Positions 1 to 64,000 of a stretch of DNA of 64,000 nucleotides are shown one piece after another (position 1 is the stretch's first letter; each line of letters begins with the position of its first letter). The notes beneath the pieces were generated by a model that saw only the letters and a list, made by a program, of their open reading frames with translations, did not search any database and was not told where the DNA came from. Both the position numbers and the translations under genes were made by a program. Origin of the DNA: Phycisphaerae bacterium (lineage in GTDB: Bacteria; Planctomycetota; Phycisphaerae; Phycisphaerales; SM1A02); the NCBI GenBank assembly GCA_016873275.1, contig VGXO01000004.1, positions 1 through 64,000 of the forward strand, in the 5' to 3' direction.

Positions 1-1
1 G

Positions 2-742
2 CCGGCGGCGCCTCCGCCGCCCGAGCTCCGCACGCTCGCGGTGGTGCCGGTCGCGGCGGGGGCGCTCGGCGTCCTCCTCGCCGCGGCATCGCTTCGTCGC
101 GGCGGTGGGCGCGGCATGGTCGGCGCGGTCCTCGCCCTCGCGGCGTGCGGGTCGGTCGCGTTCCTGCTGCGCGACGCCGGTCGGATCGTGATCGGGCGCG
201 AGGAGTCGCCGCTGCCGACGCCCGAGCAGGCGGTCGCGATCTTCACGCCGCTGCAGCGGGATCTCTACCGCGCGTTCGACTTCGACTCCGAGGAGGAGGT
301 CTACGACGCGCTCGCGCGGAGCGTGGATGGTCCGCTGCTGCCGCGGCTCTACCGCACGGTGCGGCGGAGCCTCGTGATGGAGGAGGAGGGCGGCGCCGTG
401 GGGCGGGTGATCGAGGTGCGGCCGCTCGAGGTCGCGATCGAGTCGGTCGGACTCGTCGAGCCGCCGCGCGATCCGGCGGCGGTCGCGGTCGCGGACGCCT
501 CGTCGCGCGAGCGGGTCGGCTTCACCGTGCGCTGCCGCTGGCAGGTCGATGGCGCGGTCTATCACTGGGGGCACGGGCACTTCCGCACGAACGAGTACGA
601 CGGGAGGTTCCTCGTCGTCGCGACCGACCGCGGCTGGCGCATCGCGGGCGACGAGCTCCTCTCGCAGCGCCGCGTCGACGAGCCGCCGCCGGAGGCGCCC
701 GGCCTGCCGGAGGTCGACGAGAACGGGGAGTTCGAGGTGTGA
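2..742 (+). CDS. Membrane-anchored protein of unknown function, 5' end outside window
   Basis: The frame is open from the first bases of the window, so the true start lies upstream; GTG at 41 is only the first internal start codon. Counting from there, two hydrophobic stretches (about residues 2-18 and 26-44) are followed by a soluble domain of about 170 residues with no family I recognise. It has a mixed helix/strand pattern, a WHYGHGHF-like segment near its end (read here as YHWGHGHF) and an acidic tail. The soluble part would lie outside the membrane if the second segment acts as an anchor. An ABC ATPase and permease follow on the same strand, but a 463-bp repeat-filled gap separates them, so an operon link is only a guess. 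Function unknown. Confidence 0.6.
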   Translation, partial: PAAPPPPELRTLAVVPVAAGALGVLLAAASLRRGGGRGMVGAVLALAACGSVAFLLRDAGRIVIGREESPLPTPEQAVAIFTPLQRDLYRAFDFDSEEEVYDALARSVDGPLLPRLYRTVRRSLVMEEEGGAVGRVIEVRPLEVAIESVGLVEPPRDPAAVAVADASSRERVGFTVRCRWQVDGAVYHWGHGHFRTNEYDGRFLVVATDRGWRIAGDELLSQRRVDEPPPEAPGLPEVDENGEFEV

Positions 743-743
743 T

Positions 744-919
744 GGGCAACCCGTTGAAGGTGGTCCCCTCCGTCGCCTCGCGTTGCTCGGCGACACCTCC
801 CCCCGTCGGCTTCGCCGCCGCGGGGAGGAGCGTCCCCTCCGTCGCCTCGCGTTGCTCGGCGACACCTCCCCCCGTCGGCTTCGCCGCCGCGGGGAGGAGC
901 GTCCCCTCCGTCGCCTCGC
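744..919. repeat. Dispersed palindromic repeat: two 69-bp units plus partial third
   Basis: Two identical 69-bp direct repeats (763-831 and 832-900) are followed by the first 19 or so bases of a third copy. Each holds GTCCCCTCCGTCGCCTCG, then CGACACCTCCC, then a GC-rich palindrome around GGCTTCGCC and GGGGAGGAG. The block begins two bases after the upstream stop codon with a GCAACCCGTTG border that recurs near 14118 and 14402, and inverted near 9490 and 10058. It belongs to the same modular family as the blocks at 9408-10090, 13898-14490 and 19195-19262. It can be read through as protein but is not coding. Confidence 0.85.
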
Positions 920-936
920 CGCACGAGGCGTCGCAT

Positions 937-1032
937 GCCCATGACTTCGTCGACGACCTCGTCCATCACCTCGTCAATCACCTCGTCAATCACCTCGCCC
1001 ATGACCTCGTCCATGACCTCGTCGACGGACTC
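937..1032. repeat. 12-bp tandem repeat, eight units
   Basis: Eight consecutive 12-bp units, consensus GTCNATNACCTC with scattered substitutions, run without interruption between the 69-bp repeats and the ABC transporter gene. No unit is an exact match to all others, so the array is partly decayed. It lies in the gap between two genes and shows no start signal of its own. Confidence 0.85.
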
Positions 1033-1059
1033 GTCGTGTCGGGGCGCGTCGGCGCAGCG

Positions 1060-1128
1060 CGACTCCTCCCCGGCGGAGCGAAGCGACGCAGGGGAGGTGC
1101 CGAGCGAAGCGAGGCGGAGGGGACCGAC
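1060..1128. repeat. Palindromic repeat module before ABC transporter gene
   Basis: A CTCCTCCCC arm and a GGGGAGG arm flank a GAGCGAAGCGACG core, followed by GAGGCGGAGGGGACC. The arms can pair into a hairpin. Core and arms match the modules near 9430, 14000, 14300 and 19240, so this is another member of the dispersed family, about 80 bp before the ATPase start. Confidence 0.7.
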
Positions 1129-1205
1129 TGCGACGACACGCGCCCGCCCGCCTGCCTTGCACGACCCACCGCCGATGACTCGCTGACTCCGCCTCGACCG
1201 ACTCC

Positions 1206-1898
1206 ATGACCTCCCCCCTCGCCCTCCTCCGCGACGTCCGCTTCCGCCATCGCGGCGGGACCTTCGCGATGTCGGTCGCGCGGCTCGAGATCGCCCGCGG
1301 CGAGGCGGTCGCCTGCATCGGTCCGAGCGGCTGCGGGAAGACCACGCTCCTCGAGATCCTCGTCGGCATCCGCCGCCCCGACGCGGGCACCGTCGAGGTC
1401 GCGGGCGCGGCGCTCCATGCCCTCCCCGACGCGGCGCTCCGCGCGTGGCGCCTCCGCCACGTCGGGCTCGTCTTCCAGGACCTGCGGCTCCTCGAGTCGC
1501 TGAGCGCCCTCGAGAACATCCTGCTCCCGCATCACCTCGACCGCTCGCTCGGCGACCTCGCCGCCGCGACCGATCGCGCCCGCTTGCTCGCCCGCTCGAT
1601 GGGGATCGAGGCGATGCTTCGGCGGAAGCCGCGCCGCCTGAGCCACGGCGAGCGGCAGCGGGTCGCGCTCTGCCGGGCGCTCGTCGCGGAGCCGGTGCTC
1701 CTCGCCGCCGACGAGCCGACCGGCAGCCTCGATCCGGACACGGCAGGCGCGGCGATGGACCTTCTCCTCGACGCGGTGCGCTCGCGGGGGCAGGCGCTCT
1801 TCATGGTGACCCACGACCACTCGCTCCTTGGTCGCTTCGACCGGGTGATCGAGATGCGGACGCTGCTCGGGGCGGGCGCGGCGGGAGGTGCCGCATGA
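1206..1898 (+). CDS. ABC transporter ATP-binding protein, LolD/MacB type
   Basis: A 230-residue nucleotide-binding subunit that would power an FtsX-type permease. All ATPase motifs are intact: Walker A GPSGCGKT at 39-46, Q-loop Q91, signature LSHGE at 145-149, Walker B ending in E170, and H-loop His203. The length and the DEPTGSLD stretch fit the LolD/MacB/FtsE branch used in lipoprotein export, macrolide efflux or cell-division signalling rather than nutrient import. The stop overlaps the start of the next gene (ATGA), so the two products are probably made together. There is no linked periplasmic adaptor, so the substrate cannot be named. Confidence 0.9.
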   Translation: MTSPLALLRDVRFRHRGGTFAMSVARLEIARGEAVACIGPSGCGKTTLLEILVGIRRPDAGTVEVAGAALHALPDAALRAWRLRHVGLVFQDLRLLESLSALENILLPHHLDRSLGDLAAATDRARLLARSMGIEAMLRRKPRRLSHGERQRVALCRALVAEPVLLAADEPTGSLDPDTAGAAMDLLLDAVRSRGQALFMVTHDHSLLGRFDRVIEMRTLLGAGAAGGAA

Positions 1899-3067
1899 GG
1901 GGTCCCACGCTCCTCGTCGTCCGGCGCCTCCTGCACGAGCTGCCGCAGACGGCGATCCTCGTCGCGTGCCTCGCGGTCGCGTTCCTGCTGCCGATCGGCG
2001 GACGGCTGCTCCTTGACCGCTGGAGCACCGAGCTCCGCGCCCGCGCCAACGCGACGCCGCTCGTCGTCGGTCGCGCCGGCAGCCCGATCGAGCTCGTCCT
2101 TGCCGCGCTTCACTTCCAGCGCCGCGACCTCCCGCCGATCGAGTTCGGCGAGGTGCTCGCCCTCGACGGTCGCCCGGAGCTCGTCGCGGTGCCGCTCTCC
2201 CTCGGCTTCACCGCGCGGGGGCGTCCGATCGTCGGCACGCGGCTCGACTACTTCGAGCGCCGCGGGCTTCGACCCGCCGCGGGCTCGCTGCCGCTTCGCC
2301 TCGGCGACTGCGTGCTCGGCGCGACCGTCGCCCGCGAGCTCGACCTCGCGCCGGGCGACTCGCTCTTCTCCGATCCCCGCGAGGCGTACGACCTCGCCAC
2401 GGCGCCGCCGCTCCGGATGCTCGTCCGCGGCGTGCTTGCCCCGAGCGGCACCTCCGACGACGACGCGGTCTTCGCCGACCTGCGAACCGCGTGGATCCTT
2501 GGCGGCCTGCTGCACGGGCACGCGGATCCCGTTCGCCTTCCGGAGGCGGCGATCCTCGGTCGCGACGGCGAGCGGATCGTGGTCGACGAGGGGATCCGCG
2601 AGTACTTCGAGGTCACCGACGGGAACCTCGCGGGCTTCCACCTGCACGGCGAGGAGTCGTCGATGCCGGTGAGCGCGATCCTGGTCTTCCCGCAGGACGC
2701 CCGGACGAGCGTGATCGAGGAGGGTCGCCTCGATGCGCCGGCGACGCGGCAGGCGGTGCGACCCGCCGAGGTGATCGACGAGCTCCTCGCGACGGTCGCC
2801 CGCGTGAAGCGGCTCTTCGACGCGGTGACCGCGGTCCTCGTCGCGACGACGGTGCTGCTCGCCTCGCTCGTGATCGCCCTCTCGCTGCGGGCGCGTCGCG
2901 GCGAGATCCTCGTCATGCAGGCGATCGGCGCAAGTCCATGGACCATCCGTCGCGTGCTTGCGGGCGAGATCGCCGTCGTGGCGATCGCCGCGATCGTCGC
3001 CGGTGCGCTCGCCGCGTGGGCAATCAGCCACACCGCGCCCGACCTGCTTCGCCTCATGGTCGGCTGA
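1895..3067 (+). CDS. FtsX-like ABC transporter permease, short C-terminus
   Basis: A 390-residue membrane partner of the preceding ATPase; its ATG overlaps that gene's stop. One membrane segment lies at about residues 15-34, then a large extracytoplasmic domain of about 260 residues, then two segments near the end (about 305-330 and 350-372) separated by a cytoplasmic RRGEILVMQAIGAS loop, the usual FtsX-family coupling motif. Proteins of this family normally have four membrane segments; this one stops shortly after the third. Either it is naturally short or the C-terminus has been lost. The family identification rests on topology and the loop motif. Confidence 0.8.
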   Translation: MRGPTLLVVRRLLHELPQTAILVACLAVAFLLPIGGRLLLDRWSTELRARANATPLVVGRAGSPIELVLAALHFQRRDLPPIEFGEVLALDGRPELVAVPLSLGFTARGRPIVGTRLDYFERRGLRPAAGSLPLRLGDCVLGATVARELDLAPGDSLFSDPREAYDLATAPPLRMLVRGVLAPSGTSDDDAVFADLRTAWILGGLLHGHADPVRLPEAAILGRDGERIVVDEGIREYFEVTDGNLAGFHLHGEESSMPVSAILVFPQDARTSVIEEGRLDAPATRQAVRPAEVIDELLATVARVKRLFDAVTAVLVATTVLLASLVIALSLRARRGEILVMQAIGASPWTIRRVLAGEIAVVAIAAIVAGALAAWAISHTAPDLLRLMVG

Positions 3068-3395
3068 GTAGCGGGCGAGGTCTCGAGGCTGGCGCGGTTG
3101 GCAGCGGCCGCAGGCGGTGGCGTCCGGAAACGCCGGATTCCCCGACGAATTCGGGCTCTGTGCAATCCATTCACGTCGTGAATGATTATCAATCACGCCA
3201 TGAATGATCCGTCACGGCCCCGTCTGGTCGCCGAGGCGATGGAGGCTCGGCTGGCCGCCATGCCGGTCGTCGTGAGAGTGGCTCGCGCCGGATGTGCTCG
3301 CGGTGCCAACGGTGGAAGGTCGTGTAGATCCGCGCGGGTCGTGAACAAGCGCTGCATCATCTCTTGAGCCGACCCCCACCGACCGTCACGGTTCC
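3068..3395. other. Intergenic region with a short inverted repeat
   Basis: No convincing gene in 328 bp between the permease and the convergent DUF3592-like gene. A perfect inverted repeat, CATTCAC-GTC-GTGAATG, lies at 3168-3184 in a locally AT-richer stretch, with a nearby repeat of TGAATGAT. It has no T-run, so it could equally be a protein-binding site or a processed hairpin. A 61-codon frame from 3182 lacks a ribosome site and protein-like composition. Confidence 0.5.
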
Positions 3396-4691
3396 TCAAC
3401 GTTCGTCGCCGCTCACCCAGCCTTCGATCCACAACCCGCGGGCGGGCACGTCGGGATCCTGCAGCACCCAGGTCCGAAGGCCGCGCTTCTGCAGGCGGCG
3501 CGCGACGGCGGCCTCCGACGAGCCGACCTTGACCGCGACCGGTTCGGCGTCGCGATCGACCGCGAAGTGCACGCGATGGATCCGATCGTTGTTGACGGTG
3601 GTGTTGGTGCGTTCGACCTTCGTGACGACGCCTTCGACGACGACGCCACGCTGCACGAGCCGCTGCCGCCGCCAGCGATGGCGCGCGACGAACACGTCGA
3701 TCACCGCGGCGACGAGTCCGAGGGCTCCGAAGATCGCGCCCACGATCCGGTCGTCGCCTCCCGGGGCCGACTGCGTGAGAAGCGCCGCACCCATCGCGAT
3801 GAATCCAGCGGCGAGTCCGCCGAGGACGAGCATCGGGAAGGTCGTGCCGCGCCACGCGCGGCGTGCGATCGGCCCGGGCACGTCGACCCGCGGCGGCAAC
3901 TGCTCGCGGATCGAGTCGGCCATGTCGCGCGTGATGAGCAGCCGGCGGATCGCCCGTCCAAGCAGGCCGCCCTGACGCCCGAAGGTGTCCTTCGCTTCGG
4001 CCGCGTAGGAGCCCTTGACCGCTTCGGCGGCCCTACGCGCCGCTTGCGGGTCGTCGACGAAGCCTCGGCAGGCGGCGAGCGCGTCCTCGACGAACTGGCG
4101 GCGTCCGTCCTCGTCGAGGCGTTCGTCGCGATCGCGGCCATCGGACCACGACGAGCCGATCGCCCGATGCGCCACGATGCCGTCGCGGGCGACCTTCACC
4201 CGCAGATCGCCGACGAGGGCGAAGGCGTCGAGCGTGGATCGCGTCAGCAGAGCTCGCACCGATCCGGCGTTCGCGGTGACGATCGTGAAGCGGGAGGCGA
4301 ACTCGGGGTGATCGTCGATCTCGAGGGTCGGCACGCCGAGCAGCCGCAGGGCGGCCGCGCTGATGCGGTCGCCGAGCGTTCGGCGGGGGACGAGTTCAAA
4401 CTCGGGCAGCCCATGGTCGGGACGATCGAAGAAGAGGATCGTTTGGCGAACGATCGAGGACCGCGGCGGGACCGAAGCGCCGCGCCCGCTTCCGCCCGAC
4501 CCTGACGACTGCTCGCGCCAGGCGACATCGACCAGGACTTCGCGGCCGCGTTCATGCGCCTGCACCCTCGCCGCCCCTGGGCCCGTCGTGTCGAACTGGA
4601 GGTCGTCCCCGCCCAGCACGGACTCGATCGCGGCGCGGAGGTCGTCCGCAAGCGATGCGGGCGCGAAGGAGTCGATGGGATCGGCGGTCAT
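3396..4691 (-). CDS. Membrane protein with DUF3592-like C-terminal domain
   Basis: A 431-residue protein with a long soluble N-terminal half (1-285), two membrane segments at about 290-310 and 318-338, and a C-terminal domain of about 85 residues containing a VVVEGVVTKVERTNT stretch and a VNNDRIHRVHFAVD stretch. That pattern resembles DUF3592-type beta domains that follow membrane hairpins; the domain's role is unknown. No enzyme motif is visible in the N-terminal half. Upstream, a TAGACT hexamer ends 9 nt before the ATG and there is no Shine-Dalgarno sequence, so the message may have a very short leader. It is divergent from the methyltransferase gene, 94 bp apart. Confidence 0.7.
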   Translation of the reverse strand: MTADPIDSFAPASLADDLRAAIESVLGGDDLQFDTTGPGAARVQAHERGREVLVDVAWREQSSGSGGSGRGASVPPRSSIVRQTILFFDRPDHGLPEFELVPRRTLGDRISAAALRLLGVPTLEIDDHPEFASRFTIVTANAGSVRALLTRSTLDAFALVGDLRVKVARDGIVAHRAIGSSWSDGRDRDERLDEDGRRQFVEDALAACRGFVDDPQAARRAAEAVKGSYAAEAKDTFGRQGGLLGRAIRRLLITRDMADSIREQLPPRVDVPGPIARRAWRGTTFPMLVLGGLAAGFIAMGAALLTQSAPGGDDRIVGAIFGALGLVAAVIDVFVARHRWRRQRLVQRGVVVEGVVTKVERTNTTVNNDRIHRVHFAVDRDAEPVAVKVGSSEAAVARRLQKRGLRTWVLQDPDVPARGLWIEGWVSGDER

Positions 4692-4785
4692 GCCGAGCGG
4701 AGTCTACGGGTGCCTTCACCGATGGGCGTGGCTCAAGGGCGCGGCGGGCGGAGAGGGCGCCTCCCTCCCGCTACGCTTCCGCCCC

Positions 4786-5805
4786 ATGCTCGGCGAGCGT
4801 CTTGCGAATCGGATGAAGCATCTCGCGAAGTGGGGGCGGCGGCAGGGGATCTCCTGCTTCCGCCTCTACGAGCGCGACGTGCCGGAGTACCCGGCGATCG
4901 TCGACTGGTACGCCGACGTCGATCCGGCGACCGGCGAGCCGGTCGATCTTGCTCGCGCCGGCGACGCGGTCGCGTGGCTCTTCAAGCGGAAGAAGGACGA
5001 CACCCCGCAGCAGGAGCTCGACCACCGCCGTGACAGCGAGGCGGAGATCCTCGCCGGGCTCGACATTCCGCGCGAGCGACTGTTCGTCAAGCATCGCGGG
5101 CGGCAGGTCGCCGACGACGGCGGGCGCGAGCAGTACGAGCGTGTCGGCGAGGCCGGGCGCACCAAGGTGGTCGCCGAGCACGGGCTCAGGTTCGAGGTGA
5201 ACCTCACGGACTATCTCGACGTGGGGCTCTTCCTCGATCACCGACCCACGCGGCTCTCGGTCCAGCAGCGGTCGAGGGGCAAGCGGGTGCTGAACCTCTT
5301 CGCGTACACCGGCGCCTTCAGCGTGCATGCGCGGGCGGGGGGCGCCCTCGCGACGACGACCGTCGACATGTCGCGGACCTATCTCGACTGGTACGCGCGG
5401 AACCTGGCGTTGAACGGGTTCACGCTCGACGGCGATCATCGCGCGGTGCACGCCGACTGCCTGCAGTGGCTCGAGGCGGGTCCCGAGTCATCGAAGGACC
5501 GCTACGACCTCGTCGTCTGCGACCCGCCGACCTTTTCGAACTCGAAGCGGATGAAGGCGGAGTCGTTCTCGATCGACCGCGATCACCCGCAGCTCCTCGC
5601 GTGGATCGCGCGATTCGTGGCGCCCAAGGGCGAGGTCTTCTTCTCGACCAACTCGCGAAGCTTCGAGATGACGCCGGACGCGGTGCCGACCGGCTTCGGC
5701 TGCCACGAGATCAGCCACCGCTCGGTGCCGGAGGACTTCCGAAACCGCAGGATCCACCGCTGCTTTCGCCTCGCGGAGGGGTGGGTGGAGAAGGGGAGAG
5801 GCTGA
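4786..5805 (+). CDS. rlmK: RlmK-type 23S rRNA (guanine-N7) methyltransferase, stand-alone
   Basis: A 339-residue SAM-dependent methyltransferase. Motif I is FAYTGAFS at 172-179, the acidic SAM ligand follows in VDMS at 193-196, and the catalytic-region motif is DPPTFSNSKRM at 246-256, which closely matches the C-terminal (RlmK) half of E. coli RlmKL. RlmK makes m7G2069 in 23S rRNA. In E. coli it is fused to an RlmL domain; here only the RlmK part is present, with its own N-terminal region of about 130 residues. The start is the ATG at 4786; an upstream in-frame extension reads into the divergent gene's region. A TACGCT hexamer ends 8 nt before the ATG. RlmI-like activity on another base cannot be excluded. 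Confidence 0.85.
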   Translation: MLGERLANRMKHLAKWGRRQGISCFRLYERDVPEYPAIVDWYADVDPATGEPVDLARAGDAVAWLFKRKKDDTPQQELDHRRDSEAEILAGLDIPRERLFVKHRGRQVADDGGREQYERVGEAGRTKVVAEHGLRFEVNLTDYLDVGLFLDHRPTRLSVQQRSRGKRVLNLFAYTGAFSVHARAGGALATTTVDMSRTYLDWYARNLALNGFTLDGDHRAVHADCLQWLEAGPESSKDRYDLVVCDPPTFSNSKRMKAESFSIDRDHPQLLAWIARFVAPKGEVFFSTNSRSFEMTPDAVPTGFGCHEISHRSVPEDFRNRRIHRCFRLAEGWVEKGRG

Positions 5806-5966
5806 GGTTGCCGGAGTGGGGTTCGACTGACTGTGGCAGCGGTGTGGCTTTGCATGAGGTCCAACGGAGGGGTTCCCTCGGGGGTCTTCCATCACGGGTA
5901 GCCATCTCCGCTCGCTGCCGATCGCAAGGCTGCGGCTGCGATCACTACACTGCGGGCAGGACCGAT

Positions 5967-5971
5967 GGAGG
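5967..5971 (+). promoter_or_regulatory. Shine-Dalgarno site that fixes the exonuclease start
   Basis: GGAGG lies 8 nt before the ATG at 5980, favouring that codon over the in-frame ATG at 5965, which has no such site. A TACACT box at 5946-5951 could be the promoter, giving a short leader. Confidence 0.6.
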
Positions 5972-5979
5972 ACACGACG

Positions 5980-7149
5980 ATGACGGGGATGCCGCTCTCG
6001 GTGATCGACTGCGAGACGACCGGTCTGGGTCGTTACGATCGAATCATCGAGCTTGCGATCGTCACGCTGGACTCCAACAGCGGCGAGGTGATCGAGGAGT
6101 TCGAGACGCTCGTCAATCCGGAGCGCGATGTTGGATCCGTGCAGCTCCACGGGATCACCGCGGAGATGAGCGTGCTCGCGCCGACCTTCGCCGAGATCGC
6201 TCCGGTGGTCGTGGCGCGCCTGCATGAGTCGACCGTGGTCGCCCACAACTTGCGGTTCGATGTGCGGATGCTTCAGCAGGAGTTCCAGCGTCTCGGACGT
6301 CTGGTTCAGTGGGGTAGCGGACTCTGCACGCTTCGACTCACTGGATTGAAGTTGGGGCATGCCGTCCGCGAACTGGGCTTTGAGCTCAATGATCATCATC
6401 GGGCCCTCAGCGATGCGCGGGCTGCAGCGGCGATCCTGCGGAGCCTCGACGAGTGGGAGATCAGCGATCCTTGCAAGGTCGAGGGAGTTGCCCGACGAGA
6501 GGCATGCCGAACCCTACGACGTGACGCGTTCGGGACTCCGATCGACCGACCGCTGCGGCGCTGGATCCGATCGGCATGCATCCCTTCGAGCGATGAGGCG
6601 TGCGTCGAGTACTTCGAGCTCCTCGATCACACGTTGGCCGACCTCACGCTCAGCGAGGATGAGCACCATGAGCTCGAAGAGTGTCGTCTGCGGGTGGGGC
6701 TTCAGCCGCGGCAGGTGAAGTCCATGCACATGGCGTACTTTGAGTCGCTTCGTACGGCGGCTGTCGCGGACGGGGTGGTGACGCCCCTGGAGCGGACGCT
6801 GCTTGAGTCGGTCGCACGGTCGCTTGGCATCGACGCGAGCGAGATTCCGGCGGTGCTGGAGCGCTTGCCTCCAACGTCATTGGATCTTGCGACGGGGACT
6901 CGGGTGTGCTTCACCGGCAGCGCGATCGACGAGGACGGCCAAGAGATTGCTCGTGAGGCACTCGAGCGGCTGGCGGCGTCGCGCGGACTGCAGCCAGTGT
7001 CGTCGGTGACCAAGAAGCGCTGCAACCTCTTGGTTGCGGCCGATCGAGCGAGCCAGTCTGGCAAGGCAAGAAAGGCCCGCGAGTACGAGATCCCGGTCGT
7101 CTCCGTCGAGGAGTTTCTCCGGATGATCGGCGTTGCCAAGGAGGCGTGA
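5980..7149 (+). CDS. DEDDh 3'-5' exonuclease with TerB-like middle and BRCT domain
   Basis: A 389-residue protein. The N-terminal third is a DnaQ-like exonuclease with all DEDDh residues: D10 and E12 in IDCETTG, D94 in the ExoII region, and H140 with D145 in HRALSDA. A helical middle part (about 205-290) with acidic pairs resembles TerB-type regions found in similar proteins. The C-terminus (about 305-385) contains RVCFTGSA and KKRCNLLVAAD stretches and ends like a BRCT domain, as in DNA ligase. It probably acts in DNA repair or proofreading, with BRCT for partner or DNA-end binding. Codon use is less GC-rich than in the neighbours, hinting at a different history. It converges on the orphan gene at 7163. 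Confidence 0.85.
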   Translation: MTGMPLSVIDCETTGLGRYDRIIELAIVTLDSNSGEVIEEFETLVNPERDVGSVQLHGITAEMSVLAPTFAEIAPVVVARLHESTVVAHNLRFDVRMLQQEFQRLGRLVQWGSGLCTLRLTGLKLGHAVRELGFELNDHHRALSDARAAAAILRSLDEWEISDPCKVEGVARREACRTLRRDAFGTPIDRPLRRWIRSACIPSSDEACVEYFELLDHTLADLTLSEDEHHELEECRLRVGLQPRQVKSMHMAYFESLRTAAVADGVVTPLERTLLESVARSLGIDASEIPAVLERLPPTSLDLATGTRVCFTGSAIDEDGQEIAREALERLAASRGLQPVSSVTKKRCNLLVAADRASQSGKARKAREYEIPVVSVEEFLRMIGVAKEA

Positions 7150-7162
7150 GCGCGGCGCGGGA

Positions 7163-7780
7163 CTAGCCTCGCAGCGCCGGCGCAAGGCGCTCCCAAGCCT
7201 CTTCCGATCGCCTCAGGAACTGGGCAGAGGCATTGAGCCGGAGCAGATCCGGCACGAGCGTGATCGCCGCCTTGACCTGATCTGGGTCAAGAGAGAGATG
7301 TTGAAGCCATTGCCGGGGCAGTGTGGCGAAGTCATCCCGATGGCGGCTCGACTTCGATCGACACATCGCCGCAAGCTCCTCAGCAAATCGATGGGTCGAG
7401 AGTCGTCGAGAATCACCGAAACGCAGGTGCCGGCAGCGGATCGCGACGATGCGTGACCACAGATAGATCTGGCTCACTTCGGGCGTCCGCGCCGGGCTGG
7501 GATGCCATGGACTCGAGTTTGGATCCGGGCTTCCGAGCACGCCGAGGCACTCGCGATCCGCGTTGGTCAGGTGCAGTCCCGTGATGATCAGTCGAGGGGC
7601 GCGAGGCAACGGATTGGAGTAGGGCTCGTGAAGCAGGTCGGCGGCTACATGGTCGTCCTCGGACCAACGCCGGTAGATCGTCGTACGAGGTCCGGAGTAG
7701 GTCTCGGTGCCCGGCACCGAGAGAAGACGATCGAGGTTCAGAGTTCCCGGCATGGGATCATCGTAGAGCGTCGCGACCAT
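7163..7780 (-). CDS. Orphan protein of unknown function
   Basis: A 205-residue predicted protein with no family I recognise and no signal peptide or membrane segment. It has a tryptophan- and arginine-rich second half and a helical C-terminus. The ATG has an AGGGGGAG ribosome site about 6 nt upstream, which supports it as a real gene. Like the exonuclease it converges with, it is less GC-rich than the rest of the window, so the two may have arrived together. The opposite-strand frame over the same bases has shuffled, arginine/glycine-rich composition and is less likely to be coding. Confidence 0.55.
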   Translation of the reverse strand: MVATLYDDPMPGTLNLDRLLSVPGTETYSGPRTTIYRRWSEDDHVAADLLHEPYSNPLPRAPRLIITGLHLTNADRECLGVLGSPDPNSSPWHPSPARTPEVSQIYLWSRIVAIRCRHLRFGDSRRLSTHRFAEELAAMCRSKSSRHRDDFATLPRQWLQHLSLDPDQVKAAITLVPDLLRLNASAQFLRRSEEAWERLAPALRG

Positions 7781-8113
7781 GGAGGTCTCCCCCTTGGTCG
7801 CGATGGTGCGTCATGGGAACGATCACGACGCACGTGTCGAGGCGGGGCAGGGCGTCACGGCGGGTCGACAAGCGGTGCGGTGTCCTGCGTCGGAACCGGT
7901 TCTTCTCATCGAGAAGACGGGTCAAGCAGGGTCGCAGCAATCACCGTGGCGTGCGGACGCTCGGACTCGGGGAATGCGGATCGCCTAGGAAGGTCGTGGC
8001 GGGGGACGGCCGATCGACACGAGACCGCATCGACGGCTTGCGCCGAGGTCCGGTGCCCTCGACGCGCGGACTCCGCCTTCACGACGGGCAGCTACACCGG
8101 AGGGAGGACAACA
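7781..8113. other. Intergenic region between orphan gene and galK
   Basis: No gene in 333 bp. A perfect hairpin TCTTCTC-ATC-GAGAAGA lies at 7901-7917, overlapping a GAACCGGTTC palindrome at 7893-7902. At the right end a strong Shine-Dalgarno-like GGAGGGAGG (8099-8107) precedes an ATG at 8116 that points into the antisense of the galK tail and leads to no protein-like product; it may be the remnant 5' end of a lost gene. Confidence 0.45.
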
Positions 8114-9379
8114 TCATGAAGCCGGCATGGCGTGGGCGCCACCGCGCGGAGTCGTCGAGTGCCACGTGGCGACTACGCCGAACTGATCGGAGAAGCGGTC
8201 GACGACCTGTTCCGCAAGCGATTGCGCCTGGGTTCGCTCCGCCAGCGCGACCACGCAGCCGCCGAAGCCTGCGCCGGTGAGTCGGGCGCCGAGCGCGCCG
8301 GCGTCCATGCTTGCCTCGACGAGGAGGTCGAGCTCGGGCGTCGAGACGCCGAAGTCGTCGCGAAGCGAGGCGTGACCGTCGACGAGGATCCGCCCGAGCA
8401 CTGCGAGCCGATGGGACGTGGACGTCACGTCAGCGGATCGAGACTCGCACAGCGCGTCGAGGATCGCCGCCGCGCGGCGCACGCGGTCGATCTCGGAGAG
8501 GACGTGGCGGGCGCGGCGGCGGACGATCGCATCGAGAGGCGACGAGTCGAGGCGGCCATGCGCGGCGGCGAGATCGCCGCCTTCCGCATCGAGAAGCTCG
8601 CGCAGCGTCGGCACGCCGAGCATCGCCGCCGCCTCGCGCACCGCCTGCTGTCGAGAGGCATAGCCGCCCTCGTCGAGCCGGTGGCGGACGCCCGAGTCGA
8701 GGATGAGGACCGCGAGCTCCTTCGGCAGCGGGACGTGACGGAAGGAGTCCTCGTCGCGGTCGAGCCGGCAGTCGAGAAGAAGCGCGTGTCCCTCGCGGGC
8801 AAGCGAGACGACCGCCGGATCCATCAGTCCGCACGGCACGCCGGCGAAGCGGTGCTCGACTCGGCGGGCAAGCCTCGCGAGGCGCATGCGGTCGAGAGGG
8901 TCCGCGTGCGGTCCCATCGACCCAAGCGCCGCGACCGCCGTGGCGACGGTGAGCGCCGCGCTCGAGGAGAGCCCGCCGCCGATCGGGAGGTCGGTCGCGG
9001 CGACGAGGTCGAGTGGCGGAGGAGCGAGGACTTCCTCGCGGAGGAGCGCGAGCATGCCGAGCGGGTAGTTCGCCCAACGCTCGGCGAGCGCGACGAGCGG
9101 GAGAGGAGCGAGCAGCGGATCGATCGAGACCTCGCCTTGATCGAGCGAGATGATCCTGGAGTCGCGACCGGGTGGAGTCGGACCGACCGCCACGGCGGTG
9201 CCGCGATCGATCGCGATCGGAAGGACGAGCCCACCCGCGTAGTCGACGTGCTCGCCGATCAGGTTCACCCGACCGGGCGCGAAGGCGGTGGAGCTCGGTG
9301 GGCGACCGAAGCGGCGCATGAACTCCGCGCGGGCGACGCGGGCGGGCGGCGGCTCGGGTAGGGGCAGTTCGGGCGCCAT
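8114..9379 (-). CDS. galK: Galactokinase
   Basis: A 421-residue GHMP-family kinase that phosphorylates galactose at O1 using ATP, the entry step of the Leloir pathway. The galactokinase signature GRVNLIGEHVDY lies at 36-47, the ATP-binding PIGGGLSSSA at 132-141, and the third GHMP motif GARLTGAGFGG near the C-terminus. The catalytic aspartate is D187 in CGLMDP; E. coli has CGIMDQ, so the residue after the aspartate differs. No galT, galE or galM is in the window. The ATG at 9379 is chosen because further extension enters the repeat block. A GACACT hexamer 6 nt upstream suggests a leaderless message. A different GHMP sugar kinase remains possible. Confidence 0.9.
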   Translation of the reverse strand: MAPELPLPEPPPARVARAEFMRRFGRPPSSTAFAPGRVNLIGEHVDYAGGLVLPIAIDRGTAVAVGPTPPGRDSRIISLDQGEVSIDPLLAPLPLVALAERWANYPLGMLALLREEVLAPPPLDLVAATDLPIGGGLSSSAALTVATAVAALGSMGPHADPLDRMRLARLARRVEHRFAGVPCGLMDPAVVSLAREGHALLLDCRLDRDEDSFRHVPLPKELAVLILDSGVRHRLDEGGYASRQQAVREAAAMLGVPTLRELLDAEGGDLAAAHGRLDSSPLDAIVRRRARHVLSEIDRVRRAAAILDALCESRSADVTSTSHRLAVLGRILVDGHASLRDDFGVSTPELDLLVEASMDAGALGARLTGAGFGGCVVALAERTQAQSLAEQVVDRFSDQFGVVATWHSTTPRGGAHAMPAS

Positions 9380-9407
9380 GCGGGCAGTGTCGCGGAAGCC
9401 GATCGCG

Positions 9408-9601
9408 GCAGGGGAACTCCTCCCCACGGCGGAGCCGCGGGGTTGGTGGACTGCGAGCGAAGCGAACAGGACGGAGGGGACCAACTCCTACGGGTTGCGT
9501 GCGCGTGCGCTGCGCGAGGTAAGCAACCCGTACATCGGACCTCCCCTCCGTCTCGCTGGCTTCGCCAGCGAGCCACCTCCCCGACGTCGCTTCGCTCCGT
9601 C
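9408..9601. repeat. Modular palindromic repeat block upstream of galK
   Basis: A chain of palindromic modules: CTCCTCCCCACGGCGGAGCC, then GAGCGAAGCGAACAGGACGG, then the inverted border GGGGACCAACTCC followed by CGGGTTGCG, then GCTGGCTTCGCCAGC. The same modules occur at 13898-14490, mostly in the opposite orientation, and in shorter form at 744-919 and 1060-1128. Confidence 0.85.
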
Positions 9602-9947
9602 GAGGAGGAGTTCCGGAACACGCCTCCCCTACGTCGCGGCGCTCGGTCGAGGAGGAGTTCCGGAACACGCCTCCCCGACGTCGCGGCGCTCGGTCGAGGA
9701 GGAGTTCCGGAACACGCCTCCCCGACGTCGCGGCGCTCGGTCGAGGAGGAGTTCCGGAACACGCCTCCCCGACGTCGCGGCGCTCGGTCGAGGAGGAGTT
9801 CCGGAACACGCCTCCCCGACGTCGCGGCGCTCGGTCGAGGAGGAGTTCCGGAACACGCCTCCCCGACGTCGCGGCGCTCGGTCGAGGAGGAGTTCCGGAA
9901 CACGCCTCCCCGACGTCGCGGCGCTCGGTCGAGGAGGAGTTCCGGAG
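9602..9947. repeat. 47-bp tandem array, seven full units plus a partial unit
   Basis: Units start at 9602, 9649, 9696, 9743, 9790, 9837 and 9884, with a partial unit from 9931. They are essentially identical; the first has one T-for-G change. Each holds GAGGAGGAGTTCCGGAACAC, including the palindrome GTTCCGGAAC, then CGCCTCCCCGACGTCGCGGC. There are no variable spacers, so it is not CRISPR. The near identity of units points to recent expansion. Confidence 0.95.
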
Positions 9948-10090
9948 TGTCGGAACGCGGGATCTCGACGTGGAGCGCTCCGGAACTCCTCCCCACGGCT
10001 CCGCCGTGGGGAGGTGTCGCCTCGCGCGGCGAGGCGACGGAGGGGAGGTACTCCTACGGGTTGCGTGCGAGTTCGCTGTGCGGGGCGAGT
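9948..10090. repeat. Modular repeat block after the tandem array
   Basis: The array passes into TCTCGACGTGGAGCG, then a CTCCTCCCC/GGGGAGG hairpin over CACGGCTCCGCCGTG, then GAGGCGACGGAGGGGAGG and the CTCCTACGGGTTGCGTGCG border. This is an inverted relative of 13898-14160. It ends just before the 3' end of the receiver-flavoprotein gene. Confidence 0.85.
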
Positions 10091-10102
10091 CTCGCGCTCG
10101 AA

Positions 10103-12139
10103 TTAAGCCCCCGCGGTGGTCCGGCCGGCGAGCTCCGCCGCGAAGGACTTCGCGGCCGCGGCCGCCTGCACGCGGAGCTCGGGGACGGCGGTCGTCTCCC
10201 AGAGGTCGCCGCGGCGAAGGGCGCCGATCAGGCGCACGCGGGTCGAGATGGTGCCGTCCCGACCGATGAGGCGACCGTCGTCGTCGACGCGCAGACCGAG
10301 CCCGAGCGGATCGACGCTCGCGAGACCAGCGCGGAGGAGCGAGCCGAGCAGCGGATCCACCGTCTCCTCGACGCTCATCGAGGGACCGGCGCAGTTGATC
10401 GCCCGGGCGACCTCGATGGTGCGGATCGCCCCGCGAGCCTCATCACCGCCTCGCTCGATGCGGAGACCGATCCGCAGCGACTCCGCGGCTGGCGCCGCGA
10501 TCGAGGCGACGCTCGCGGCGAGAAGCTCGATCGTGCCCGCACGCAGTTCCTCCTCGAGCCTCGCCAGCAGGTTTGGCGGCACGCGGTGGCGGTGAATCTC
10601 CCAGAAGGGTCGGAGCCGCCGGATGAAGAAGCGGCGCTGCGCCGGAGACCACTGGCGCCACGCCCGCGCCGCGTGCGGTCGTACCGCGTCGATCGCGGGC
10701 TGCCACTCGGGAGGATGATCGTGATCGCCGCCATGACCGCTCGCGCGACCCGCGCCGTGCCCGTGCGCCGTGGTGATCGACCGCACGAGCGCCCGGATCG
10801 CCCGGAACGCCTCGCGCGGTCCCTTCGCGAGGAGATCGCCGTCGAGCGCGGGCGGCGGACCATGCGCCGCCGCGTGCGGGAGCGGGAAGCGCCCGTTCCG
10901 CGAGGCGATGACGATGCGGGCGCGGTGCCCGAGCCGGCGCAGGGCGAGCACCATGTCGATCGCGGTGAGTCCGCTGCCGACGAGGAGGACCTCGCGGTCC
11001 TTCGGCACGCCCGCGAGCACCTCCGGCTCCCAGGGATCCTCGAGGAGGAGACGCCGCGGGATCGGCTCGCTCGCGCGGTCCTCGGCGCCGCGCCATGGCG
11101 CGCGGGCCTGCGGAAGCCCGAGGGCAAGCACTGCCCCCCGCGCCTCGACGACGCGACCGGAGGCGAGCAGGAGCTCGAGTCCGGCGCCCCTCGGCTCGAG
11201 GTGGACGACGGCGTCGGCGACGAAGGAGGGCGGGGGCGAGCCTCCCTGCGACGCCCTCGTCACCGCCTCCTGCACGGTCTCGAGGAGGTATCGCGCGTAG
11301 AGCGCCCGCGGCGTGAAGTCGCCGGTGCCGTGCCGCCCCGGCGAGCGCCGCTCGAGCCACTCGTGATAGCCGAGGGGTCGGTCGGGAGTCGCGCCCATGC
11401 GTCCGGCGGGAACGTTCAGGAGGTGCTCCTCGTCGCACGCGCCGTAGGCGACGCCGGGACCAGGTCGCGGGCGGCGCTCGAAGACCGACGCCCGAAGCGA
11501 GGGCGCCTCGACGAGCAGGTTCGCGACGGTCATGAGTCCCGAGAAGCCGCCGCCGATGACGGCGAGGTCGCACTCCGCCTCGCGCAGCGGACCGAAGCGA
11601 AGGGGATTGCGCCGGCGATCGCCATCGCCGTCGCGCTCGGCGGCAGGCACCGTCGCCTTGCGGGCGAGCGCGCGGAGGCGACCGCGGGCGTGGTGCCGGA
11701 TCCGCGCGACGAGCTCGACCGGGTCGGGAAACTTCACGAGGTGGTCGCTTGCGCCACGCTCGAACGCCTCCGCCTTCGTCGAGGCGTCCTCCGCGCTCGT
11801 GAGCATCACGACCGGGACCTCGGCGAGCGCCGGCTCGGCGCGGTAGCGCTCGAGGAGCTCGCAGCCGCTCATCTGCGGCATCACGAGGTCCTGCAGGATC
11901 ACCGTCGGCGCGAAGGCGAGCGCGGTCGAGACCGCCTCCTCGGGTCTCTCGACCACGCGGAGCTCGATCGCCGCGCCGCCGACCGTGGCGATCGCGCGGC
12001 GGACGACCTCGCCGACGATCGCCTGATCATCGACGAGGAGGACGCGGATGGGTTCAGTCGATGGCGGGACGGTCACGTGGGGTCGAGGGAAGGGGAGCTC
12101 GCGAGGGCGCGGGTGGGGATGGTCCGTCATCCTCGGCAT
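10103..12139 (-). CDS. Response-regulator receiver domain fused to FAD/NAD(P)-binding oxidoreductase
   Basis: A 678-residue protein. Residues 30-155 form a complete receiver domain: acidic pair D37/D38, phospho-acceptor D84 in LQDLVMPQMSG, T114 and K136. The QDLVMP, TKAEAF and DPVELVARIR stretches resemble the WspR-type receiver that normally precedes a GGDEF domain. After a charged linker (156-188), residues 189-670 form an FAD-binding flavoprotein with GGGFSG at 196-201, HLLNVPAG at 239-246 and a second dinucleotide fold around VLLVGSGLTA (about 385). This matches the NAD_binding_9 group of flavoproteins. No internal ATG precedes the flavin fold, so it is one protein. A phosphorylation-controlled redox enzyme is the natural inference; substrate unknown. 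No kinase is adjacent. Confidence 0.85.
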   Translation of the reverse strand: MPRMTDHPHPRPRELPFPRPHVTVPPSTEPIRVLLVDDQAIVGEVVRRAIATVGGAAIELRVVERPEEAVSTALAFAPTVILQDLVMPQMSGCELLERYRAEPALAEVPVVMLTSAEDASTKAEAFERGASDHLVKFPDPVELVARIRHHARGRLRALARKATVPAAERDGDGDRRRNPLRFGPLREAECDLAVIGGGFSGLMTVANLLVEAPSLRASVFERRPRPGPGVAYGACDEEHLLNVPAGRMGATPDRPLGYHEWLERRSPGRHGTGDFTPRALYARYLLETVQEAVTRASQGGSPPPSFVADAVVHLEPRGAGLELLLASGRVVEARGAVLALGLPQARAPWRGAEDRASEPIPRRLLLEDPWEPEVLAGVPKDREVLLVGSGLTAIDMVLALRRLGHRARIVIASRNGRFPLPHAAAHGPPPALDGDLLAKGPREAFRAIRALVRSITTAHGHGAGRASGHGGDHDHPPEWQPAIDAVRPHAARAWRQWSPAQRRFFIRRLRPFWEIHRHRVPPNLLARLEEELRAGTIELLAASVASIAAPAAESLRIGLRIERGGDEARGAIRTIEVARAINCAGPSMSVEETVDPLLGSLLRAGLASVDPLGLGLRVDDDGRLIGRDGTISTRVRLIGALRRGDLWETTAVPELRVQAAAAAKSFAAELAGRTTAGA

Positions 12140-12480
12140 GCCTGCAAGGGTCCCCCTCCCACACGATGCGCCGGTCTGTTCGCCGAGCGGAGATCGCGTC
12201 GTTCCGACCTTGTCCGTTCCGACCTTGTTCGTTCCGACTCAGGTCGTGATCGACCCCGCACGGCATTCCTTCTCGCGTCGCCCGCGCGACGTCGGGCATC
12301 GGGATCGTCGGAGGCGGGGCGGGACGCCGCGTCGGGACGCGGAGCATCCGCCGCTCGTCCTGCCCGAAGGTCGCATCAGCGAGGTCGCAGGATCGTGACG
12401 CAATGGACGTGCCGGGCTCGGTCCGCCGCCTCGCGGGGCGTTAGCATCGCCGCGTCCGATCCAGCCTCAGGAGCCCTGCC
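12140..12480. other. Divergent intergenic region with 15-bp repeats
   Basis: No gene in 341 bp between the receiver-flavoprotein gene and the Tat oxidoreductase gene. It contains 2.7 copies of a 15-bp direct repeat, CGTTCCGACCTTGT plus one base, at 12200-12240. A TTAGCAT stretch at about 12441 and an AGGAG Shine-Dalgarno sequence 8 nt before the ATG at 12481 probably serve the downstream gene. Confidence 0.55.
12200..12240. repeat. 15-bp direct repeat, 2.7 copies
   Basis: Units at 12200-12214 and 12215-12229 differ only in the last base; 12230-12240 is a truncated third. They sit in the divergent promoter region and could be a binding site for a regulator or a simple slippage product. Confidence 0.7.
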
Positions 12481-13881
12481 ATGAGCGTCTCCCGCCGCGT
12501 CCTCCTCCGCTCCGTCGCCACCGCCGCGGGAACGCTCGCGGCGGCGTCGCTCCTCGGCTCGACGACGACCGCGCTCGGTGCCCTCGCCGCGCCGAGGCGG
12601 CGACGGTCGCGGCTCGAGAAGCTGCAGATCCTGCAGGTCGGCGTCGGCGGAAGCATCGCCCCCTACGACCGGCAGCAGCTGCGGTCGCACCCGGACGTCG
12701 CCTTCACCGGGCTCTGCGACGTCGACTCCGACGCCCTCGCGGCGGTCGCGGCGGAGCTGCCGGAGGCGTTCACCTGCCGCGACTTCCGCGAGGCGTTCTC
12801 GAGCCACGGCGACCGGTTCGACGCGGTCCTCGTCTGCACGCCGGACCACAACCACGCGACGGTGATGCTCGCGGCGCTGCGGTCGGGCAAGCACTGCTAC
12901 GGGCAGAAGCCGCTCGTGCAGCAACTCGAGGAGGTCGCGCTGATCGAGCAGGCGGTCGCGGCGAACCCGGGACTCATCACGCAGGTCGGCAACCAGCGGA
13001 TGGGGAACATCGGTCGCCAGCATGCGGTGGACATCCTGCGGAAGCACCTGCTCGGCAAGGCGGTCGAGGCGCACGTCTGGATCGCGGGTCCTCCCGACGA
13101 GGGCAACGGCTACTTCTACTACGGTCCGCTCCCCGAGCCGAGCCCGCCGCCGGCGAACATCGACTGGCCGCTCTGGCTCGGCTGCGCGCAGGACGCGCCC
13201 TGCCGCGAAGGTCTGGTCGGTCTCCGCTGGCGCTCGAGCTGGGACTACGGCACCGGGCAGCTCGGCGACTGGTGCACGCACCTCCTCGACGTGCCGACCT
13301 TCGCGTACGACCTGCGATCTCCGATCTCGGTGCTCTCCCAGACGCACCATCCCTCCGGCTTCTATCACGCGCTCCAGGTGCAGTCGACGCTCGCCTATCC
13401 CGGCGGCGAGCACTTCGCCAACGCCACCTTCCCCGTCCACTACTGCGACAAGGCGCAGGCGCCCTCGCGGGCGGCGCTGGGGCTGCCGCCCGGGAGCTTC
13501 GGTTCGACCGGAACGCTCGTCGTCTGCGAGGACGGCGTGCTCAACGTCGCGCCGGAGGGCGAGCTCGAGGTCTGGCGCGACGGCAAGGCGTACGACTGGA
13601 CGCAGCTCGACGGGCTCGAGGAGCGGTTCCCGCGGAATCACTGGCACTGCTGGGCGGACGCGGTGATGGGCCGACCCGACGCGTTCGTGCAGACGCCCTT
13701 CCTCGCGGGCGCCGCGATGGCGGAGGCGGGTCTGCTCTGCGCGAAGGCGGCGCGGTTCCCCAACCAGGAGCTCGTCTGGGACAAGCCGAACCTCCGCTTC
13801 ACGAACCACGAGGAGGCGAGCCGCACCATCGTGCGCCGCGCCTACCGACCGGGCTTCGGGATGCCGACCGCGGGGGCGTGA
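12481..13881 (+). CDS. Tat-exported Gfo/Idh/MocA family oxidoreductase
   Basis: A 466-residue NAD(P)-dependent sugar oxidoreductase homologue. The N-terminus SRRVLLR plus a hydrophobic stretch to about residue 37 is a twin-arginine signal, so the folded enzyme with its cofactor should be exported. The Rossmann fold starts at LQVGVGGS and the catalytic-lysine motif appears as YGQKPL, the family's EKP with Q for E. The later half contains aromatic-rich stretches typical of planctomycete members. The start has an AGGAG site 8 nt upstream. Substrates in this family are diverse sugars and glycosides, so none is assigned. Modular repeats begin right after its stop. Confidence 0.85.
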   Translation: MSVSRRVLLRSVATAAGTLAAASLLGSTTTALGALAAPRRRRSRLEKLQILQVGVGGSIAPYDRQQLRSHPDVAFTGLCDVDSDALAAVAAELPEAFTCRDFREAFSSHGDRFDAVLVCTPDHNHATVMLAALRSGKHCYGQKPLVQQLEEVALIEQAVAANPGLITQVGNQRMGNIGRQHAVDILRKHLLGKAVEAHVWIAGPPDEGNGYFYYGPLPEPSPPPANIDWPLWLGCAQDAPCREGLVGLRWRSSWDYGTGQLGDWCTHLLDVPTFAYDLRSPISVLSQTHHPSGFYHALQVQSTLAYPGGEHFANATFPVHYCDKAQAPSRAALGLPPGSFGSTGTLVVCEDGVLNVAPEGELEVWRDGKAYDWTQLDGLEERFPRNHWHCWADAVMGRPDAFVQTPFLAGAAMAEAGLLCAKAARFPNQELVWDKPNLRFTNHEEASRTIVRRAYRPGFGMPTAGA

Positions 13882-13897
13882 GCCGCGGGACGGGGAG

Positions 13898-14490
13898 CCG
13901 TGGGGAGGAGTTCCGGATCGCTCCACGTCGAGATCGCGCGTTCCGGAACTCTTGAACTCCTCCTCGAACGATCGCCGCGAGGTCGGGGAGGCGTGTTCCG
14001 GAACTCCTCCCTGACGGAGCGAAGCGAGGTCGGGGAGGTGGCTCGCTGGCGAAGCCAGCGAGACGGAGGGGAGGTCCGATGAACGGGTTGCTCGCCTCGC
14101 GAAGCGCTCTCGCCCGCAACCCGTTGGAGTTGGTCCCCTCCGTCGCCTCGCTGCGCGAGGCGACACCTCCCCACGGCGGAGCCGTGGGGAGGAGTTCCCG
14201 AGCGCATCACGTCGGGATCGCGCGTTTCGACACTCCGGAACTCCTCCTCGACCGAGCGCCGCGAGGTCGGGGCGAGGCGTGCTCCGGAACTCCTCCCTGA
14301 CGGAGCGAAGCGACGTCGGGGAGGTGGCTCGCTGGCGAAGCCAGCGAGACGGAGGGGAGGTCCGATCAACGGGCGGCTTGGAGCGCTCCCGCATCGCAGC
14401 GCCCGCAACCCGTCGGAGTTGGTCCCCTCCGTCCTGCTCGCTGCGCTCGCAGTCCACCAACCCCACGGCGGAGCCGTGGGGAGGAATCTC
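13898..14490. repeat. Large modular palindromic repeat block
   Basis: About 600 bp with no gene, built from two imperfect copies of a composite element (about 13898-14190 and 14190-14490). Modules include GTGGGGAGGAGTTCC, CGTCGAGATCGCGCG, GACGGAGCGAAGCGA, GCTGGCGAAGCCAGC, AACCCGTTGGAGTTGGTCCC and CCCCACGGCGGAGCCGTGGG. Individual modules form near-perfect hairpins. The same modules, mostly inverted, surround the 47-bp array at 9408-10090. There is no transposase and no coding-like frame. The block lies between two genes that converge on it. Confidence 0.85.
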
Positions 14491-14508
14491 TCAAGATCGC
14501 GCTCCGCC

Positions 14509-15030
14509 TCACCCGCGGTTCAGCCACCAGAACGCGCCGTTGAGGACGGTCGCGAAGGAGACCCATGCGAGGTAGGGAAGGAGCAGGACCGCCGCGGCGA
14601 GGTCGTGCCGCCGGAATCGCCACGCGCAGAGGGCGATCATCGCGACGAGCACCGTGATCTCGACGAGCGCGACGTCGGGTCGGCGGAGCCCGAAGAACAG
14701 CCCGGTCCACGCGAAGTTGAGCGCCCACTGCGCGAGGAAGATCCAGAGCGTGGTCCGGTCGCGCCCGAAGCCACCGCTCCTCCAGACCCGCCACGCGCTG
14801 ACCCCGATCATCAGGTAGAGGAGCGACCACACCGGACCGAAGAGCCACGGCGGCGGCGTCCACGAGGGTCGCTCGATCGAGAAGTACCAGCCGTCGACCG
14901 GCCAGATCGCGCCGGAGCTCGCCGCGACGAAGGAGAAGAGGATGAACCCTGGCAGCGCGAGCCACGCGAGGATCGGCGAGGGCGATCGCGGGGAGGTCGG
15001 ACGCATCGCCGGGGAGGTCGCGTCGCTCAT
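14509..15030 (-). CDS. tspO: TspO/MBR family membrane protein
   Basis: A 173-residue protein with five membrane helices after an N-terminal tail of about 20 residues. The characteristic PSWTPPPWLFGPVW stretch, WALNFAWTGLFFG, and LLLPYLAWVSFATVLN identify the TspO/peripheral benzodiazepine receptor family. Members bind porphyrins and other tetrapyrroles and are linked to light or stress responses. The ATG overlaps the stop of the upstream aldolase gene by four bases, so translation is coupled. The functional link to the aldolase is not obvious. Confidence 0.92.
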   Translation of the reverse strand: MSDATSPAMRPTSPRSPSPILAWLALPGFILFSFVAASSGAIWPVDGWYFSIERPSWTPPPWLFGPVWSLLYLMIGVSAWRVWRSGGFGRDRTTLWIFLAQWALNFAWTGLFFGLRRPDVALVEITVLVAMIALCAWRFRRHDLAAAVLLLPYLAWVSFATVLNGAFWWLNRG

Positions 15031-15650
15031 CGCCCGACTTCCTCGAGCATCGCCCGCGCCCGCGACTCGATCGCGTCGGCGCGGCGGGCGGCGACGTCGG
15101 AGGGATCGAAGAGCGAGTTCACGAAGCCCACGGCGTGCGCGCCGGCGGCGAGGTTCTCGCGGACGTTCGCGAGGGTGATCCCCGCGGTCGGCACGATCCG
15201 CAGGAAGGGGAGCGGACCGAGGACCTGGGCGATCCACGACGGAGGCTGCGCCGGGAAGAGCTTCTGGAGCGGCGCGCCGAGGCGATGCGCGTGGAGCATC
15301 TCGGTCGGCGTCGCGGCGCCCGGGATCGACGCGACCCCGAGGCGGTGCGCCTCCTCGATCACCTCGCGGTCGACGACCGGCGAGACGAGGAACCGCGCCC
15401 CCGCGGCGACCGCGGCGCGGGCGTCCTCGCGGGTGAGGACGGTGCCCGCGCCGATCACGAGGTCCGATCGCCCCGCGAACTCGCGGATGAGCCCGCACGC
15501 GTTCGGGATCGTCAGCGTGAACTCGCAGATCCGGAATCCGCCGCGGATCGCGGCGTCCATCGCGACGCGGGCGTCCGCGTCGCTCGGGCAGCGGAGGATC
15601 GCCGACGCGCGGTGGCGGGCGAGCTCCTCGACGAAGTCTTCGGGCGACAC
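15027..15650 (-). CDS. eda: KDPG/KHG aldolase (2-dehydro-3-deoxy-6-phosphogluconate aldolase)
   Basis: A 207-residue class I aldolase that splits KDPG into pyruvate and glyceraldehyde 3-phosphate (Entner-Doudoroff) or acts on related 2-keto-3-deoxy acids. The Schiff-base lysine is K130 in QKLFPA and the catalytic glutamate is E43 in CEFTLT; VIGAGTVL and IPGAATPTE are also present. Length matches the family. The start is GTG at 15650. It lies 39 bp after ade on the same strand and overlaps tspO. No 6-phosphogluconate dehydratase is in the window. Confidence 0.92.
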   Translation of the reverse strand: MSPEDFVEELARHRASAILRCPSDADARVAMDAAIRGGFRICEFTLTIPNACGLIREFAGRSDLVIGAGTVLTREDARAAVAAGARFLVSPVVDREVIEEAHRLGVASIPGAATPTEMLHAHRLGAPLQKLFPAQPPSWIAQVLGPLPFLRIVPTAGITLANVRENLAAGAHAVGFVNSLFDPSDVAARRADAIESRARAMLEEVGR

Positions 15651-15689
15651 GAGGCAAGCCTCCGGTGGAGTTCGGGAACCGGGCGCCGC

Positions 15690-17345
15690 CTATGCGGACA
15701 GCACCACGGGGACGAACCGCTGCGAGCGGCAGTCGAAGAGACCGCGGTCGCCGAGCTTGAGCGAGGGGATCACGAGGAGCGAGAGGAAGGAGAGCATCAT
15801 GAGCGGCGAGCGAAGCGGCGAGCCGAGCGACCTCGCGAGGGCGGTCAGCCGCTCGGAGGCGGGACCGACCTCCTCGATCGGACGGTCGCTCATGAGCCCC
15901 GCGATCGGGAGCGGCAGCACGTCGAGTCCGCCGCGGTGGAGGACCGCGAGCCCGCCCCGCGCCGCGAAGACCGCGTCGATCGCCCGGGCGAGCGACGCTC
16001 GATCCGCGCCCGCGGCGACCACGTGGTGCGAGTCGTGCGAGACGCTCGCGGCGATCGCGCCCTCGCGGATCCCCAGACCGCGGACGAAGGCGACCGCCGG
16101 CGGCCGATCGAGGTAGCGGTTGCAGACGGCGAGCAGGATGCAGTCCTTCGCGGGATCCGGCTCGACGACGCCGTCGCGCACGGCGAGGGCGACCTCGGTC
16201 GAGCCGGTCACGAGCTGCCCGTCCTCGACGAGGATCGCCCGGACCCGCGCGGTCGCGCGATCGACGGCGGGCGCCGCCACCGCGAGCGACGCTGGCGCGA
16301 TCCGGGCGTCGCGGATCCGGTTCGGTCGCGAGGCGGGCGGCGCGAACCCGACGAGCGAGCATCCATCCCGCGCGACCGGCGTGCCCGCCACGAAGGTCTC
16401 CCGGACGCGGAAGCTCCGGAGGTCATCGACCACGATGAAGTCGGCGCGGTCGCCCTCGCGGAGCAGCCCGACCGGAAGGCGATAGTGCTCCACCGGATGC
16501 ACGCATGCCGCGCGGAGCACGTCGAAGAGGTCGCAGCCGCGATCGACCGCGCGGGCGACGAGGCGGTCGACGTGACCGCGGAGCAGGTCCTCCGGGTGGG
16601 AGTCGTCGGTCGAGAACATCAGCCACGCCGGATGGGTCGCGAAGAGGGGAAGGAGGTCGTCGAGGTTTCGGGCGGCGCTTCCCTCGCGCATGAGGACCTT
16701 CATGCCCGCGGCGATCTGGTCGAGCGCCTCGGCGAGCGTGAAGCACTCGTGGACGGTAGTGATCCCGGCGGCGGCGTAGCGCCGGGCATCCTCGCCCATG
16801 ACGCCGGGGGCGTGACCGTCGACGGGCTTCCCGACGCGCCTCGCCGCGGCGATCTTCGCAAGCACCTCGGGGTCGCCCGCGAGGACGCCGGGGTAGTTCA
16901 TCATCTCGGAGAGGTAGGTGAGGCGTGGATCGGCGAGAAGCCGCGCGACCGCCTGCGAGTCGAGGGTGGCGCCCGCCGTCTCGAAGGGCGTCGCGGGCAC
17001 GCAGCTCGGCACTCCGAAGGCGATCGGCAGGCACGCCCGGGCGCCCTCGCCGAGCATGAACTCGATCCCCGGCTCGCCGAGGACGTTCGCGATCTCGTGG
17101 GGATCGCTCACCGTCGCGACGGTGCCGTGACGGGCCGCGGCGCGGGCGAACTCGCGCGGGGCGAGCATGCTGCTCTCGACGTGGACGTGCGCATCGACGA
17201 ACCCAGGAAGCAGGAAGCCCGGGTCGACCGAGGCGCGCTCGCCGAGGTGGGTGATCGACCGGATCGCGCCGCCCTCGACCCGGACCTCCGCCGGCGCGAT
17301 CCGACGCGAGTGCAGGTCGACGAGCCTCCGGCGAAGGACGAGCAT
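15690..17345 (-). CDS. ade: Adenine deaminase
   Basis: A 551-residue amidohydrolase converting adenine to hypoxanthine and ammonia in purine salvage. The metal-site motifs of the adenine deaminase family are present: DAHVHVESS, SDPHEIANVLG, EMMNYPGV and GHAPGV, followed by the family-specific C-terminal domain with HDSHH. Length fits the usual 550-600. The ATG at 17345 has no Shine-Dalgarno sequence; a TACCCT hexamer at 17352-17357 lies 6 nt upstream, consistent with a leaderless message. Confidence 0.92.
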   Translation of the reverse strand: MLVLRRRLVDLHSRRIAPAEVRVEGGAIRSITHLGERASVDPGFLLPGFVDAHVHVESSMLAPREFARAAARHGTVATVSDPHEIANVLGEPGIEFMLGEGARACLPIAFGVPSCVPATPFETAGATLDSQAVARLLADPRLTYLSEMMNYPGVLAGDPEVLAKIAAARRVGKPVDGHAPGVMGEDARRYAAAGITTVHECFTLAEALDQIAAGMKVLMREGSAARNLDDLLPLFATHPAWLMFSTDDSHPEDLLRGHVDRLVARAVDRGCDLFDVLRAACVHPVEHYRLPVGLLREGDRADFIVVDDLRSFRVRETFVAGTPVARDGCSLVGFAPPASRPNRIRDARIAPASLAVAAPAVDRATARVRAILVEDGQLVTGSTEVALAVRDGVVEPDPAKDCILLAVCNRYLDRPPAVAFVRGLGIREGAIAASVSHDSHHVVAAGADRASLARAIDAVFAARGGLAVLHRGGLDVLPLPIAGLMSDRPIEEVGPASERLTALARSLGSPLRSPLMMLSFLSLLVIPSLKLGDRGLFDCRSQRFVPVVLSA

Positions 17346-17351
17346 CGAGGC

Positions 17352-17357
17352 AGGGTA
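17352..17357 (-). promoter_or_regulatory. Putative -10 box for leaderless ade
   Basis: On the minus strand TACCCT is separated by 6 nt from the ade ATG, placing the expected transcription start at or beside the A of ATG. Confidence 0.4.
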
Positions 17358-17396
17358 GCGAGGAGGCGAGCGAGGCGGGTCTCGCGCGGCGACCGG

Positions 17397-19124
17397 TCAA
17401 TCCGCGAGCGCATCGAGCGGGGCGGACTCGCGCCAGACCCGGCGGCGGCGGAGCACCTCGCGGAGCGTCATGCCCGCGATCCCCGCGCGGCGGTTCGCGG
17501 CGCCGATCCGGAACGCCTCGCCCCAGTGCGCCCTCATGAGCCGCCACGCCCGCAGCGCGCCCCACGAGGGGTCGTACATGTTGGTCGACTCGCTGACCAC
17601 GCCGTTCACGTCGAGGATCCGACCGCCCTCGCCGCGGAGGCAGGCGACCTCGTCGGGAAAGCGCACGTCGAGGCGACCGTAGTGGAATCCGCGGGCGTCC
17701 GCGCCGATCCGCATGACCCACGCCTCGAGCTCGGGCGTGCGCAGTCGCTCGCCGTCGACGAAGAGGCATCCCTGCACGTGGTTCCCGGCGTTCGCGAGCC
17801 GCACCCGCTCGCCCGCGGGGATGACCTCGGTGAGGCGCGAGGCGAGGCGCCGAAGGAACACCGTCTCCTGCAGGCGCAGCCGCGGGTCGCGGCGGATGAG
17901 CTCCTCGAGCGTCGAGGTGCCATCGCCGACCGCGTGGGGGAAGCGCTTCTCGCATATCGAGAAGAGGCGCATGACGCCCGCCGCGTCGCGGATCAGGAAG
18001 AGACCGACCTCGCACGCGCCAGGCTCGAAGCGCTGGAGGATCCACGGCGTGCGGACCTCCCGCAGGATCGCCCGCAGGCGATCCTCGTCGCGGACGACCT
18101 TCACCGCGACGCCGCGCTGCCCGGCATCCGGCTTCGCGACCACCGGGTTCCTCCACGAGTCGGTCCATCCGGTCGCGGCGAGGCGGGCGAGGGCGTCGTC
18201 GATGAACGCGTCGTGCGCCGCGGAGTGGTCCGGCTGCTCGCTCGCCGCGGGCGGATCGAGCCGAAGGACGGGCGCGACCGCATCCTCGGGGAAGAGGCGG
18301 AGCCCGACCGACTTGCTCTCGCCGATCACGCCGCCGTCGGGCCAGCATGGATTCACCGCGGTCAGCGTGCGGGCGAAGCCGTGGCGGAGCGACATGCGGG
18401 CAAGGAAGGGAAGAAGACCGAGATAGGTCACCCAGGTCGGCGCGAACTCGAAGCGGGTCGCGCGGACCGCGGCGAGGCGGATCGACCGGCGTCGCCGCCA
18501 CGCGACCCGCAGGAGATGGAGCAGTACGATCGCGAGGACGAGCGCGATCACGAGGTTGTGCCAGCCGCTGCCGAAGCGGCGCTCGAACGCGCGGATGAGC
18601 GATCCGCCGACGAGCGCGGTGCCGCCCACGACGATCGGCGTCCAGAGCGCGACGGCGAGCGCGGTCCACGCCGCGAATCGTCCGAAGCCGACCCCGACGA
18701 AGCCCGCGCCGAGGTAGACCGGCAGGCGGAGCCCGCTCACGACCCGAGCGATCGCGATCGCCCGCCAGCCGCCGCTTCCGAACCAGGCGCGCATGCGCTC
18801 GAGGGAGGTCACCGGGAGGCGGCGCCGGATCCACGCGGTGCCGCTCGCGCCGCGGGCGGCGAGCGCTCCGAGTCCGTAGAGCCCGAGGTCGCCGACGAAG
18901 ATCCCGATCCCGGTCCCGAGCATCGCGACGAGGAGGGGGATCGTGCCGTCATGGGCGAGCAGTCCCGCGGCGATCGCGGTGGTGTCCTCGAGGATCAGCG
19001 TGCCGAGCGCCAGCGCGAGCCCCTGCAGCCAGGGGTCGGAGATCGCGGAGAGGTCGAGTCCGCCAGGCAGCACGTGGTGGGCGGCGGTCTCGCTGGTCTC
19101 GGCGAGCGCCGCGAGGAGATGCAT
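17397..19124 (-). CDS. DedA-family membrane domain fused to ATP-grasp domain
   Basis: A 575-residue fusion. Residues 1-220 hold several membrane segments of the DedA/SNARE-associated type, with an F/GDLGLYGLG stretch and the arginine-containing ARVVSGLR motif typical of the family. After a basic linker, residues 250-560 form an ATP-grasp ligase-like domain: VNPCWPDGGVIGESK, the nucleotide-binding lysine in VVAKPDAGQRG, an IGADARGFHYGRLDVRF stretch and a metal-ligand region ending in ILDVNGV. DedA proteins have been linked to lipid-carrier flipping; ATP-grasp enzymes join carboxylates to amines. A membrane-tethered ligase acting on a lipid or envelope substrate is inferred. TACATT 7 nt before the ATG suggests a leaderless message. 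Confidence 0.8.
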   Translation of the reverse strand: MHLLAALAETSETAAHHVLPGGLDLSAISDPWLQGLALALGTLILEDTTAIAAGLLAHDGTIPLLVAMLGTGIGIFVGDLGLYGLGALAARGASGTAWIRRRLPVTSLERMRAWFGSGGWRAIAIARVVSGLRLPVYLGAGFVGVGFGRFAAWTALAVALWTPIVVGGTALVGGSLIRAFERRFGSGWHNLVIALVLAIVLLHLLRVAWRRRRSIRLAAVRATRFEFAPTWVTYLGLLPFLARMSLRHGFARTLTAVNPCWPDGGVIGESKSVGLRLFPEDAVAPVLRLDPPAASEQPDHSAAHDAFIDDALARLAATGWTDSWRNPVVAKPDAGQRGVAVKVVRDEDRLRAILREVRTPWILQRFEPGACEVGLFLIRDAAGVMRLFSICEKRFPHAVGDGTSTLEELIRRDPRLRLQETVFLRRLASRLTEVIPAGERVRLANAGNHVQGCLFVDGERLRTPELEAWVMRIGADARGFHYGRLDVRFPDEVACLRGEGGRILDVNGVVSESTNMYDPSWGALRAWRLMRAHWGEAFRIGAANRRAGIAGMTLREVLRRRRVWRESAPLDALAD

Positions 19125-19131
19125 GCGTCGG

Positions 19132-19137
19132 AATGTA
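19132..19137 (-). promoter_or_regulatory. Putative -10 box for leaderless DedA/ATP-grasp gene
   Basis: Minus-strand TACATT, then 7 nt, then the ATG at 19124; no Shine-Dalgarno sequence is present. Confidence 0.45.
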
Positions 19138-19194
19138 GCGGGGCGAGCCGCGTGGTTCGGAGCACCAGAGCCCGGCTCGTCCCGAAGGTCCTTG

Positions 19195-19262
19195 GGGCGC
19201 AGGGGGAGTGTTCGGGCACTCTCCCGCGAGCGAAGCGATGCGGGGGAGGCGTGCTGCTCCGA
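19195..19262. repeat. Short member of the dispersed palindromic repeat family
   Basis: GGGGGAGTG and CACTCTCCC form one hairpin; CTCCCGC, the GAGCGAAGCGA core and GCGGGGGAG form a second. It lies in the divergent gap between the DedA/ATP-grasp gene and crcB. Confidence 0.65.
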
Positions 19263-19302
19263 CCGCGACGCATCCCGTGCGGTACCTTGGTCTCCTCGTC
19301 GA

Positions 19303-19740
19303 ATGCCGCCGTACCGAACCCATCCAGTCCTGCGCCACGAATGGCTGCTCCTCGTCGTCGGCGGCGCCGCGGGCGCGCTTGCCCGCGACGGAGTCGAGAG
19401 GATGCTCCCGGCGCCGACCCCGCCGGGGCTTCCCCTCGGCACGCTCGCCGTGAACCTCCTCGGGGCACTCGCGCTCGGCGCCGTGATCCGCGCGGCGGAG
19501 CGGAGCGGCGGTCGGCTCGCGTGGATGCGCGACCTCCTCGGCGTCGGCTTCTGCGGCGCCTTCAGCACCTTCTCCGCGCTCAGCCTCGAGTACGTCCGCT
19601 TCGCCGTCGAGGAGGAGCACCTCGCGGGCGTCCTCTACGTCCTCGGCTCGCTCGTCGTCGGCGGCGTGCTCGCGTGGATCGGAGCTCGGCTCGTCGATCT
19701 CGCGTCGCCGCCGGGGCGTCGCAAGGACGCCGCGTCATGA
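19303..19740 (+). CDS. crcB: Fluoride channel CrcB/Fluc, first subunit
   Basis: A 145-residue four-helix membrane protein of the fluoride-export channel family. Diagnostic stretches are the GGAAGALAR helix start, the asparagine in GTLAVNLLGALALG, and GFCGAFSTFSALSLE with the phenylalanine and polar track residues that line the pore. The stop overlaps the next crcB start (ATGA). A TACCTT hexamer lies 14 nt before the ATG. Channels in this family are antiparallel dimers, and paired genes usually encode a heterodimer in which each subunit has fixed, opposite topology. Confidence 0.92.
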   Translation: MPPYRTHPVLRHEWLLLVVGGAAGALARDGVERMLPAPTPPGLPLGTLAVNLLGALALGAVIRAAERSGGRLAWMRDLLGVGFCGAFSTFSALSLEYVRFAVEEEHLAGVLYVLGSLVVGGVLAWIGARLVDLASPPGRRKDAAS

Positions 19741-20120
19741 TCGACCTCCTCATGGTCGCCTTCGGAGGAGCGATCGGGACGCTCGGTCGGCGGCACGTCG
19801 GGGCGTTCGTCCACACGCGGGCGAACGAGCGGCTCGGGCTCGTCGAGGAGTTCCCCTTCGGCACGCTCGCGGTGAACGTCGCGGGGTCCTTCGTGCTCGG
19901 CGTCTCCGCCGAGCTTGCCCTCGAGGGCAGGATCCCCGCCTCGGCGGCGATCGGGATCGGCGCCGGACTCTGCGGCGGGCTGACCACGTTCTCGACGGTC
20001 GCGGTGGACCTCGCGCGGCTGTGGTCGAGGCGGCGGTTCGGGCGGTTCGCCCTCGACCTCCTCGCCTCGACGCTCCTTCCGATCGCGGCGGCGTGGACCG
20101 GCAGGCTCCTCGCCACGTGA
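19737..20120 (+). CDS. crcB: Fluoride channel CrcB/Fluc, second subunit
   Basis: A 127-residue partner of the preceding protein, with GGAIGTLGRR, GTLAVNVAGSFVLG and GLCGGLTTFSTVAVD in the same order. The two overlap by four bases, which supports equal synthesis and heterodimer assembly. Together they would let fluoride leave the cytoplasm passively. No fluoride riboswitch could be recognised upstream of the pair. Confidence 0.92.
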   Translation: MIDLLMVAFGGAIGTLGRRHVGAFVHTRANERLGLVEEFPFGTLAVNVAGSFVLGVSAELALEGRIPASAAIGIGAGLCGGLTTFSTVAVDLARLWSRRRFGRFALDLLASTLLPIAAAWTGRLLAT

Positions 20121-20185
20121 CGCGATGGGGCGCCACGTCGCGCCACGTGGCACCACGCGGCGGCGCGGGCGCCAGCATCGGGCGA

Positions 20186-20191
20186 TAGACT
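20186..20191 (+). promoter_or_regulatory. Putative -10 box for leaderless CorA-fusion gene
   Basis: TAGACT is followed by exactly 7 nt (CGCCCCC) and the ATG at 20199, with no purine-rich ribosome site between. The same TAGACT-N7-ATG arrangement occurs at 61777. Confidence 0.5.
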
Positions 20192-20198
20192 CGCCCCC

Positions 20199-21587
20199 AT
20201 GAAGCGGTTGATCAGCGCCTCGACGCGGCTCCTCACCGAGGGCGTCATGGGCTTCCTCGCCCTCGTCGCCCTCGGGACCGCCTGCGCACCGCTCTGCTTC
20301 GACGTCTCGCCGGGGGTCGAGGAGTGGTTCGACGCGGTCGAGTGGGTGATCGTCGGCGTCTTCGCGGCGGACTACCTCCTGCGCCTCGCGATCGCGACCG
20401 ACCGCTGGCGGTTCGTCACGAGCCCGTGGCGCCTCGTCGACCTCGTCGTCATCGGCGGCGCGCTCCTCACGCTGCTTCCGCAGGTCGACGACGCGCTCCG
20501 CGGGACGCTGGCCCTCCGCATCCTCCTCGTCGGTCGCGCGGTCGTCTTCGGCGCCCGGGCGGGCATGGCGATGGTGGTGCCGCGGGCGGCGCAGCGGCTC
20601 GTGGGCGGAGCGTCCCTCGTGCGGGTCATGCGGGTCCCCGGCGAGGGCTCCGAGGAGGCGACCGCGGCGGGCTGGGAGGACGTGGTCGGGTGGGGGCGAC
20701 GACCGACCGAGCAGTGGTTCCACGCGATGGGCACCAGCCACGAGCGGATGGCGCCGATCGCGGAGTCGCTCGGGCTGACCAGCGCGGACCTGAGGACGCT
20801 CTTCGATCCGGCGGTCGGGGCGCGGGTGCAGCGCACGCCGAAGGCGGTCTTCCTGGTGATCACCATCCCGCGGGTCGCGACGGAGGGCTTCCCCGAGGCG
20901 TCGTGGTCGCGGATCGTCGGCGTGCTGCCGGAGGCGGGGATCCTGACGGCGACCACCTCGGAGGCGGACGTGCCCGCGATGCTCCTCGGGTCGTCGAGCC
21001 ACGGGGCGGTCGGTCGAAGACCCTTCGGCGGGCAGACCATGCTCCGCATCCTCGAGCTCGCCCGCGACCGCTTCCAGCTGGCGGTCTCGCGGTTCGGCGA
21101 CGAGGAGGAGCTGCTCCAGCAGGTCCCGCTCTCCGATGGGAGCACCCGGTTCCTCGCGCAGGTGTTCCGCCTGCGGCGCGAGATCGCCGCGACCGCGGCG
21201 GAGCTCTTCCGCCTCGGCGCGATCGTCCGGCACCTCGCGGAGGGACGGATCGCGATCCCCGGCGCGACGGCGGAGATCGCCGCGTCGCTCCACTCCTTCG
21301 ACGAGCAGGTCACCCAGCTGCAGCGGCAGTTCTCCGACCTCCGCGACGACCTGCAGTCCCTGATGGACCTCCACCTCAACGTGAAGTCCTATCAGATGAA
21401 CAGCTTCATGCGGTTCCTCGCGGTGGTGAGCTTCCTCGGGCTCATCCCGGCGGTCGCGGGAGGTCTCCTCGGGATGAACGTCCTCGGGCAGCCCTGGCCC
21501 GTGACGCTCGGGCAGATCATCTTCGGCGTCGCCATGGGGATGGCGATCTCGATCTACGTCTTCGCGATGCGCGGCTGGCTCAGGTAG
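20199..21587 (+). CDS. CorA-family metal transporter with N-terminal four-helix channel-like domain
   Basis: A 462-residue protein in two parts. Residues 175-462 are a CorA-type magnesium/metal transporter: an alpha/beta cytoplasmic domain, a long helical stalk, two C-terminal helices (about 403-424 and 436-457), and the family GMN motif at 425-427. Residues 10-130 form four membrane helices in the layout of the S1-S4 unit of ion-transport channels: a WFDAVEWVIVGVFAADYLLRL helix pair, a WRLVDLVVIGG helix, and a fourth helix with regularly placed arginines. No pore helices follow it. The N-terminal part may sense voltage or regulate the channel; that is inference. It converges with panD, overlapping 8 bp. 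Confidence 0.85.
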   Translation: MKRLISASTRLLTEGVMGFLALVALGTACAPLCFDVSPGVEEWFDAVEWVIVGVFAADYLLRLAIATDRWRFVTSPWRLVDLVVIGGALLTLLPQVDDALRGTLALRILLVGRAVVFGARAGMAMVVPRAAQRLVGGASLVRVMRVPGEGSEEATAAGWEDVVGWGRRPTEQWFHAMGTSHERMAPIAESLGLTSADLRTLFDPAVGARVQRTPKAVFLVITIPRVATEGFPEASWSRIVGVLPEAGILTATTSEADVPAMLLGSSSHGAVGRRPFGGQTMLRILELARDRFQLAVSRFGDEEELLQQVPLSDGSTRFLAQVFRLRREIAATAAELFRLGAIVRHLAEGRIAIPGATAEIAASLHSFDEQVTQLQRQFSDLRDDLQSLMDLHLNVKSYQMNSFMRFLAVVSFLGLIPAVAGGLLGMNVLGQPWPVTLGQIIFGVAMGMAISIYVFAMRGWLR

Positions 21588-22041
21588 CGCGGCGGCGACC
21601 GCGGGGTCGCGCGACGTTCCGCCCGCGGGTGCCGGACGCCGACTGCTGCTCGATGCGGGTGGGGCGGTTCTTCTCGTCGACGAAGACGACGACGAGCACG
21701 TGCTCCCGCACCCGCGCCGGCTCGACGAATCCCTCCGCGATGATGTACGCCTTGTCGCCGGGCTGGAAGTGCCGGGCGGGCGTGCCGTTCAGGCAGATCA
21801 CGCCGCTGCCGCGCCGACCGGGGATCGCATAGGTCTGCCAGAACGCGCCGTTGGACTGGTTGGTGATCTGCACCATCTGGTAGGGCGCGAGCCCCGCCGC
21901 GTCGAGGAGCGCCTCGTCGATCGTGATCGACCCCACGTAGTGGAGGTTCGCCTCGGTCACGGTGACCGCGTGGAGCTTCGCGGTCGCCATGCGGACGTAG
22001 CGGAGGGGCGAGTCGGCGGGGCTGGAGGGGCGGGCGGGCAT
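21580..22041 (-). CDS. panD: Aspartate 1-decarboxylase precursor (pyruvoyl enzyme), atypical active site
   Basis: PanD makes beta-alanine from aspartate for pantothenate and CoA; it cleaves itself to form a pyruvoyl group. This 153-residue frame has the cleavage site YVGS (G37-S38), lysine K22 matching E. coli K9, and Y71 matching Y58. The residue matching the substrate-binding R54 is F67 (NGAFWQTY in place of NGKRFSTY). A second ATG at 21990 would give 136 residues; the longer form keeps an arginine that aligns with E. coli R3. The C-terminus is extended and basic. A related pyruvoyl decarboxylase with another substrate is possible. Confidence 0.8.
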   Translation of the reverse strand: MPARPSSPADSPLRYVRMATAKLHAVTVTEANLHYVGSITIDEALLDAAGLAPYQMVQITNQSNGAFWQTYAIPGRRGSGVICLNGTPARHFQPGDKAYIIAEGFVEPARVREHVLVVVFVDEKNRPTRIEQQSASGTRGRNVARPRGRRRAT

Positions 22042-22121
22042 GCAGATTCCGAAGGGTCGGGAAATGTAGCGACTGGAGGCAGGGCGTGGTCGCGGCGGGA
22101 TCGTCGGGCGCGAGGGTGCGC

Positions 22122-25100
22122 TCACGCCGCCGCGGGAGCCGGCAGGCGGCGCCGCAGGCGGAGACCAAGGTCGTCGAGGAGCGAGTAGGCGACCGGCGTC
22201 ACGATCAGGGTGAGGAGGAGGCAGAGGGTCTGCCCGCCGATCACCACCACCGCGACCGCCCGCCGCTCCTCCGCGCCCGGACCGGTGCCGATCGCGAGCG
22301 GCAGCATGCCGGCGACGAGCGAGAGCGTGGTCATCAGGATCGGGCGCAGGCGGTCGCGGTTCGCGGTCATGATCGCCGCGAGCCGCTCCATGCCCGACTC
22401 GCGGAGCTGGTTCATGTGGTCGATCTGGAGGATCGCGTTCTTCTTGACGACCCCGACGAGGACGAGGATCCCCAGCGCCGAGTAGAGGTCGAGCGAGCCG
22501 CCGGTCGCGAGCAGCGAGAGGAGCGCGAAGGGGATCGCGAGCGGGATCGAGAGCAGGATCGTGAAGGGGTGGACGAGGTTCTCGAGCTGCGCCGCGAGGA
22601 TCATGTACATGAAGACGATCGAGAGCGCGAACGCCCAGTAGAACTCCTTGAAGGTCCGGGAGAGCTCGCGGCTCCGCCCGGCGACCTCCGTCGAGTAGCC
22701 GGGCGGAAGCCCGAGCGCCGCGACCTCCTCCTCGAGGATCTCGAGCTGCGCGCCGAGCGAGGAGCCCGCGGCGACGCCGCCGCGCACCGAGACCACCCGC
22801 CCGCGGTCGACCCGCTCGACCCGCGAGGGCGCGACCGCCGGACGGAGCGACGCGACCGAGGAGAGCTCGACGAGCGAGCCGTCGGCGGTCGCCACCTTCA
22901 GGCGGTCGATCAGCGAGGGATCCGAGCGGTCCGCCTCCTCGAGCCGCAGCGTCACGCGGTACTGCTCGTTGGTGGTGGGATCGCGGAAGCGGGAGACCTC
23001 CTCGTCGCCGCCGACCATGAGCCGGAGCGCCGTGCCGAGGTCGCGGGCATCGACGCCGAGGTCGCCCGCCCGCTCGCGGTCGATCTCGACGAGGAGCTCG
23101 GGGCGGTTGAGCCGCATCGAGACGTCGAGACCGAGGAACCCGCCCCGCTCGATCGCCCGCGTGCGGAGCGACTCCGCGAGGGAGAGCAGCACGGGAAGCT
23201 CCGCGCCCTTGAGGCGGAAGTCGACGTCGAAGGGACCGGTCCCGATGTTGAACGCGGGGAAGCTCCGGGCGGAGACGCGGAGCTCGGGGCGGCTCTTGAG
23301 GCGCCGCTCCGCCTCGAGCATCGCCTCGGACTGCGGTCGCCACCCGCGGAAGGAGGCGAGCGGATCGCCGCGGAGGAGGTCGCGAAGGACGCGGGAGAGG
23401 GAGGGAATCCGCTCGGCGTGCGGCTCGAGGAGGACCGTGGCGCTCGCGGAGCTTGGTCGCCCGATGAACCCGCCGCCGACGGTCATGAGCACGTTGCGGA
23501 CGCCGGGGAGCGTCGCGAGCGCCGCCTCCGCGTCCCGCGCCGCCGCGTCCATCGAGGCGAGGCTCGTCCCCTCCGGCGCGTCGAGCCCGACGGTGAACTC
23601 CGCCTCGTCGACGTTCGTGGGCACGAACTCGCGGCCGATCCGCGAGAAGAGCGGGATCGTCGAGATCCCCACGAGCGAGGCGACGACCACCACCGACCAG
23701 CGCCAGCGCATCGCGACGCCGAGCAGCCAGAGGTAGGGCGCCTCGACGAGCTGGTAGGCGCCGGAGCGCGACCGCGGCGCCGACGAGGTCGCGACGGCGG
23801 GTCGCCGCAGCAGGCGCGACGCCATCAGCGGCGTGAGCGTGAAGGAGACGACGAGCGACGCGAGCACCGCCACCGAGGCGGTCACGCCGAACTGGTAGAG
23901 GAACCTCCCCGCGATGCTCGACATGAAGGAGACCGGCACGAAGATCACCACGAGGCTCAGCGTCGTGGCGGTGACGGCGGGACCGATCTCCCGCGTCGCC
24001 GCGAGCGCCGCCTGCATCGGGGTCATCGCCTTCTCCTCGACGAATCGCCAGATGTTCTCGACGACCACGATCCCGTCGTCGATCACGATCCCGACCATCA
24101 GGACGAGCGCGAGCATGGTGACGCTGTTGAGGGTGAAGCCGAGCGCCCACATCGCCGCGAAGGTGGGGACGATCGAGCAGGGGATCGCGACCGCCGCGAT
24201 CAGCGTCGAGCGCCAGTCCCGCATGAACACCAGGACGACGAGGCTCGCGAGGATCGCCCCGACGACGAGGTGGACCTCGATCTCGCGGAGCGCGGTCGTG
24301 ATGTAGGCGGACTGGTCGCGGATCACCACGAGCGAGACGTCCGCCGGCAGCGCCGCCTCGAGCTCCCGCATCCGCGCCTTCGCCGACTCGATCACCGCGA
24401 CGGTGTTCGCGCCGGACTGCCGGATCACCTCGACGACCACCGCCGGCACGCCGTCGAGCCGGGCGAGGGTGCGCTCCTCGAGCGTGCCGTCCTCGACCCG
24501 TCCGAGGTCCCGCAGCCGGATCGGCACGCCGTCGCGGGTCTCGACGACGAGTTCGGCGAACTCCCGCGCGTCCTCGAGGCGACCGAGCGTGCGGAGCGTC
24601 CGCTCGCGGATCGGTCCGGTGACGTTGCCGCCGGGGACGTCGGCGTTCTGGGCGGCGATGGCGGCGCGGACCCGCGCGACCGGGATCGCGTAGGCGTCGA
24701 GGCGGTCGGCGCGGAGGAAGACGTTCATCGCCCGCTCGGGTCCGCCGACGATGCGGATCTCGCCGACGCCGCTCGCGCTCTCGATCGCGGGGCGCACCAC
24801 GCGGTCGGCGAGCTCGCCGAGCTCGCGCAGCGGTCGCGGTCCGGAGACCGCGAAGGTCAGGACGGGATCGCTGTCGTTGTCGACCTTGGAGACCGTCGGC
24901 GGATCGATCCCGACCGGCAGTCGCCGGAGCACGGTGGCGACGCGGTCGCGGACGTCCTGCGCCGCCACGTCGATGTCGCGACCGAGCTCGAACTGGGCGA
25001 GCACGAAGCAGGTGCCCGGTCCGCAGATCGCCCGCAGCTCCTCGATGCCGTCGACGGTGTTCACCGCGTCCTCGAGGACGTCGGCGACCTGCGCCTCCAT

Positions 25101-25277
25101 CTCCTCCGGCGACGCGCCGGGGAGCGTCGCCCGCACCCGCACCGTCGGGATGTCCACCGAGGGCAGGCGGTCGATGCCGAGGTCGAGGAACGCGATCACG
25201 CCCACCACGAGGAGCGCGACGAGCACCATCGACATCAGGATCGGTCGGCGGATGCTGAGCTCGGCGAGACCCTGCAT
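22122..25277 (-). CDS. RND-family efflux pump, inner-membrane subunit (AcrB/MexF type)
   Basis: A 1051-residue proton-driven exporter with the standard layout: first helix at 12-32, a large periplasmic domain, a block of helices around 335-540 with the proton-relay region LVLMVGIVIDDGIVVVENI (two adjacent aspartates), a second periplasmic domain and a final helix block from about 865. The hydrophobe/amphiphile branch is favoured over the heavy-metal branch by this motif. It lies 43 bp downstream of its adaptor gene. No outer-membrane factor is in the window. Substrates cannot be named. Confidence 0.93.
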   Translation of the reverse strand: MQGLAELSIRRPILMSMVLVALLVVGVIAFLDLGIDRLPSVDIPTVRVRATLPGASPEEMEAQVADVLEDAVNTVDGIEELRAICGPGTCFVLAQFELGRDIDVAAQDVRDRVATVLRRLPVGIDPPTVSKVDNDSDPVLTFAVSGPRPLRELGELADRVVRPAIESASGVGEIRIVGGPERAMNVFLRADRLDAYAIPVARVRAAIAAQNADVPGGNVTGPIRERTLRTLGRLEDAREFAELVVETRDGVPIRLRDLGRVEDGTLEERTLARLDGVPAVVVEVIRQSGANTVAVIESAKARMRELEAALPADVSLVVIRDQSAYITTALREIEVHLVVGAILASLVVLVFMRDWRSTLIAAVAIPCSIVPTFAAMWALGFTLNSVTMLALVLMVGIVIDDGIVVVENIWRFVEEKAMTPMQAALAATREIGPAVTATTLSLVVIFVPVSFMSSIAGRFLYQFGVTASVAVLASLVVSFTLTPLMASRLLRRPAVATSSAPRSRSGAYQLVEAPYLWLLGVAMRWRWSVVVVASLVGISTIPLFSRIGREFVPTNVDEAEFTVGLDAPEGTSLASMDAAARDAEAALATLPGVRNVLMTVGGGFIGRPSSASATVLLEPHAERIPSLSRVLRDLLRGDPLASFRGWRPQSEAMLEAERRLKSRPELRVSARSFPAFNIGTGPFDVDFRLKGAELPVLLSLAESLRTRAIERGGFLGLDVSMRLNRPELLVEIDRERAGDLGVDARDLGTALRLMVGGDEEVSRFRDPTTNEQYRVTLRLEEADRSDPSLIDRLKVATADGSLVELSSVASLRPAVAPSRVERVDRGRVVSVRGGVAAGSSLGAQLEILEEEVAALGLPPGYSTEVAGRSRELSRTFKEFYWAFALSIVFMYMILAAQLENLVHPFTILLSIPLAIPFALLSLLATGGSLDLYSALGILVLVGVVKKNAILQIDHMNQLRESGMERLAAIMTANRDRLRPILMTTLSLVAGMLPLAIGTGPGAEERRAVAVVVIGGQTLCLLLTLIVTPVAYSLLDDLGLRLRRRLPAPAAA

Positions 25278-25320
25278 CAGCGGTCTCCCCGCGGGGAACT
25301 CAAGGCGAGGACGCGCCCGC

Positions 25321-26640
25321 TCACGGCGCGTCGCCCTTCGCCGCGCGCGGCGAGACGGGCGTGCCGTTCACGAGCGTGGCGGGCGGTCGCCTCGCGACCA
25401 TCGCGCCCGCGGCGAGGCCGCGGAGGACCTCCACCCGGTCCCCGAATCGGGCGCCGGTCTCGACCTGCTTCTCCGCGGCGACGCCCTGCTCGACCGCGAC
25501 GACCTTCTCGACGCCCGCGTACACCACCACCGCATCGGCGGGGACGAGGATCGCGCGGTCGCCGCGGCTCGTCTCGATGACCGCGCGGGCGAAGCCGCCT
25601 GCCCGCAGCGAGCGAGCCGGATTCGGGATGAGGATCTCGACCTCGAAGGTGCGAGTCCGGGGATCGACCGCGGGCGCGAGCCGCGAGACGCGTCCCTCGA
25701 CCGGCTCGGCGGAGGACTCGCCGAAGACCTCCGCCGCGGCGCCGAGGCGCATCTCGCCGAGGCGGTGCTCGGGGACCTGCACGCGGAGCTTGAGGGGATC
25801 GAGGTCGATGAGCCGGAAGAGCGGCGTGCCCGCCGTGACGTAGGCGCCCGAGCCGACGAGGCGGTCGGCGACCGACCAGAGCCGCTCGCGCGGGATGGGC
25901 GGCGCGTCGGGGATCTCCCGCGCCGGCGCGAGCCCGGTCGGCGCGGTGATGCGGGTGTCGAGGAGCCGCTGCTCGGCGGAGCGGAGCTGGGCGCGGAGGG
26001 TGCGGGTCTCGGCGATCGCGGCGTCCGCGGCGAGGAGCGCGAGGCGATGGTCCTCCTCCGCCACCTCGTAGGCGGTCTCGAGGTCGGCGAAGCTCTGCTG
26101 GCTGATCACCGCGGTGCCCTCGAGGAGCGATCGCGCCCGGTCGAGCCGCGCCTTCGCGTTGTCCGCCTGACGGCGGGTCCGCTGCACCTCCGGAAAGGAC
26201 GCCGGATCGGGACCCGCGTCGAGCGCCGCCTCGTCGAGCCCGAGCCGCGCGAGCGCCTCGTCGAGGGCGAGCCGCCGCTCGTCGCGGGCGAGCATGGCGT
26301 CGATCGGATCGATCGCCGCGAGCAGTCCGCCGACGGCGATCTCGTCGCCGAGGTCGACGAAGACCTCCGAGAGCCGACCCGCGACCTTCGTCGCGACGAT
26401 CACGTCCTCGTCCGCCTCGAGCGTGCCGGTCGTGGCGACGGTCCGCCGCACCGGCTCCTCGACCGCCAACGCGACCTCGACCTCGACCGGCGCCGAAGCC
26501 GACGCCGCCGGCGACGGGGTGGCGGGACCGCGATCACAGCCTGCGAGGAGGAGCACCCAAGCGACCAGCGACGCGGCGGCGAGCCACGATTGAGACGCGG
26601 CGGGTCGCGCCGACGGGGGACTCGTGAACAGGGTCGGCAT
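25321..26640 (-). CDS. RND efflux pump periplasmic adaptor lipoprotein
   Basis: A 439-residue membrane-fusion protein. The N-terminus is a lipoprotein signal with lipobox LLAGC (C35). A lipoyl/barrel-sandwich domain begins around VATTGTLEADEDVIV, a helical hairpin of about 100 residues follows (160-260), then the second lipoyl half and a beta-barrel with DPLKLRVQVPEHRLGEM. It bridges the pump encoded next to outer-membrane channels. It is divergent from the OsmC gene, with 165 bp between the starts. Confidence 0.92.
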   Translation of the reverse strand: MPTLFTSPPSARPAASQSWLAAASLVAWVLLLAGCDRGPATPSPAASASAPVEVEVALAVEEPVRRTVATTGTLEADEDVIVATKVAGRLSEVFVDLGDEIAVGGLLAAIDPIDAMLARDERRLALDEALARLGLDEAALDAGPDPASFPEVQRTRRQADNAKARLDRARSLLEGTAVISQQSFADLETAYEVAEEDHRLALLAADAAIAETRTLRAQLRSAEQRLLDTRITAPTGLAPAREIPDAPPIPRERLWSVADRLVGSGAYVTAGTPLFRLIDLDPLKLRVQVPEHRLGEMRLGAAAEVFGESSAEPVEGRVSRLAPAVDPRTRTFEVEILIPNPARSLRAGGFARAVIETSRGDRAILVPADAVVVYAGVEKVVAVEQGVAAEKQVETGARFGDRVEVLRGLAAGAMVARRPPATLVNGTPVSPRAAKGDAP

Positions 26641-26805
26641 CGGGAAGGGGCTTGGCGACCGGTCGCGACGACCGAGCCCGCATCGTAGAGGCGGGTGGAC
26701 GCGGGGCCTGTCCTTGACCGAAGCCCGCGCGGTCGGTGGTCGCTACCGTGCCGCTCCCCTCCGGCGACCGACCCGGATCGCGGGGGCACGCCTTGGAGAG
26801 ACGGC

Positions 26806-27222
26806 ATGGTCCAGATCTCGGTCCGCTACGACGGTCGACTCCGCTGCACCGCGGAGCATGGTCCCTCGAAGTCCACGCTCGTCACCGACGCGCCGGTCGA
26901 CAATCACGGTCGCGGCGAGGCGTTCTCGCCGACCGACCTCGTCGCCACGGCGCTTGGGACCTGCATGCTGACGATCATGGGGATCCACGCGGAGCGGCAC
27001 GCGATCGACCTCTCCGGTGCCCGCGCGACCGTCGAGAAGGTGATGTCCACCGCGGCGCCCCGACGCATCGCGAGGCTCGTCACGCGGATCGAGCTGCCGC
27101 TGCCGCCGGATCATCCGCATCGCGGATCTCTCGAGGCGGCTGCCCACGCCTGCCCGGTGCACAAGAGCCTGCATCCCGAGATCGACGCGCCGGTCGAGTT
27201 CGTCTGGAAGGGATCGAGGTAG
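26806..27222 (+). CDS. OsmC/Ohr family peroxidase-like protein
   Basis: A 138-residue protein with the two family cysteines: C53 in LGTCML and C116 in HACPVHKSL. OsmC-family proteins reduce organic hydroperoxides using these thiols, or act as sulfur-handling proteins. The SPTDLVATALGTC stretch is typical of the YhfA-like branch rather than Ohr, so the peroxide role is likely but not certain. A GGAGAG site lies a few bases before the ATG. It is alone, divergent from the efflux pair. Confidence 0.9.
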   Translation: MVQISVRYDGRLRCTAEHGPSKSTLVTDAPVDNHGRGEAFSPTDLVATALGTCMLTIMGIHAERHAIDLSGARATVEKVMSTAAPRRIARLVTRIELPLPPDHPHRGSLEAAAHACPVHKSLHPEIDAPVEFVWKGSR

Positions 27223-27284
27223 CTCGATGCATCGACGCTCGAGGCGCGTCGGGATGCGTCACGGCTCGATGCGATCCGGATCGT

Positions 27285-29054
27285 TCAGGGCGTCGGGCAG
27301 CCCCAGCGGGCGATGCGGCTCTGGACGCTCTTCCCCGAGTTGGTGAAGGTGCCGCCGACCACGAGCGAGGGGACGGCGATCGGATCGACCGCGTAGGTCT
27401 GCAGGGCGTAGGAGGTGCCCTCGGAGAGCCCGACGCCGAGTCCGCTCCACGCCGCGCCGTTCCATCGCGCGACCCGCGGCGCCGCCACGTCGCCCGCGGT
27501 CCCGAAGGATCCCGCCGCGTAGAGCGCCTTGCCGCTGCCGTCGTCGTGGACGAGGAGCGCCTCGCAGGTGCTCGAGAGCCCGCTGCCGAGCGTCGACCAG
27601 TTCTGGGTGTCCCAACGGGCGATGCGGTTCACCTTGGTGAGGTTGCCCGCGGAGGTGAAGTCGCCGCCGACGAAGAGGCAGGGACCCACGCCCGAACCAT
27701 CGTCGAAGAGGGCGATCGAGTAGACCGTGTTGTTGACGCCGCCTCCGAAGCCCGACCAGCTCGTGCCGTTCCAGCTCGCGATGCGGCGGTTGTCCGCCGA
27801 GCCGCCCGCCGAGGTGAACGCCCCGCCGACGAAGAGGCGCGGTCCGCCGCAGCGGCGCTGGGCGAGGCTGACGCAGGCGGCGTCCCAGGAGACGCTGCAG
27901 CAGTTGGGGTCGTAGATGCACACGATGCAGCAGCAGGTCGCGTCGCTGCAGCCGGGGGTCGAGTGCACCGTCGTGCAGCTGCCGGTCGACCCGCAGGAGG
28001 AGAAGATGCAATTGCCCCCGGGCGCGGGGGCGAAGCTGCCGACCTCGAGGGCGTAGACGGTGTTGTTCGTCCCGCCGCCCACCGCCGACCACGTCGTGCC
28101 GTTCCACGCCGCGATGTACTTGGCGTTGACGCCGCCGGCAGTGGTGAACTCGCCGCCCGCGTAGAGCTTGGGACCGGTCCCGTCGTCGAAGACCTCGAGG
28201 GCGTGCACCGTGCCGTCGAGCCCGCTGCCGAGCGGGCTCCAGGTCGAGCCGTTCCACTTCGCGATCCGGCTCGCCGGGGCGCCGCCTGCCTGAGTGAAGG
28301 CACCGGCGGCGTAGAGGGCGGAACCGGTGCCGTCGTTGAAGACCTCGAGCGCCCACACGGTGCCGTTGATGCCGCTGCCAAGGGCGGTCCACGCCGGCGT
28401 CGAGCCGCCGGTCGTCGCGTTCCATCGAGCGATCGAGCTCGCCGCGGTCGAGCCTGCATGGGTGAACGTTCCGCCGACGAAGAGCTTCTGACCGCTCCCG
28501 TCGTTCCACATCGCCATCGCGCCGACGCGGATGTTGGTGCCGCCGGTGATGCCGGGGCTGCCGATGCCGGGGAGCCATGCGAGGGCGTCGGGGCAGGAGC
28601 GGGCACCCTCGGCGGACACGCTGATCGTGCCGATCGCCGTCGTCGTGCCCGCGAGCAGCCCATCCGCCATGCGGAAGCCCTGGAAGTTGAACCCCGAGAC
28701 GCTCGTCACCGCGAAGATCGTCGCGCGGGTCGCCCCCGGCGCGAGCGGCACCTGCAGGGCGAACGAGCCGTCGGCGCCGCTGGTGGTGCTGCCGCCGAGG
28801 TCGGAGGTGACGGAGGCGTTCGCGACCGCGACCCCGCCTTCGAATCGGACCACGCCGGTGACCGTCGCGATCGATGGCACCGGGCAAGGTCCCCAGTAGC
28901 CGAGGAGGATCGTGAGGTCGGCGCCGTTCACCTCGCCGTCCTGGTTGAAGTCGGCGACGTCGCAGTTCGCCTGCGCGAGCACGGTCGCGGGCAGCACGAG
29001 GGACGCGGCGAGCGAGATCGCCATCGCCAGACGCTGGATCAGGGTGGGTCGCAT
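27285..29054 (-). CDS. Secreted propeller-like repeat protein with dockerin-like segment and cysteine-rich insert
   Basis: A 589-residue exported protein. A signal peptide (1-29) is followed by a dockerin-like segment CDVADFNQDGEVNGADLTIL (about 30-55), a carboxypeptidase-regulatory-like beta domain (about 65-150), then six or more repeats of about 45 residues with the pattern LFVGGTFTHAGS...IARWNGTTWS...GLGSGINGTV...LEVFDDGTG, as in NHL/kelch-like propellers of planctomycetes. Between two repeats sits an insert of about 60 residues with around 15 cysteines, including a DATCCC/DPNCC pattern and WDAACVSLA. The ATG at 29054 has a strong GGAGG site. It is probably surface-attached; ligand unknown. 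Confidence 0.85.
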   Translation of the reverse strand: MRPTLIQRLAMAISLAASLVLPATVLAQANCDVADFNQDGEVNGADLTILLGYWGPCPVPSIATVTGVVRFEGGVAVANASVTSDLGGSTTSGADGSFALQVPLAPGATRATIFAVTSVSGFNFQGFRMADGLLAGTTTAIGTISVSAEGARSCPDALAWLPGIGSPGITGGTNIRVGAMAMWNDGSGQKLFVGGTFTHAGSTAASSIARWNATTGGSTPAWTALGSGINGTVWALEVFNDGTGSALYAAGAFTQAGGAPASRIAKWNGSTWSPLGSGLDGTVHALEVFDDGTGPKLYAGGEFTTAGGVNAKYIAAWNGTTWSAVGGGTNNTVYALEVGSFAPAPGGNCIFSSCGSTGSCTTVHSTPGCSDATCCCIVCIYDPNCCSVSWDAACVSLAQRRCGGPRLFVGGAFTSAGGSADNRRIASWNGTSWSGFGGGVNNTVYSIALFDDGSGVGPCLFVGGDFTSAGNLTKVNRIARWDTQNWSTLGSGLSSTCEALLVHDDGSGKALYAAGSFGTAGDVAAPRVARWNGAAWSGLGVGLSEGTSYALQTYAVDPIAVPSLVVGGTFTNSGKSVQSRIARWGCPTP

Positions 29055-29282
29055 CAGCTTTTCCTCCCTACACGGGGAATCGGGTTGAGGGTCGTCGGCG
29101 GCGCGGCGACGCCGATGGAGGGTAGTGACCAGCATCGCCGTCACCAACCATCTTCCCGTGGCAAGATCGGTCGTCGGAAGCGGTCGTGACGGAGCCGGTT
29201 CGGCGACCCGCTCCCGATAAGACCTCACGCCCCGCCGGCGGCGAGGGCGGGATCCGGCGGCTGGGTTCTGTCCAGACGCAAC

Positions 29283-30545
29283 CTAGTCGCCCTTGTAGGC
29301 GCCGAAGAGCAGGCTCACGTTGTGCCCGCCGAAGCCGAAGGAGTTGTTGATCGCGTGGCGCAGCCGGCGTGGCTGGGCGTGGTTCGCCGCGAAGTCGAGG
29401 TCGAAGCCCTCGTCGGGCGAATCGAGGTTGATCGTCGGCGGGATCACCCCGTCGTGGAGCGCGAGCACCGTCGCCACGCTCTCGATGCCGCCCGCCGCGC
29501 CGAGGCAGTGTCCGGTCATCGACTTGGTGGAGCTCATCACGAGCCGCTTGGCGTGGTCGCCGAAGAGCGCCTTCACCGCCCGGACCTCCGCCGCGTCGCC
29601 GAGCGGGGTCGAGGTGCCGTGGGCATTGATGTAGTCGATCTGGTCCGCCGCGATCTCCGCCTCGGCGAGCGCCGCCCGCATCGCGGACTGGGCGCCGGAG
29701 CCCTCTTCGTCCGGCGCCGCGATATGGAACGCGTCGCCCGAGCTGCCGAACGCGAGGAGCTCGGCGTAGATCCGCGCCCCTCGTCGCTTGGCGTGCTCGA
29801 GCTCCTCGAGGATGAGGACCGCCGCGCCCTCCGCGAGGACGAAGCCGTCGCGGTCGCGGTCGAACGGACGCGACGCCTTGTCGGGGGCGTCGTTGCGGTT
29901 CGAGAGCGCCTTCATCGCCGCGAAGGAGCCGATGCAGAGCGGACTGACCGCCGCCTCGGAGCCGCCGGCGAACATGACCTCGGCGAGACCCCGCTGGATC
30001 AGGTGGAAGGCGGTGCCGATCGCGTGCCCGCCGGTCGCGCAGGCGGTGGCGGTGGCGGAGTTCGCGCCCTTGAGGTGATGCCGGATCGAGACGTTGCCCG
30101 CGCAGGCGTTCACCATCAGCTTCGGGACCACGAACGGACTGATCTTGCGGGGACCGGTCTCGAGGAGCTTTCGGTAGCCCTCCTCGATGGTGAGGATGCC
30201 GCCGATCCCCGAGCCGATCACCACGCCGCGACGGGTGTGGTCGCCGCTGGCGAAGTCGATTCCGCAGTCCTTCGCCGCCTCCTCCGCCGCCCACATCCCG
30301 AGGTGGCAGAAGCGGTCCATCCGCTTCGCCTCGCGGTGATCGATCAGGGCGGTGATGTCCCAGTCCTTGACCTCGCCGGCGAAGCGGACCGGCCAGTCCT
30401 CGGACTGCTCGAAGGATCCGATCGTGGCGATCCCGGAACGCCCTGCGACGAGCGCCTTCCAGGTATCGGGCACGTTGTGCCCGAGATCGGTGATGGCCCC
30501 CATGCCGGTGACCACCACTCGCCGCAGCTGGATCGTTCGGGTCAT
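29283..30545 (-). CDS. fabF: 3-oxoacyl-ACP synthase II
   Basis: A 420-residue beta-ketoacyl-ACP synthase that condenses malonyl-ACP with growing acyl-ACP in fatty-acid elongation. The Cys-His-His triad is C169 (TACATGG), H309 (AHGTST) and H346 (TGHCLGA). The ATG at 30545 is preferred over upstream extension because the family starts at TRRVVVTGMG. It follows acpP on the same strand after 121 bp and is the last gene of the fatty-acid cluster. Confidence 0.96.
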   Translation of the reverse strand: MTRTIQLRRVVVTGMGAITDLGHNVPDTWKALVAGRSGIATIGSFEQSEDWPVRFAGEVKDWDITALIDHREAKRMDRFCHLGMWAAEEAAKDCGIDFASGDHTRRGVVIGSGIGGILTIEEGYRKLLETGPRKISPFVVPKLMVNACAGNVSIRHHLKGANSATATACATGGHAIGTAFHLIQRGLAEVMFAGGSEAAVSPLCIGSFAAMKALSNRNDAPDKASRPFDRDRDGFVLAEGAAVLILEELEHAKRRGARIYAELLAFGSSGDAFHIAAPDEEGSGAQSAMRAALAEAEIAADQIDYINAHGTSTPLGDAAEVRAVKALFGDHAKRLVMSSTKSMTGHCLGAAGGIESVATVLALHDGVIPPTINLDSPDEGFDLDFAANHAQPRRLRHAINNSFGFGGHNVSLLFGAYKGD

Positions 30546-30666
30546 TCGAAGCGGAGCCCCGCAGGAGCCGATCGCGCCTGCCGCGGATGGAACGACGTCC
30601 GGGAGCGAATCTCCCTCCGCGGGTCGCAGCGGCGGCACGGAAGCACCGACGCCGCGAGGGGCGGCG

Positions 30667-30912
30667 TCACTTGTTCATGTTCGCCTTGATGAAGTCGATC
30701 GCCTGGCCGATGTTCTGGATCTTCTCGGCCTGGTCGTCCGGGATGTTCGTCTCGAACTCGTCCTCGAACTCCATCACCAGCTCGACGATGTCGAGGCTGT
30801 CGGCGTTGAGGTCGGTCTGGAAGCTGGTCTCGCGGGTGATCTCGCTCTTGTCGACGCCCATCTGCTCGGCGACGATGTCGATCACCTTCTGCTCGATTTC
30901 GGATTCGGTCAC
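30667..30912 (-). CDS. acpP: Acyl carrier protein
   Basis: An 81-residue acidic protein with the phosphopantetheine attachment serine S39 in [10 protein letters not shown]. It carries acyl chains for all Fab enzymes in this cluster. The start is GTG at 30912 with a GGAGA site 9 nt upstream; that site lies inside a CTCCTAGGAG palindrome. It sits 95 bp after fabG, with fabF following. Confidence 0.96.
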
Positions 30913-31007
30913 GGTTGGGCTCTCCTAGGAGTCCGGTCGACCGGACCCGAATGAGGTGAGGAATATAGCGGAAGCCTTCCGCGGGCGGACCCCGGCGGCG
31001 GTCGGAA

Positions 31008-31742
31008 TCAGGCGGCGAGCCCGCCATCCACGACGAGGACCTGGGCGGTCATGTATCCCGCCTCGTCGGAGGTGGCGAACGCCACGACGGCGGCGATGTC
31101 CTCCGGGGTGCCGAAGCGGCGGAGGGGGATCTGGGGCAGCATCTGCTCGCGGACCTGCGGGGGCAGCGTCGCGGTCATGTCCGTCTCGATGAAGCCCGGG
31201 GCGACCACGTTGGCGGTGATCCCCTTGCCCCCGAGCTCCTTGGCGATGGTCTTGGTCAGCCCGACGAGTCCCGCCTTGGCGGCGGAGTAGTTCGCCTGCC
31301 CGGGGTTCCCCATGAGCCCGGAGACCGACCCGAGGTTGACGATCCGCCCGAACTTGCCCCGCATCATCGCCCTCGCCGCGGCGCGGCAGGTCACGAACGC
31401 CGCCCGGAGGTTCACCGAGAGCACGAGGTCGAAGTCCTCGTCGCTCATCCTCAGGATCAACCCGTCGCGGGTGATGCCGGCGTTGTTGACGAGGATGTCG
31501 ATCCGCCCGTGCGCCTCGGCGACCGCCTCGATGAGCTCGCCGAGCGCCTTGCCGTCGCCGACGTCGCAGGGGCGCGCCTCGGCGGAGCCGCCGGCGGCGC
31601 GGATCGAGGCGACGAGCGAGTCGAGCTCCGCGGCGGAGCGGCTCACCGCGACCACGTGGCGCCCGTCCCGGGCAAGCCGCTCCGAGATGGCGCGACCGAT
31701 GCCGCGGCTGGCTCCGGTGACGATGGCGACGCGGCGGTCGAT
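31008..31742 (-). CDS. fabG: 3-oxoacyl-ACP reductase, apparent AUC start codon
   Basis: A short-chain dehydrogenase reducing 3-oxoacyl-ACP with NADPH. The cofactor motif TGASRGIG is at 9-16 and the catalytic residues are S139, Y152 and K156, matching E. coli FabG S138/Y151/K155. No ATG, GTG or TTG exists in frame near the expected N-terminus. Starting at the ATC codon at 31742 gives 244 residues, exactly the E. coli length, with a GGAG sequence 7 nt upstream. The next in-frame ATG upstream (31946) would add 68 non-family residues and overlap the preceding gene. Alternatives are a sequencing error (ATC for ATG) or that long form. The leader contains a terminator-like hairpin. Confidence 0.9.
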   Translation of the reverse strand: MDRRVAIVTGASRGIGRAISERLARDGRHVVAVSRSAAELDSLVASIRAAGGSAEARPCDVGDGKALGELIEAVAEAHGRIDILVNNAGITRDGLILRMSDEDFDLVLSVNLRAAFVTCRAAARAMMRGKFGRIVNLGSVSGLMGNPGQANYSAAKAGLVGLTKTIAKELGGKGITANVVAPGFIETDMTATLPPQVREQMLPQIPLRRFGTPEDIAAVVAFATSDEAGYMTAQVLVVDGGLAA

Positions 31743-31818
31743 GGCGGTGCTCCGGCGGAAGTCTCGGTCAAGAAAACGCCCGCCGGATCCGGCGGGCGGT
31801 CGGGGGGGCGGGATTGTA
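31743..31818 (-). promoter_or_regulatory. fabG leader: -10 box, terminator-like palindrome and T-tract
   Basis: On the minus strand a TACAAT hexamer (31818-31813) is followed about 14 nt later by a perfect 22-bp palindrome (31798-31777, centre GGATCC), then TTTTCTT, then 26 nt to the ATC start. The palindrome plus T-tract is a textbook intrinsic terminator. Because a promoter-like box precedes it and fabG follows, it could be an attenuator. It may instead simply end transcripts of the lipoprotein gene, whose stop is at 31837. Confidence 0.5.
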
Positions 31819-31836
31819 CAGACGAGACCAAACGAC

Positions 31837-32649
31837 TCAGCGACCAAGCGGTCCGCGGGGAGGAGCCACCGGAGCGCCGGGCATGCGCCGTCCGGGGACG
31901 CCCGGGGCGCCCGGGCCAGGCCCGCCCGGCGTGAACCCGGGTCCATCGCCCGAGCCCTCGGTGAGGTCCGCCTTCTCGGAGAAGTCGGTCTGCGGGATCA
32001 CGATGAGCTCGTCCGGCTCCTCGGCGCGGGCGAGCTCGTCCTTGTTCACCTTGAACCACGCGGCGATCCAGTCCGCGCCGCTCAGGCGGTTCATGATGTC
32101 CGGCGGCGTCGGCAGCGACTCGAAGTTCGCGTCCTCGCCCTTCACGTCCATCAGCCAGAGCTGCGGCTGGAAGTCCATGCCGACGTGGAAGACCGCGAGC
32201 ATGCACTCGTCCCCGTCGGGGCTCTTGCCGGTGCGGACGTCGACGCGGGTCACGCCGCCGATCGTCTTGGCGAAGTCGCCGCTCGCGACGATCGCGTCGA
32301 GCTGCAGCTGGTCGGGAAGCGACATCATCCGCCGCGCATCCGCGTCCTTGCCGCGGACGAACGCGTCGCAGAATCGAAGCACCGCGATGCGCTCGGCGTC
32401 GGTGGAGGGCGCCTGCGCCTCGGGCAGGCGCACCCGCGGGTCGATGCCGAGCTGCGCCATCAGCTGCTCGATCGGGGTGACCGGCGGCGGGGGCGGCGGA
32501 CCCGGATCGGGAGGCGGTGCCCGCACGACCGGAGGAGGCGGCGGTGGCTCCTCGCCGCAGCCGACGAGCGTCGCCCCGGCGCCCGCGACGAGCGCGAGCG
32601 CGAGGGCGTCAGGATGCAGGAGTCGCCGCAGGTTGAGGAGGCTGGTCAT
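31837..32649 (-). CDS. Lipoprotein of unknown function inside the fab cluster
   Basis: A 270-residue predicted lipoprotein: signal segment with lipobox LVGC (C31), then a proline-rich linker (about 35-58), a folded domain of about 150 residues, and a glycine/proline-rich tail ending in arginines. I do not recognise the folded domain. Its start overlaps the end of fabD by 41 bp, so it is co-translated with the fatty-acid genes, yet it is not a usual member of that operon. A role in envelope lipid handling would suit the location but is a guess. Confidence 0.75.
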   Translation of the reverse strand: MTSLLNLRRLLHPDALALALVAGAGATLVGCGEEPPPPPPVVRAPPPDPGPPPPPPVTPIEQLMAQLGIDPRVRLPEAQAPSTDAERIAVLRFCDAFVRGKDADARRMMSLPDQLQLDAIVASGDFAKTIGGVTRVDVRTGKSPDGDECMLAVFHVGMDFQPQLWLMDVKGEDANFESLPTPPDIMNRLSGADWIAAWFKVNKDELARAEEPDELIVIPQTDFSEKADLTEGSGDGPGFTPGGPGPGAPGVPGRRMPGAPVAPPRGPLGR

Positions 32650-33592
32650 GGGAGTTCACCTCGCACGAACGATCGATCCGACGCATGAGCCCGCGCAGCA
32701 CCGTGCCGGGGGCCAACTCGAGGAACGACGCCGCCGTTCCTCCTGACCGCACGCGGGCGATCAGGTCCACCATACTCTGGCTCCATCGTACGGGTCTGAC
32801 CAGTTGCTCGACCAGACGTCGACGAAGGAGTTCCGGGTCGTTCGGAAGATGGGCAAGGGCGGTGACGTTCGACCACGTCTCGGCGCGGAGCGGATGGACC
32901 TCCACCTTCGCGAGCGCCTCGGCGAGACCGTCCGCGGCCGGCTGCATGAGGGGGCTGTGGAACGCCCCGGCGACCTGCAGGGCGGTCGCCCGCAACCCCA
33001 TCGAGCCCGCCACCTCCACCGCCCGACCGCAGGCAGCGAGGTCGCCGGAGAGGACGATCTGACCCGGGGCGTTGAAGTTCGCGCAGACGAGGACGCCGCC
33101 GCCGCGGGCGCCCGCGCAGACCTGCTCCGCCTGTGCCTCGTCGGCGCCGATCAGGGCGACCATCCCGCCGCGGGACCGCTCCGCCGCCTCCTGCATCAGG
33201 CGACCCCGCGTGGCGACGAGCCGGAGCCCGTCCTCGAAGGAGAACGCCCCCGCGAGGTGGAGCACGGTGTACTCGCCGAGCGAGAGCCCCGCCGCCGCGC
33301 GGATCCGCAGCGGGCCCCGCTCTGCGACGAGCGCCCGCCAGCTCGCCACGCCGCAGGCGTAGAGCGCCGGCTGGCTGACGTCGGTGCGGTTCAGGCGGTC
33401 CGCCGGTCCCTCGAAGCAGAGCGCGGAGAGGCTCGTGCCGCCGAACGCCGGAGCTCCGGCGAGCACGCGGTCGGCGGTCGCGAAGACCTCCGCCGCGGCG
33501 GGCGAGCGGTCGCGCCACCCGCGACCCATGCCGACCTGCTGCGCACCTTGCCCCGGTCCGAGGATCACCACCTCCGCCGTCGCGTCGCTCAT
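32609..33592 (-). CDS. fabD: Malonyl-CoA:ACP transacylase
   Basis: A 327-residue acyltransferase loading malonyl groups on ACP. The nucleophile is S104 in GLSLGEY and the catalytic histidine is H212 in AGAFHSPLM; PGQGAQ is at the N-terminus. Many bacteria have GHSLGEY, but GLSLGEY is a known variant. The gene starts just after fabH on the same strand (gap 4 bp) and overlaps the lipoprotein gene by 41 bp at its 3' end. Confidence 0.95.
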   Translation of the reverse strand: MSDATAEVVILGPGQGAQQVGMGRGWRDRSPAAAEVFATADRVLAGAPAFGGTSLSALCFEGPADRLNRTDVSQPALYACGVASWRALVAERGPLRIRAAAGLSLGEYTVLHLAGAFSFEDGLRLVATRGRLMQEAAERSRGGMVALIGADEAQAEQVCAGARGGGVLVCANFNAPGQIVLSGDLAACGRAVEVAGSMGLRATALQVAGAFHSPLMQPAADGLAEALAKVEVHPLRAETWSNVTALAHLPNDPELLRRRLVEQLVRPVRWSQSMVDLIARVRSGGTAASFLELAPGTVLRGLMRRIDRSCEVNSHDQPPQPAATPAS

Positions 33593-33596
33593 GTCG

Positions 33597-34598
33597 TCAG
33601 ATCCTCCAGACGCCGCTCGCCCAGGTGAGCCCGCCGCCGAAGGCGACCAGGACGACGTGGTCGCCGACGCCGAACTTGCCGTCCCGACGCAGTTGGTCGA
33701 GCAGGAGCCCGGCGCTGCCGGCGGAGCTGTTCCCGAAGCGGTCGATGTTCACCGGCATCTTCTCGGGCGGGATTCCGATCTTCTCGCGGGCGGCCTCGAT
33801 GATCCGCTGGTTCGACTGGTGGCAGACGAACTGGGCGATCTGGTCGACGCCGAGCCCGGTCCCGGCGAGGGCGTCCTCCACCGTCTCGCGGAACTTGGTG
33901 ACCGCGAAGCGGAAGACCTCGCGGCCGTTCATCCGCAGGCAGCCGAGCTTGATCGGGTTGTCGCGGTCCTCCTCCGGCACCTCCTGCGGTCGCCGCGGGA
34001 TGTAGAGGTTGGACCATCCGGCGCCGTCGGCGTGCATCCGCTGGTAGATGCAGCCGCGGGTCGGATCGGGATCGCGCACGAGGACCGCCGCGCCCGCCGC
34101 GTCGCCGAAGAGGATGCTGACGCTGCGGTCGTCGTAGTCGATCGCGGTGCTCATCGCGTCGACGCCGATCACGCCCACCGCGCGGAAGCGCCCGGAGCGG
34201 ATGAGGCTGTCGGCGACGTTCATCGAGTAGACGAAGCCGCAGCACGCCGCGGTCAGGTCGAACGCCGCCGCCGGCGTCGCGCCGACCTCCGACGCGATGC
34301 GGCAGGCCGTGGAGGGGCAGGGCATCTCCCCGGTGCAGGTGCCGCAGATGACCAGGTCGAGGTCCTTGCCCGCCATGCCCGACGCCTCGAGCGCCCGCAC
34401 GAGGGCGTCGCGACCGAGCGTGAAGGTGCCCTCCTTGGTGGGGTCGCAGATGCGCCGCTCGCGGATCCCGGTCCGCTGGGCGATCCACTCGTCGGAGGTG
34501 TCCATCATCCGCTCGAGGTCGCGGTTGTGGAGCACCTGCGGGGGAACCGCGGACCCCGTGCCCGCGAGCCGGACGCCGCAGGGCTCGAGGGGCTTCAT
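33597..34598 (-). CDS. fabH: 3-oxoacyl-ACP synthase III
   Basis: A 333-residue initiating condensing enzyme joining an acyl-CoA primer to malonyl-ACP. The catalytic cysteine is C119 in TAACCGF, the histidine lies in CHQSN and the asparagine in GNSSAGS. ATG at 34598 overlaps the plsX stop by four bases. The order plsX-fabH-fabD is the classical arrangement. Confidence 0.95.
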   Translation of the reverse strand: MKPLEPCGVRLAGTGSAVPPQVLHNRDLERMMDTSDEWIAQRTGIRERRICDPTKEGTFTLGRDALVRALEASGMAGKDLDLVICGTCTGEMPCPSTACRIASEVGATPAAAFDLTAACCGFVYSMNVADSLIRSGRFRAVGVIGVDAMSTAIDYDDRSVSILFGDAAGAAVLVRDPDPTRGCIYQRMHADGAGWSNLYIPRRPQEVPEEDRDNPIKLGCLRMNGREVFRFAVTKFRETVEDALAGTGLGVDQIAQFVCHQSNQRIIEAAREKIGIPPEKMPVNIDRFGNSSAGSAGLLLDQLRRDGKFGVGDHVVLVAFGGGLTWASGVWRI

Positions 34599-35608
34599 GC
34601 GGGGACTTCTTCCATCGTCGCGAGCGCCGCGACGATGGCGTCGTTGAGACCCGTCTCCGCGAACTGCCTCGCTCGGAGGATCGCGTTGGTGATGGTCCGG
34701 GCGACGCTCGAGCCGTGGGCGATGATCGCGTACCCGTTCACGCCGAGCAGCGGGGCGCCGCCGTACTCGTGGTAGTCGTGCTTCGCGTAGATGCTCCGCA
34801 CCACCGGCTCGAGGCGGAGGGCGAGACCCGGGTCGATCACCATCACCTCGGCGGCGATCGCCTTGAAGATGCCGGCGGAGAGACCCTCGGCGAGCTTCAG
34901 CATGACGTTGCCGACCACGCCGTCGGTGATCACCACGTCCGCCTCGCCGTCGAAGACCCCCCGACCCTCGACGTACCCGATGAAGTTGGTGCCCGGCGCC
35001 GACCGCAGCAGGTCGCGGGCCCGCTTCATCTCCGCGGTGCCCTTCTGCTCCTCGCCGCCCACGTTCATCAGGGCGACCCTCGGCTCGGCGATCCCGAGGA
35101 GCTTCTGCGCGAAGACTCGCCCCATCACGCCGTACTGCGCGAGGTGATGCGGCTTCGGCTCGATGTTCGCGCCCACGTCGATCAGCACGATCGGGCCGTG
35201 GAAGGTCGGCACGGTCACGGCGATCCCCGGACGGCTCACGCCGGGAAGCCGCTTCATGTGGAACTGGCTCGCGGTGACGCAGGCGCCGGTGTTGCCGGCG
35301 GAGAGCCACGCGTCGAGCTGGCGGTCCTTCGGTCCCGCCATCCGGGCGAGCACGACGATCGAGGAGTCGGGACTCTGCCGGACGCTGTCGACCGGCGGGG
35401 CATCCATCTCGATGACCTGAGTCGTCGGGACGACCTCGAGCCTCGGATCGGAGAGACCACGCTCAACGATCGCCTCGCGGATGACGGACTCGTCTCCCGC
35501 CAGCACCAGGCGGTCGCCCGGCGACAGCCGATCCAGCGCCGCGAACGATCCCTTCAGGATCTCGCCAGGCGCGTGGTCGCCGCCCATGACGTCCACGCCG
35601 ATGCGCAT
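34595..35608 (-). CDS. plsX: Phosphate acyltransferase PlsX
   Basis: A 337-residue enzyme converting acyl-ACP to acyl-phosphate for phosphatidic acid synthesis. The DVMGGDHAP N-terminus, the GANIEPKP stretch and the HGSSVARTI stretch near the end are characteristic. It begins 4 bp after rpmF, the usual partner, and overlaps fabH by four bases. No plsY is in the window. Confidence 0.96.
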   Translation of the reverse strand: MRIGVDVMGGDHAPGEILKGSFAALDRLSPGDRLVLAGDESVIREAIVERGLSDPRLEVVPTTQVIEMDAPPVDSVRQSPDSSIVVLARMAGPKDRQLDAWLSAGNTGACVTASQFHMKRLPGVSRPGIAVTVPTFHGPIVLIDVGANIEPKPHHLAQYGVMGRVFAQKLLGIAEPRVALMNVGGEEQKGTAEMKRARDLLRSAPGTNFIGYVEGRGVFDGEADVVITDGVVGNVMLKLAEGLSAGIFKAIAAEVMVIDPGLALRLEPVVRSIYAKHDYHEYGGAPLLGVNGYAIIAHGSSVARTITNAILRARQFAETGLNDAIVAALATMEEVPA

Positions 35609-35612
35609 GGAA

Positions 35613-35810
35613 TCAGCCTTCGGAGGTCTCGCCGGACGGACGACGTACCTGCAGCCCGGGGCGGACGTAGCCGCAGTGCGGGCAGGAGCGGTGCGGCTGC
35701 TTCACCTGCCCGCAGTTGGGGCAGGAGACCGAATGAAGCGGCTTCAGCGCCTGGTGCGCCCGCCGACGGCGGGAGCGACCGTGAGTCTGTCGGAATGCTG
35801 GGATGCCCAT
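35613..35810 (-). CDS. rpmF: 50S ribosomal protein L32
   Basis: A 65-residue basic protein with an RSRRRRAH segment, the HSVSCPNCG stretch and a second CPHCG, giving four cysteines that can bind zinc. It leads the rpmF-plsX-fabHDG cluster as in many bacteria, coupling ribosome and lipid synthesis. The ATG at 35810 is chosen because the family begins with a short segment before the basic motif. Confidence 0.93.
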   Translation of the reverse strand: MGIPAFRQTHGRSRRRRAHQALKPLHSVSCPNCGQVKQPHRSCPHCGYVRPGLQVRRPSGETSEG

Positions 35811-36047
35811 GGGTACGGCTCGTGCGGGGGAGGACGCCCGTTCCCGCGACCGACCACGACGACGCGGCGGGCAAGGGGGCGAGAGTCCTCGGGAGGCGAG
35901 GTCGGAGGCGAGTTCCTCGGGGTCGAAGCGAACCGGGCAAGGTACGGGGACGCCCCTGAAGAGTCAAGGGTTTGAGGCGTCTCGCAGGTCGCCGGGAGCG
36001 GGTCCCTCGTTCGGTAGCATCCGGGAGCGCCGGAGCCCGCCGCGAGC

Positions 36048-36506
36048 ATGCCGATCCGCCCTCAGTACGAGCTCTTCACCGATGGCGCCTGCACCGGGAA
36101 CCCCGGTCCGGGGGGCTGGGCGTTCATCCTCCGCGCGGTCTCGGAGGGAACCGGGGAGGAGTTCGAGCACTCCGGCGGGGAGGCACGGACCACCAACAAC
36201 CGGATGGAGCTGATGGCGGTCATCGCCGGTCTGCAGGCGCTTCCCTCGCCGAGCGAGGTCGTCCTCCACGCGGACAGCCAGTACGTGACGAGGGGGCTCT
36301 CCGAGTGGCTTGATGGCTGGAAGCGGAAGGGCTGGCGGACGACCTCGGGACCGGTCAAGAACGTGGACCTCTGGAAGACCCTCGACGGACTGCGGACCAC
36401 CCACGCGATCCGCCCCGTCTGGGTCCAGGGGCACGCGAATCACCCCGAGAACACCCGCTGCGACCGCCTGGCGGTCGAGGCGAGCCGGCGGTTCGCCGGG
36501 GACTGA
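36048..36506 (+). CDS. rnhA: Ribonuclease HI
   Basis: A 152-residue endonuclease cutting the RNA strand of RNA-DNA hybrids. The metal-binding residues D12 (FTDGAC), E54 (RMELMA), D76 (HADSQYV) and D139 (TRCDRLA) are all present, as is the loop histidine H129 in [10 protein letters not shown]. Length equals E. coli RNase HI to within a few residues. It is divergent from rpmF and lies 100 bp before rpsL. Confidence 0.96.
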
Positions 36507-36550
36507 TCGCCCCGCTCGACGGGATTCCGATCTCCCGGCAGACCCAACCC

Positions 36551-36579
36551 TTGCGACGAGGCACCCGGGGCGATACCTT
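36551..36579 (+). promoter_or_regulatory. Putative rpsL promoter
   Basis: TTGCGA (36551-36556) and TACCTT (36574-36579) are spaced by 17 bp, upstream of the rpsL ATG at 36607. It is a reasonable sigma-70-like match, not tested. Confidence 0.35.
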
Positions 36580-36606
36580 TCCCGATTCCCCACAAGGTCG
36601 TCGTTC

Positions 36607-36996
36607 ATGCCCACGATCAACCAACTCGTCCGCCGTCCCCGCGTCGATCCCCCCTCGAAGAGCAAGGTCAAGGACCTCGCCGCGTGCCCGCAGAAGCGGG
36701 GCGTGTGCCTGCAGGTCCGCACGGTGACCCCGAAGAAGCCGAACTCGGCGCTCCGCAAGGTCTGCCGCGTGCGGCTCTCGAACGGTCGCGAGGTCACCGC
36801 CTACATCGGCGGCGTCGGTCACAACCTCCAGGAGCACTCGATCGTGCTCGTCCGCGGCGGTCGCGTCCGCGACCTCCCCGGCGTGCGCTACCACGTGGTC
36901 CGCGGGGCGCTCGACTGCCTCGGCGTCGAGGGTCGCCGCCAGGGTCGTTCGAAGTACGGCGTGAAGATGAAGGCGGCGAAGGCCGCCAAGAAGTGA
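36607..36996 (+). CDS. rpsL: 30S ribosomal protein S12
   Basis: A 129-residue decoding-centre protein. [12 protein letters not shown] keeps the conserved lysine K43. In the second decoding loop the sequence is [13 protein letters not shown], so the position equal to E. coli K87 is arginine (R88); K to R here is a well-known streptomycin-resistance change. D89, the residue that is methylthiolated in E. coli, is kept. The gene leads rpsL-rpsG, with an AAGGT stretch 8 nt before ATG. Confidence 0.96.
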
Positions 36997-37070
36997 TCTC
37001 GTGATCCGTGCGGTCGGGGATCGTCCCCGCCCGCCTTCGTCCGTCTCATCGGGCACGTAACCGCGGCCTG

Positions 37071-37131
37071 ATTCCCGGGAATGCCCATCTCCCGGTCGCG
37101 GTGAACGCCGGATCCAGTGCGAGCACTGGAT
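37071..37131 (+). promoter_or_regulatory. Structured rpsL-rpsG intercistronic region
   Basis: The 161-bp gap holds a 12-bp palindrome ATTCCCGGGAAT (37071-37082) and a perfect hairpin ATCCAGTG-CGAG-CACTGGAT (37112-37131) shortly before the rpsG Shine-Dalgarno. In E. coli this gap carries the S7 autoregulatory site; a comparable role is inferred from position only. Confidence 0.4.
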
Positions 37132-37157
37132 GCGGAAGCCCCCAGAGGAGTCCCCGC

Positions 37158-37652
37158 ATGGCTGGTCGCATCACCCGCTCCGACGAGCAGCTCCGTCCCG
37201 ATCCGCGGTTCAACGACGTCATCGTCTCGAAGTTCACCAACTGCCTGATGGTCCGCGGGCAGAAGGCGACCGCGCATCGGATCATGTACGACGCGCTCGA
37301 CCTCATCCAGGGTCGCCTCGACCGCGAGAAGGCAGAGGGCGCCCCCCCGACCTCGCTCGAGGTCTTCCACCGGGCGCTCGAGAACGTCCGCCCGCAGGTC
37401 GAGGTCCGCTCCAAGCGGGTCGGCGGCGCGAACTACCAGGTGCCGATGCAGCTGAACCGCCGACGGCAGCAGTCGCTCACCTTCCGCTGGATCATCACCG
37501 CCGCCCGCGAGGAGAAGGGCAAGCCGCTCGCCGCCCGACTCGCCCGCGAGTTGTGGGACGCCGCCCGAGGCGAGGGCAAGGCGATGGCGGTCCGCGAGCA
37601 GACCCACCGCATGGCGGAGGCGAACCGCGCGTTCGCCCACTTCGCCCGCTGA
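37158..37652 (+). CDS. rpsG: 30S ribosomal protein S7
   Basis: A 164-residue primary 16S rRNA-binding protein of the small-subunit head. The KFTNCLMVRGQKATAHRI, VRSKRVGGANYQVP and AREEKGKPLAARLA stretches are typical. The ATG at 37158 has an AGAGGAG site 6 nt upstream. In most bacteria fusA and tuf follow; here a strong hairpin and a convergent FNR gene follow instead. Confidence 0.96.
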   Translation: MAGRITRSDEQLRPDPRFNDVIVSKFTNCLMVRGQKATAHRIMYDALDLIQGRLDREKAEGAPPTSLEVFHRALENVRPQVEVRSKRVGGANYQVPMQLNRRRQQSLTFRWIITAAREEKGKPLAARLARELWDAARGEGKAMAVREQTHRMAEANRAFAHFAR

Positions 37653-37680
37653 CGCTCGACGCGAGAACTCGGTCATTCCC

Positions 37681-37709
37681 CGCGACGCCCGCCCCGTGCG
37701 GGCGTCGCG
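37681..37709. terminator. Strong hairpin between rpsG and convergent FNR gene
   Basis: A perfect 12-bp stem (CGCGACGCCCGC paired with 37698-37709) with a 5-nt loop lies 28 bp after the rpsG stop. There is no T-run on either side, so it is a terminator-like or transcript-stabilising hairpin serving either or both convergent genes. Confidence 0.6.
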
Positions 37710-37785
37710 TGCGTGTCGGGATCGAAGGGGATTCGGGGAGTCGGAAACCGCGTCGGACGAGCCGCGTCCGTGGCGGTCCGAGCGG

Positions 37786-38775
37786 TCAGTAGACCTCCAT
37801 CATGCAGCGCGGTCCGTGCCGCACCCGGCGATGGATCTGCTCGTCGGTCCACTGCGCCGGATCGACGCCGGCGATCTCCTCCGCGATCCGCAGGTAGCGG
37901 TCGGCGAGCCCGATCCTGCCGAGCAGCCGGAAGAGACCCGTCTGCATGCCCGCCAGTCCGCACACGTAGATGAGCGTGCGGGGACTTTCGAGCATCTCGC
38001 GGAAGCGGTCGAGGCGGCGCTCGAGGAACTGGTGCACGTACTCGCCCGGACCGCCGTCCTCGCGCCGCTCGCGGCTGATGACCGGGTGGTAGGCGAAGTT
38101 CGGGTGCTCGCGGGCGAGCCCGCGAAGCAGGTCGTCGTAGAGGAGGTCGCTCGCGTAGGGCGATCCCATCAGCAGCTCGACCCGGCTGCGGCATGGACCG
38201 CTCGGATGCCGGAGCAGCTCGAGCGCCATGCCCCGGAAGGGCGCGATGCCCGTCCCCGTCGAGAGGAAGAGATAGTCGTGACGCGAGGGATCGGCGGGAA
38301 GGAGGAATCGCTTCCCGCTCGGACCGGTGAGGCGCACCTCGTCGCCCGGTCGCAGGTCGCAGAGATGGTTGCTGCACACGCCGACGAAGAGGCGATGGTC
38401 CGACGGATCATCGCCCGTCCGTTGCGGGCTGCGCTCCGCGATGAGCCGCTTCGGGGTCGTCGAGATCACCCGTCCAGCGCCGTCCTCGCCGAAGGATGGG
38501 CTCGCGAGCGAGTAGAGGCGGAGCTTGTGGGGGCGTCCCTTCTCGTCGACGCCCGGCGGCACCACGCCGAAGGACTGCCCGGCGCGGAAGCGACCCTCGA
38601 GCGGCGTCCCCGAGACGTCGATCGAGACGTGCCGCACGAAGCTCGCGGACTTCCCCTTCATGCACGAGGCGGACCCGACGACCCGACCCGTCACCGGCTC
38701 GCTTGGACCCACGAGGTGGATCGAGCAGTCGGCGAGGATCGGTTCGTCGGTCGCGGTCGAGAGGGCGTCGTTCAC
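37786..38775 (-). CDS. Plant-type ferredoxin-NADP+ reductase
   Basis: A 329-residue FAD enzyme moving electrons between ferredoxin or flavodoxin and NADPH. FAD-binding RLYSLAS, GVCSNHLCD and NADP-binding STGTGIAPFRG and YVCGLAGMQTG are present, and the chain ends in MMEVY, the C-terminal aromatic that stacks on the flavin in plastid/cyanobacterial-type enzymes rather than in bacterial Fpr. Length also fits the plant type. The start is GTG at 38775 with TACACT 6 nt upstream, suggesting a leaderless message. A related BenC/BoxA-type reductase is less likely. Confidence 0.88.
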   Translation of the reverse strand: MNDALSTATDEPILADCSIHLVGPSEPVTGRVVGSASCMKGKSASFVRHVSIDVSGTPLEGRFRAGQSFGVVPPGVDEKGRPHKLRLYSLASPSFGEDGAGRVISTTPKRLIAERSPQRTGDDPSDHRLFVGVCSNHLCDLRPGDEVRLTGPSGKRFLLPADPSRHDYLFLSTGTGIAPFRGMALELLRHPSGPCRSRVELLMGSPYASDLLYDDLLRGLAREHPNFAYHPVISRERREDGGPGEYVHQFLERRLDRFREMLESPRTLIYVCGLAGMQTGLFRLLGRIGLADRYLRIAEEIAGVDPAQWTDEQIHRRVRHGPRCMMEVY

Positions 38776-38781
38776 GCCCGC

Positions 38782-38787
38782 AGTGTA
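38782..38787 (-). promoter_or_regulatory. Putative -10 box for leaderless FNR gene
   Basis: Minus-strand TACACT is followed by 6 nt and the GTG start, with no ribosome site. Confidence 0.45.
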
Positions 38788-38812
38788 GAGCGTCCCGCGC
38801 CGGCGGAAGGGG

Positions 38813-39685
38813 TCAGTCGTACGCCGCCGAGATCGTCTGCGGCGCGACGTTCTCGAGGATCATGTTGGTCGTGATCCGGAAGTTCGACTGGGTCCGGTGC
38901 CGCTCGGCGAAGAAGAAGTCGAGCCGGTAGGTCTCGCCGTCGGCGAGCCCGAGGCGGTCGATGAGCACGCTCTGGGTGGTCACGCCGTGGACGCCGCCGA
39001 GGTCGACCACCAGCTGCTCGTTGATGAAGACGTAGACGTCGTCGTCGCCGGTGAAGGTGAAGACCTGCCCGGAGCCGGCGTCGTAGACGAACTCCGCCCG
39101 AATCTCGAGGGTGAAGTGGTAGTTGTGCTGCGGCTCGCCGGCGGAGTTTCCGAAGAGCTCGTTGTCGATCGGGAAGAAGCCGCCGTTCGTCGAGTAGGGA
39201 GCGACGGTCGCGCTGTCGAAGACGTAGAGCCCGCTCGCCTGGCGGGTCAGCTCGATGTCGAGCGCCCGGGAGAGGTTCACGCCGGGCACGTCGCGGAACC
39301 ACTGGGAAAACGAGTCGGCGGAGGTCACGCCGCCGCTGTCGTAGGGACCCCAGAACCCTGCGATGTCGCCGAGGTTCTGGCGGAACATGTGGGGCGGGAT
39401 GAAGTGGGTCGAGTTCGCGGTCTTCCACTGGATGTAGACGCGGCGACCGCCGCCGACGAAGACCGGCTTGCGGTCGGAGTCGAGCGTCAGGGCGATGTTG
39501 CCGCAGTAGAGACCGAACCCCTTGTCGGGCGCCCGCTCGAAGTCCGGGTGACCGCCCGCGACCGTCCGCTCCTTGAAGTCGCGGACCACGCCGCTCACGG
39601 TGATCGACGGCGGAGGACTGCTCTGCGCCGAGGCGAGCGACGAGGCGGCGAGGGCGACGGCGAGGGCGGCGACGGTCGTGCGCAT
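38813..39685 (-). CDS. Secreted fibro-slime domain protein
   Basis: A 290-residue exported protein with signal peptide 1-21 (cleavage near SAQS). The mature part opens with ITVSGVVRDFKERTVAGGHPDFE, which with the later FTGDDDVYVFINEQLVVDLGGVH stretch is the hallmark of fibro-slime/PA14-like domains seen in extracellular and adhesive proteins. The GDDD and INxxLVVDLGG residues may bind calcium or sugar as in PA14 domains. The ATG at 39685 has a GGAG site. It stands alone, divergent from murA; likely surface or matrix role, ligand unknown. Confidence 0.85.
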   Translation of the reverse strand: MRTTVAALAVALAASSLASAQSSPPPSITVSGVVRDFKERTVAGGHPDFERAPDKGFGLYCGNIALTLDSDRKPVFVGGGRRVYIQWKTANSTHFIPPHMFRQNLGDIAGFWGPYDSGGVTSADSFSQWFRDVPGVNLSRALDIELTRQASGLYVFDSATVAPYSTNGGFFPIDNELFGNSAGEPQHNYHFTLEIRAEFVYDAGSGQVFTFTGDDDVYVFINEQLVVDLGGVHGVTTQSVLIDRLGLADGETYRLDFFFAERHRTQSNFRITTNMILENVAPQTISAAYD

Positions 39686-39915
39686 GGGTCCTTCTCCTTC
39701 GCGCCGGCGAGGGCGCGACTCCGGGGCGCGGGGCGCCCCGACGGGAGATCGGTCCCGCGGTAGCATCGCTTGAGGTCGGCGGACTGGTCCGTCCCGAACC
39801 TCGATCGCGCGGGAGGCGTGCGCGGGAGGCGCGGGTTCTGCAGCGGACGCGGGCGCCGATCCGATGTTCCCTGCCGCTCCCCACGCCAGACCTTCTCGGA
39901 CGGACCCGTCGCTCC

Positions 39916-41250
39916 ATGCAGACCTTCAGGATCCAGGGCGGCCGCCGCCTCTCCGGCCGTCTCCGCGTCGATGGCTCGAAGAACGCCGCGCTGCCCCTGA
40001 TGGCGGCCGCCCTCCTCACCGACGAGCCGGTGCGGCTCCGCAACGTGCCGGAGCTCGTGGACCTCCGGAACATGATGCAGCTCCTCGGGGAGCTCGGCGT
40101 CGAGGGTCGGCGGGACGGCGACGTGGTGGATCTCCGCTCGGTGGACGAGGACCAGAGCCACGCCCGCTATGAGATCGTCCGCACCATGCGGGCGAGCATC
40201 TGCGTGCTTGGTCCGATGCTCGCCCGTCGCCGCCGGGCGGTGGTCGCGATGCCCGGCGGCTGCGCGTTCGGCGCGAGACCGGTCGACCTGCACCTCCGCG
40301 GGCTCGAGGCGCTCGGCGCGAAGGTCCGTCTCGAGGGCGGCGACATCGTCGCCACCGCGGCGCGGCTCCGCGGGACCACCGTCTTCCTCGGGGGACCCTT
40401 CGGATCGACCGTGCTCGGCACCGCGAACGTCATGTCGGCGGCGACCCTCGCGGAGGGCACCACCATCATCGAGTGCGCCGCGTGCGAGCCGGAGATCGTG
40501 GACCTCGCCCGGCTCCTCAACGCGATGGGCGCCCGGATCCGGGGCGCCGGCGGACCCCGCATCGTGATCGAGGGCGTCGAGTCGCTCGGCGGCGCCGACC
40601 ACGAGGTCATCCCCGACCGCATCGTCGCGGGCACCTACGCGATCGCCGCGGCGATGACCAACGGCGAGATCATCCTCGACGACTTCCCCTACGACTCGCT
40701 CCTCGCGGCGATCGACCGGCTGCAGCACGTCGGCGTCACCGTCGAGCCGCTCGATCCGAAGGCGGATCCCGGTCGCTGCAGCGTGCGGGTCACCTCCGAG
40801 CGTTCGCTGCGTCCGACCGTGATCACGACGCAGCCTCATCCCGGCTTCCCCACCGACCTCCAGGCGCAGTTCATGGCGCTGCTCGCGATGGCGCAGGGCA
40901 ACAGCGTCATCACCGAGAAGATCTACCCCGAGCGGTTCATGCACGTGGCGGAGCTCACCCGCATGGGCGCGAACCTCTTCCGGCAGGGCTCCGTCGTGGT
41001 CGTCGCGGGCGGTCCGCCCCTCGTCGGCGCGCCGGTGATGGCGGGCGACCTTCGCGCCTCGGCGTGCCTCGTCCTCGCGGGACTCGCCGCGGCGGGCGAG
41101 ACGGTGGTGCACCGCGTCTACCACCTCGACCGCGGCTACCACCGCATGGAGGAGTCGCTGAACCGGCTCGGGGCGAGGATCGAGCGCCTCGACGAGTCCG
41201 AGCTCACCGCCCGCGAGCGGGAGGCGGCGTCAGCGGCCGAGCTCGTATAG
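39916..41250 (+). CDS. murA: UDP-N-acetylglucosamine 1-carboxyvinyltransferase
   Basis: A 444-residue enzyme transferring enolpyruvate from PEP to UDP-GlcNAc, the first committed step of peptidoglycan synthesis. SKNAALP with K22 and N23, and the active-site cysteine C116 in PGGCAFGARPVDLH, are intact; a cysteine there means fosfomycin could attack it. With alr in the same window this supports a peptidoglycan wall. The 3' end overlaps the convergent methyltransferase gene by 21 bp. Confidence 0.96.
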   Translation: MQTFRIQGGRRLSGRLRVDGSKNAALPLMAAALLTDEPVRLRNVPELVDLRNMMQLLGELGVEGRRDGDVVDLRSVDEDQSHARYEIVRTMRASICVLGPMLARRRRAVVAMPGGCAFGARPVDLHLRGLEALGAKVRLEGGDIVATAARLRGTTVFLGGPFGSTVLGTANVMSAATLAEGTTIIECAACEPEIVDLARLLNAMGARIRGAGGPRIVIEGVESLGGADHEVIPDRIVAGTYAIAAAMTNGEIILDDFPYDSLLAAIDRLQHVGVTVEPLDPKADPGRCSVRVTSERSLRPTVITTQPHPGFPTDLQAQFMALLAMAQGNSVITEKIYPERFMHVAELTRMGANLFRQGSVVVVAGGPPLVGAPVMAGDLRASACLVLAGLAAAGETVVHRVYHLDRGYHRMEESLNRLGARIERLDESELTAREREAASAAELV

Positions 41251-42123
41251 CAGGATCGCCGCAGCGACCGCCACGTTGAGCGACGCCGGATCGTCGCCAT
41301 CGCGCGGCGCCGGCGAGGGGATCTCCACCACCAGGTCGGCGGCGGCGAGGCTGCCGGGGGAGAGCCCAGCGCCCTCGGCGCCGAGCAGGATCGCCACGTC
41401 GCGGTCGCGGGGAAGCTCCCGCGGCGCACGCGACCGCGGCGACAACTCCGCCGCCGCGATCACGAACCCCGCTCGACGCACGGTCGCGATCGCGTCGGTG
41501 AGTCGATCGGTGCTCGTCCACGGCGTCGAGAAGACCCGTCCCATCGAGAAGCGGATCGACTGCCGCAGCAGCGGGTCGGCGCAGGCGCCATCGAGGATCG
41601 CCCCGTGCCCGCCGAGGCAGGCGATCGAGCGGAAGAGCGAGCCGATGTTGTCGGCGTGGGTGATGCCCTCGCCGAGCACGATCCGCCGCGGACCTTCGGG
41701 TGGCGCCGATCCCGCGCGGGCGAGCACCTCCTCGACGCTCGGGGGTCGGCGCGGTCGCTCGCCGAGCGCGAGCGCGCCGCCGTGGAAGCGGGCGCCCGCG
41801 ACGGCGACCTCCATCCCCTCCGGGACCTCCAGCACCTCGAGCGATCCGCCGCGGGCGTCGAGGTCGTCGGCGAGCGCCGCCCGCCCGCCCGGCGTGACGA
41901 GGACGCTCCGCACGCGATGCCCGCTCCGAAGCAGGCGACGCACCACCCGCGCGGACTCCGCCATGAACAGGCCGGAATCCCCGCGCAGCACGCGGTCCCG
42001 GACGTCGCGGAAGGGATCGAGCCGTGGATCGGCGGCGTCGTCGATGCGGACGACGCGCGTCGATCCTCCGGCGGGCTCGTCGGCGGAACTCGGGGACGCC
42101 GTCGGCGACGGGGGCTCCGCCAC
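41230..42123 (-). CDS. SpoU/TrmH-family RNA 2'-O-methyltransferase
   Basis: A 297-residue SPOUT enzyme. The three family motifs are seen: NIGSLFRS (motif 1), ILLGAEGAGLSPG (motif 2) and SLNVAVAAAILLYEL (motif 3), with an N-terminal substrate-binding region of about 150 residues. It methylates ribose O2' in tRNA or rRNA; which site cannot be told. The start is GTG at 42123, six bases after the stop of the upstream MCE gene, so they are probably co-transcribed. An alternative start at the later AESARVV methionine would lose part of the binding domain. Confidence 0.88.
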   Translation of the reverse strand: MAEPPSPTASPSSADEPAGGSTRVVRIDDAADPRLDPFRDVRDRVLRGDSGLFMAESARVVRRLLRSGHRVRSVLVTPGGRAALADDLDARGGSLEVLEVPEGMEVAVAGARFHGGALALGERPRRPPSVEEVLARAGSAPPEGPRRIVLGEGITHADNIGSLFRSIACLGGHGAILDGACADPLLRQSIRFSMGRVFSTPWTSTDRLTDAIATVRRAGFVIAAAELSPRSRAPRELPRDRDVAILLGAEGAGLSPGSLAAADLVVEIPSPAPRDGDDPASLNVAVAAAILLYELGR

Positions 42124-42128
42124 GGCGG

Positions 42129-43436
42129 TCAGCGATCCATCATGCGGTGACGGAAGGCGATGTCCGCCGCCTCCATCATGCGTGCCTCCGCCGACTCGAT
42201 CGCCTTGCGGATCTCGTCGGGAATCTCCGGGGCATCGGGCACGGTTGGGCGGATCGCGATCCAGTCGGCGAGCGACTGCTGCGCCGCCCGAAGGTCCTCG
42301 ACCGCACGCACGAAGTTCCGCACGACCGCGTCGGACTTCAGTTGCTCGAGGCGGTCCTGATCGGGGATCAGCCCGAGCTCGACGCCGAGCACCATGAAGA
42401 TGGTCTTCACGGGATGCCGGAGCACCTCCTCGAAGAGGCGGTCGAACTGCGAGGAGGCGATCGAGAAGTTCGCGAGGAAGAGCCGCAGGTCGAGCGTCGC
42501 CCAGTCCCAAGGCTCGCCGACCGCCACGGTGATGCGGTCCCACGAGCTCACCAGCCCGCTCCAGGTTCCACGGATCGAGTCGATCGCTTCCTCCAGCCCC
42601 TCGAGACCGGAGAAGCGGTCGAGGATGGACCACTGCTCGAAATTGCCGCCTGCCGCGGGAATGGTGCCCTTGAGGTTCGAGGACATCCCCTCGAAGCGCT
42701 GCTGCATCGTCGCCCAGTCGCTCTGGATCGCGGTGCCCGACTCGCGGAGGCGATCGAAGTCCGCCCTCGCCCGCGTCGGGACTTCCCGAAGGGTCTCCCA
42801 CGAGCCGCGCCACCGCTCGAGATCGGGCTCGACCGAGCCCTGCAGACCCACCATTTCCCCGCGGATTCCCTCGAACTCCGCCCGGATCTCGTCCCGCCAG
42901 GTCGGCACCAGCGAGCCGAACCGCTCCAGCCGTCCGATCGAGGCATCGAGCCGCTTCCAGCGCGCCTCGCCGAGGAGCGACGCCGCAATCCCGGGACCCG
43001 GCGTCCAGGCGAGGCGGGCGTCGTCCCCAAGCGCGGGACGTCCAGCCTCGAACGCGTCGATGATCTCCACGTCCGTGCCCGCGCCGATCGGCGGCGAGAC
43101 GAGCCGCGCCGTCGCGCCCTCGTAGAGCGAGAGCGACGATCGCACCTCGATCTCGACCGCGACGAACTCGATCGGCGGCGCCGCGGGATCGCTCGCGTCT
43201 CGCCGCGAGACGGGCGACGTCGAGAGGACCGTGCCCTCCTCGATGCCCGCGACGATCACCTTCGAGCCCGGTCCGAGCGCCCCGACGCCGGTCGCGAGGT
43301 TCACCTCGAACCGGTAGCGGTTCATGGCGGTCCAGGGAAGTCGGGGGAGCAGGAACGCGAGGAGGAACGCCGCCGCCGCCGCGAGCACGACGAGGAGACC
43401 GGTGCGGACGTGGTTGCGTGCGGCGGGCTCGGCCAT
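42129..43436 (-). CDS. MCE/MlaD-domain membrane-anchored protein, second copy
   Basis: A 435-residue protein with one N-terminal membrane helix (12-33) and an MCE/MlaD domain (about 40-135) containing NLATGVGALGPGSKVIVAGIEEG, followed by about 290 residues of mainly helical sequence. MCE proteins form rings or tubes that carry lipids across the periplasm. It follows a related gene with a 38-bp gap. No MlaE permease or MlaF ATPase is in the window, so the energy source is elsewhere or absent. Confidence 0.82.
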   Translation of the reverse strand: MAEPAARNHVRTGLLVVLAAAAAFLLAFLLPRLPWTAMNRYRFEVNLATGVGALGPGSKVIVAGIEEGTVLSTSPVSRRDASDPAAPPIEFVAVEIEVRSSLSLYEGATARLVSPPIGAGTDVEIIDAFEAGRPALGDDARLAWTPGPGIAASLLGEARWKRLDASIGRLERFGSLVPTWRDEIRAEFEGIRGEMVGLQGSVEPDLERWRGSWETLREVPTRARADFDRLRESGTAIQSDWATMQQRFEGMSSNLKGTIPAAGGNFEQWSILDRFSGLEGLEEAIDSIRGTWSGLVSSWDRITVAVGEPWDWATLDLRLFLANFSIASSQFDRLFEEVLRHPVKTIFMVLGVELGLIPDQDRLEQLKSDAVVRNFVRAVEDLRAAQQSLADWIAIRPTVPDAPEIPDEIRKAIESAEARMMEAADIAFRHRMMDR

Positions 43437-43474
43437 GGACGGAGGTTCGGACGGAGACTCGCCGGCGTGGGGAC

Positions 43475-44773
43475 TCAGCGGTCGCCGAGGATGATCCGGA
43501 AGAGGTCCACCTGTGCCTGCTGGTACCGCTTCAGCTGGTCGGAGAGGTTCTGCCGGAGGCTCTCCGCGAGCGCCGGATCCGCGGCGAGCGCCTGCGGATC
43601 CGCCGCGACGATCTGGTTGAGCGACTCGCCGGCGACCCGGAGGTCCGCCGCGGCAAGCGCGAAGCTGCGGGCGGCGTCGAAGAGGTTCTCGTTCGCGATG
43701 ATGTCCGAGGAGGGACGGTAGAGGAGCCGCCAGGGATTGCGCCGCACCTCGATCGTCGCGAGCTTCAGCTCCGCCGACGCCACGCGGAGGTCCGACAGCA
43801 TCGTGCGGAGCTGCGGAAGCTGCCGGAGGATCTCGGGCTTCAGCACGTCGAGCGTCGAGGAGATCTGCTTCACCGCGTCGTCGGCGTCGTCGAGCAGCGA
43901 GAGCAGCTTCGGCATCGCCTTCGAGTTGAGGTCGGTGATCAGCAGGTCCGCGTCGACGCTGATCTTGTCCGCCCGGTCGATGATGTCGTTCACCTTGGGT
44001 GCGTTGCGCTGCACCATGTCGGAGAGATCCTGCACCGGCCGCCGCGCGTCGTCGATGAGCGTCCGCGCATCGGTGAGCCCCGCGAGCAGCGCCTCCGAGG
44101 ACTTCTCGGCGTTGGAGAGCGTGGTGGAGACGTTGCCGCTCCAGGTCGGCCACTGCGCCCGCGCGTCGGCGATCACCGTCCGGACGTCCTGCAGCGACGG
44201 ACGCACGAGCTCGTCGTAGTCCTTCGGCACCTGCTCGCCGAGCAGCTCGGAGAGCCGCTCGACGTTGTCGACCACCGTGCCGAGCTTCTGGGCGTTGTCG
44301 CCGCCGACGATCGTCGCGAGCATCCCGGGGCTCGACGTCGCCTTGATCAACGCATCCTTGGCGAGGAGCGTCGCGCCCTCGCCCCCGCCGAGCTTCACGA
44401 AGTTGAGGTAGCCGGAGCTCCCGAGCAGGGGCAGCATCCGGATCACCACCGCGTCCGAGTAGATCTGGATCGTGTCATCGACCTCGATGTGCACGCGGAG
44501 CGAGGCGAGCCGCTGACCGGGACCGGTGATCGGCTTCCCGTCCTCGCCGATCGCCTCGATCCTCGAGATGTCGCCGCGGGTGAGCCCGCCGACCCGGACG
44601 TCTGCGCCGGGGGCAAGCCCGCCGACGCCCTCGGTCACCCCGAAATCGACCTGGTAGGCGGTGCGGGGGGCGATCGTCAGCCGCTGGATCGTGATGAGGG
44701 TCACGGTCGCGAGGGCGATGCCCGCCAGCACGAAGATGCCCGCCGTGATGTTCTGCCGCGATTCGCTCGCCAT
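43475..44773 (-). CDS. MCE/MlaD-domain membrane-anchored protein, first copy
   Basis: A 432-residue protein: N-terminal helix at about 10-32, MlaD domain at about 40-130 with VTEGVGGLAPGADVRVGGLTRG, and a long helical tail with repeated aspartate/leucine spacing suited to a coiled barrel. It belongs to the same phospholipid-transport family as the following gene. The ATG at 44773 has TACACC 7 nt upstream and no ribosome site. It lies 60 bp after rho. Confidence 0.87.
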   Translation of the reverse strand: MASESRQNITAGIFVLAGIALATVTLITIQRLTIAPRTAYQVDFGVTEGVGGLAPGADVRVGGLTRGDISRIEAIGEDGKPITGPGQRLASLRVHIEVDDTIQIYSDAVVIRMLPLLGSSGYLNFVKLGGGEGATLLAKDALIKATSSPGMLATIVGGDNAQKLGTVVDNVERLSELLGEQVPKDYDELVRPSLQDVRTVIADARAQWPTWSGNVSTTLSNAEKSSEALLAGLTDARTLIDDARRPVQDLSDMVQRNAPKVNDIIDRADKISVDADLLITDLNSKAMPKLLSLLDDADDAVKQISSTLDVLKPEILRQLPQLRTMLSDLRVASAELKLATIEVRRNPWRLLYRPSSDIIANENLFDAARSFALAAADLRVAGESLNQIVAADPQALAADPALAESLRQNLSDQLKRYQQAQVDLFRIILGDR

Positions 44774-44833
44774 GGCGGGGGGTGTACCAAATCCCGCCCC
44801 GATTGACCACGCGGTCACGCGGTCGCGGGGTCG

Positions 44834-46456
44834 TCAGCCCGCGACGAGGCGCTCGTTCGTGTCGAACCGCTTGAGCGCCGCGAGGAGCTGCTCGATCTGG
44901 ACCGCGGGCGGCAGGCTCAGCAGGCGGCGGCGGAGGGCGGTGATCGTCTTCAGCTCCCGCTCGGAGAGGAGCAGGTGCTCCTTGCGGGTCCCCGAGGCGG
45001 CGAGGTTGATCGCCGGGTAGACCCGCTTCTCCGAGATCGAGCGGTCGAGGATCAGCTCCATGTTCCCGGTGCCCTTGAACTCCTCGAAGATGATCTGGTC
45101 GGCGCGGGAGCCGGTGTCCACCAGGCAGCTCGCGATGATGGTCAGCGAGCCGCCCTGCTCCGCCTTGCGGGCGGCGCCGAAGAGCTGCTTGGGAACCTCG
45201 AGCGCCCGCGAGTCGAGACCGCCGGACATCGTCCGACCGCCCGAGCCGTAGCGGCGGCTGTTGTTGAACGCCCGACCGAGGCGGGTGAGCGAGTCGAGGA
45301 GCACCACCACGTCGCGACCAGCCTCGAGCAGGCGCTTCGCCCGCTCGATCGCCTCGATGCCGAGGCGGAGGTGCATCTCGAGGTCCTGGTCGTTGCTCGA
45401 GGCGAGCACTTGTGCGGGCACGTTGCGGCGGAAGTCGGTCACCTCCTCCGGTCGCTCGTCGATGAGGAGCGCGATCAGCTCGACCTGCGGATGGTTCCGC
45501 TTGATCCCCGCCGCCATGTCCTTCAGGAGGATCGTCTTGCCCGCCTTGGGCGGCGCCACGACGAGCCCGCGGGTGCCGAAGCCGATCGGGCAGAAGAGGT
45601 CGATGAGGCGGTTCGCGGGAGGACAGCCAGGGAACTCGAGCGCCATCCGAGGCTGCGGGTCGAGCGGCACGAGGTCGGCGAACGCCGGACGACCGACGTG
45701 CTCGGCGAGCGGGATGCCCTCGACGTCGATGACGCTGCGAAGCACGGCGCGGGGCGAGCTCCCCCGCCGGGCGAACTCGCCGCGGATCCGATGGCAGGGA
45801 CGGAGCTTCGCCTCCGCGGCGATCGCCCCGGGGATCCATGGATCGTCGTTCGACGCCACGATCCCGTTCGAGAACTGCCGAAGGCGGGGCTCCTGACCGC
45901 CGAAGACGCCGAGGTCGACGATGCCCTCGCGGATCGAGATCTCGACCGGCTCCTCCATCGGTCGCCCGCCGGGCGGCGGGGCGGGAGTCGCGCCCGGCTC
46001 GCCGGGAGCGCCCGGCGCTCCCGGGAGCGCGCCGCCGAGACCGCGTCGCCGGCGCCGCCGGCGTCGACGGCGTCCCATGCCCTCGCCAGGCGCGCCCTCC
46101 GGACCGGCCGGCGCGGCGGGGGAGCCAGCGGTTGGCTCCTCGGTCAGGTCGGCATCGGATGACTCCGAGGACTCTGCAGACTTCGAGGACTCCGGCAACC
46201 CCGGCGACTCGTCATCGTGCGCGTCGGGTGCGGCAGGTGCTCCCTCGACGGGAGCGCCGCCTGCCGCCTGGCCTCCAGCTCCTCCATCACCGCCACCGCG
46301 CCTGCGGCGGCGTCGACGGCGGCGTGGTGGCGCCTCGCCCGAGCCGGGATCGGTCGCGGGATGGGGATCGTCTGGCGTGGACTCCATGGCGAAGAGCTCC
46401 TCGACCGCGGGCGTCGCGGCGGGCGGCACGATGGCGGGGGGCGGGACCTGCGTCAT
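44834..46456 (-). CDS. rho: Transcription termination factor Rho with long disordered N-terminus
   Basis: A 540-residue hexameric RNA helicase ending transcription. The core shows the P-loop APPKAGKT, the DERPEEVTDF stretch, DSLTRLGRAFNNSRR, the SGGLDSRALEVPKQLFGAARKAE Q-loop region and GTGNMELILDR. Compared with E. coli Rho (419 residues) it has about 170 extra N-terminal residues that are low-complexity: two runs of nine to ten arginines separated by acidic, Ser/Glu/Asp-rich and Pro/Ala/Gly-rich sequence. Such inserts in Rho of high-GC bacteria bind RNA or promote assembly. Its ATG overlaps the psuG stop by four bases, an unusual coupling. Confidence 0.94.
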   Translation of the reverse strand: MTQVPPPAIVPPAATPAVEELFAMESTPDDPHPATDPGSGEAPPRRRRRRRRRGGGDGGAGGQAAGGAPVEGAPAAPDAHDDESPGLPESSKSAESSESSDADLTEEPTAGSPAAPAGPEGAPGEGMGRRRRRRRRRRGLGGALPGAPGAPGEPGATPAPPPGGRPMEEPVEISIREGIVDLGVFGGQEPRLRQFSNGIVASNDDPWIPGAIAAEAKLRPCHRIRGEFARRGSSPRAVLRSVIDVEGIPLAEHVGRPAFADLVPLDPQPRMALEFPGCPPANRLIDLFCPIGFGTRGLVVAPPKAGKTILLKDMAAGIKRNHPQVELIALLIDERPEEVTDFRRNVPAQVLASSNDQDLEMHLRLGIEAIERAKRLLEAGRDVVVLLDSLTRLGRAFNNSRRYGSGGRTMSGGLDSRALEVPKQLFGAARKAEQGGSLTIIASCLVDTGSRADQIIFEEFKGTGNMELILDRSISEKRVYPAINLAASGTRKEHLLLSERELKTITALRRRLLSLPPAVQIEQLLAALKRFDTNERLVAG

Positions 46457-47481
46457 GACTCTGGAAGGTTCAGGGCGGCGATCGCCGAGGCGACCTCGGC
46501 GGCGAGGGAGGCGTTCGAGAGGAGAAGCGCGACGTTCGCGCGAAGCGTCCGACCGCCGGACCGCTCGGCGAGGCGTCGAAGAAGATCCGGCGTGACCGCC
46601 GCCCCCGCGTGACCCGCCGCGCGGCTCGCCGCGACCTCGCGCTCGACGAGCTCCTCGAAGGCGCCGTCGTCGAGCGCCATCGCGGGCGGGACGGGATTCG
46701 CGAGGAGCACGGCGCTCGAGCGGCGGAAGTCGATCCAATGGCGGCGGCAGGTCGCCACGACCTCGGCGACCGAGTCATGGCGCCACGGAAGCCGCCGCGC
46801 CGGATCGGGCGGCGCGGTGAACCGCGGAAGCCCGTCGGTGCGGTGACCGACGACCGGCACCGAGAGCGTGTCGAGCATCTCGAGCGTCGCGGGAAGGTCG
46901 AGGATCGACTTCGCTCCGGAGGCAACGAGGCAGACCGGCACCTCCGCGAGGAGCCGCAGGTCCGCGGAGACGTCGCCGGACTCGCTCCAGCCACGGTGCA
47001 CGCCGCCGATCCCGCCGGTCGCCATCGCCCGGATCGGGCGGCTGGTCAGCCGGCATGCCGCGAGGGTGCCGGCGACGGTGGTGCCGCCATCGACCCGCGC
47101 GGTCGAGGCTGGCGCAAGGTCGCGAGCCGAGAGCTTCGCGGGCGAGGGCGAGGCGGCAAGCGCCTCGAGCGAGCGGTCGTCGAGCCCGACGTGAAGGACC
47201 CCCCCGAGCATGCCCACCACCGCGGGCACCGCGCCACCGCGGCGCACCGCCCCGGACATCGCGCGGACCACCTCGAGGTGGAGCGGCGCCGAGGCGTCCC
47301 AGCCTCCGCGACCAACGAGCGAGGGATGGGTCGAGGCGAGCCACGACTCGAACGCGGCATCCTTCCAAGCGGTCCGTGGAAGCCCGTGGGTGAGCACGGC
47401 GGTCTCGAGCGCGACGACCGCGCGACCCTCGCGGAGGGCGCCTTCGACTTCCTCGTGGACTCGCACCACCGACCCGTGCAC
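46453..47481 (-). CDS. psuG: Pseudouridine-5'-phosphate glycosidase
   Basis: A protein of about 342 residues that reversibly splits pseudouridine 5'-phosphate into uracil and ribose 5-phosphate. Family stretches align along its length with E. coli PsuG: VALETAVLTHGLP, SARDLAP, ATGGIGGVHRG, SADLRLLAE, GAKSILDL and ANPVPP. The start is assigned to GTG at 47481, with an AGGGGA site 5-6 nt before it; nearby GTGs at 47469 and 47466 are alternatives. No pseudouridine kinase is adjacent. The stop overlaps the rho start. Confidence 0.88.
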   Translation of the reverse strand: MHGSVVRVHEEVEGALREGRAVVALETAVLTHGLPRTAWKDAAFESWLASTHPSLVGRGGWDASAPLHLEVVRAMSGAVRRGGAVPAVVGMLGGVLHVGLDDRSLEALAASPSPAKLSARDLAPASTARVDGGTTVAGTLAACRLTSRPIRAMATGGIGGVHRGWSESGDVSADLRLLAEVPVCLVASGAKSILDLPATLEMLDTLSVPVVGHRTDGLPRFTAPPDPARRLPWRHDSVAEVVATCRRHWIDFRRSSAVLLANPVPPAMALDDGAFEELVEREVAASRAAGHAGAAVTPDLLRRLAERSGGRTLRANVALLLSNASLAAEVASAIAALNLPES

Positions 47482-47771
47482 GCGGATCCCCTCGAACGTC
47501 CGGAGCAGGGCGGGTCTCGTCGACCGCCTCGGCGCTCCGTGACTGACTCGGGTTCCTCCTCGACGGACGATCTCCGCGGGAGGGACGCCCTCGAACCATC
47601 GTGGCGGTGGCGGGCGCCGTGCACCCGCCGCCACGCTCTCGAACCATGCCTGACCGGGACTCTCCCGACTGGGACACTCCCTCGACGCCTCGACGCCTCG
47701 ACGACTGGACGACTCGACCTCGCGAGGCACCCCGGCGACCCCGCCGGCGGCGCCGCCGCGGTCGCGGACGG
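47482..47771. other. Gap between helicase and psuG
   Basis: About 290 bp with no convincing gene. It contains short imperfect repeats of TCGACGCC/TCGACGA at about 47690-47720 and GGGACTCTCCC/GGGACACTCCC at about 47655-47685. Nothing resembling a tRNA or clear promoter was seen. Confidence 0.4.
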
Positions 47772-49139
47772 TCAGCGTCGTCGGGTCTTGGTCCGACCGC
47801 CGAGCCGCTTCTCCGGCGGCGCGATCGGCACGATTCCTCCGGGGTAGCGGCTCGGATCCGCCGCCGCCGCCTCCACCACCGGCACCGTCGTCGCGAAGCG
47901 GTTCTGCTGCACCGCCCGCTGCTCGCGGCGCTTGTCGTCGAGCTCGCGCTGCGCCCGCACGTCGTCGGGGACCGGACCCGGCTGGAAGTCCTGGTACTCG
48001 AGCCGCGGGATCTCCACGTTCGCGAGCATCTCGATCGCCGTCAGCAGCTCGCCCTGATCCGGGCAGACGAAGCTCCACGCCACGCCCGATCGTCCGGCGC
48101 GGGCGGTGCGGCCGATGCGGTGGACGTAGACCTCCGGGTCCTCCGGCAGGTCGTAGTTGATGACGTGCGAGATGTCCTCGACGTCGAGCCCGCGGGAGGC
48201 GAGGTCGCTCGCGACGAGCACCGAGAGATTCCCGGCGCGCAGCTCGTCCATCACCTTGTTGCGGCGGTTCTGGAACATGTCGCCGTGGATGGCGTGGGCT
48301 TCGATGCCCTTGTCCGAGAGGTACTTCGCCACCGTGTCCACGGTCCGCTTGGTGCGGCAGAAGACGACCGCGAGCGGGGGGGTCTCCTTCTTGAGCAGGT
48401 GGAGCAGCAGCCGGCGCTTGTCCCACGGCTCGACCGGCAGGTAGCTCTGGGTGACCTGGTTGACGGTGAGGCTCGCCGCGGCGGTGACGATCTTCTCCGG
48501 GTCCTTCATGTAGGACCGGGCGAGCTTCTCGATCTCCGCCGAGATCGTCGCCGAGACGAAGATCGTCTGCGGACCGCGCTTCAGGGCGCCGAGGATCTTC
48601 CGGATGTCGTCCCGGAAGCCGATGTCGAGCATCCGGTCGACCTCGTCGAGGACGGCGATCCGCACGTGGTCGTAGGGCAGGAGCCCGCGACCGTGCATGT
48701 CCATCACCCGCCCCGGCGTGCCGACGAGGATCGCCGGCTTCTTCTCGAGCTTCTGCGCCTGCGTGCGGATCGGCTGCCCGCCGTAGATCGCGACCGCGGC
48801 GAGCGGGGTGTGCTTCGCCCACTCGCGGATCTCGCGGGTCACCTGGATCGCAAGCTCGCGGGTCGGCACGAGGACGAGCGCCGCGAAGGGCGCCTCCGGC
48901 TCCTGCGCGAGGCGGTGGAGGATCGGCAGCCCGAACGCGGCGGTCTTGCCGGTCCCGGTCTTCGCCTGACCGAGGACGTCGCGACCTCGCAGGGCGACGG
49001 GGATCAGCTGCGACTGGATGCGGGTGGGATGCACGAAGCCAAGCTCGGCGACCGCGCGGGCGATCGGCGCGGCGAGCCCGAGCTCGGCGAAGGTGCGGGA
49101 GGTATCGAAGATGTCGTCGCGGTCGCGGGGTTCGGTCAT
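47772..49139 (-). CDS. DEAD-family RNA helicase with DEVD box
   Basis: A 455-residue ATP-dependent RNA helicase. The Q motif (PTRIQSQ), Walker A AKTGTGKT at 59-66, PTRELA, TPGR, SAT at 196-198, ARGLD-type SRGLD and HRIGRTARAG are all present. Motif II reads DEVD (165-168) instead of DEAD. A basic C-terminal tail of about 80 residues ends in KTRRR. The size and layout fit RhlE/CshA/DeaD-like proteins in ribosome assembly or mRNA decay. Its leader has strong hairpins and no clear ribosome site. Confidence 0.93.
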   Translation of the reverse strand: MTEPRDRDDIFDTSRTFAELGLAAPIARAVAELGFVHPTRIQSQLIPVALRGRDVLGQAKTGTGKTAAFGLPILHRLAQEPEAPFAALVLVPTRELAIQVTREIREWAKHTPLAAVAIYGGQPIRTQAQKLEKKPAILVGTPGRVMDMHGRGLLPYDHVRIAVLDEVDRMLDIGFRDDIRKILGALKRGPQTIFVSATISAEIEKLARSYMKDPEKIVTAAASLTVNQVTQSYLPVEPWDKRRLLLHLLKKETPPLAVVFCRTKRTVDTVAKYLSDKGIEAHAIHGDMFQNRRNKVMDELRAGNLSVLVASDLASRGLDVEDISHVINYDLPEDPEVYVHRIGRTARAGRSGVAWSFVCPDQGELLTAIEMLANVEIPRLEYQDFQPGPVPDDVRAQRELDDKRREQRAVQQNRFATTVPVVEAAAADPSRYPGGIVPIAPPEKRLGGRTKTRRR

Positions 49140-49156
49140 GGGTGCAAGGGGAGTCT

Positions 49157-49205
49157 CGGGGAGGAACAGGGTTCCTCCAGCAGGGTCGGACCCTGCCGCT
49201 CCCCG
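49157..49205 (-). promoter_or_regulatory. Paired hairpins with alternative outer stem in helicase leader
   Basis: Two adjacent 7-bp hairpins with 3-nt loops (49161-49177 and 49180-49196) lie 22 nt before the helicase ATG. A competing 7-bp outer stem pairs 49157-49163 with 49199-49205; it shares bases with the first hairpin, so the two folds exclude each other in part. This is compatible with a switchable leader, but the region also lies upstream of alr on the other strand. Confidence 0.45.
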
Positions 49206-49284
49206 ATCGTCGAAGTGCTTCCGACGCGGTCATGGTAGGTGCAGGCGACCGCCGATACAAACGGGTACCTTTCCGCCAAGCTCG

Positions 49285-50535
49285 ATGCGCCCCACCAGCG
49301 TCATCCGAATCGACCTCGCCGCCATCGACGCGAACATCGCCGCCATCCGCCGCCTCGTCGGCGGATCGTGCCGCCTGTGCCCGATCGTGAAGGCGGACGC
49401 GTATGGCCTCGGGGCGGCGCGGATCGCCCGACGGCTTGCCCCGGCATCGCACCTCCTCGCGGTCTACTCGCCGCAGCAGGCGGTCGCGCTTGCCGAGGAG
49501 AACCTCGGCGTCCCGATCCTCGTCCTCATGCCGATCCGCGAGCTCTCGCGGGGCGACGAGCTCTACCGTCCGCTCCTCGCGGGCGCGCTCCACGCGACGA
49601 TCCACGACGAGTCGCAGCTCCGCTCGCTCGCCCGCAGCGGGGAGCGCCTCGGCGTGCGGGTGCCGGTCCACGTCGAGGTCGACGTGGGACTTCGCCGGGG
49701 CGGCGTGGACCTCGAGTCGGCGGGGGAGCTCCTGCACTCGGTGCTTCGACGCCGCTCGCTTCGCCTCGCGGGCGTGATGACCCACTTCTCCGACTCGAAG
49801 CGCGACCCGGCGGGCACCGCCGCGCAGCTCGCGTCGTTCGACCGGCTCATCGCGGGGATCGAGCTGCCGGAGACCTGCCTCGTCCACGTGTCGAGCACGC
49901 ACTCGCTGCTCCGCGGTCGCCGGTTCCATCGGGGGATGGTGCGGTTCGGGCTCGCCTGGGCGGGCTACGGCGCCGAGGACCTTCCCGAGGGCGAGCGGCT
50001 CGAGGAGTCCGCGCTCCTCCGCGGCGCGGTGACCTGGTCGAGCGAGGTGGTGCACGCGAAGCGCATCCCCGAGGGAAGCGGCGTCGGCTACGGCTCGACC
50101 TGGATCGCGCGGCGACCGACCACGGTCGGGCTCGTGCCGGTGGGCTACGCCGACGGCTTTCCGACGACCGCCGGCGGTCGCGCCGAGGTCGCGGTGTCGG
50201 GCCCCGATCCGAGGCTTCTCGCGACCGCGACCGTGCCGGTGATCGGCGCGGTCAGCATGGACCAGATCACGGTGGACCTCACCGACCTCGGCGCCGCCGC
50301 GGCGCCGGAGTCCTTCGTCGGCTGGAGCGTCGAGGTGGTCGGCGCCGACCGCGCGCGTTCGAACTTCCTCCCCGCCGTCGCGGCGCGGGCGGGCTGCCTG
50401 CCGCACGAGCTCCTCTGCCGGATGAACCCGCGCCTGCCGCGGGTCCACGTGGTCGGCGCCGCGGGATCGACGAGCGAGGAGACGCCGGTCGTCGAGACCT
50501 TCCCGATCGCCGCGGCGCGCGCGGCGGTCTCCTGA
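49285..50535 (+). CDS. alr: Alanine racemase
   Basis: A 416-residue PLP enzyme making D-alanine for peptidoglycan. The PLP lysine is K36 in VKADAYGLG, and the second catalytic base is the tyrosine in GVGYGSTW of the C-terminal beta domain; PVGYADGF and GAVSMDQI are also typical. A short extra C-terminal tail follows the usual end. TACCTT lies 13 nt before the ATG. It is followed after 28 bp by the reductase gene, probably a separate promoter. Confidence 0.94.
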   Translation: MRPTSVIRIDLAAIDANIAAIRRLVGGSCRLCPIVKADAYGLGAARIARRLAPASHLLAVYSPQQAVALAEENLGVPILVLMPIRELSRGDELYRPLLAGALHATIHDESQLRSLARSGERLGVRVPVHVEVDVGLRRGGVDLESAGELLHSVLRRRSLRLAGVMTHFSDSKRDPAGTAAQLASFDRLIAGIELPETCLVHVSSTHSLLRGRRFHRGMVRFGLAWAGYGAEDLPEGERLEESALLRGAVTWSSEVVHAKRIPEGSGVGYGSTWIARRPTTVGLVPVGYADGFPTTAGGRAEVAVSGPDPRLLATATVPVIGAVSMDQITVDLTDLGAAAAPESFVGWSVEVVGADRARSNFLPAVAARAGCLPHELLCRMNPRLPRVHVVGAAGSTSEETPVVETFPIAAARAAVS

Positions 50536-50550
50536 ACGCGGCTCGTCCCC

Positions 50551-50556
50551 TATCCT
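50551..50556 (+). promoter_or_regulatory. Putative -10 box for the leaderless reductase-PKS-mqnA operon
   Basis: TATCCT is followed by 7 nt (CGGCGGC) and the ATG at 50564. No ribosome site is present. Confidence 0.45.
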
Positions 50557-50563
50557 CGGCGGC

Positions 50564-51733
50564 ATGATCCGCCCCGCCGACGCCGGTGAGTTCGACGCGG
50601 TGGTGGTCGGCGCGGGCCCGGCGGGCTCGCTCGCGGCGCTCGGTCTCGCGAGGCGGGGCTTCCGCACCGCGATCATCGAGCGCGCCGCGCGGGGTCGCGA
50701 CAAGTGCTGCGGTCGGTGCCTTGCGGCGCGGGTCGCGCCGCTCCTTCGCCGTCACGGGCTCCTCGACGAGGTGACCTCGCTCGCCGAGGGCACCACCTCC
50801 GCCTTCCGCCTCCGCACGATCGGTCACGCCGGACCGATCGACCTCTCGATCACGGACGAGGAGGGCTCGCCGCCTGCCTCGTCGGGAGGATGGCTCGTGC
50901 GGCGCGACCGCCTCGACGACCGCCTCTTCGAGGTCGCCGTCGCCGCCGGCGCGATCCCCATCCGTCCGGCGTCGGCGCGGCTACTCGACGATGGGCGCGA
51001 GGGCGCCGCGCGGCTCCGCGTGGAGGGCGATCGGTCCTCCTTCGAGCTCCGCGCGCCCCTCGTCGTCGCGGCGGACGGCGTGGGGAGCGGGCTCGCCCGC
51101 GCCGCGGGGCTCGCGGACGATCGCGCCGCCGGGCGCAAGTTCGGCTTCGCCGCGGCGCTCGAGGGCGAGGATCTCGCGGCGCGGCTCGAGCTCGCGTCCG
51201 ACCGCATCGAGATGCTCGCCGACGAGGGCGGCTACCTCGGGCTCGTGAGGGAGCGTGGCTCCTCGAGCCGCGTGCACGCGGCGGCGCTCGTCGCGCCGGC
51301 GTCGCCGACACGCGATCCGCGGGCGTTCGTGCGCCGGATCCTCGGCGATCGCGCCGGAGGCGACCTCCGCGTCGGACCGATCCTCGCGGCGGGACCGATG
51401 CCGTGGCGACCGCGGATCGTCGCGCGGGGCGGCATCGCGCTCGTGGGCGACGCCGCCGGCTACCACGAGCCCTTCACCGGCGAGGGGATGGCGTGGGCGC
51501 TCGAGTCCGCGGAGGCGCTCCTCGACGCGGTCGGGGCGCACGGCGGATGGAACGCCGCCGCCGCCGCGACCTACGCCTCGATCCATCGGCGGCGCGTCGA
51601 TCGACGCCGCCTCGCCTGCCGCGCGATCGCGGCGCTCGCGGCGCGACCTCGCTGGCTCGGCGCCGCGGCGCGGGTCGCCGCGCGGATGCCGGCGCTTGGT
51701 CGGCTCGTCGCCGCCGGGGTCGGACGAGGATGA
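50564..51733 (+). CDS. Geranylgeranyl reductase-like FAD oxidoreductase
   Basis: A 389-residue flavoprotein of the geranylgeranyl reductase/UbiH-like group. The FAD fold begins with VVVGAGPAG at 13-21, followed by the CCGRC stretch, and has a second FAD motif GIALVGDAAGYHEPFTGEGMAWALESA. A paired-cysteine segment soon after the first fold occurs in several reductases of this group. It overlaps the polyketide synthase gene by four bases. A role in reducing or oxidising the polyketide product or an isoprenoid chain is inferred from this coupling; substrate unproven. Confidence 0.85.
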   Translation: MIRPADAGEFDAVVVGAGPAGSLAALGLARRGFRTAIIERAARGRDKCCGRCLAARVAPLLRRHGLLDEVTSLAEGTTSAFRLRTIGHAGPIDLSITDEEGSPPASSGGWLVRRDRLDDRLFEVAVAAGAIPIRPASARLLDDGREGAARLRVEGDRSSFELRAPLVVAADGVGSGLARAAGLADDRAAGRKFGFAAALEGEDLAARLELASDRIEMLADEGGYLGLVRERGSSSRVHAAALVAPASPTRDPRAFVRRILGDRAGGDLRVGPILAAGPMPWRPRIVARGGIALVGDAAGYHEPFTGEGMAWALESAEALLDAVGAHGGWNAAAAATYASIHRRRVDRRRLACRAIAALAARPRWLGAAARVAARMPALGRLVAAGVGRG

Positions 51734-52890
51734 GCCAGACGTCGGTCGAAGCCTCCTCCAGCGCCGCCGCGACCGGTGCGGTCCGCGCCGCGCGTCGCCG
51801 AGCCTCGCCGCGCATCGTCGGCATCGGGACCGCGGTGCCCGCGACTCGCTGGAGGCAGCAGGACCTCGCGGCGGTGCAGGGCGACCTGTGGCGGCTCCGC
51901 GGCGCCGAGCTCGATCGGTGGAGGCGCCTCGTCGAGCGGAGCGGCGTCGAGCACCGCGCGATCGTCGATGATCCGCACGACCTGCCCGGGCTCTCGACGG
52001 CGCGGCGGATGGACCGCTTCGAGGCGCACGCCCCGGGACTCGCGGCGGACGCGGCGGCGCGGGCGCTCGCCGCGGCGGGAGTCGGTGGGGCGGCGGTGAC
52101 CGACCTCGTGGTCGCGACCTGCACCGGCTTCTCCGCGCCCGGCATCGGGGCGTCGCTGATCGGCGGTCGCGTCGGGCTTCGCCGCGAGGTGCGACCGCTG
52201 CAGCTTGGCTTCATGGGCTGCTTCGGCGGCGTCGCGGCGCTCCGCGCCGCACGGGCGATCGCGGGAGACGACCCGGAGGCGGTGGTGCTTGGGCTCTGCG
52301 TCGAGCTCTGCTCGCTCCATCTTCGCGCCTCGGTCGAGCCGCAGAACCTCGTCGCGTCGGCGCTCTTCGCCGACGGCGCCGCGGCGGTGGTGGTGCGCGG
52401 CGGCGCGGAATCCGGGGAGGGCAGGGGACTCGCCCTCGGTCGCGGCCGCAGCGCGTCGCTGCCCGAGCACCGCGAGGAGATGACCTGGCGGATCACCGAC
52501 GAGGGCTTCGCGATGACGCTCTCCCGCGAGGTGCCGGTCGCGATCCGCCGCTCGCTCGGGGGGTTCCTTGCCGCGCGGCGCCCGCGACCTCGGACGATCC
52601 TGCCGCATCCCGGAGGTCCGGGGATCCTCGACGCGGTCGCGTCGGCGATCGAGGGCTCGCCCCTCGCCGGCTCGCTCGATCCGCGCGGCATCGAACTCGC
52701 CCGCGGCGTCCTCCGCGACCACGGCAACATGTCCTCCGCGACGATCCTCTTCGTCCTCGAGCGGGCGCTCGCGGCGGGCGTGCAGATGCCCGCGGAGCTC
52801 GTGGCGTTCGGACCCGGGCTGATGATCGACGCGATCCTCGCGGGCGACGCGGGTCGCGGAGCCCGCGCGACCCGTACCATCGAGCCATGA
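51730..52890 (+). CDS. Type III polyketide synthase (chalcone/stilbene synthase family)
   Basis: A 386-residue homodimeric condensing enzyme that extends an acyl-CoA with malonyl-CoA without a carrier protein. The Cys-His-Asn triad is C164 in GFMGCFGG, the histidine in ILPHPGG (about 294) and the asparagine in DHGNMSSAT (about 334). Bacterial members make alkylresorcinols, alkylpyrones or related phenolic lipids; product here unknown. The first 27 residues are low-complexity. Start and stop overlap both neighbours by four bases, so reductase, synthase and mqnA form one translational unit. Confidence 0.9.
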   Translation: MSQTSVEASSSAAATGAVRAARRRASPRIVGIGTAVPATRWRQQDLAAVQGDLWRLRGAELDRWRRLVERSGVEHRAIVDDPHDLPGLSTARRMDRFEAHAPGLAADAAARALAAAGVGGAAVTDLVVATCTGFSAPGIGASLIGGRVGLRREVRPLQLGFMGCFGGVAALRAARAIAGDDPEAVVLGLCVELCSLHLRASVEPQNLVASALFADGAAAVVVRGGAESGEGRGLALGRGRSASLPEHREEMTWRITDEGFAMTLSREVPVAIRRSLGGFLAARRPRPRTILPHPGGPGILDAVASAIEGSPLAGSLDPRGIELARGVLRDHGNMSSATILFVLERALAAGVQMPAELVAFGPGLMIDAILAGDAGRGARATRTIEP

Positions 52891-53765
52891 CCTCGACCGA
52901 GTCGATCGCGACCGCCTCGGCCCCGCCCGCCGCCGCGGCCCGCCTGCGGGTCGGCGTGGTGAGCTACCTCAACACCCTTCCCCTGATCGACGGTCTCGAG
53001 CCGCTCGGGTCCCTCGAGCTCGAGCACGCGGTGCCGAGCCGGCTCCTCGACATGCTGCTCTCGCGTCGCGTCGAGATGGCGCTCTGCTCGGTGGTCGACT
53101 ACCAGAAGTCCCCCGAGCCGCTCCGGATCGTCCCGGTCGGGATGCTCGGCTGCCGCGGCGCGACCATGACGGTGCGGCTCTACAGCCGCGTGCCGATCAG
53201 CCGCGTCGCGGAGGTCCATGCCGACTGCGACAGCCACACCTCGGTGATCCTGCTCCAGGTCCTCCTCCGCGAGCGGCACGGGCTTCGACCGCGCATGATC
53301 CCCCTCGAGACCCGCGACGCCGCGCCCGCGGCGAGACCGGAGAGCATGCTCCTGATCGGCGACAAGGTGATCACGAGCGCCCCCCCGCATCGCGAGTACC
53401 CGCACCAGCTCGACCTCGGCGAGGCGTGGTTCGAGACGACGGGACGTCCCTTCGTCTTCGCGACCTGGATGTGCCGGCGCGATCTCGGCGAGGACGTCCT
53501 CCGTCGCGTGCGCACCGCCGCCGCGGTCCTCGACCGCCAGCGGCGGCACAACCGGCTGCGGACGAGCGCGATCGTCCACCGGCACGCGATCGCCCGGGGC
53601 TGGCCGAAGTTCGACGCGGAGCTCTACCTGACCAGCATGCTCCGCTACGAGCTCGGCGAGGAGGAGCGTGCCGGCCTCGAGACCTTCTTCCGCCTCGCCC
53701 ACGGGCACGAGCTGCTCCCGAGGGTCCGCCCGCTCGAGTTCCTCGAGGGCTGGCGCCACGCCTGA
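52887..53765 (+). CDS. mqnA: Chorismate dehydratase, menaquinone (futalosine) pathway
   Basis: A 292-residue protein of the MqnA family, which removes water from chorismate to give 3-enolpyruvylbenzoate, the first step of futalosine-route menaquinone synthesis. VGVVSYLNTLPLIDGLE, AVPSRLLDMLLSRRVEMALCS, LLIGD and DLGEAWFETTGRPFVFATW align along the family. The start codon overlaps the polyketide synthase stop. MqnA beside a type III synthase suggests that quinone supply and polyketide synthesis are expressed together. Other mqn genes are not in the window. Confidence 0.9.
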   Translation: MTSTESIATASAPPAAAARLRVGVVSYLNTLPLIDGLEPLGSLELEHAVPSRLLDMLLSRRVEMALCSVVDYQKSPEPLRIVPVGMLGCRGATMTVRLYSRVPISRVAEVHADCDSHTSVILLQVLLRERHGLRPRMIPLETRDAAPAARPESMLLIGDKVITSAPPHREYPHQLDLGEAWFETTGRPFVFATWMCRRDLGEDVLRRVRTAAAVLDRQRRHNRLRTSAIVHRHAIARGWPKFDAELYLTSMLRYELGEEERAGLETFFRLAHGHELLPRVRPLEFLEGWRHA

Positions 53766-53768
53766 GCC

Positions 53769-55418
53769 ATGTCGCGGCGCTTCCGGCTCGCCGAGGTCGC
53801 CGGTCTTGCCCGCGAGTTCTCCTACGCGCCGCCCGCGGCGCGGCGGCGCCTGCTCGACGCGGCGGAGCGCCTCCTCGGCGAGCTCGATCCGGGCGCGAGC
53901 TATCCCCTCGACTTCGTCGTCTACCGCATCAGCGGCTACCGCCCGGAGCAGGGCGGGGTCCTCCTTGCCGGCGAGGCGCTCCGCCATGACCTCGCGGGTC
54001 TGATCGCCGCGATCGCCCGCGGGCTCGATCTTCCGGCGGAGGATCGACCCGGGGGCGGCATCGACCTCGCCGCCGCGGCGCGCGAGGCGGGCGTCAGCGA
54101 GCGGACGCTCCATCGCTGGCGCGACGAGGGTCTCGCCACCTACCCTATGCGCTTCGCGGATGGCTCGGTGCGGGTCGGCTGCGCCCGCGCGGCGCTGCGG
54201 CTCGCGGCGAGCGGGCGGCGAACGCCGCGGGCGCCGCGGCGAAGCGACGCCGCCGAGCGGAGCCGCGTCCTCGCCCGCTTCGACGCGCTGCGGGCACGGC
54301 TCGTCGCGCCGACCCGCGCGGCGGGTCTCATCGCGGAGGAGTTCTCCCGCTCGCGCGAGGGCGTGCGGAAGATCCTCCGCCGCGCCGGGCGCTGGGAGGG
54401 CAGGGCGCCCCGCCGCCTCGACGCCCGGGCGTTCGCCCGCGTCCTCCTCCGCGCGGCGGACCAGCTGATTCCTCCGGCGGTGGTCGCGGCGCGGCACGGG
54501 CGAGATCCGATCGCGACGGCGAAGCTCGCGCGGCGGCTGCGGCGCGACCGGCTCCGCGCGATCGTGCTTCCCCGTCGCTGGTTCGCGACCTTCGAGCTTC
54601 CCGACGCGGCGCGGGTCATCCCGACCGCGGAGGTCGTCGGGCGCGGGCACGCCGAGGCGTGGATGCCCCTCGACGCGGTGCGGCTCGTGGAGGAGTCGCG
54701 GGACCGCATGCCTGCCCGCCGAGGCGTGGTCGAGATCGAGACGCTGCTCGCCGCGGAGGCATGGCTCCTGCGCGTCGCCGCCGAGGCGATTCCCTCGCTC
54801 GCGCCGAACGAGTCATCGCTCGACTCGGTCGAGACCGCGATCCGCCGCGCGGGGCGGATCCGGCAGCGGCTCGGACGCCGGCTGCTTCCGGTGGTGATCG
54901 CCCGACTCGAGCAGTCGCTCGGAGGTCCGCTGCTCGCCCGCACGGCGGGGGAGGTCCGTGCGCTCCTTGACCTCGCGTGGCGGTCGCTCGCGTCGATCCT
55001 CGACGGCTACGAGCCGACCGCGCCGGTCGGGCGCGGGCGATCGCTGATGGGCGTCGTCTCGCTCGGGCTCGATCGCGCGATCGCCCCGGTCGTCGAGGGC
55101 TTGCGGGGGCATCGCGCCAGTGCGCGGCATGCATCGCTTGGGATCGATGACCCTCGGCTGGTGCTGGCGCCATGGCTCGCCGCGGTCGATGCCGCGAGCC
55201 GATTCCGCGGGGCGGTCCTCGACCTGGACCCGGCGGCGCGACGCCTGCTCGAGCGCCGGCATGGCTGGGGCGAGGAGGCGGCCCGCTCCCTCCACGAGCT
55301 CGCGGCGGTCGAGGGGGGCTCGCTCCCGCGGCTCCTTCGACGGCTCGCGGAGGCGCAGACCGAGCTTCGGATGACCTCCCGCCGTCGGGCGTCCGGGCCG
55401 ATCTCCGGGCAGATCTAG
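53769..55418 (+). CDS. Divergent sigma-factor-like DNA-binding protein
   Basis: A 549-residue arginine-rich protein starting 3 bp after mqnA. A helix-turn-helix of MerR style lies at about 100-140 (AAREAGVSERTLHRWRDEGL), two more HTH-like stretches at about 170-215 and 235-275. The C-terminal half holds a region near 390-440 (ALLDLAWRSLASILDGYE, then SLMGVVSLGLDRAIAP) that resembles, loosely, region 2 of planctomycete atypical sigma-70 proteins, which have similar N-terminal HTH arrays. The conserved DLIQEG and FSTYA core residues are not present. It could be an inactive or highly derived sigma factor, or another regulator. Family assignment is tentative. Confidence 0.45.
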   Translation: MSRRFRLAEVAGLAREFSYAPPAARRRLLDAAERLLGELDPGASYPLDFVVYRISGYRPEQGGVLLAGEALRHDLAGLIAAIARGLDLPAEDRPGGGIDLAAAAREAGVSERTLHRWRDEGLATYPMRFADGSVRVGCARAALRLAASGRRTPRAPRRSDAAERSRVLARFDALRARLVAPTRAAGLIAEEFSRSREGVRKILRRAGRWEGRAPRRLDARAFARVLLRAADQLIPPAVVAARHGRDPIATAKLARRLRRDRLRAIVLPRRWFATFELPDAARVIPTAEVVGRGHAEAWMPLDAVRLVEESRDRMPARRGVVEIETLLAAEAWLLRVAAEAIPSLAPNESSLDSVETAIRRAGRIRQRLGRRLLPVVIARLEQSLGGPLLARTAGEVRALLDLAWRSLASILDGYEPTAPVGRGRSLMGVVSLGLDRAIAPVVEGLRGHRASARHASLGIDDPRLVLAPWLAAVDAASRFRGAVLDLDPAARRLLERRHGWGEEAARSLHELAAVEGGSLPRLLRRLAEAQTELRMTSRRRASGPISGQI

Positions 55419-55575
55419 CCCGACTCTTCGCTGGGGCGACCTGACGTGGACGCCGAGGTGTTTCGGCATTTTCTCCGGTGCCGCGCTTGACCGTCTCCGG
55501 TCCGGAGGCACCTTCGGGGGGAGATTCATGGGCGCTTCCCTCGCCCTCGGACCGTTCCCTCGTCCCTTGCGTTCC

Positions 55576-55613
55576 CATCCCTGCGCCTCATCCCTGCGCC
55601 TCATCCCTGCGCT
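55576..55613. repeat. 13-bp direct repeat, three copies
   Basis: CATCCCTGCGCCT occurs at 55576-55588 and 55589-55601, with a 12-bp third copy to 55613, directly before the Shine-Dalgarno sequence of the PEP-CTERM gene. It lies in the 5' leader and could influence expression or be a slippage product. Confidence 0.8.
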
Positions 55614-55625
55614 TTAGGAGAAAGC

Positions 55626-56345
55626 ATGAAGACCTTCGTCCGCTCGGCGGTCGCCGCCGGTGTCGTGGTGCTCGCCTCGTCGATGGCGTCCGCCGACGTG
55701 ATCGTCGGCTGGTCGTTCCCAACCGCGTTCCCCACGGGGGCCGGCAACGTGCCGACCGGCACCTCCTACCTGCCTCCGGGTCCGAACGGAGCCGGCGTCG
55801 CCGACTCCGGCGCGAACTTCCTCGGAAGCCAGTTCATCTCGGTGCACTCGAACGCCGCCGCGACCTACACCTCGCCCGCGGGCAACGGCTCGCAGTACTC
55901 CTTCAGCAGCAACAACTGGGGGATCGGCGACTACTACCAGGCGACCTTCTCGACCCTCGGCTTCCAGGGCGTGTCGCTCTCGTGGGATCAGGCCCGCAGC
56001 TCGACCGGACCGGCGAGCTTCCGCCTCCGCCTGAGCCTCGATGGCGGCACGACCTTCAGCGACCTCCTCGACTACACCGTCCTCCAGTCGGGCGGCGGCG
56101 GGTCTCCGGGTACCTGGAGCACCTCGACCTACAACGCGCTCTACACCGAGACGTTCGTCCTCGGCGCGTCCGTCGCGGATCAGGCGAGCGTGATCGTCCG
56201 CTTCGAGGCGCTGGTCGCCGCGAGCGCCCCCACCGGCTCGAACCGGATCGACAACGTGGTCTTCTCCGGCACGGTGATCCCGGCGCCGGGAGCGATCGCC
56301 CTGCTCGGGGTCGCGGGACTCGTCTCGCGTCGCCGTCGCGGCTGA
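55626..56345 (+). CDS. PEP-CTERM-type secreted protein
   Basis: A 239-residue exported protein. Signal peptide 1-23 ends at ASA; the mature part is a beta-rich, Ser/Thr/Gly/Asn-rich domain of about 190 residues; the C-terminus VIPAPGAIALLGVAGLVSRRRRG is a sorting signal of the PEP-CTERM type in its Phycisphaerae variant (proline pair, hydrophobic helix, arginines). Such proteins are processed by an exosortase and linked to extracellular matrix. No exosortase is in the window. The ATG has an AGGAGA site 5 nt upstream. A strong hairpin follows the stop. Confidence 0.88.
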   Translation: MKTFVRSAVAAGVVVLASSMASADVIVGWSFPTAFPTGAGNVPTGTSYLPPGPNGAGVADSGANFLGSQFISVHSNAAATYTSPAGNGSQYSFSSNNWGIGDYYQATFSTLGFQGVSLSWDQARSSTGPASFRLRLSLDGGTTFSDLLDYTVLQSGGGGSPGTWSTSTYNALYTETFVLGASVADQASVIVRFEALVAASAPTGSNRIDNVVFSGTVIPAPGAIALLGVAGLVSRRRRG

Positions 56346-56374
56346 GACCTTCGCTCGCTCATTTCTCCTGAGCC

Positions 56375-56406
56375 GCCGCCGTGGCGTTCCTGACCGCCAC
56401 GGCGGC
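56375..56406. terminator. Terminator-like hairpin after PEP-CTERM gene
   Basis: A perfect 12-bp stem (GCCGCCGTGGCG with 56395-56406) and 8-nt loop lie 30 bp after the stop codon. There is no T-run, as with the hairpin after rpsG. Confidence 0.55.
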
Positions 56407-56499
56407 GTCGCGCGCCACGAGGGCGGTCTCGCCGCCGCATCGCTCCGCCTCGACCTCGGTAGAGTCCCTCGACGACCACGCGCCGCCGAGGAGACGCCG

Positions 56500-57501
56500 A
56501 TGGAAGCAGCAACGACGACGACCGCGGGGGGCGAACTCGCGCGGGGGTGCATGGTCGCGGCGCTCGCCCTGATCCTGGCGTCGCTCGTTCCTGCCGTGCC
56601 GCTCGCCTCGACCGCGCACTCCGCCGCGCCGCCTCCTCCGCCGCGGGTCGCCCTCGTCGCGGCGGACGAGGCGAACGCTGCGGAGCGCACCATGCCGCTC
56701 CTCGCGGCGATCCTCGAGCGCACGGGCCTCGTGCGCACGAGCGTCCACCTCGCCGAGGATCCCGCGGCGGGCGAGCCGGATCCAGCGTCGAAGACGAGCC
56801 TCACCGATCCAGAGGGAATCGCGACCGCGGATGGACTCGTCGCCTTCGTGAGCGGATGCCGCTTCGATCCGGAGACCCTCGCGGCGTTCCTCGCGCCGAC
56901 CCGCGACGGGAAGCCGCTCACCGGAATCCGAAGCTCGATCCACGGCTTCCGCTATCCCGATGACCTGCCGGTGCTGAGCGAGCGGCTCTGGAATCGCGAC
57001 TACGGCGCAAGGCTCCTCGGCACGCCGTGGAGGTTCGACCACGGCGAGTCCTCGCGCACGCGGATCCTTCCGCCGGCGGGCGAGGCGGCGTCGCATCCGC
57101 TGCTGCGGGGGATCTCGATCCCGCCGGAGGGGCTCCTCGTCCGGAGCCCGCTCTACCAGGTCGAGCCGCTCGCCCGCGGATGCCGCGTCCTCCTCTGGGG
57201 CGAGGCGGTCGAGAGCGCTCGCCCCGACGAGCCGACCCGGCAGCCGATCGCATGGGTCCGCGAGGTCGCGCCGCCGCTGACTACCGTGCGCGGCAACGAT
57301 GGCGAGTCGCTTCCGCTTCCCAACCCGATGCAGCGCATCGCGGTCACGACCCTCGGGCATCCCGAGGACCTCGAGTCGCCCGCGGTGCGCCGCCTCGCCG
57401 CGCAGCTCGTGCTCTGGTCGATGTCGCTCGAGGATCGGATTCCCGAGGGCGGCATCGACGTCTCGCTCGGCGAGACCGCCGCGGCGCCGCCGGATCGATG
57501 A
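56500..57501 (+). CDS. ThuA-like secreted protein
   Basis: A 333-residue protein with an N-terminal signal/anchor (about 15-42) and a class-I glutamine-amidotransferase-like fold: a VALVAADEANAAERTMPLLAAIL start, a DGLVAFVSGCRFDPETLAAFL strand-loop, and an RYPDD/RLWNRDYGARLLGTPW segment typical of ThuA/trehalose-utilisation domains. No catalytic cysteine is expected in ThuA. A SHPLLRGI stretch also fits the family. Planctomycetes have many such proteins of unclear function. It precedes the protease gene by 68 bp. Confidence 0.65.
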   Translation: MEAATTTTAGGELARGCMVAALALILASLVPAVPLASTAHSAAPPPPPRVALVAADEANAAERTMPLLAAILERTGLVRTSVHLAEDPAAGEPDPASKTSLTDPEGIATADGLVAFVSGCRFDPETLAAFLAPTRDGKPLTGIRSSIHGFRYPDDLPVLSERLWNRDYGARLLGTPWRFDHGESSRTRILPPAGEAASHPLLRGISIPPEGLLVRSPLYQVEPLARGCRVLLWGEAVESARPDEPTRQPIAWVREVAPPLTTVRGNDGESLPLPNPMQRIAVTTLGHPEDLESPAVRRLAAQLVLWSMSLEDRIPEGGIDVSLGETAAAPPDR

Positions 57502-57569
57502 GCGTCGCGATCCGGTCGCGCGACCGGCGCTCTTGTCCTTGCGTTCGATCGCCCCTCCGGAGCCCCCGC

Positions 57570-59441
57570 ATGCCTCTCGCGTCCCCGCGCACCGCCGTGG
57601 TCGGAGTCGTCCTGCTCCTCGCCGATCCTGCCGGCTCGGCGGCGCCGCGAGTCGAGGAGGCTCCTCCCGCCGCCATGACGGTGGTCGAGATCGCCGCCCG
57701 CATCGACCGCGGTCTCGTGCACCTCGAGCTCGAGGAGGGCTACGGCACCGGGTTTCTCTACCGCGATCCGCGGACGATCGTGACGGCAGCGCACGTGGTC
57801 TTCGACCTCCCGATCGGCGGCGAGGTCGTGGTGCGGACGATCGTGGAGGACGAGGAGGGCGCGGCGGTCCTCGGGAAGGCGGCGCCGGCGATCCTCCGGT
57901 TCGTGCATCCCGAGGTCGACCTCGCGGTGCTCGAGTGGACGTCGCCGCGCGAGGACGCCCGCGTCATCGAGCCATCGCCGTCGTCGCGCCTGCTCCCGCG
58001 CGGCACGGAGGTCCTCGTCCACGGCTTCCCCGGCGCGGCGGCGCCGACGCTTGCCCGCGGCATCGTCTCCGCGCATCAGTACGACTTCCGCGACGGGGCG
58101 ACCTCCTACCTGCTCGACGCGGCGATGGGGTCAGGCGGATCCGGCGGACCCGTCACCGACCTCGACGGTCGGCTCGTCGGCGTCGCGAACGCGGTCTACG
58201 ACGATGGCGACGCGTCGAACTTCAACTGGGTCTACGCGATCCCCGCGCGGTGGGTCGAGTCGATCGTCCCCGCGGGCGGCGTCGCGGCGATCCCTGCGCC
58301 TCGGTCGCTCGACGAGCGGGTCGCGTCGATCGACGCGGTGCGGGAGGGAGGCTCGGACGCGGCGGTGCTCGAGGCGATCGTGCGCGAGATCGATTCGATC
58401 GCGAACGCCACGCACGGCTCGACTCGGCTGCGCGACGAGGTGGACGCGCTCCTCGACGCGGTCGAGGCTCCAGCGCCGCCGACCACCATCGGGGACGCGG
58501 CGCGCCGCGAGGAGATCGTCCTCGCGCTCTCGAAGCGGCTCGCCCTCCGCATGGCGACCCTCGCGATGCGGGAGTTCGCGGGGGTCGGGACCTCCGAGTC
58601 CTCGGCGTTCACGCGCGGCGCCGTCCTGGAGGAGGGCTGGACCTGCACGACCGCCGCGCGGCTTCGCCCGCCGCTCGAGGACCTGTCGCCGGCGATCCGG
58701 ACGGTCGTCCTCGAGCGCTCGGCGCAGGGACTCCGCGAGCTCGTGGAGGACGCCCGCCGCGGCTGCGCAAGCGTCGCGGAGTATCTCGCCTGCCCGAGCT
58801 TCGAGGAGCGGCGGCTCGATCGCGCGGCGGTCCTCGACGGCTACGGCGCCGCCGACCTCCTCGGCTGCGCGATCCTCGAAGGGTGGGCGATCACCGAGGC
58901 GATCGAGGCGTCCGGGGCCGCCGCGGACCTCGGCGAGGCGCGATCCCGAGACCGCCTCGAGAAGTCGGTGACGGCGGCGCAGGTCGCGTGGCTCGGGCTG
59001 CCGCCCGCCTGCCGCGACGTCCGCGGCGAGCTCGATGGGCTGGAGGTCGACGAGCTCCGGTCGCTGCTCGAGGCGTCGGGGTTCCGCCGGCTCGACGCGA
59101 CGAGGGTGAGGGTCGATCCGGAGTCGCCGGAGGACCCGCGCGGGCTCGTCGAGTTCTCCGTCGAGTCGGAGGGCGTGCCGAGCGCGATCTACCTCCTCGC
59201 CTCGCCGCGGCGGGGCGGCGAGGACGGGGTGGACATCGACCTGGTGCTGCGCGACCGGGGCGGCTTCCTCGTCGATGCCGACGAGCGCGGCGACGCGGGT
59301 GCCGCGGTCGCGCTCGGCAGCGACGAGCCGGGACCGTGGACGCTCGAGGTCATCGACCCGCTTCGGTCCGGTCGCGAGGTGACGGTCGAGTTCTGGGCGC
59401 TGCCGCCGGCGGTCCGGATCATCCGTGCGTCCGACCCGTGA
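57570..59441 (+). CDS. Trypsin-like serine protease with long C-terminal region
   Basis: A 623-residue predicted exported protein. After a signal peptide (about 1-25), residues 40-235 form a trypsin-like domain with histidine in TAAHVV, aspartate in VDLAVLEW and serine in GSGGSGGP. There is no PDZ domain of DegP type. The next 220 residues are helical with a few cysteines. The final 100 residues contain a DIDLVLRDRGG...GPWTLEVIDP stretch resembling a bacterial pre-peptidase C-terminal beta domain. Start ATG has GGAG 7 nt upstream. Target unknown. Confidence 0.82.
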   Translation: MPLASPRTAVVGVVLLLADPAGSAAPRVEEAPPAAMTVVEIAARIDRGLVHLELEEGYGTGFLYRDPRTIVTAAHVVFDLPIGGEVVVRTIVEDEEGAAVLGKAAPAILRFVHPEVDLAVLEWTSPREDARVIEPSPSSRLLPRGTEVLVHGFPGAAAPTLARGIVSAHQYDFRDGATSYLLDAAMGSGGSGGPVTDLDGRLVGVANAVYDDGDASNFNWVYAIPARWVESIVPAGGVAAIPAPRSLDERVASIDAVREGGSDAAVLEAIVREIDSIANATHGSTRLRDEVDALLDAVEAPAPPTTIGDAARREEIVLALSKRLALRMATLAMREFAGVGTSESSAFTRGAVLEEGWTCTTAARLRPPLEDLSPAIRTVVLERSAQGLRELVEDARRGCASVAEYLACPSFEERRLDRAAVLDGYGAADLLGCAILEGWAITEAIEASGAAADLGEARSRDRLEKSVTAAQVAWLGLPPACRDVRGELDGLEVDELRSLLEASGFRRLDATRVRVDPESPEDPRGLVEFSVESEGVPSAIYLLASPRRGGEDGVDIDLVLRDRGGFLVDADERGDAGAAVALGSDEPGPWTLEVIDPLRSGREVTVEFWALPPAVRIIRASDP

Positions 59442-59497
59442 TGGTCATGTCGTGACCGGCGGGAGCGACCGTGGCGGATGAGTTCCTCCGCGGTCCG

Positions 59498-59503
59498 TAT
59501 CTT
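59498..59503 (+). promoter_or_regulatory. Putative -10 box for leaderless DUF4212/symporter operon
   Basis: TATCTT followed by 6 nt (GTCGTC) and the ATG at 59510. No ribosome site. Confidence 0.45.
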
Positions 59504-59509
59504 GTCGTC

Positions 59510-59875
59510 ATGCCGACGGACCCCGCGACGGCCCCCGCGACCGATCCGCCGCGACCTTCCGACGCCGAGCGGGCGTGCCTCCGCCGCTACTGGCGCACGA
59601 ACCTCGCGGTGGTGGCGGTGCTGCTCGTGCTCTGGGCGTTCATCGGTCTCGGCTGCGGCGTGCTCTGGTCGGACTGGCTCAACCAATTCCGCCTGCCCGG
59701 GACCGGCTATCCGCTCGGCTTCTGGTTCGCGCAGCAGGGGAGCATCGCCTCCTTCGTGCTGCTCGTCCTCGCCTACTGCCTCGTCATGAACCGCGTCGAC
59801 CGCCGGCATCGCGAGGCGCTCGCGCGGATCCGCGGCGCGGAGCCGGCGGCTCCCGCCGGGAGCCTCGGGCGATGA
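59510..59875 (+). CDS. DUF4212 small subunit of sodium:solute symporter
   Basis: A 121-residue protein with two membrane helices. The YWRTNL start, GVLWSDWLNQFRLPG loop, YPLGFWFAQQGS motif and MNRVDRR end match the DUF4212 family, which is always found directly before a large sodium/solute symporter and is thought to be its accessory subunit. The ATG at 59510 is preferred over GTG at 59471 because of the TATCTT box 6 nt before it. Its stop overlaps the symporter start. Confidence 0.9.
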   Translation: MPTDPATAPATDPPRPSDAERACLRRYWRTNLAVVAVLLVLWAFIGLGCGVLWSDWLNQFRLPGTGYPLGFWFAQQGSIASFVLLVLAYCLVMNRVDRRHREALARIRGAEPAAPAGSLGR

Positions 59876-61725
59876 GCCTGCAGGGCTGGACCTTCCTGAT
59901 CGTCGGGCTCACCTTCGGGCTCTACCTCGCGATCGCCTGGTGGACCCGCGTGCGGGACGTGCGGGGCTTCTACGTCGCCGGTCGCGGCGTGCCCGCCGCC
60001 GCCAACGGCATGGCGACCGCGGCGGACTGGATGAGCGCCGCGTCCTTCATCTCGATGGCGGGGCTCATCTCCACGATGGGGCAGTCGGGCGGCGTCTACC
60101 TGATGGGCTGGACCGGCGGCTACGTGCTGCTCGCGCTCCTCCTCGCGCCCTCCCTCCGCAAGTTCGGGCACTACACGGTGCCGGACTTCGTGGGCGACCG
60201 CTACGAGTCGAACGTCGCGCGGCTCGTCGCGGTCTTCTGCGCCCTCTTCGTCAGCTTCACCTACGTCGCGGGGCAGATGCGGGGCGTCGGGGTCGTCTTC
60301 AGCCGGTTCCTCGAGGTCGACATCGACGTCGGGGTGATGATCGGCGTCGCCATCGTCTTCGTGTACTCGACCCTCGGCGGCATGAAGGGGATCACCTGGA
60401 CGCAGGTCGCCCAGTACTGGGTGCTCATCACCGCGTTCCTGATCCCCGCGATCGCGATCAGCCTGCGCCTCACCGGCTCGCCGCTTCCGCAGGTCGGGCT
60501 CGGCGGCGAGCTCCTCGGCGCGGACGGCGCGCCCTCGGGGGTCTTCCTCCTCGACAAGCTCGACGCGGTCTCGCAGGAGCTCGGCTTCGCCCGCTACACC
60601 GAGGCGTTCACCGGACCCTGGGACCGGACGAACGTCCTCCTCGTCGCGCTCGGGCTCATGATCGGCACCGCCGGCCTGCCGCACGTGATCGTCCGCTTCT
60701 ACACGACCCGCACGGTGCGCGGGGCGCGGTGGAGCGGCTTCTGGGCGATCCTCTTCATCGCGGCGCTCTACCTGACCGCGCCCGCGACCGCGGCGTTCGC
60801 CCGCACCTTCATGATCGAGAGCCTGAACGGCCGGACCGCCGAGACGCTGCCGGACTGGTACCAGAGCTGGTCGAAGACCGGGCTCATCGCGTGGATCGAC
60901 GACGGCGACGGCGTGATCCGCTACTCCGCGGGCGAGGACAACGAGCTCTTCCGCGTCGGCACGATCAACCCGATGGAGTTCGCCTCCATGCAGCAGGCGC
61001 ACCAGCGGTGGATCGACGCGGGGGGCGCGGAGGGCGCCGACGCCCGCGTCGAGCTGCGGGCGCGGGGGCTCTCGGGTCCAGACCCGGACATCATCGTGCT
61101 CGCGACTCCGGAGATGGCGGAGCTCGCGAACTGGATCATCGCCCTCGTCGCGGCCGGCGGGCTCGCCGCGGCGCTCTCGACCGCGAGCGGGCTCCTCCTC
61201 GTCGTCTCCTCCAGCGTCGCCCACGACCTCTACTTCCGCGTGCTCAAGCCGCAGGCAAGCGAGAAGCAGCGTCTCCTCGTCGGTCGGGCGACGATCGGCG
61301 TGGCGGTGGTCGTCGCCGGCGTCTTCGGCATCCATCCGCCGGGCTTCGTGAGCCAGGTCGTCGCGTTCGCCTTCGGGCTCGCCGCGTCGAGCTTCTTCCC
61401 GGTGCTCGTCCTCGGGATCTTCTCCCAGCGCGTCGGCACGGTGCCCGCGACCTGCGGCATGATCGTCGGGATCTCCTTCACCGCCTTCTACATCGTGGGG
61501 ACGGTCTTCTTCGGCATGGACCGCTTCACCTTCGGGGTCCTGCCGAGCGGGGTGAACCCGCAGGGGATCGGGGTGATCGGGGCGATCCTCAACTTCGCGG
61601 TCGCGCTCGGGCTGACGCCGCTCTTCCCGCCGCCCTCCGAGTCGGTCCGCCGCCTCGTCGATGCCGTGCGCGAGCCGGAGGACGCCGGCGCCGCGGTCGC
61701 GATCGAGGCGTCGGCGGAGCACTGA
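59872..61725 (+). CDS. Sodium:solute symporter (SSS family, acetate/monocarboxylate type)
   Basis: A 617-residue transporter with about 13 membrane helices. The YVAGRGVPAAANGMATAADWMSAASFI stretch and GTAGLPHVIVRFYTTR are typical of the ActP-like branch that pairs with DUF4212. A hydrophilic insertion of about 100 residues (roughly 315-415) interrupts the helices, as in this subgroup. Likely substrates are acetate or other small carboxylates, taken up with sodium; not proven. It overlaps the small-subunit gene by four bases. Confidence 0.92.
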   Translation: MSLQGWTFLIVGLTFGLYLAIAWWTRVRDVRGFYVAGRGVPAAANGMATAADWMSAASFISMAGLISTMGQSGGVYLMGWTGGYVLLALLLAPSLRKFGHYTVPDFVGDRYESNVARLVAVFCALFVSFTYVAGQMRGVGVVFSRFLEVDIDVGVMIGVAIVFVYSTLGGMKGITWTQVAQYWVLITAFLIPAIAISLRLTGSPLPQVGLGGELLGADGAPSGVFLLDKLDAVSQELGFARYTEAFTGPWDRTNVLLVALGLMIGTAGLPHVIVRFYTTRTVRGARWSGFWAILFIAALYLTAPATAAFARTFMIESLNGRTAETLPDWYQSWSKTGLIAWIDDGDGVIRYSAGEDNELFRVGTINPMEFASMQQAHQRWIDAGGAEGADARVELRARGLSGPDPDIIVLATPEMAELANWIIALVAAGGLAAALSTASGLLLVVSSSVAHDLYFRVLKPQASEKQRLLVGRATIGVAVVVAGVFGIHPPGFVSQVVAFAFGLAASSFFPVLVLGIFSQRVGTVPATCGMIVGISFTAFYIVGTVFFGMDRFTFGVLPSGVNPQGIGVIGAILNFAVALGLTPLFPPPSESVRRLVDAVREPEDAGAAVAIEASAEH

Positions 61726-61776
61726 ACGGCGTGCCGCGCGATCCCGACGCGCGACGTCGCCCGCGCGACCACCCCG

Positions 61777-61782
61777 TAGACT
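61777..61782 (+). promoter_or_regulatory. Putative -10 box for leaderless small gene-eboB operon
   Basis: TAGACT, then 7 nt (GCCCGGC), then ATG at 61790; identical hexamer and spacing to the box before the CorA-fusion gene. Confidence 0.5.
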
Positions 61783-61789
61783 GCCCGGC

Positions 61790-62143
61790 ATGGTTCCCTC
61801 CACGCCGTCCTCCTCCGCGACGCCGTCGCTTCCACTGTCGCGCGAGTCCGTCGTCGACCGCTACTTCCTCGAGCACCGCGCGAAGGTGCTCGACGTGGCG
61901 GCGTTCCTCGACCGCGTGGACCGGGCGCGTCCCGCCTCGGCGGGCGGCGGCGAGGACGCCCGCCTGCGGAGCCTCCGCGCGGCGGTCGCGATCCTCGTCG
62001 ATGGTCAGGCGGAACGAGCGCGGCGCATCCTCGAGCTCCTGAGCGATCCCTCGACCGAGCCGATCGCGAAGGCGCCGATGAAGGGCGCCCGCGGGGCGTG
62101 GGAGGGCTTCGGCGGCGGCGCGAGCCCCGGGGGCGGTCGATGA
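61790..62143 (+). CDS. Small protein coupled to EboB-like hydrolase
   Basis: A 117-residue mainly helical protein: a Ser/Pro-rich start, a [28 protein letters not shown] helix, a second helical hairpin ([14 protein letters not shown]...[11 protein letters not shown]) and a glycine-rich end. No family recognised. Its ATG has a TAGACT box 7 nt upstream and its stop overlaps the hydrolase start, so the pair is co-translated. The arrangement suggests a subunit or partner of the hydrolase. Confidence 0.7.
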
Positions 62144-62958
62144 GCTACATCGATCCCCACGTCCACATGGTGAGCCGCACCACCGACGACTACGAGCGGA
62201 TGGCGCTCGCGGGATGCGTGGCGATCACCGAGCCCGCGTTCTGGGCGGGCTTCGACCGCTCGAGCCCGCAGGGCTTCTTCGACTACTTCCGCTGCCTCAC
62301 GGAGACGGAGCCCCGCCGGGCGGCGCAGTACGGGATCGCTCACCACAGCTGGCTCTGCATCAATCCCAAGGAGGCGGAGGATCCGGTCTTCGCGCGGGAG
62401 GTGATCGCCCTGATCCCGCAGTTCCTCGACCGCCCGAACGTCCTCGGGATCGGGGAGATCGGTCTCAACAAGAACAGCCGCCACGAGCTCGAGATCCTCG
62501 AGGCGCATCTGCAGCTCGCCGCGGACCGGAACCTCCTCGTCCTCGTGCACACGCCGCACCTCGAGGACAAGCGGAAGGGCACCCGCCTGATCATGGGGGC
62601 GATCCGGAACCAGGGTCGCCTCGATCCCGGTCGCGTGCTCGTCGACCACGTCGAGGAGCACACCGTCCGCGAGGTCCTCGACGCGGGCTTCTGGGCGGGG
62701 ATGACGCTCTACCCCGACACGAAGTGCACGCCGCAGCGGGCGGCGGACGTCTTCGAGATGCACGGGACGGACCGGCTCTGGATCAACTCCGCGGGCGACT
62801 GGGGGGCGAGCGATCCGCTGGCGGTCCCGAAGTGCCGCGAGGAGATGCGCCGCCGCGGGCACCTTGAGGAGGTGATCCGCAAGGTCAGCTTCGACAATCC
62901 GCGGACGTTCCTCTCGCAGAGCGGCAGGTTCCGGGTCGAGGTCGCGCCGACGCGATGA
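62140..62958 (+). CDS. eboB: TatD-family metal hydrolase, EboB-like
   Basis: A 272-residue amidohydrolase-fold protein. Metal ligands expected of TatD-type enzymes are visible: HVH in DPHVHMVS near the N-terminus, the glutamate in GIGEIGLN, histidines in VLVHTPH and LVDHVEEH, and the aspartate in NSAGDWG. The [14 protein letters not shown] start and the [17 protein letters not shown] segment are those of EboB from the ebo cluster (a prenylated-cyclitol-type biosynthetic locus) rather than the DNA-acting TatD. The other ebo genes do not follow here. Reaction unknown. Confidence 0.82.
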
Positions 62959-62983
62959 GGGCGACTCCCGAGGGCATGGCGCG

Positions 62984-63907
62984 ATGACCTCCACCGCGGC
63001 GTTCCTCCTCGCGAACCGACCGAGCGTCGCGGCACGCTACGGGCTGAAGGTGCTTGCCTGCGAGCTCGCCCGGCACCGGGGACTCCGACCGACCGTCACC
63101 TACGCCACCCATCGCACCGGCAGCACCGCGGTCCATCGGGCGATCCGTGGCTCCTCTCGCGCCGCGGTGAAGGCGCACGCCCTGGCGTCAGCGCATCTCT
63201 CGCCGAGGCGCCGCGACCGCTTCCGCGGGCTCCGCGCGGAGGACGGCGTGCCGATCGGCTTCCACGTCGGCGACTGGGTGGTCCGTCGGGCGATCGTCGA
63301 GCCTCGATGCGCCGCGGACTTCGTGGTCCTGCTGCGCGAGCCGGTCGCGGTGGCGGCGAGCCTCTTCGCGGGAGGTCGGGAGTGGTGGGCGCCGGGGCTC
63401 GCGGCGAGCCTCGACGAGCCGAGGATGCTCGACGACGAGGCGGTTCATCTCGCCGCCGACTCGCTCGAGTCTCGGGTGCCCTCGACGCTGATCCGGGACT
63501 GGCTCCGCCACGACCTTGCGCCGACGCTGGGTCTTGACTTGCTCGAGGTCACCTTCGACCGCGACCGAGGCTTCGCGGCGATCGAGCGCGGACCGTGGCG
63601 GATCGCCCTGCTTCGGAGCGACCTCTCCGACGAGCGGAAGCAGCAGGAGCTCTCGACCTTCCTCCGCCGCGTGGTGCCCCGCCCCGCGACCATGAACGCG
63701 ACCGCGCAGGCGGCGCCGTGGGTGCGGCGGGCGATGCAGCTCGCGCGGCGGGCGCTCGCGTCGCGCCCCGCCCTCGTCGACCGCCTGCTCGACGAGCCGT
63801 TCGTCGAGCACCTCTGGAGTCCCGCCGAGGTCGCCTCGCTTCGACGCGCGTGGCGGGGGACCGGCGGCACGATCGCCCCGAGCGAGGCGATGATGACCGC
63901 GACCTGA
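62984..63907 (+). CDS. Sulfotransferase-like protein
   Basis: A 307-residue protein with the two PAPS-binding signatures of sulfotransferases in divergent form: ATHRTGSTAVHRAI near residue 40 (5'-phosphosulfate loop) and FVVLLREPVAVAASLF near 115 (3'-phosphate loop). The later LEVTFDRDRGFAAIERGPWRIALLRSDL segment resembles the putative capsular-polysaccharide sulfotransferase group. It could sulfate a surface polymer. It follows eboB by 25 bp; a link between them is not proven. Confidence 0.65.
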   Translation: MTSTAAFLLANRPSVAARYGLKVLACELARHRGLRPTVTYATHRTGSTAVHRAIRGSSRAAVKAHALASAHLSPRRRDRFRGLRAEDGVPIGFHVGDWVVRRAIVEPRCAADFVVLLREPVAVAASLFAGGREWWAPGLAASLDEPRMLDDEAVHLAADSLESRVPSTLIRDWLRHDLAPTLGLDLLEVTFDRDRGFAAIERGPWRIALLRSDLSDERKQQELSTFLRRVVPRPATMNATAQAAPWVRRAMQLARRALASRPALVDRLLDEPFVEHLWSPAEVASLRRAWRGTGGTIAPSEAMMTAT

Positions 63908-64000
63908 CCTGAGCTGACCTCAACTCGCGACTTCCTCGCCACCACCTCGCCTCTTCATCGCCAGGCGGGACCCCGGCCCGGAGACCCTTCCGTGATCCCC

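Follow-up and report, generated by a model that had tools for sequence, protein, structure and literature searches.

The output of Wsp systems is either WspR or, in Burkholderia, WspH, in which a receiver (REC) is joined to a histidine kinase; outputs are, i.e., swappable, as described in the passages of PMC8552884 used here. Fusions of receivers to metabolic enzymes, among them a thioredoxin reductase from metagenomic samples, are known from both bacteria and archaea, and according to the parts of PMC5847659 considered, the archaeal fusions are narrowly spread, being restricted to a family or genus. In the L-aspartate N-hydroxylase FzmM, W51 touches the flavin edge-to-face, N62 sits above C4a of the flavin and Arg13 binds aspartate (passages of PMC10404684).

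Here, we describe a gene in which a receiver and a flavoprotein are fused. It is encoded on the minus strand at 10103..12139 of the window, the stretch of 64,000 nucleotides from a Phycisphaerae bacterium that was analysed. As stated in a preceding reading of the sequence alone (the sequence-only reading), the frame is uninterrupted; it encodes 678 amino acids and has full-length homologues in four further genomes. A coding-potential script also chose the minus strand and placed the start at Met4 (12130). All features below are on this strand. The N-terminal part is assigned to the WspR-class receivers (residues ~30-152; 11684..12052), based on Response_reg (PF00072, residues 33-148, E 1.6e-17), the top matches in the PDB and a tree. 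D84 (11888..11890), the predicted phosphoacceptor, as well as D37, D38, T114 and K136 are found where the sequence-only reading had placed them, do not vary among the five fused proteins and complete the residue set of a response regulator (acidic pair, phosphoacceptor Asp, Thr, Lys). The C-terminal part is an FAD/NAD(P)-binding, class-B monooxygenase-like domain (residues 190-671; 10127..11572), assigned by NAD_binding_9 (PF13454, residues 193-341, E 4.7e-30; the flavoprotein domain extends beyond), a profile match to 8cp2 and a low-confidence fold match. Residues 153-189 (11573..11683) form the interdomain linker, which in the window protein is ~37 residues long, charged and Gly/Asp-rich. 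An ALAR and an RNP motif are present in the linkers of all five fusions, the latter as RNPL in four and as RNPF in G116. The earlier statement that there is no start codon between the parts was incorrect: codon 164, within the linker, is GTG with AAGG upstream, and the g60 fusions described below have other internal GTG codons, so that free enzyme could also be made.

The fusion is a genuine, conserved single protein and no assembly artefact, since four other genomes encode it in full length and dN/dS is low among the g60 copies. For the pair G123 and G124, dN/dS was 0.095/0.577 for the receiver, 0.044/0.346 for the linker and 0.086/0.643 for the flavoprotein; for the window genome (G000) against G123, dN and dS differ less and approach saturation (0.243/0.421, 0.458/1.141 and 0.316/0.859, respectively). 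The window genome is a draft of 136 contigs, which would favour a chimera, a frameshift or a pseudogene, but internal stops are absent as well, and we consider such an explanation exceedingly improbable. A listing of architectures with both domains, as proposed in the sequence-only reading, gave a narrow distribution. Within the family, 181 genomes were searched, and 36 of them gave a match with E 1e-45 or better. Five of these match over residues 28/31-671 or more, namely the window's own genome and four genomes of another genus, g60 (G116, G123, G124, G128), whose fusions are 59-62% identical to the window protein; the other 31 match the enzyme half only. The searches in the order and in the phylum were done on samples, with 2-3 candidate places scored per genome, and gave the full-length fusion in 5 of 400 genomes, all of one family, and in 1 of 392, the window genome itself. 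None of 715 matching plasmid records covers 80% of the query. In a broad collection of genome contigs, searched with exact 8-residue patterns, 35 of 35 loci matched via the receiver only; this is weak evidence of absence, because the patterns returned none of the g60 fusions.

The receiver is, judged by its sequence matches and phylogeny, a member of the WspR class, in line with what had been proposed for it. Its top PDB sequence matches are WspR entries (3bre, E 7.7e-33; 3i5a, E 1.6e-31), followed by far weaker ones (3t6k, E 1.8e-14; PleD, E 2.8e-14). GGDEF was absent among the Pfam matches of the fused protein down to E 0.1. In a REC tree of 41 rows, the five fused receivers form one clade (support 98/97) that joins the receivers of eight REC-SpoIIE-type proteins of g60 (99/92); Pfam verified SpoIIE for the protein of the window genome and for one from g60, the other REC-SpoIIE-type proteins being assigned by similarity. 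WspE-like sequence is found upstream in six of the eight g60 loci. The two other WspR-class receivers of the window genome fall elsewhere in the tree. The tree took 6 of the 35 loci of the genome-contig collection, excluded matches weaker than E 1e-20, shorter than 116 residues or identical to others, and omitted the long-branch receivers L060, L068, L070, L071 and L073 where present. An earlier tree of 60 rows, calculated with a quick method, also unites the fused clade (SH-aLRT 97). Pairwise identity fails to separate fused from REC-SpoIIE-type receivers, the window receiver sharing 76 of 121 residues with the REC-SpoIIE-type receiver of G123 and 75 of 120 with the fused receiver of the same genome; the single origin is thus based on the trees and the linker.

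Given that the fused receiver clusters with output receivers of the Wsp type, its phosphodonor would most likely be WspE. The window genome has a Wsp-like operon on contig C72 with a WspE-type kinase (Hpt, HATPase_c, CheW, receiver) and a REC-SpoIIE protein, and a further WspR-class receiver is part of a separate REC-GAF-HD protein; the fused gene is located outside the wsp operon. This operon, which ends in the REC-SpoIIE phosphatase, and the REC-GAF-HD protein were seen at L114:7290-8495 and L115:8983-10674. Receivers of this type had been said to usually gate cyclic-di-GMP synthesis; the class assignment held, but the outputs of these two other scanned proteins of the window genome are a SpoIIE phosphatase and GAF-HD, and GGDEF had no match in them at E 1e-5. 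Inspection of the flanks of the loci, from which the presence of WspE was read, revealed WspE-like and REC-SpoIIE-type genes in G000, G124 and G116, a piece of WspE together with a REC-SpoIIE-type gene in G128, and a REC-SpoIIE-type gene near a contig end in G123, where WspE was not seen. REC-SpoIIE-type genes also occur in four of five unfused g60 genomes, and the presence of Wsp therefore does not track the fusion.

That the second half is a flavoprotein of the FAD/NAD(P) type had been claimed before and agrees with PF13454, the profile match and the weak fold model, its nearest relatives being the class-B flavin monooxygenases. One chain harbors two dinucleotide-binding motifs, GGGFSG (residues 196-201, the position given before; 11537..11554), predicted to bind FAD, and GSGLTAID (residues 388-395; 10955..10978), for which NAD(P) binding is predicted. 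In alignment A2, G11, G12, G13, F14 and G16 of the FAD motif and G203, G205, L206, T207 and D210 of the second motif are invariant in all 18 homologues. An alignment that mixed receivers and two viral-contig relatives misaligned the enzyme half and was set aside. These relatives of the flavoprotein half, 32-33% identical, are encoded by two contigs of a viral collection (L173, L174); a second scan of viral contigs gave just one contig, which was already among the matches of the first.

When the profile of the 18 homologues was compared with the PDB, FzmM (8cp2) came first with E 8.4e-17, the next match having 2e-7; the strong portion of the match spans profile positions 24-225 of 480. In the HMMER alignment on which this comparison is based, W51 of FzmM corresponds to Y232 and N62 to N242 of the window protein. 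The latter residue is part of HLLNVPAG, which is indeed located at residues 239-246 (11402..11425), as had been noted. All 18 homologues, 15 of them without a receiver, have Tyr and Asn, respectively, at these two positions. At the position of Arg13, the residue compared out of the arginine cluster of FzmM, all 18 have Ser, Ala, Gly or Cys, which argues against an L-aspartate N-hydroxylase; judged on this position, the substrate is probably not aspartate. The structural models are of low confidence, with a pLDDT of 55 for the enzyme half modeled from three sequences and of 40 for a single-sequence model of the whole protein. With the weak enzyme model, VIA-align ranked 8cp5 first (Z 17.9, rmsd 3.2 over 208 residues; 8cp2 Z 17.7), but the flavin-containing monooxygenases 4c5o (Z 17.1) and 4usq (Z 17.0) tie with FzmM within 1, and enzymes of the thioredoxin-reductase type follow at Z 16-17. 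Foldseek, at a TM of ~0.3, placed an ornithine N-hydroxylase, SsDesB, which we take to be an N-hydroxylase, and a putrescine N-hydroxylase on ranks 1-5. From the profile match to 8cp2, the kept Tyr and Asn and the weak fold matches, the best reading is that the enzyme half is a class-B-like flavin oxygenase.

In g60 and g26, the gene for this enzyme is part of a row of porin-like, purL-/purQ-like, Gfo/Idh, enzyme, AP_endonuc_2 and queF genes; Gfo/Idh, AP_endonuc_2 and QueF were confirmed by Pfam in one g60 locus, and the porin-like, purL-like and purQ-like genes are presumably what their names, given from sequence, suggest. The slot that is held by the enzyme alone in unfused g60/g26 genomes, such as the g60 genomes G117, G121, G114 and G122 (the last on a short contig), is filled by the fused gene in the four g60 genomes with the fusion. 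The enzyme half of the fusion is closest to this unfused flavoprotein of the conserved g60 slot: in a FLAV tree of 34 rows, the fused clade, with a support of 93/87 that is below the bootstrap mark of 95, lies inside a set with g60 proteins supported by 98/99. In the window, the direct neighbors of the fused gene are a galactokinase-family gene and a Gfo/Idh gene, and in a g60 locus they are Gfo/Idh and AP_endonuc_2; conserved kinases nearby, for which the sequence-only reading had suggested to look, are thus not among the directly adjoining genes, which are not histidine kinases at either locus. On the 3' side of the fused gene the sequence-only reading had seen a repeat array, and this was recovered as a 47-bp tandem array at 9576-9946 with 7.9 copies. 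Beyond the Gfo/Idh gene, three degenerate matches to a 24-base piece of the array unit (3 mismatches each) are present on the minus strand at 13968-14324. The repeats hence bracket the fused gene and its neighbor.

The two congeners of the window genome (G001, G002) gave receiver matches only, at E 1e-20. We infer that the receiver arose by duplication of a Wsp output gene and was placed once, in g60, in front of a flavoprotein that already existed, and that the fusion was later transferred from g60 to the window genome. Alternatively, the fusion may have been lost in the congeners rather than transferred into the window genome. In G002 (L182:1568-8359), an amine-oxidase-type flavoprotein directly precedes the Gfo/Idh orthologue, and a galactokinase-like gene, 53% identical to that of the window, lies further up, with the amine-oxidase-type flavoprotein and two other genes between it and Gfo/Idh; this set takes the place that the fused gene has in the window genome. 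In G001, a galactokinase-like gene was not found within the 13 kb read around the Gfo/Idh orthologue.

Altogether, we give about even chances to the reading that the protein is a response regulator with a metabolic-enzyme output, in which a Wsp-derived receiver, joined once and transferred, gates a class-B-like oxygenase. A WspE-type CheA hybrid kinase would phosphorylate D84, whereupon the alpha4-beta5-alpha5 face would rearrange, with an altered dimer state or linker-enzyme docking as the result. Flavin reduction by NAD(P)H, or the access of substrate, would thereby go up or down, and the enzyme would oxygenate a small, probably polar metabolite. A more far-reaching version, in which a flavin N- or S-oxygenase is under direct control of the Wsp kinase through aspartyl phosphorylation and a single sensory pathway thus acts, via one receiver class, on a phosphatase, on an HD-type enzyme that possibly hydrolyses c-di-GMP and on a metabolic oxygenation, is possible but doubtful.

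WspR clusters upon phosphorylation, and the receiver could serve as a targeting or dimerisation module, taking the enzyme to the Wsp array or into contact with other receivers without gating catalysis. Its grouping with Wsp-type output receivers would fit, and a linker as long, charged and Gly/Asp-rich as that of the window protein would permit loose tethering; however, the linker is more conserved than a free tether would need to be, its dN/dS being low among the g60 copies, and we regard this explanation as somewhat unlikely. Flavoproteins can sense redox state. The signal could thus run in the reverse direction, with the flavoprotein as a redox sensor steering receiver phosphorylation, or the protein could be a phosphate sink for WspE, in keeping with at least three WspR-class receivers in the window genome that could compete for one kinase. 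Against this stands that the monooxygenase active-site positions are kept throughout the homologues, also in the 15 without receiver, suggesting that the enzyme predates the fusion; a sensor or sink is very unlikely.

A lead to the substrate may come from sulfur metabolism. A cysteine dioxygenase-family sequence is fused or adjacent to relatives of the enzyme in 7 of 40 genomes, a count based on 35 genomes with long flanks and 5 with ~1.5 kb, with some of the later family loci (among L044-L098) outside it. Two are fusions with opposite orders (L102:6850-8910, L169:5530-7518), the dioxygenase being C-terminal in G028 (confirmed by Pfam) and N-terminal in G204 (detected by phmmer); in five genomes (G109, G507, G054, G021, G050) the gene is adjacent. 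Four of the seven cases were confirmed by Pfam. Fusions in both orders are a strong indication, from gene architecture, of a functional link. In G029 (L100:4576-8554), the flavoprotein gene overlaps a gene with a PAPS-reductase domain, and a TPR-sulfotransferase adjoins. The association with cysteine dioxygenases and the overlap with the PAPS-reductase-domain gene would be in favor of a sulfur-metabolism oxygenase, acting on e.g. a sulfinate or thiol-derived compound, a step that the fusion brings under Wsp control. PF05995 was found in 3 of 18 genomes searched (G028, G029, G109), but had no match at E 1e-3 in any of the 12 g1 and g60 genomes, the five fused ones included (3 of the 12 are less than 90% complete), and the direct g60/g26 neighbors are not sulfur genes. 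With no PF05995 match in the fused genomes, a sulfur function cannot safely be carried over to the fusion, and we consider it unlikely there.

If the receiver gates the enzyme, as in the preferred reading of a response regulator with an oxygenase output, two-component signaling would reach a metabolic oxidation directly, with neither transcription nor a second messenger in between. The system lends itself unusually well to study: orthologues lacking the receiver occupy the same operon slot and can serve as natural controls, and the likely receiver donor (Wsp-type REC-SpoIIE) as well as a candidate kinase (WspE) can be named. The sequence-only reading had taken the output as one not known as described. 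For a receiver fused to PF13454, no description was recognised in the literature, judged on titles, abstract openings and passages of PMC1183210, PMC8552884 and PMC5847659; as a general statement it was too strong in view of the receiver-enzyme fusions in the parts of PMC5847659 considered. Receiver-metabolic enzyme fusions are already known as a class, and what the present protein adds is another enzyme class on a Wsp-type receiver.

Compared with the fusions described in those parts of PMC5847659, the window protein follows the same principle and has a similarly narrow spread, but its enzyme is of a different family, and the portion of section 14 considered does not name a monooxygenase-like output. 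With FzmM (8cp2/8cp5), its best PDB profile match, the enzyme half has in common that the positions of the flavin-contacting aromatic residue and of the active-site Asn align; in contrast, Arg13 is not kept in this family and a receiver is added in the fusion. It is also of the same broad flavoprotein type as the FAD-NAD(P)-binding protein NF007381/PRK09897, presumably YdhS, but a YdhS-type equivalog was ruled out, the enzyme half scoring 15 bits against a curated cut-off of 783 in a weak match that spans enzyme residues 7-82. The REC-SpoIIE phosphatases of contig C72 and g60 differ in output, a SpoIIE-type phosphatase, those of g60 having the closest receivers outside the fusion. WspR from Pseudomonas (REC-GGDEF; 3bre, 3i5a) shares the receiver class and gives the best PDB matches; unlike WspR and WspH, the fused protein has no matched GGDEF or kinase domain, is encoded outside the wsp operon and has a flavoenzyme as output. 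Swapping of Wsp outputs may thus reach beyond the WspR/WspH pair that the passages of PMC8552884 describe for Proteobacteria.
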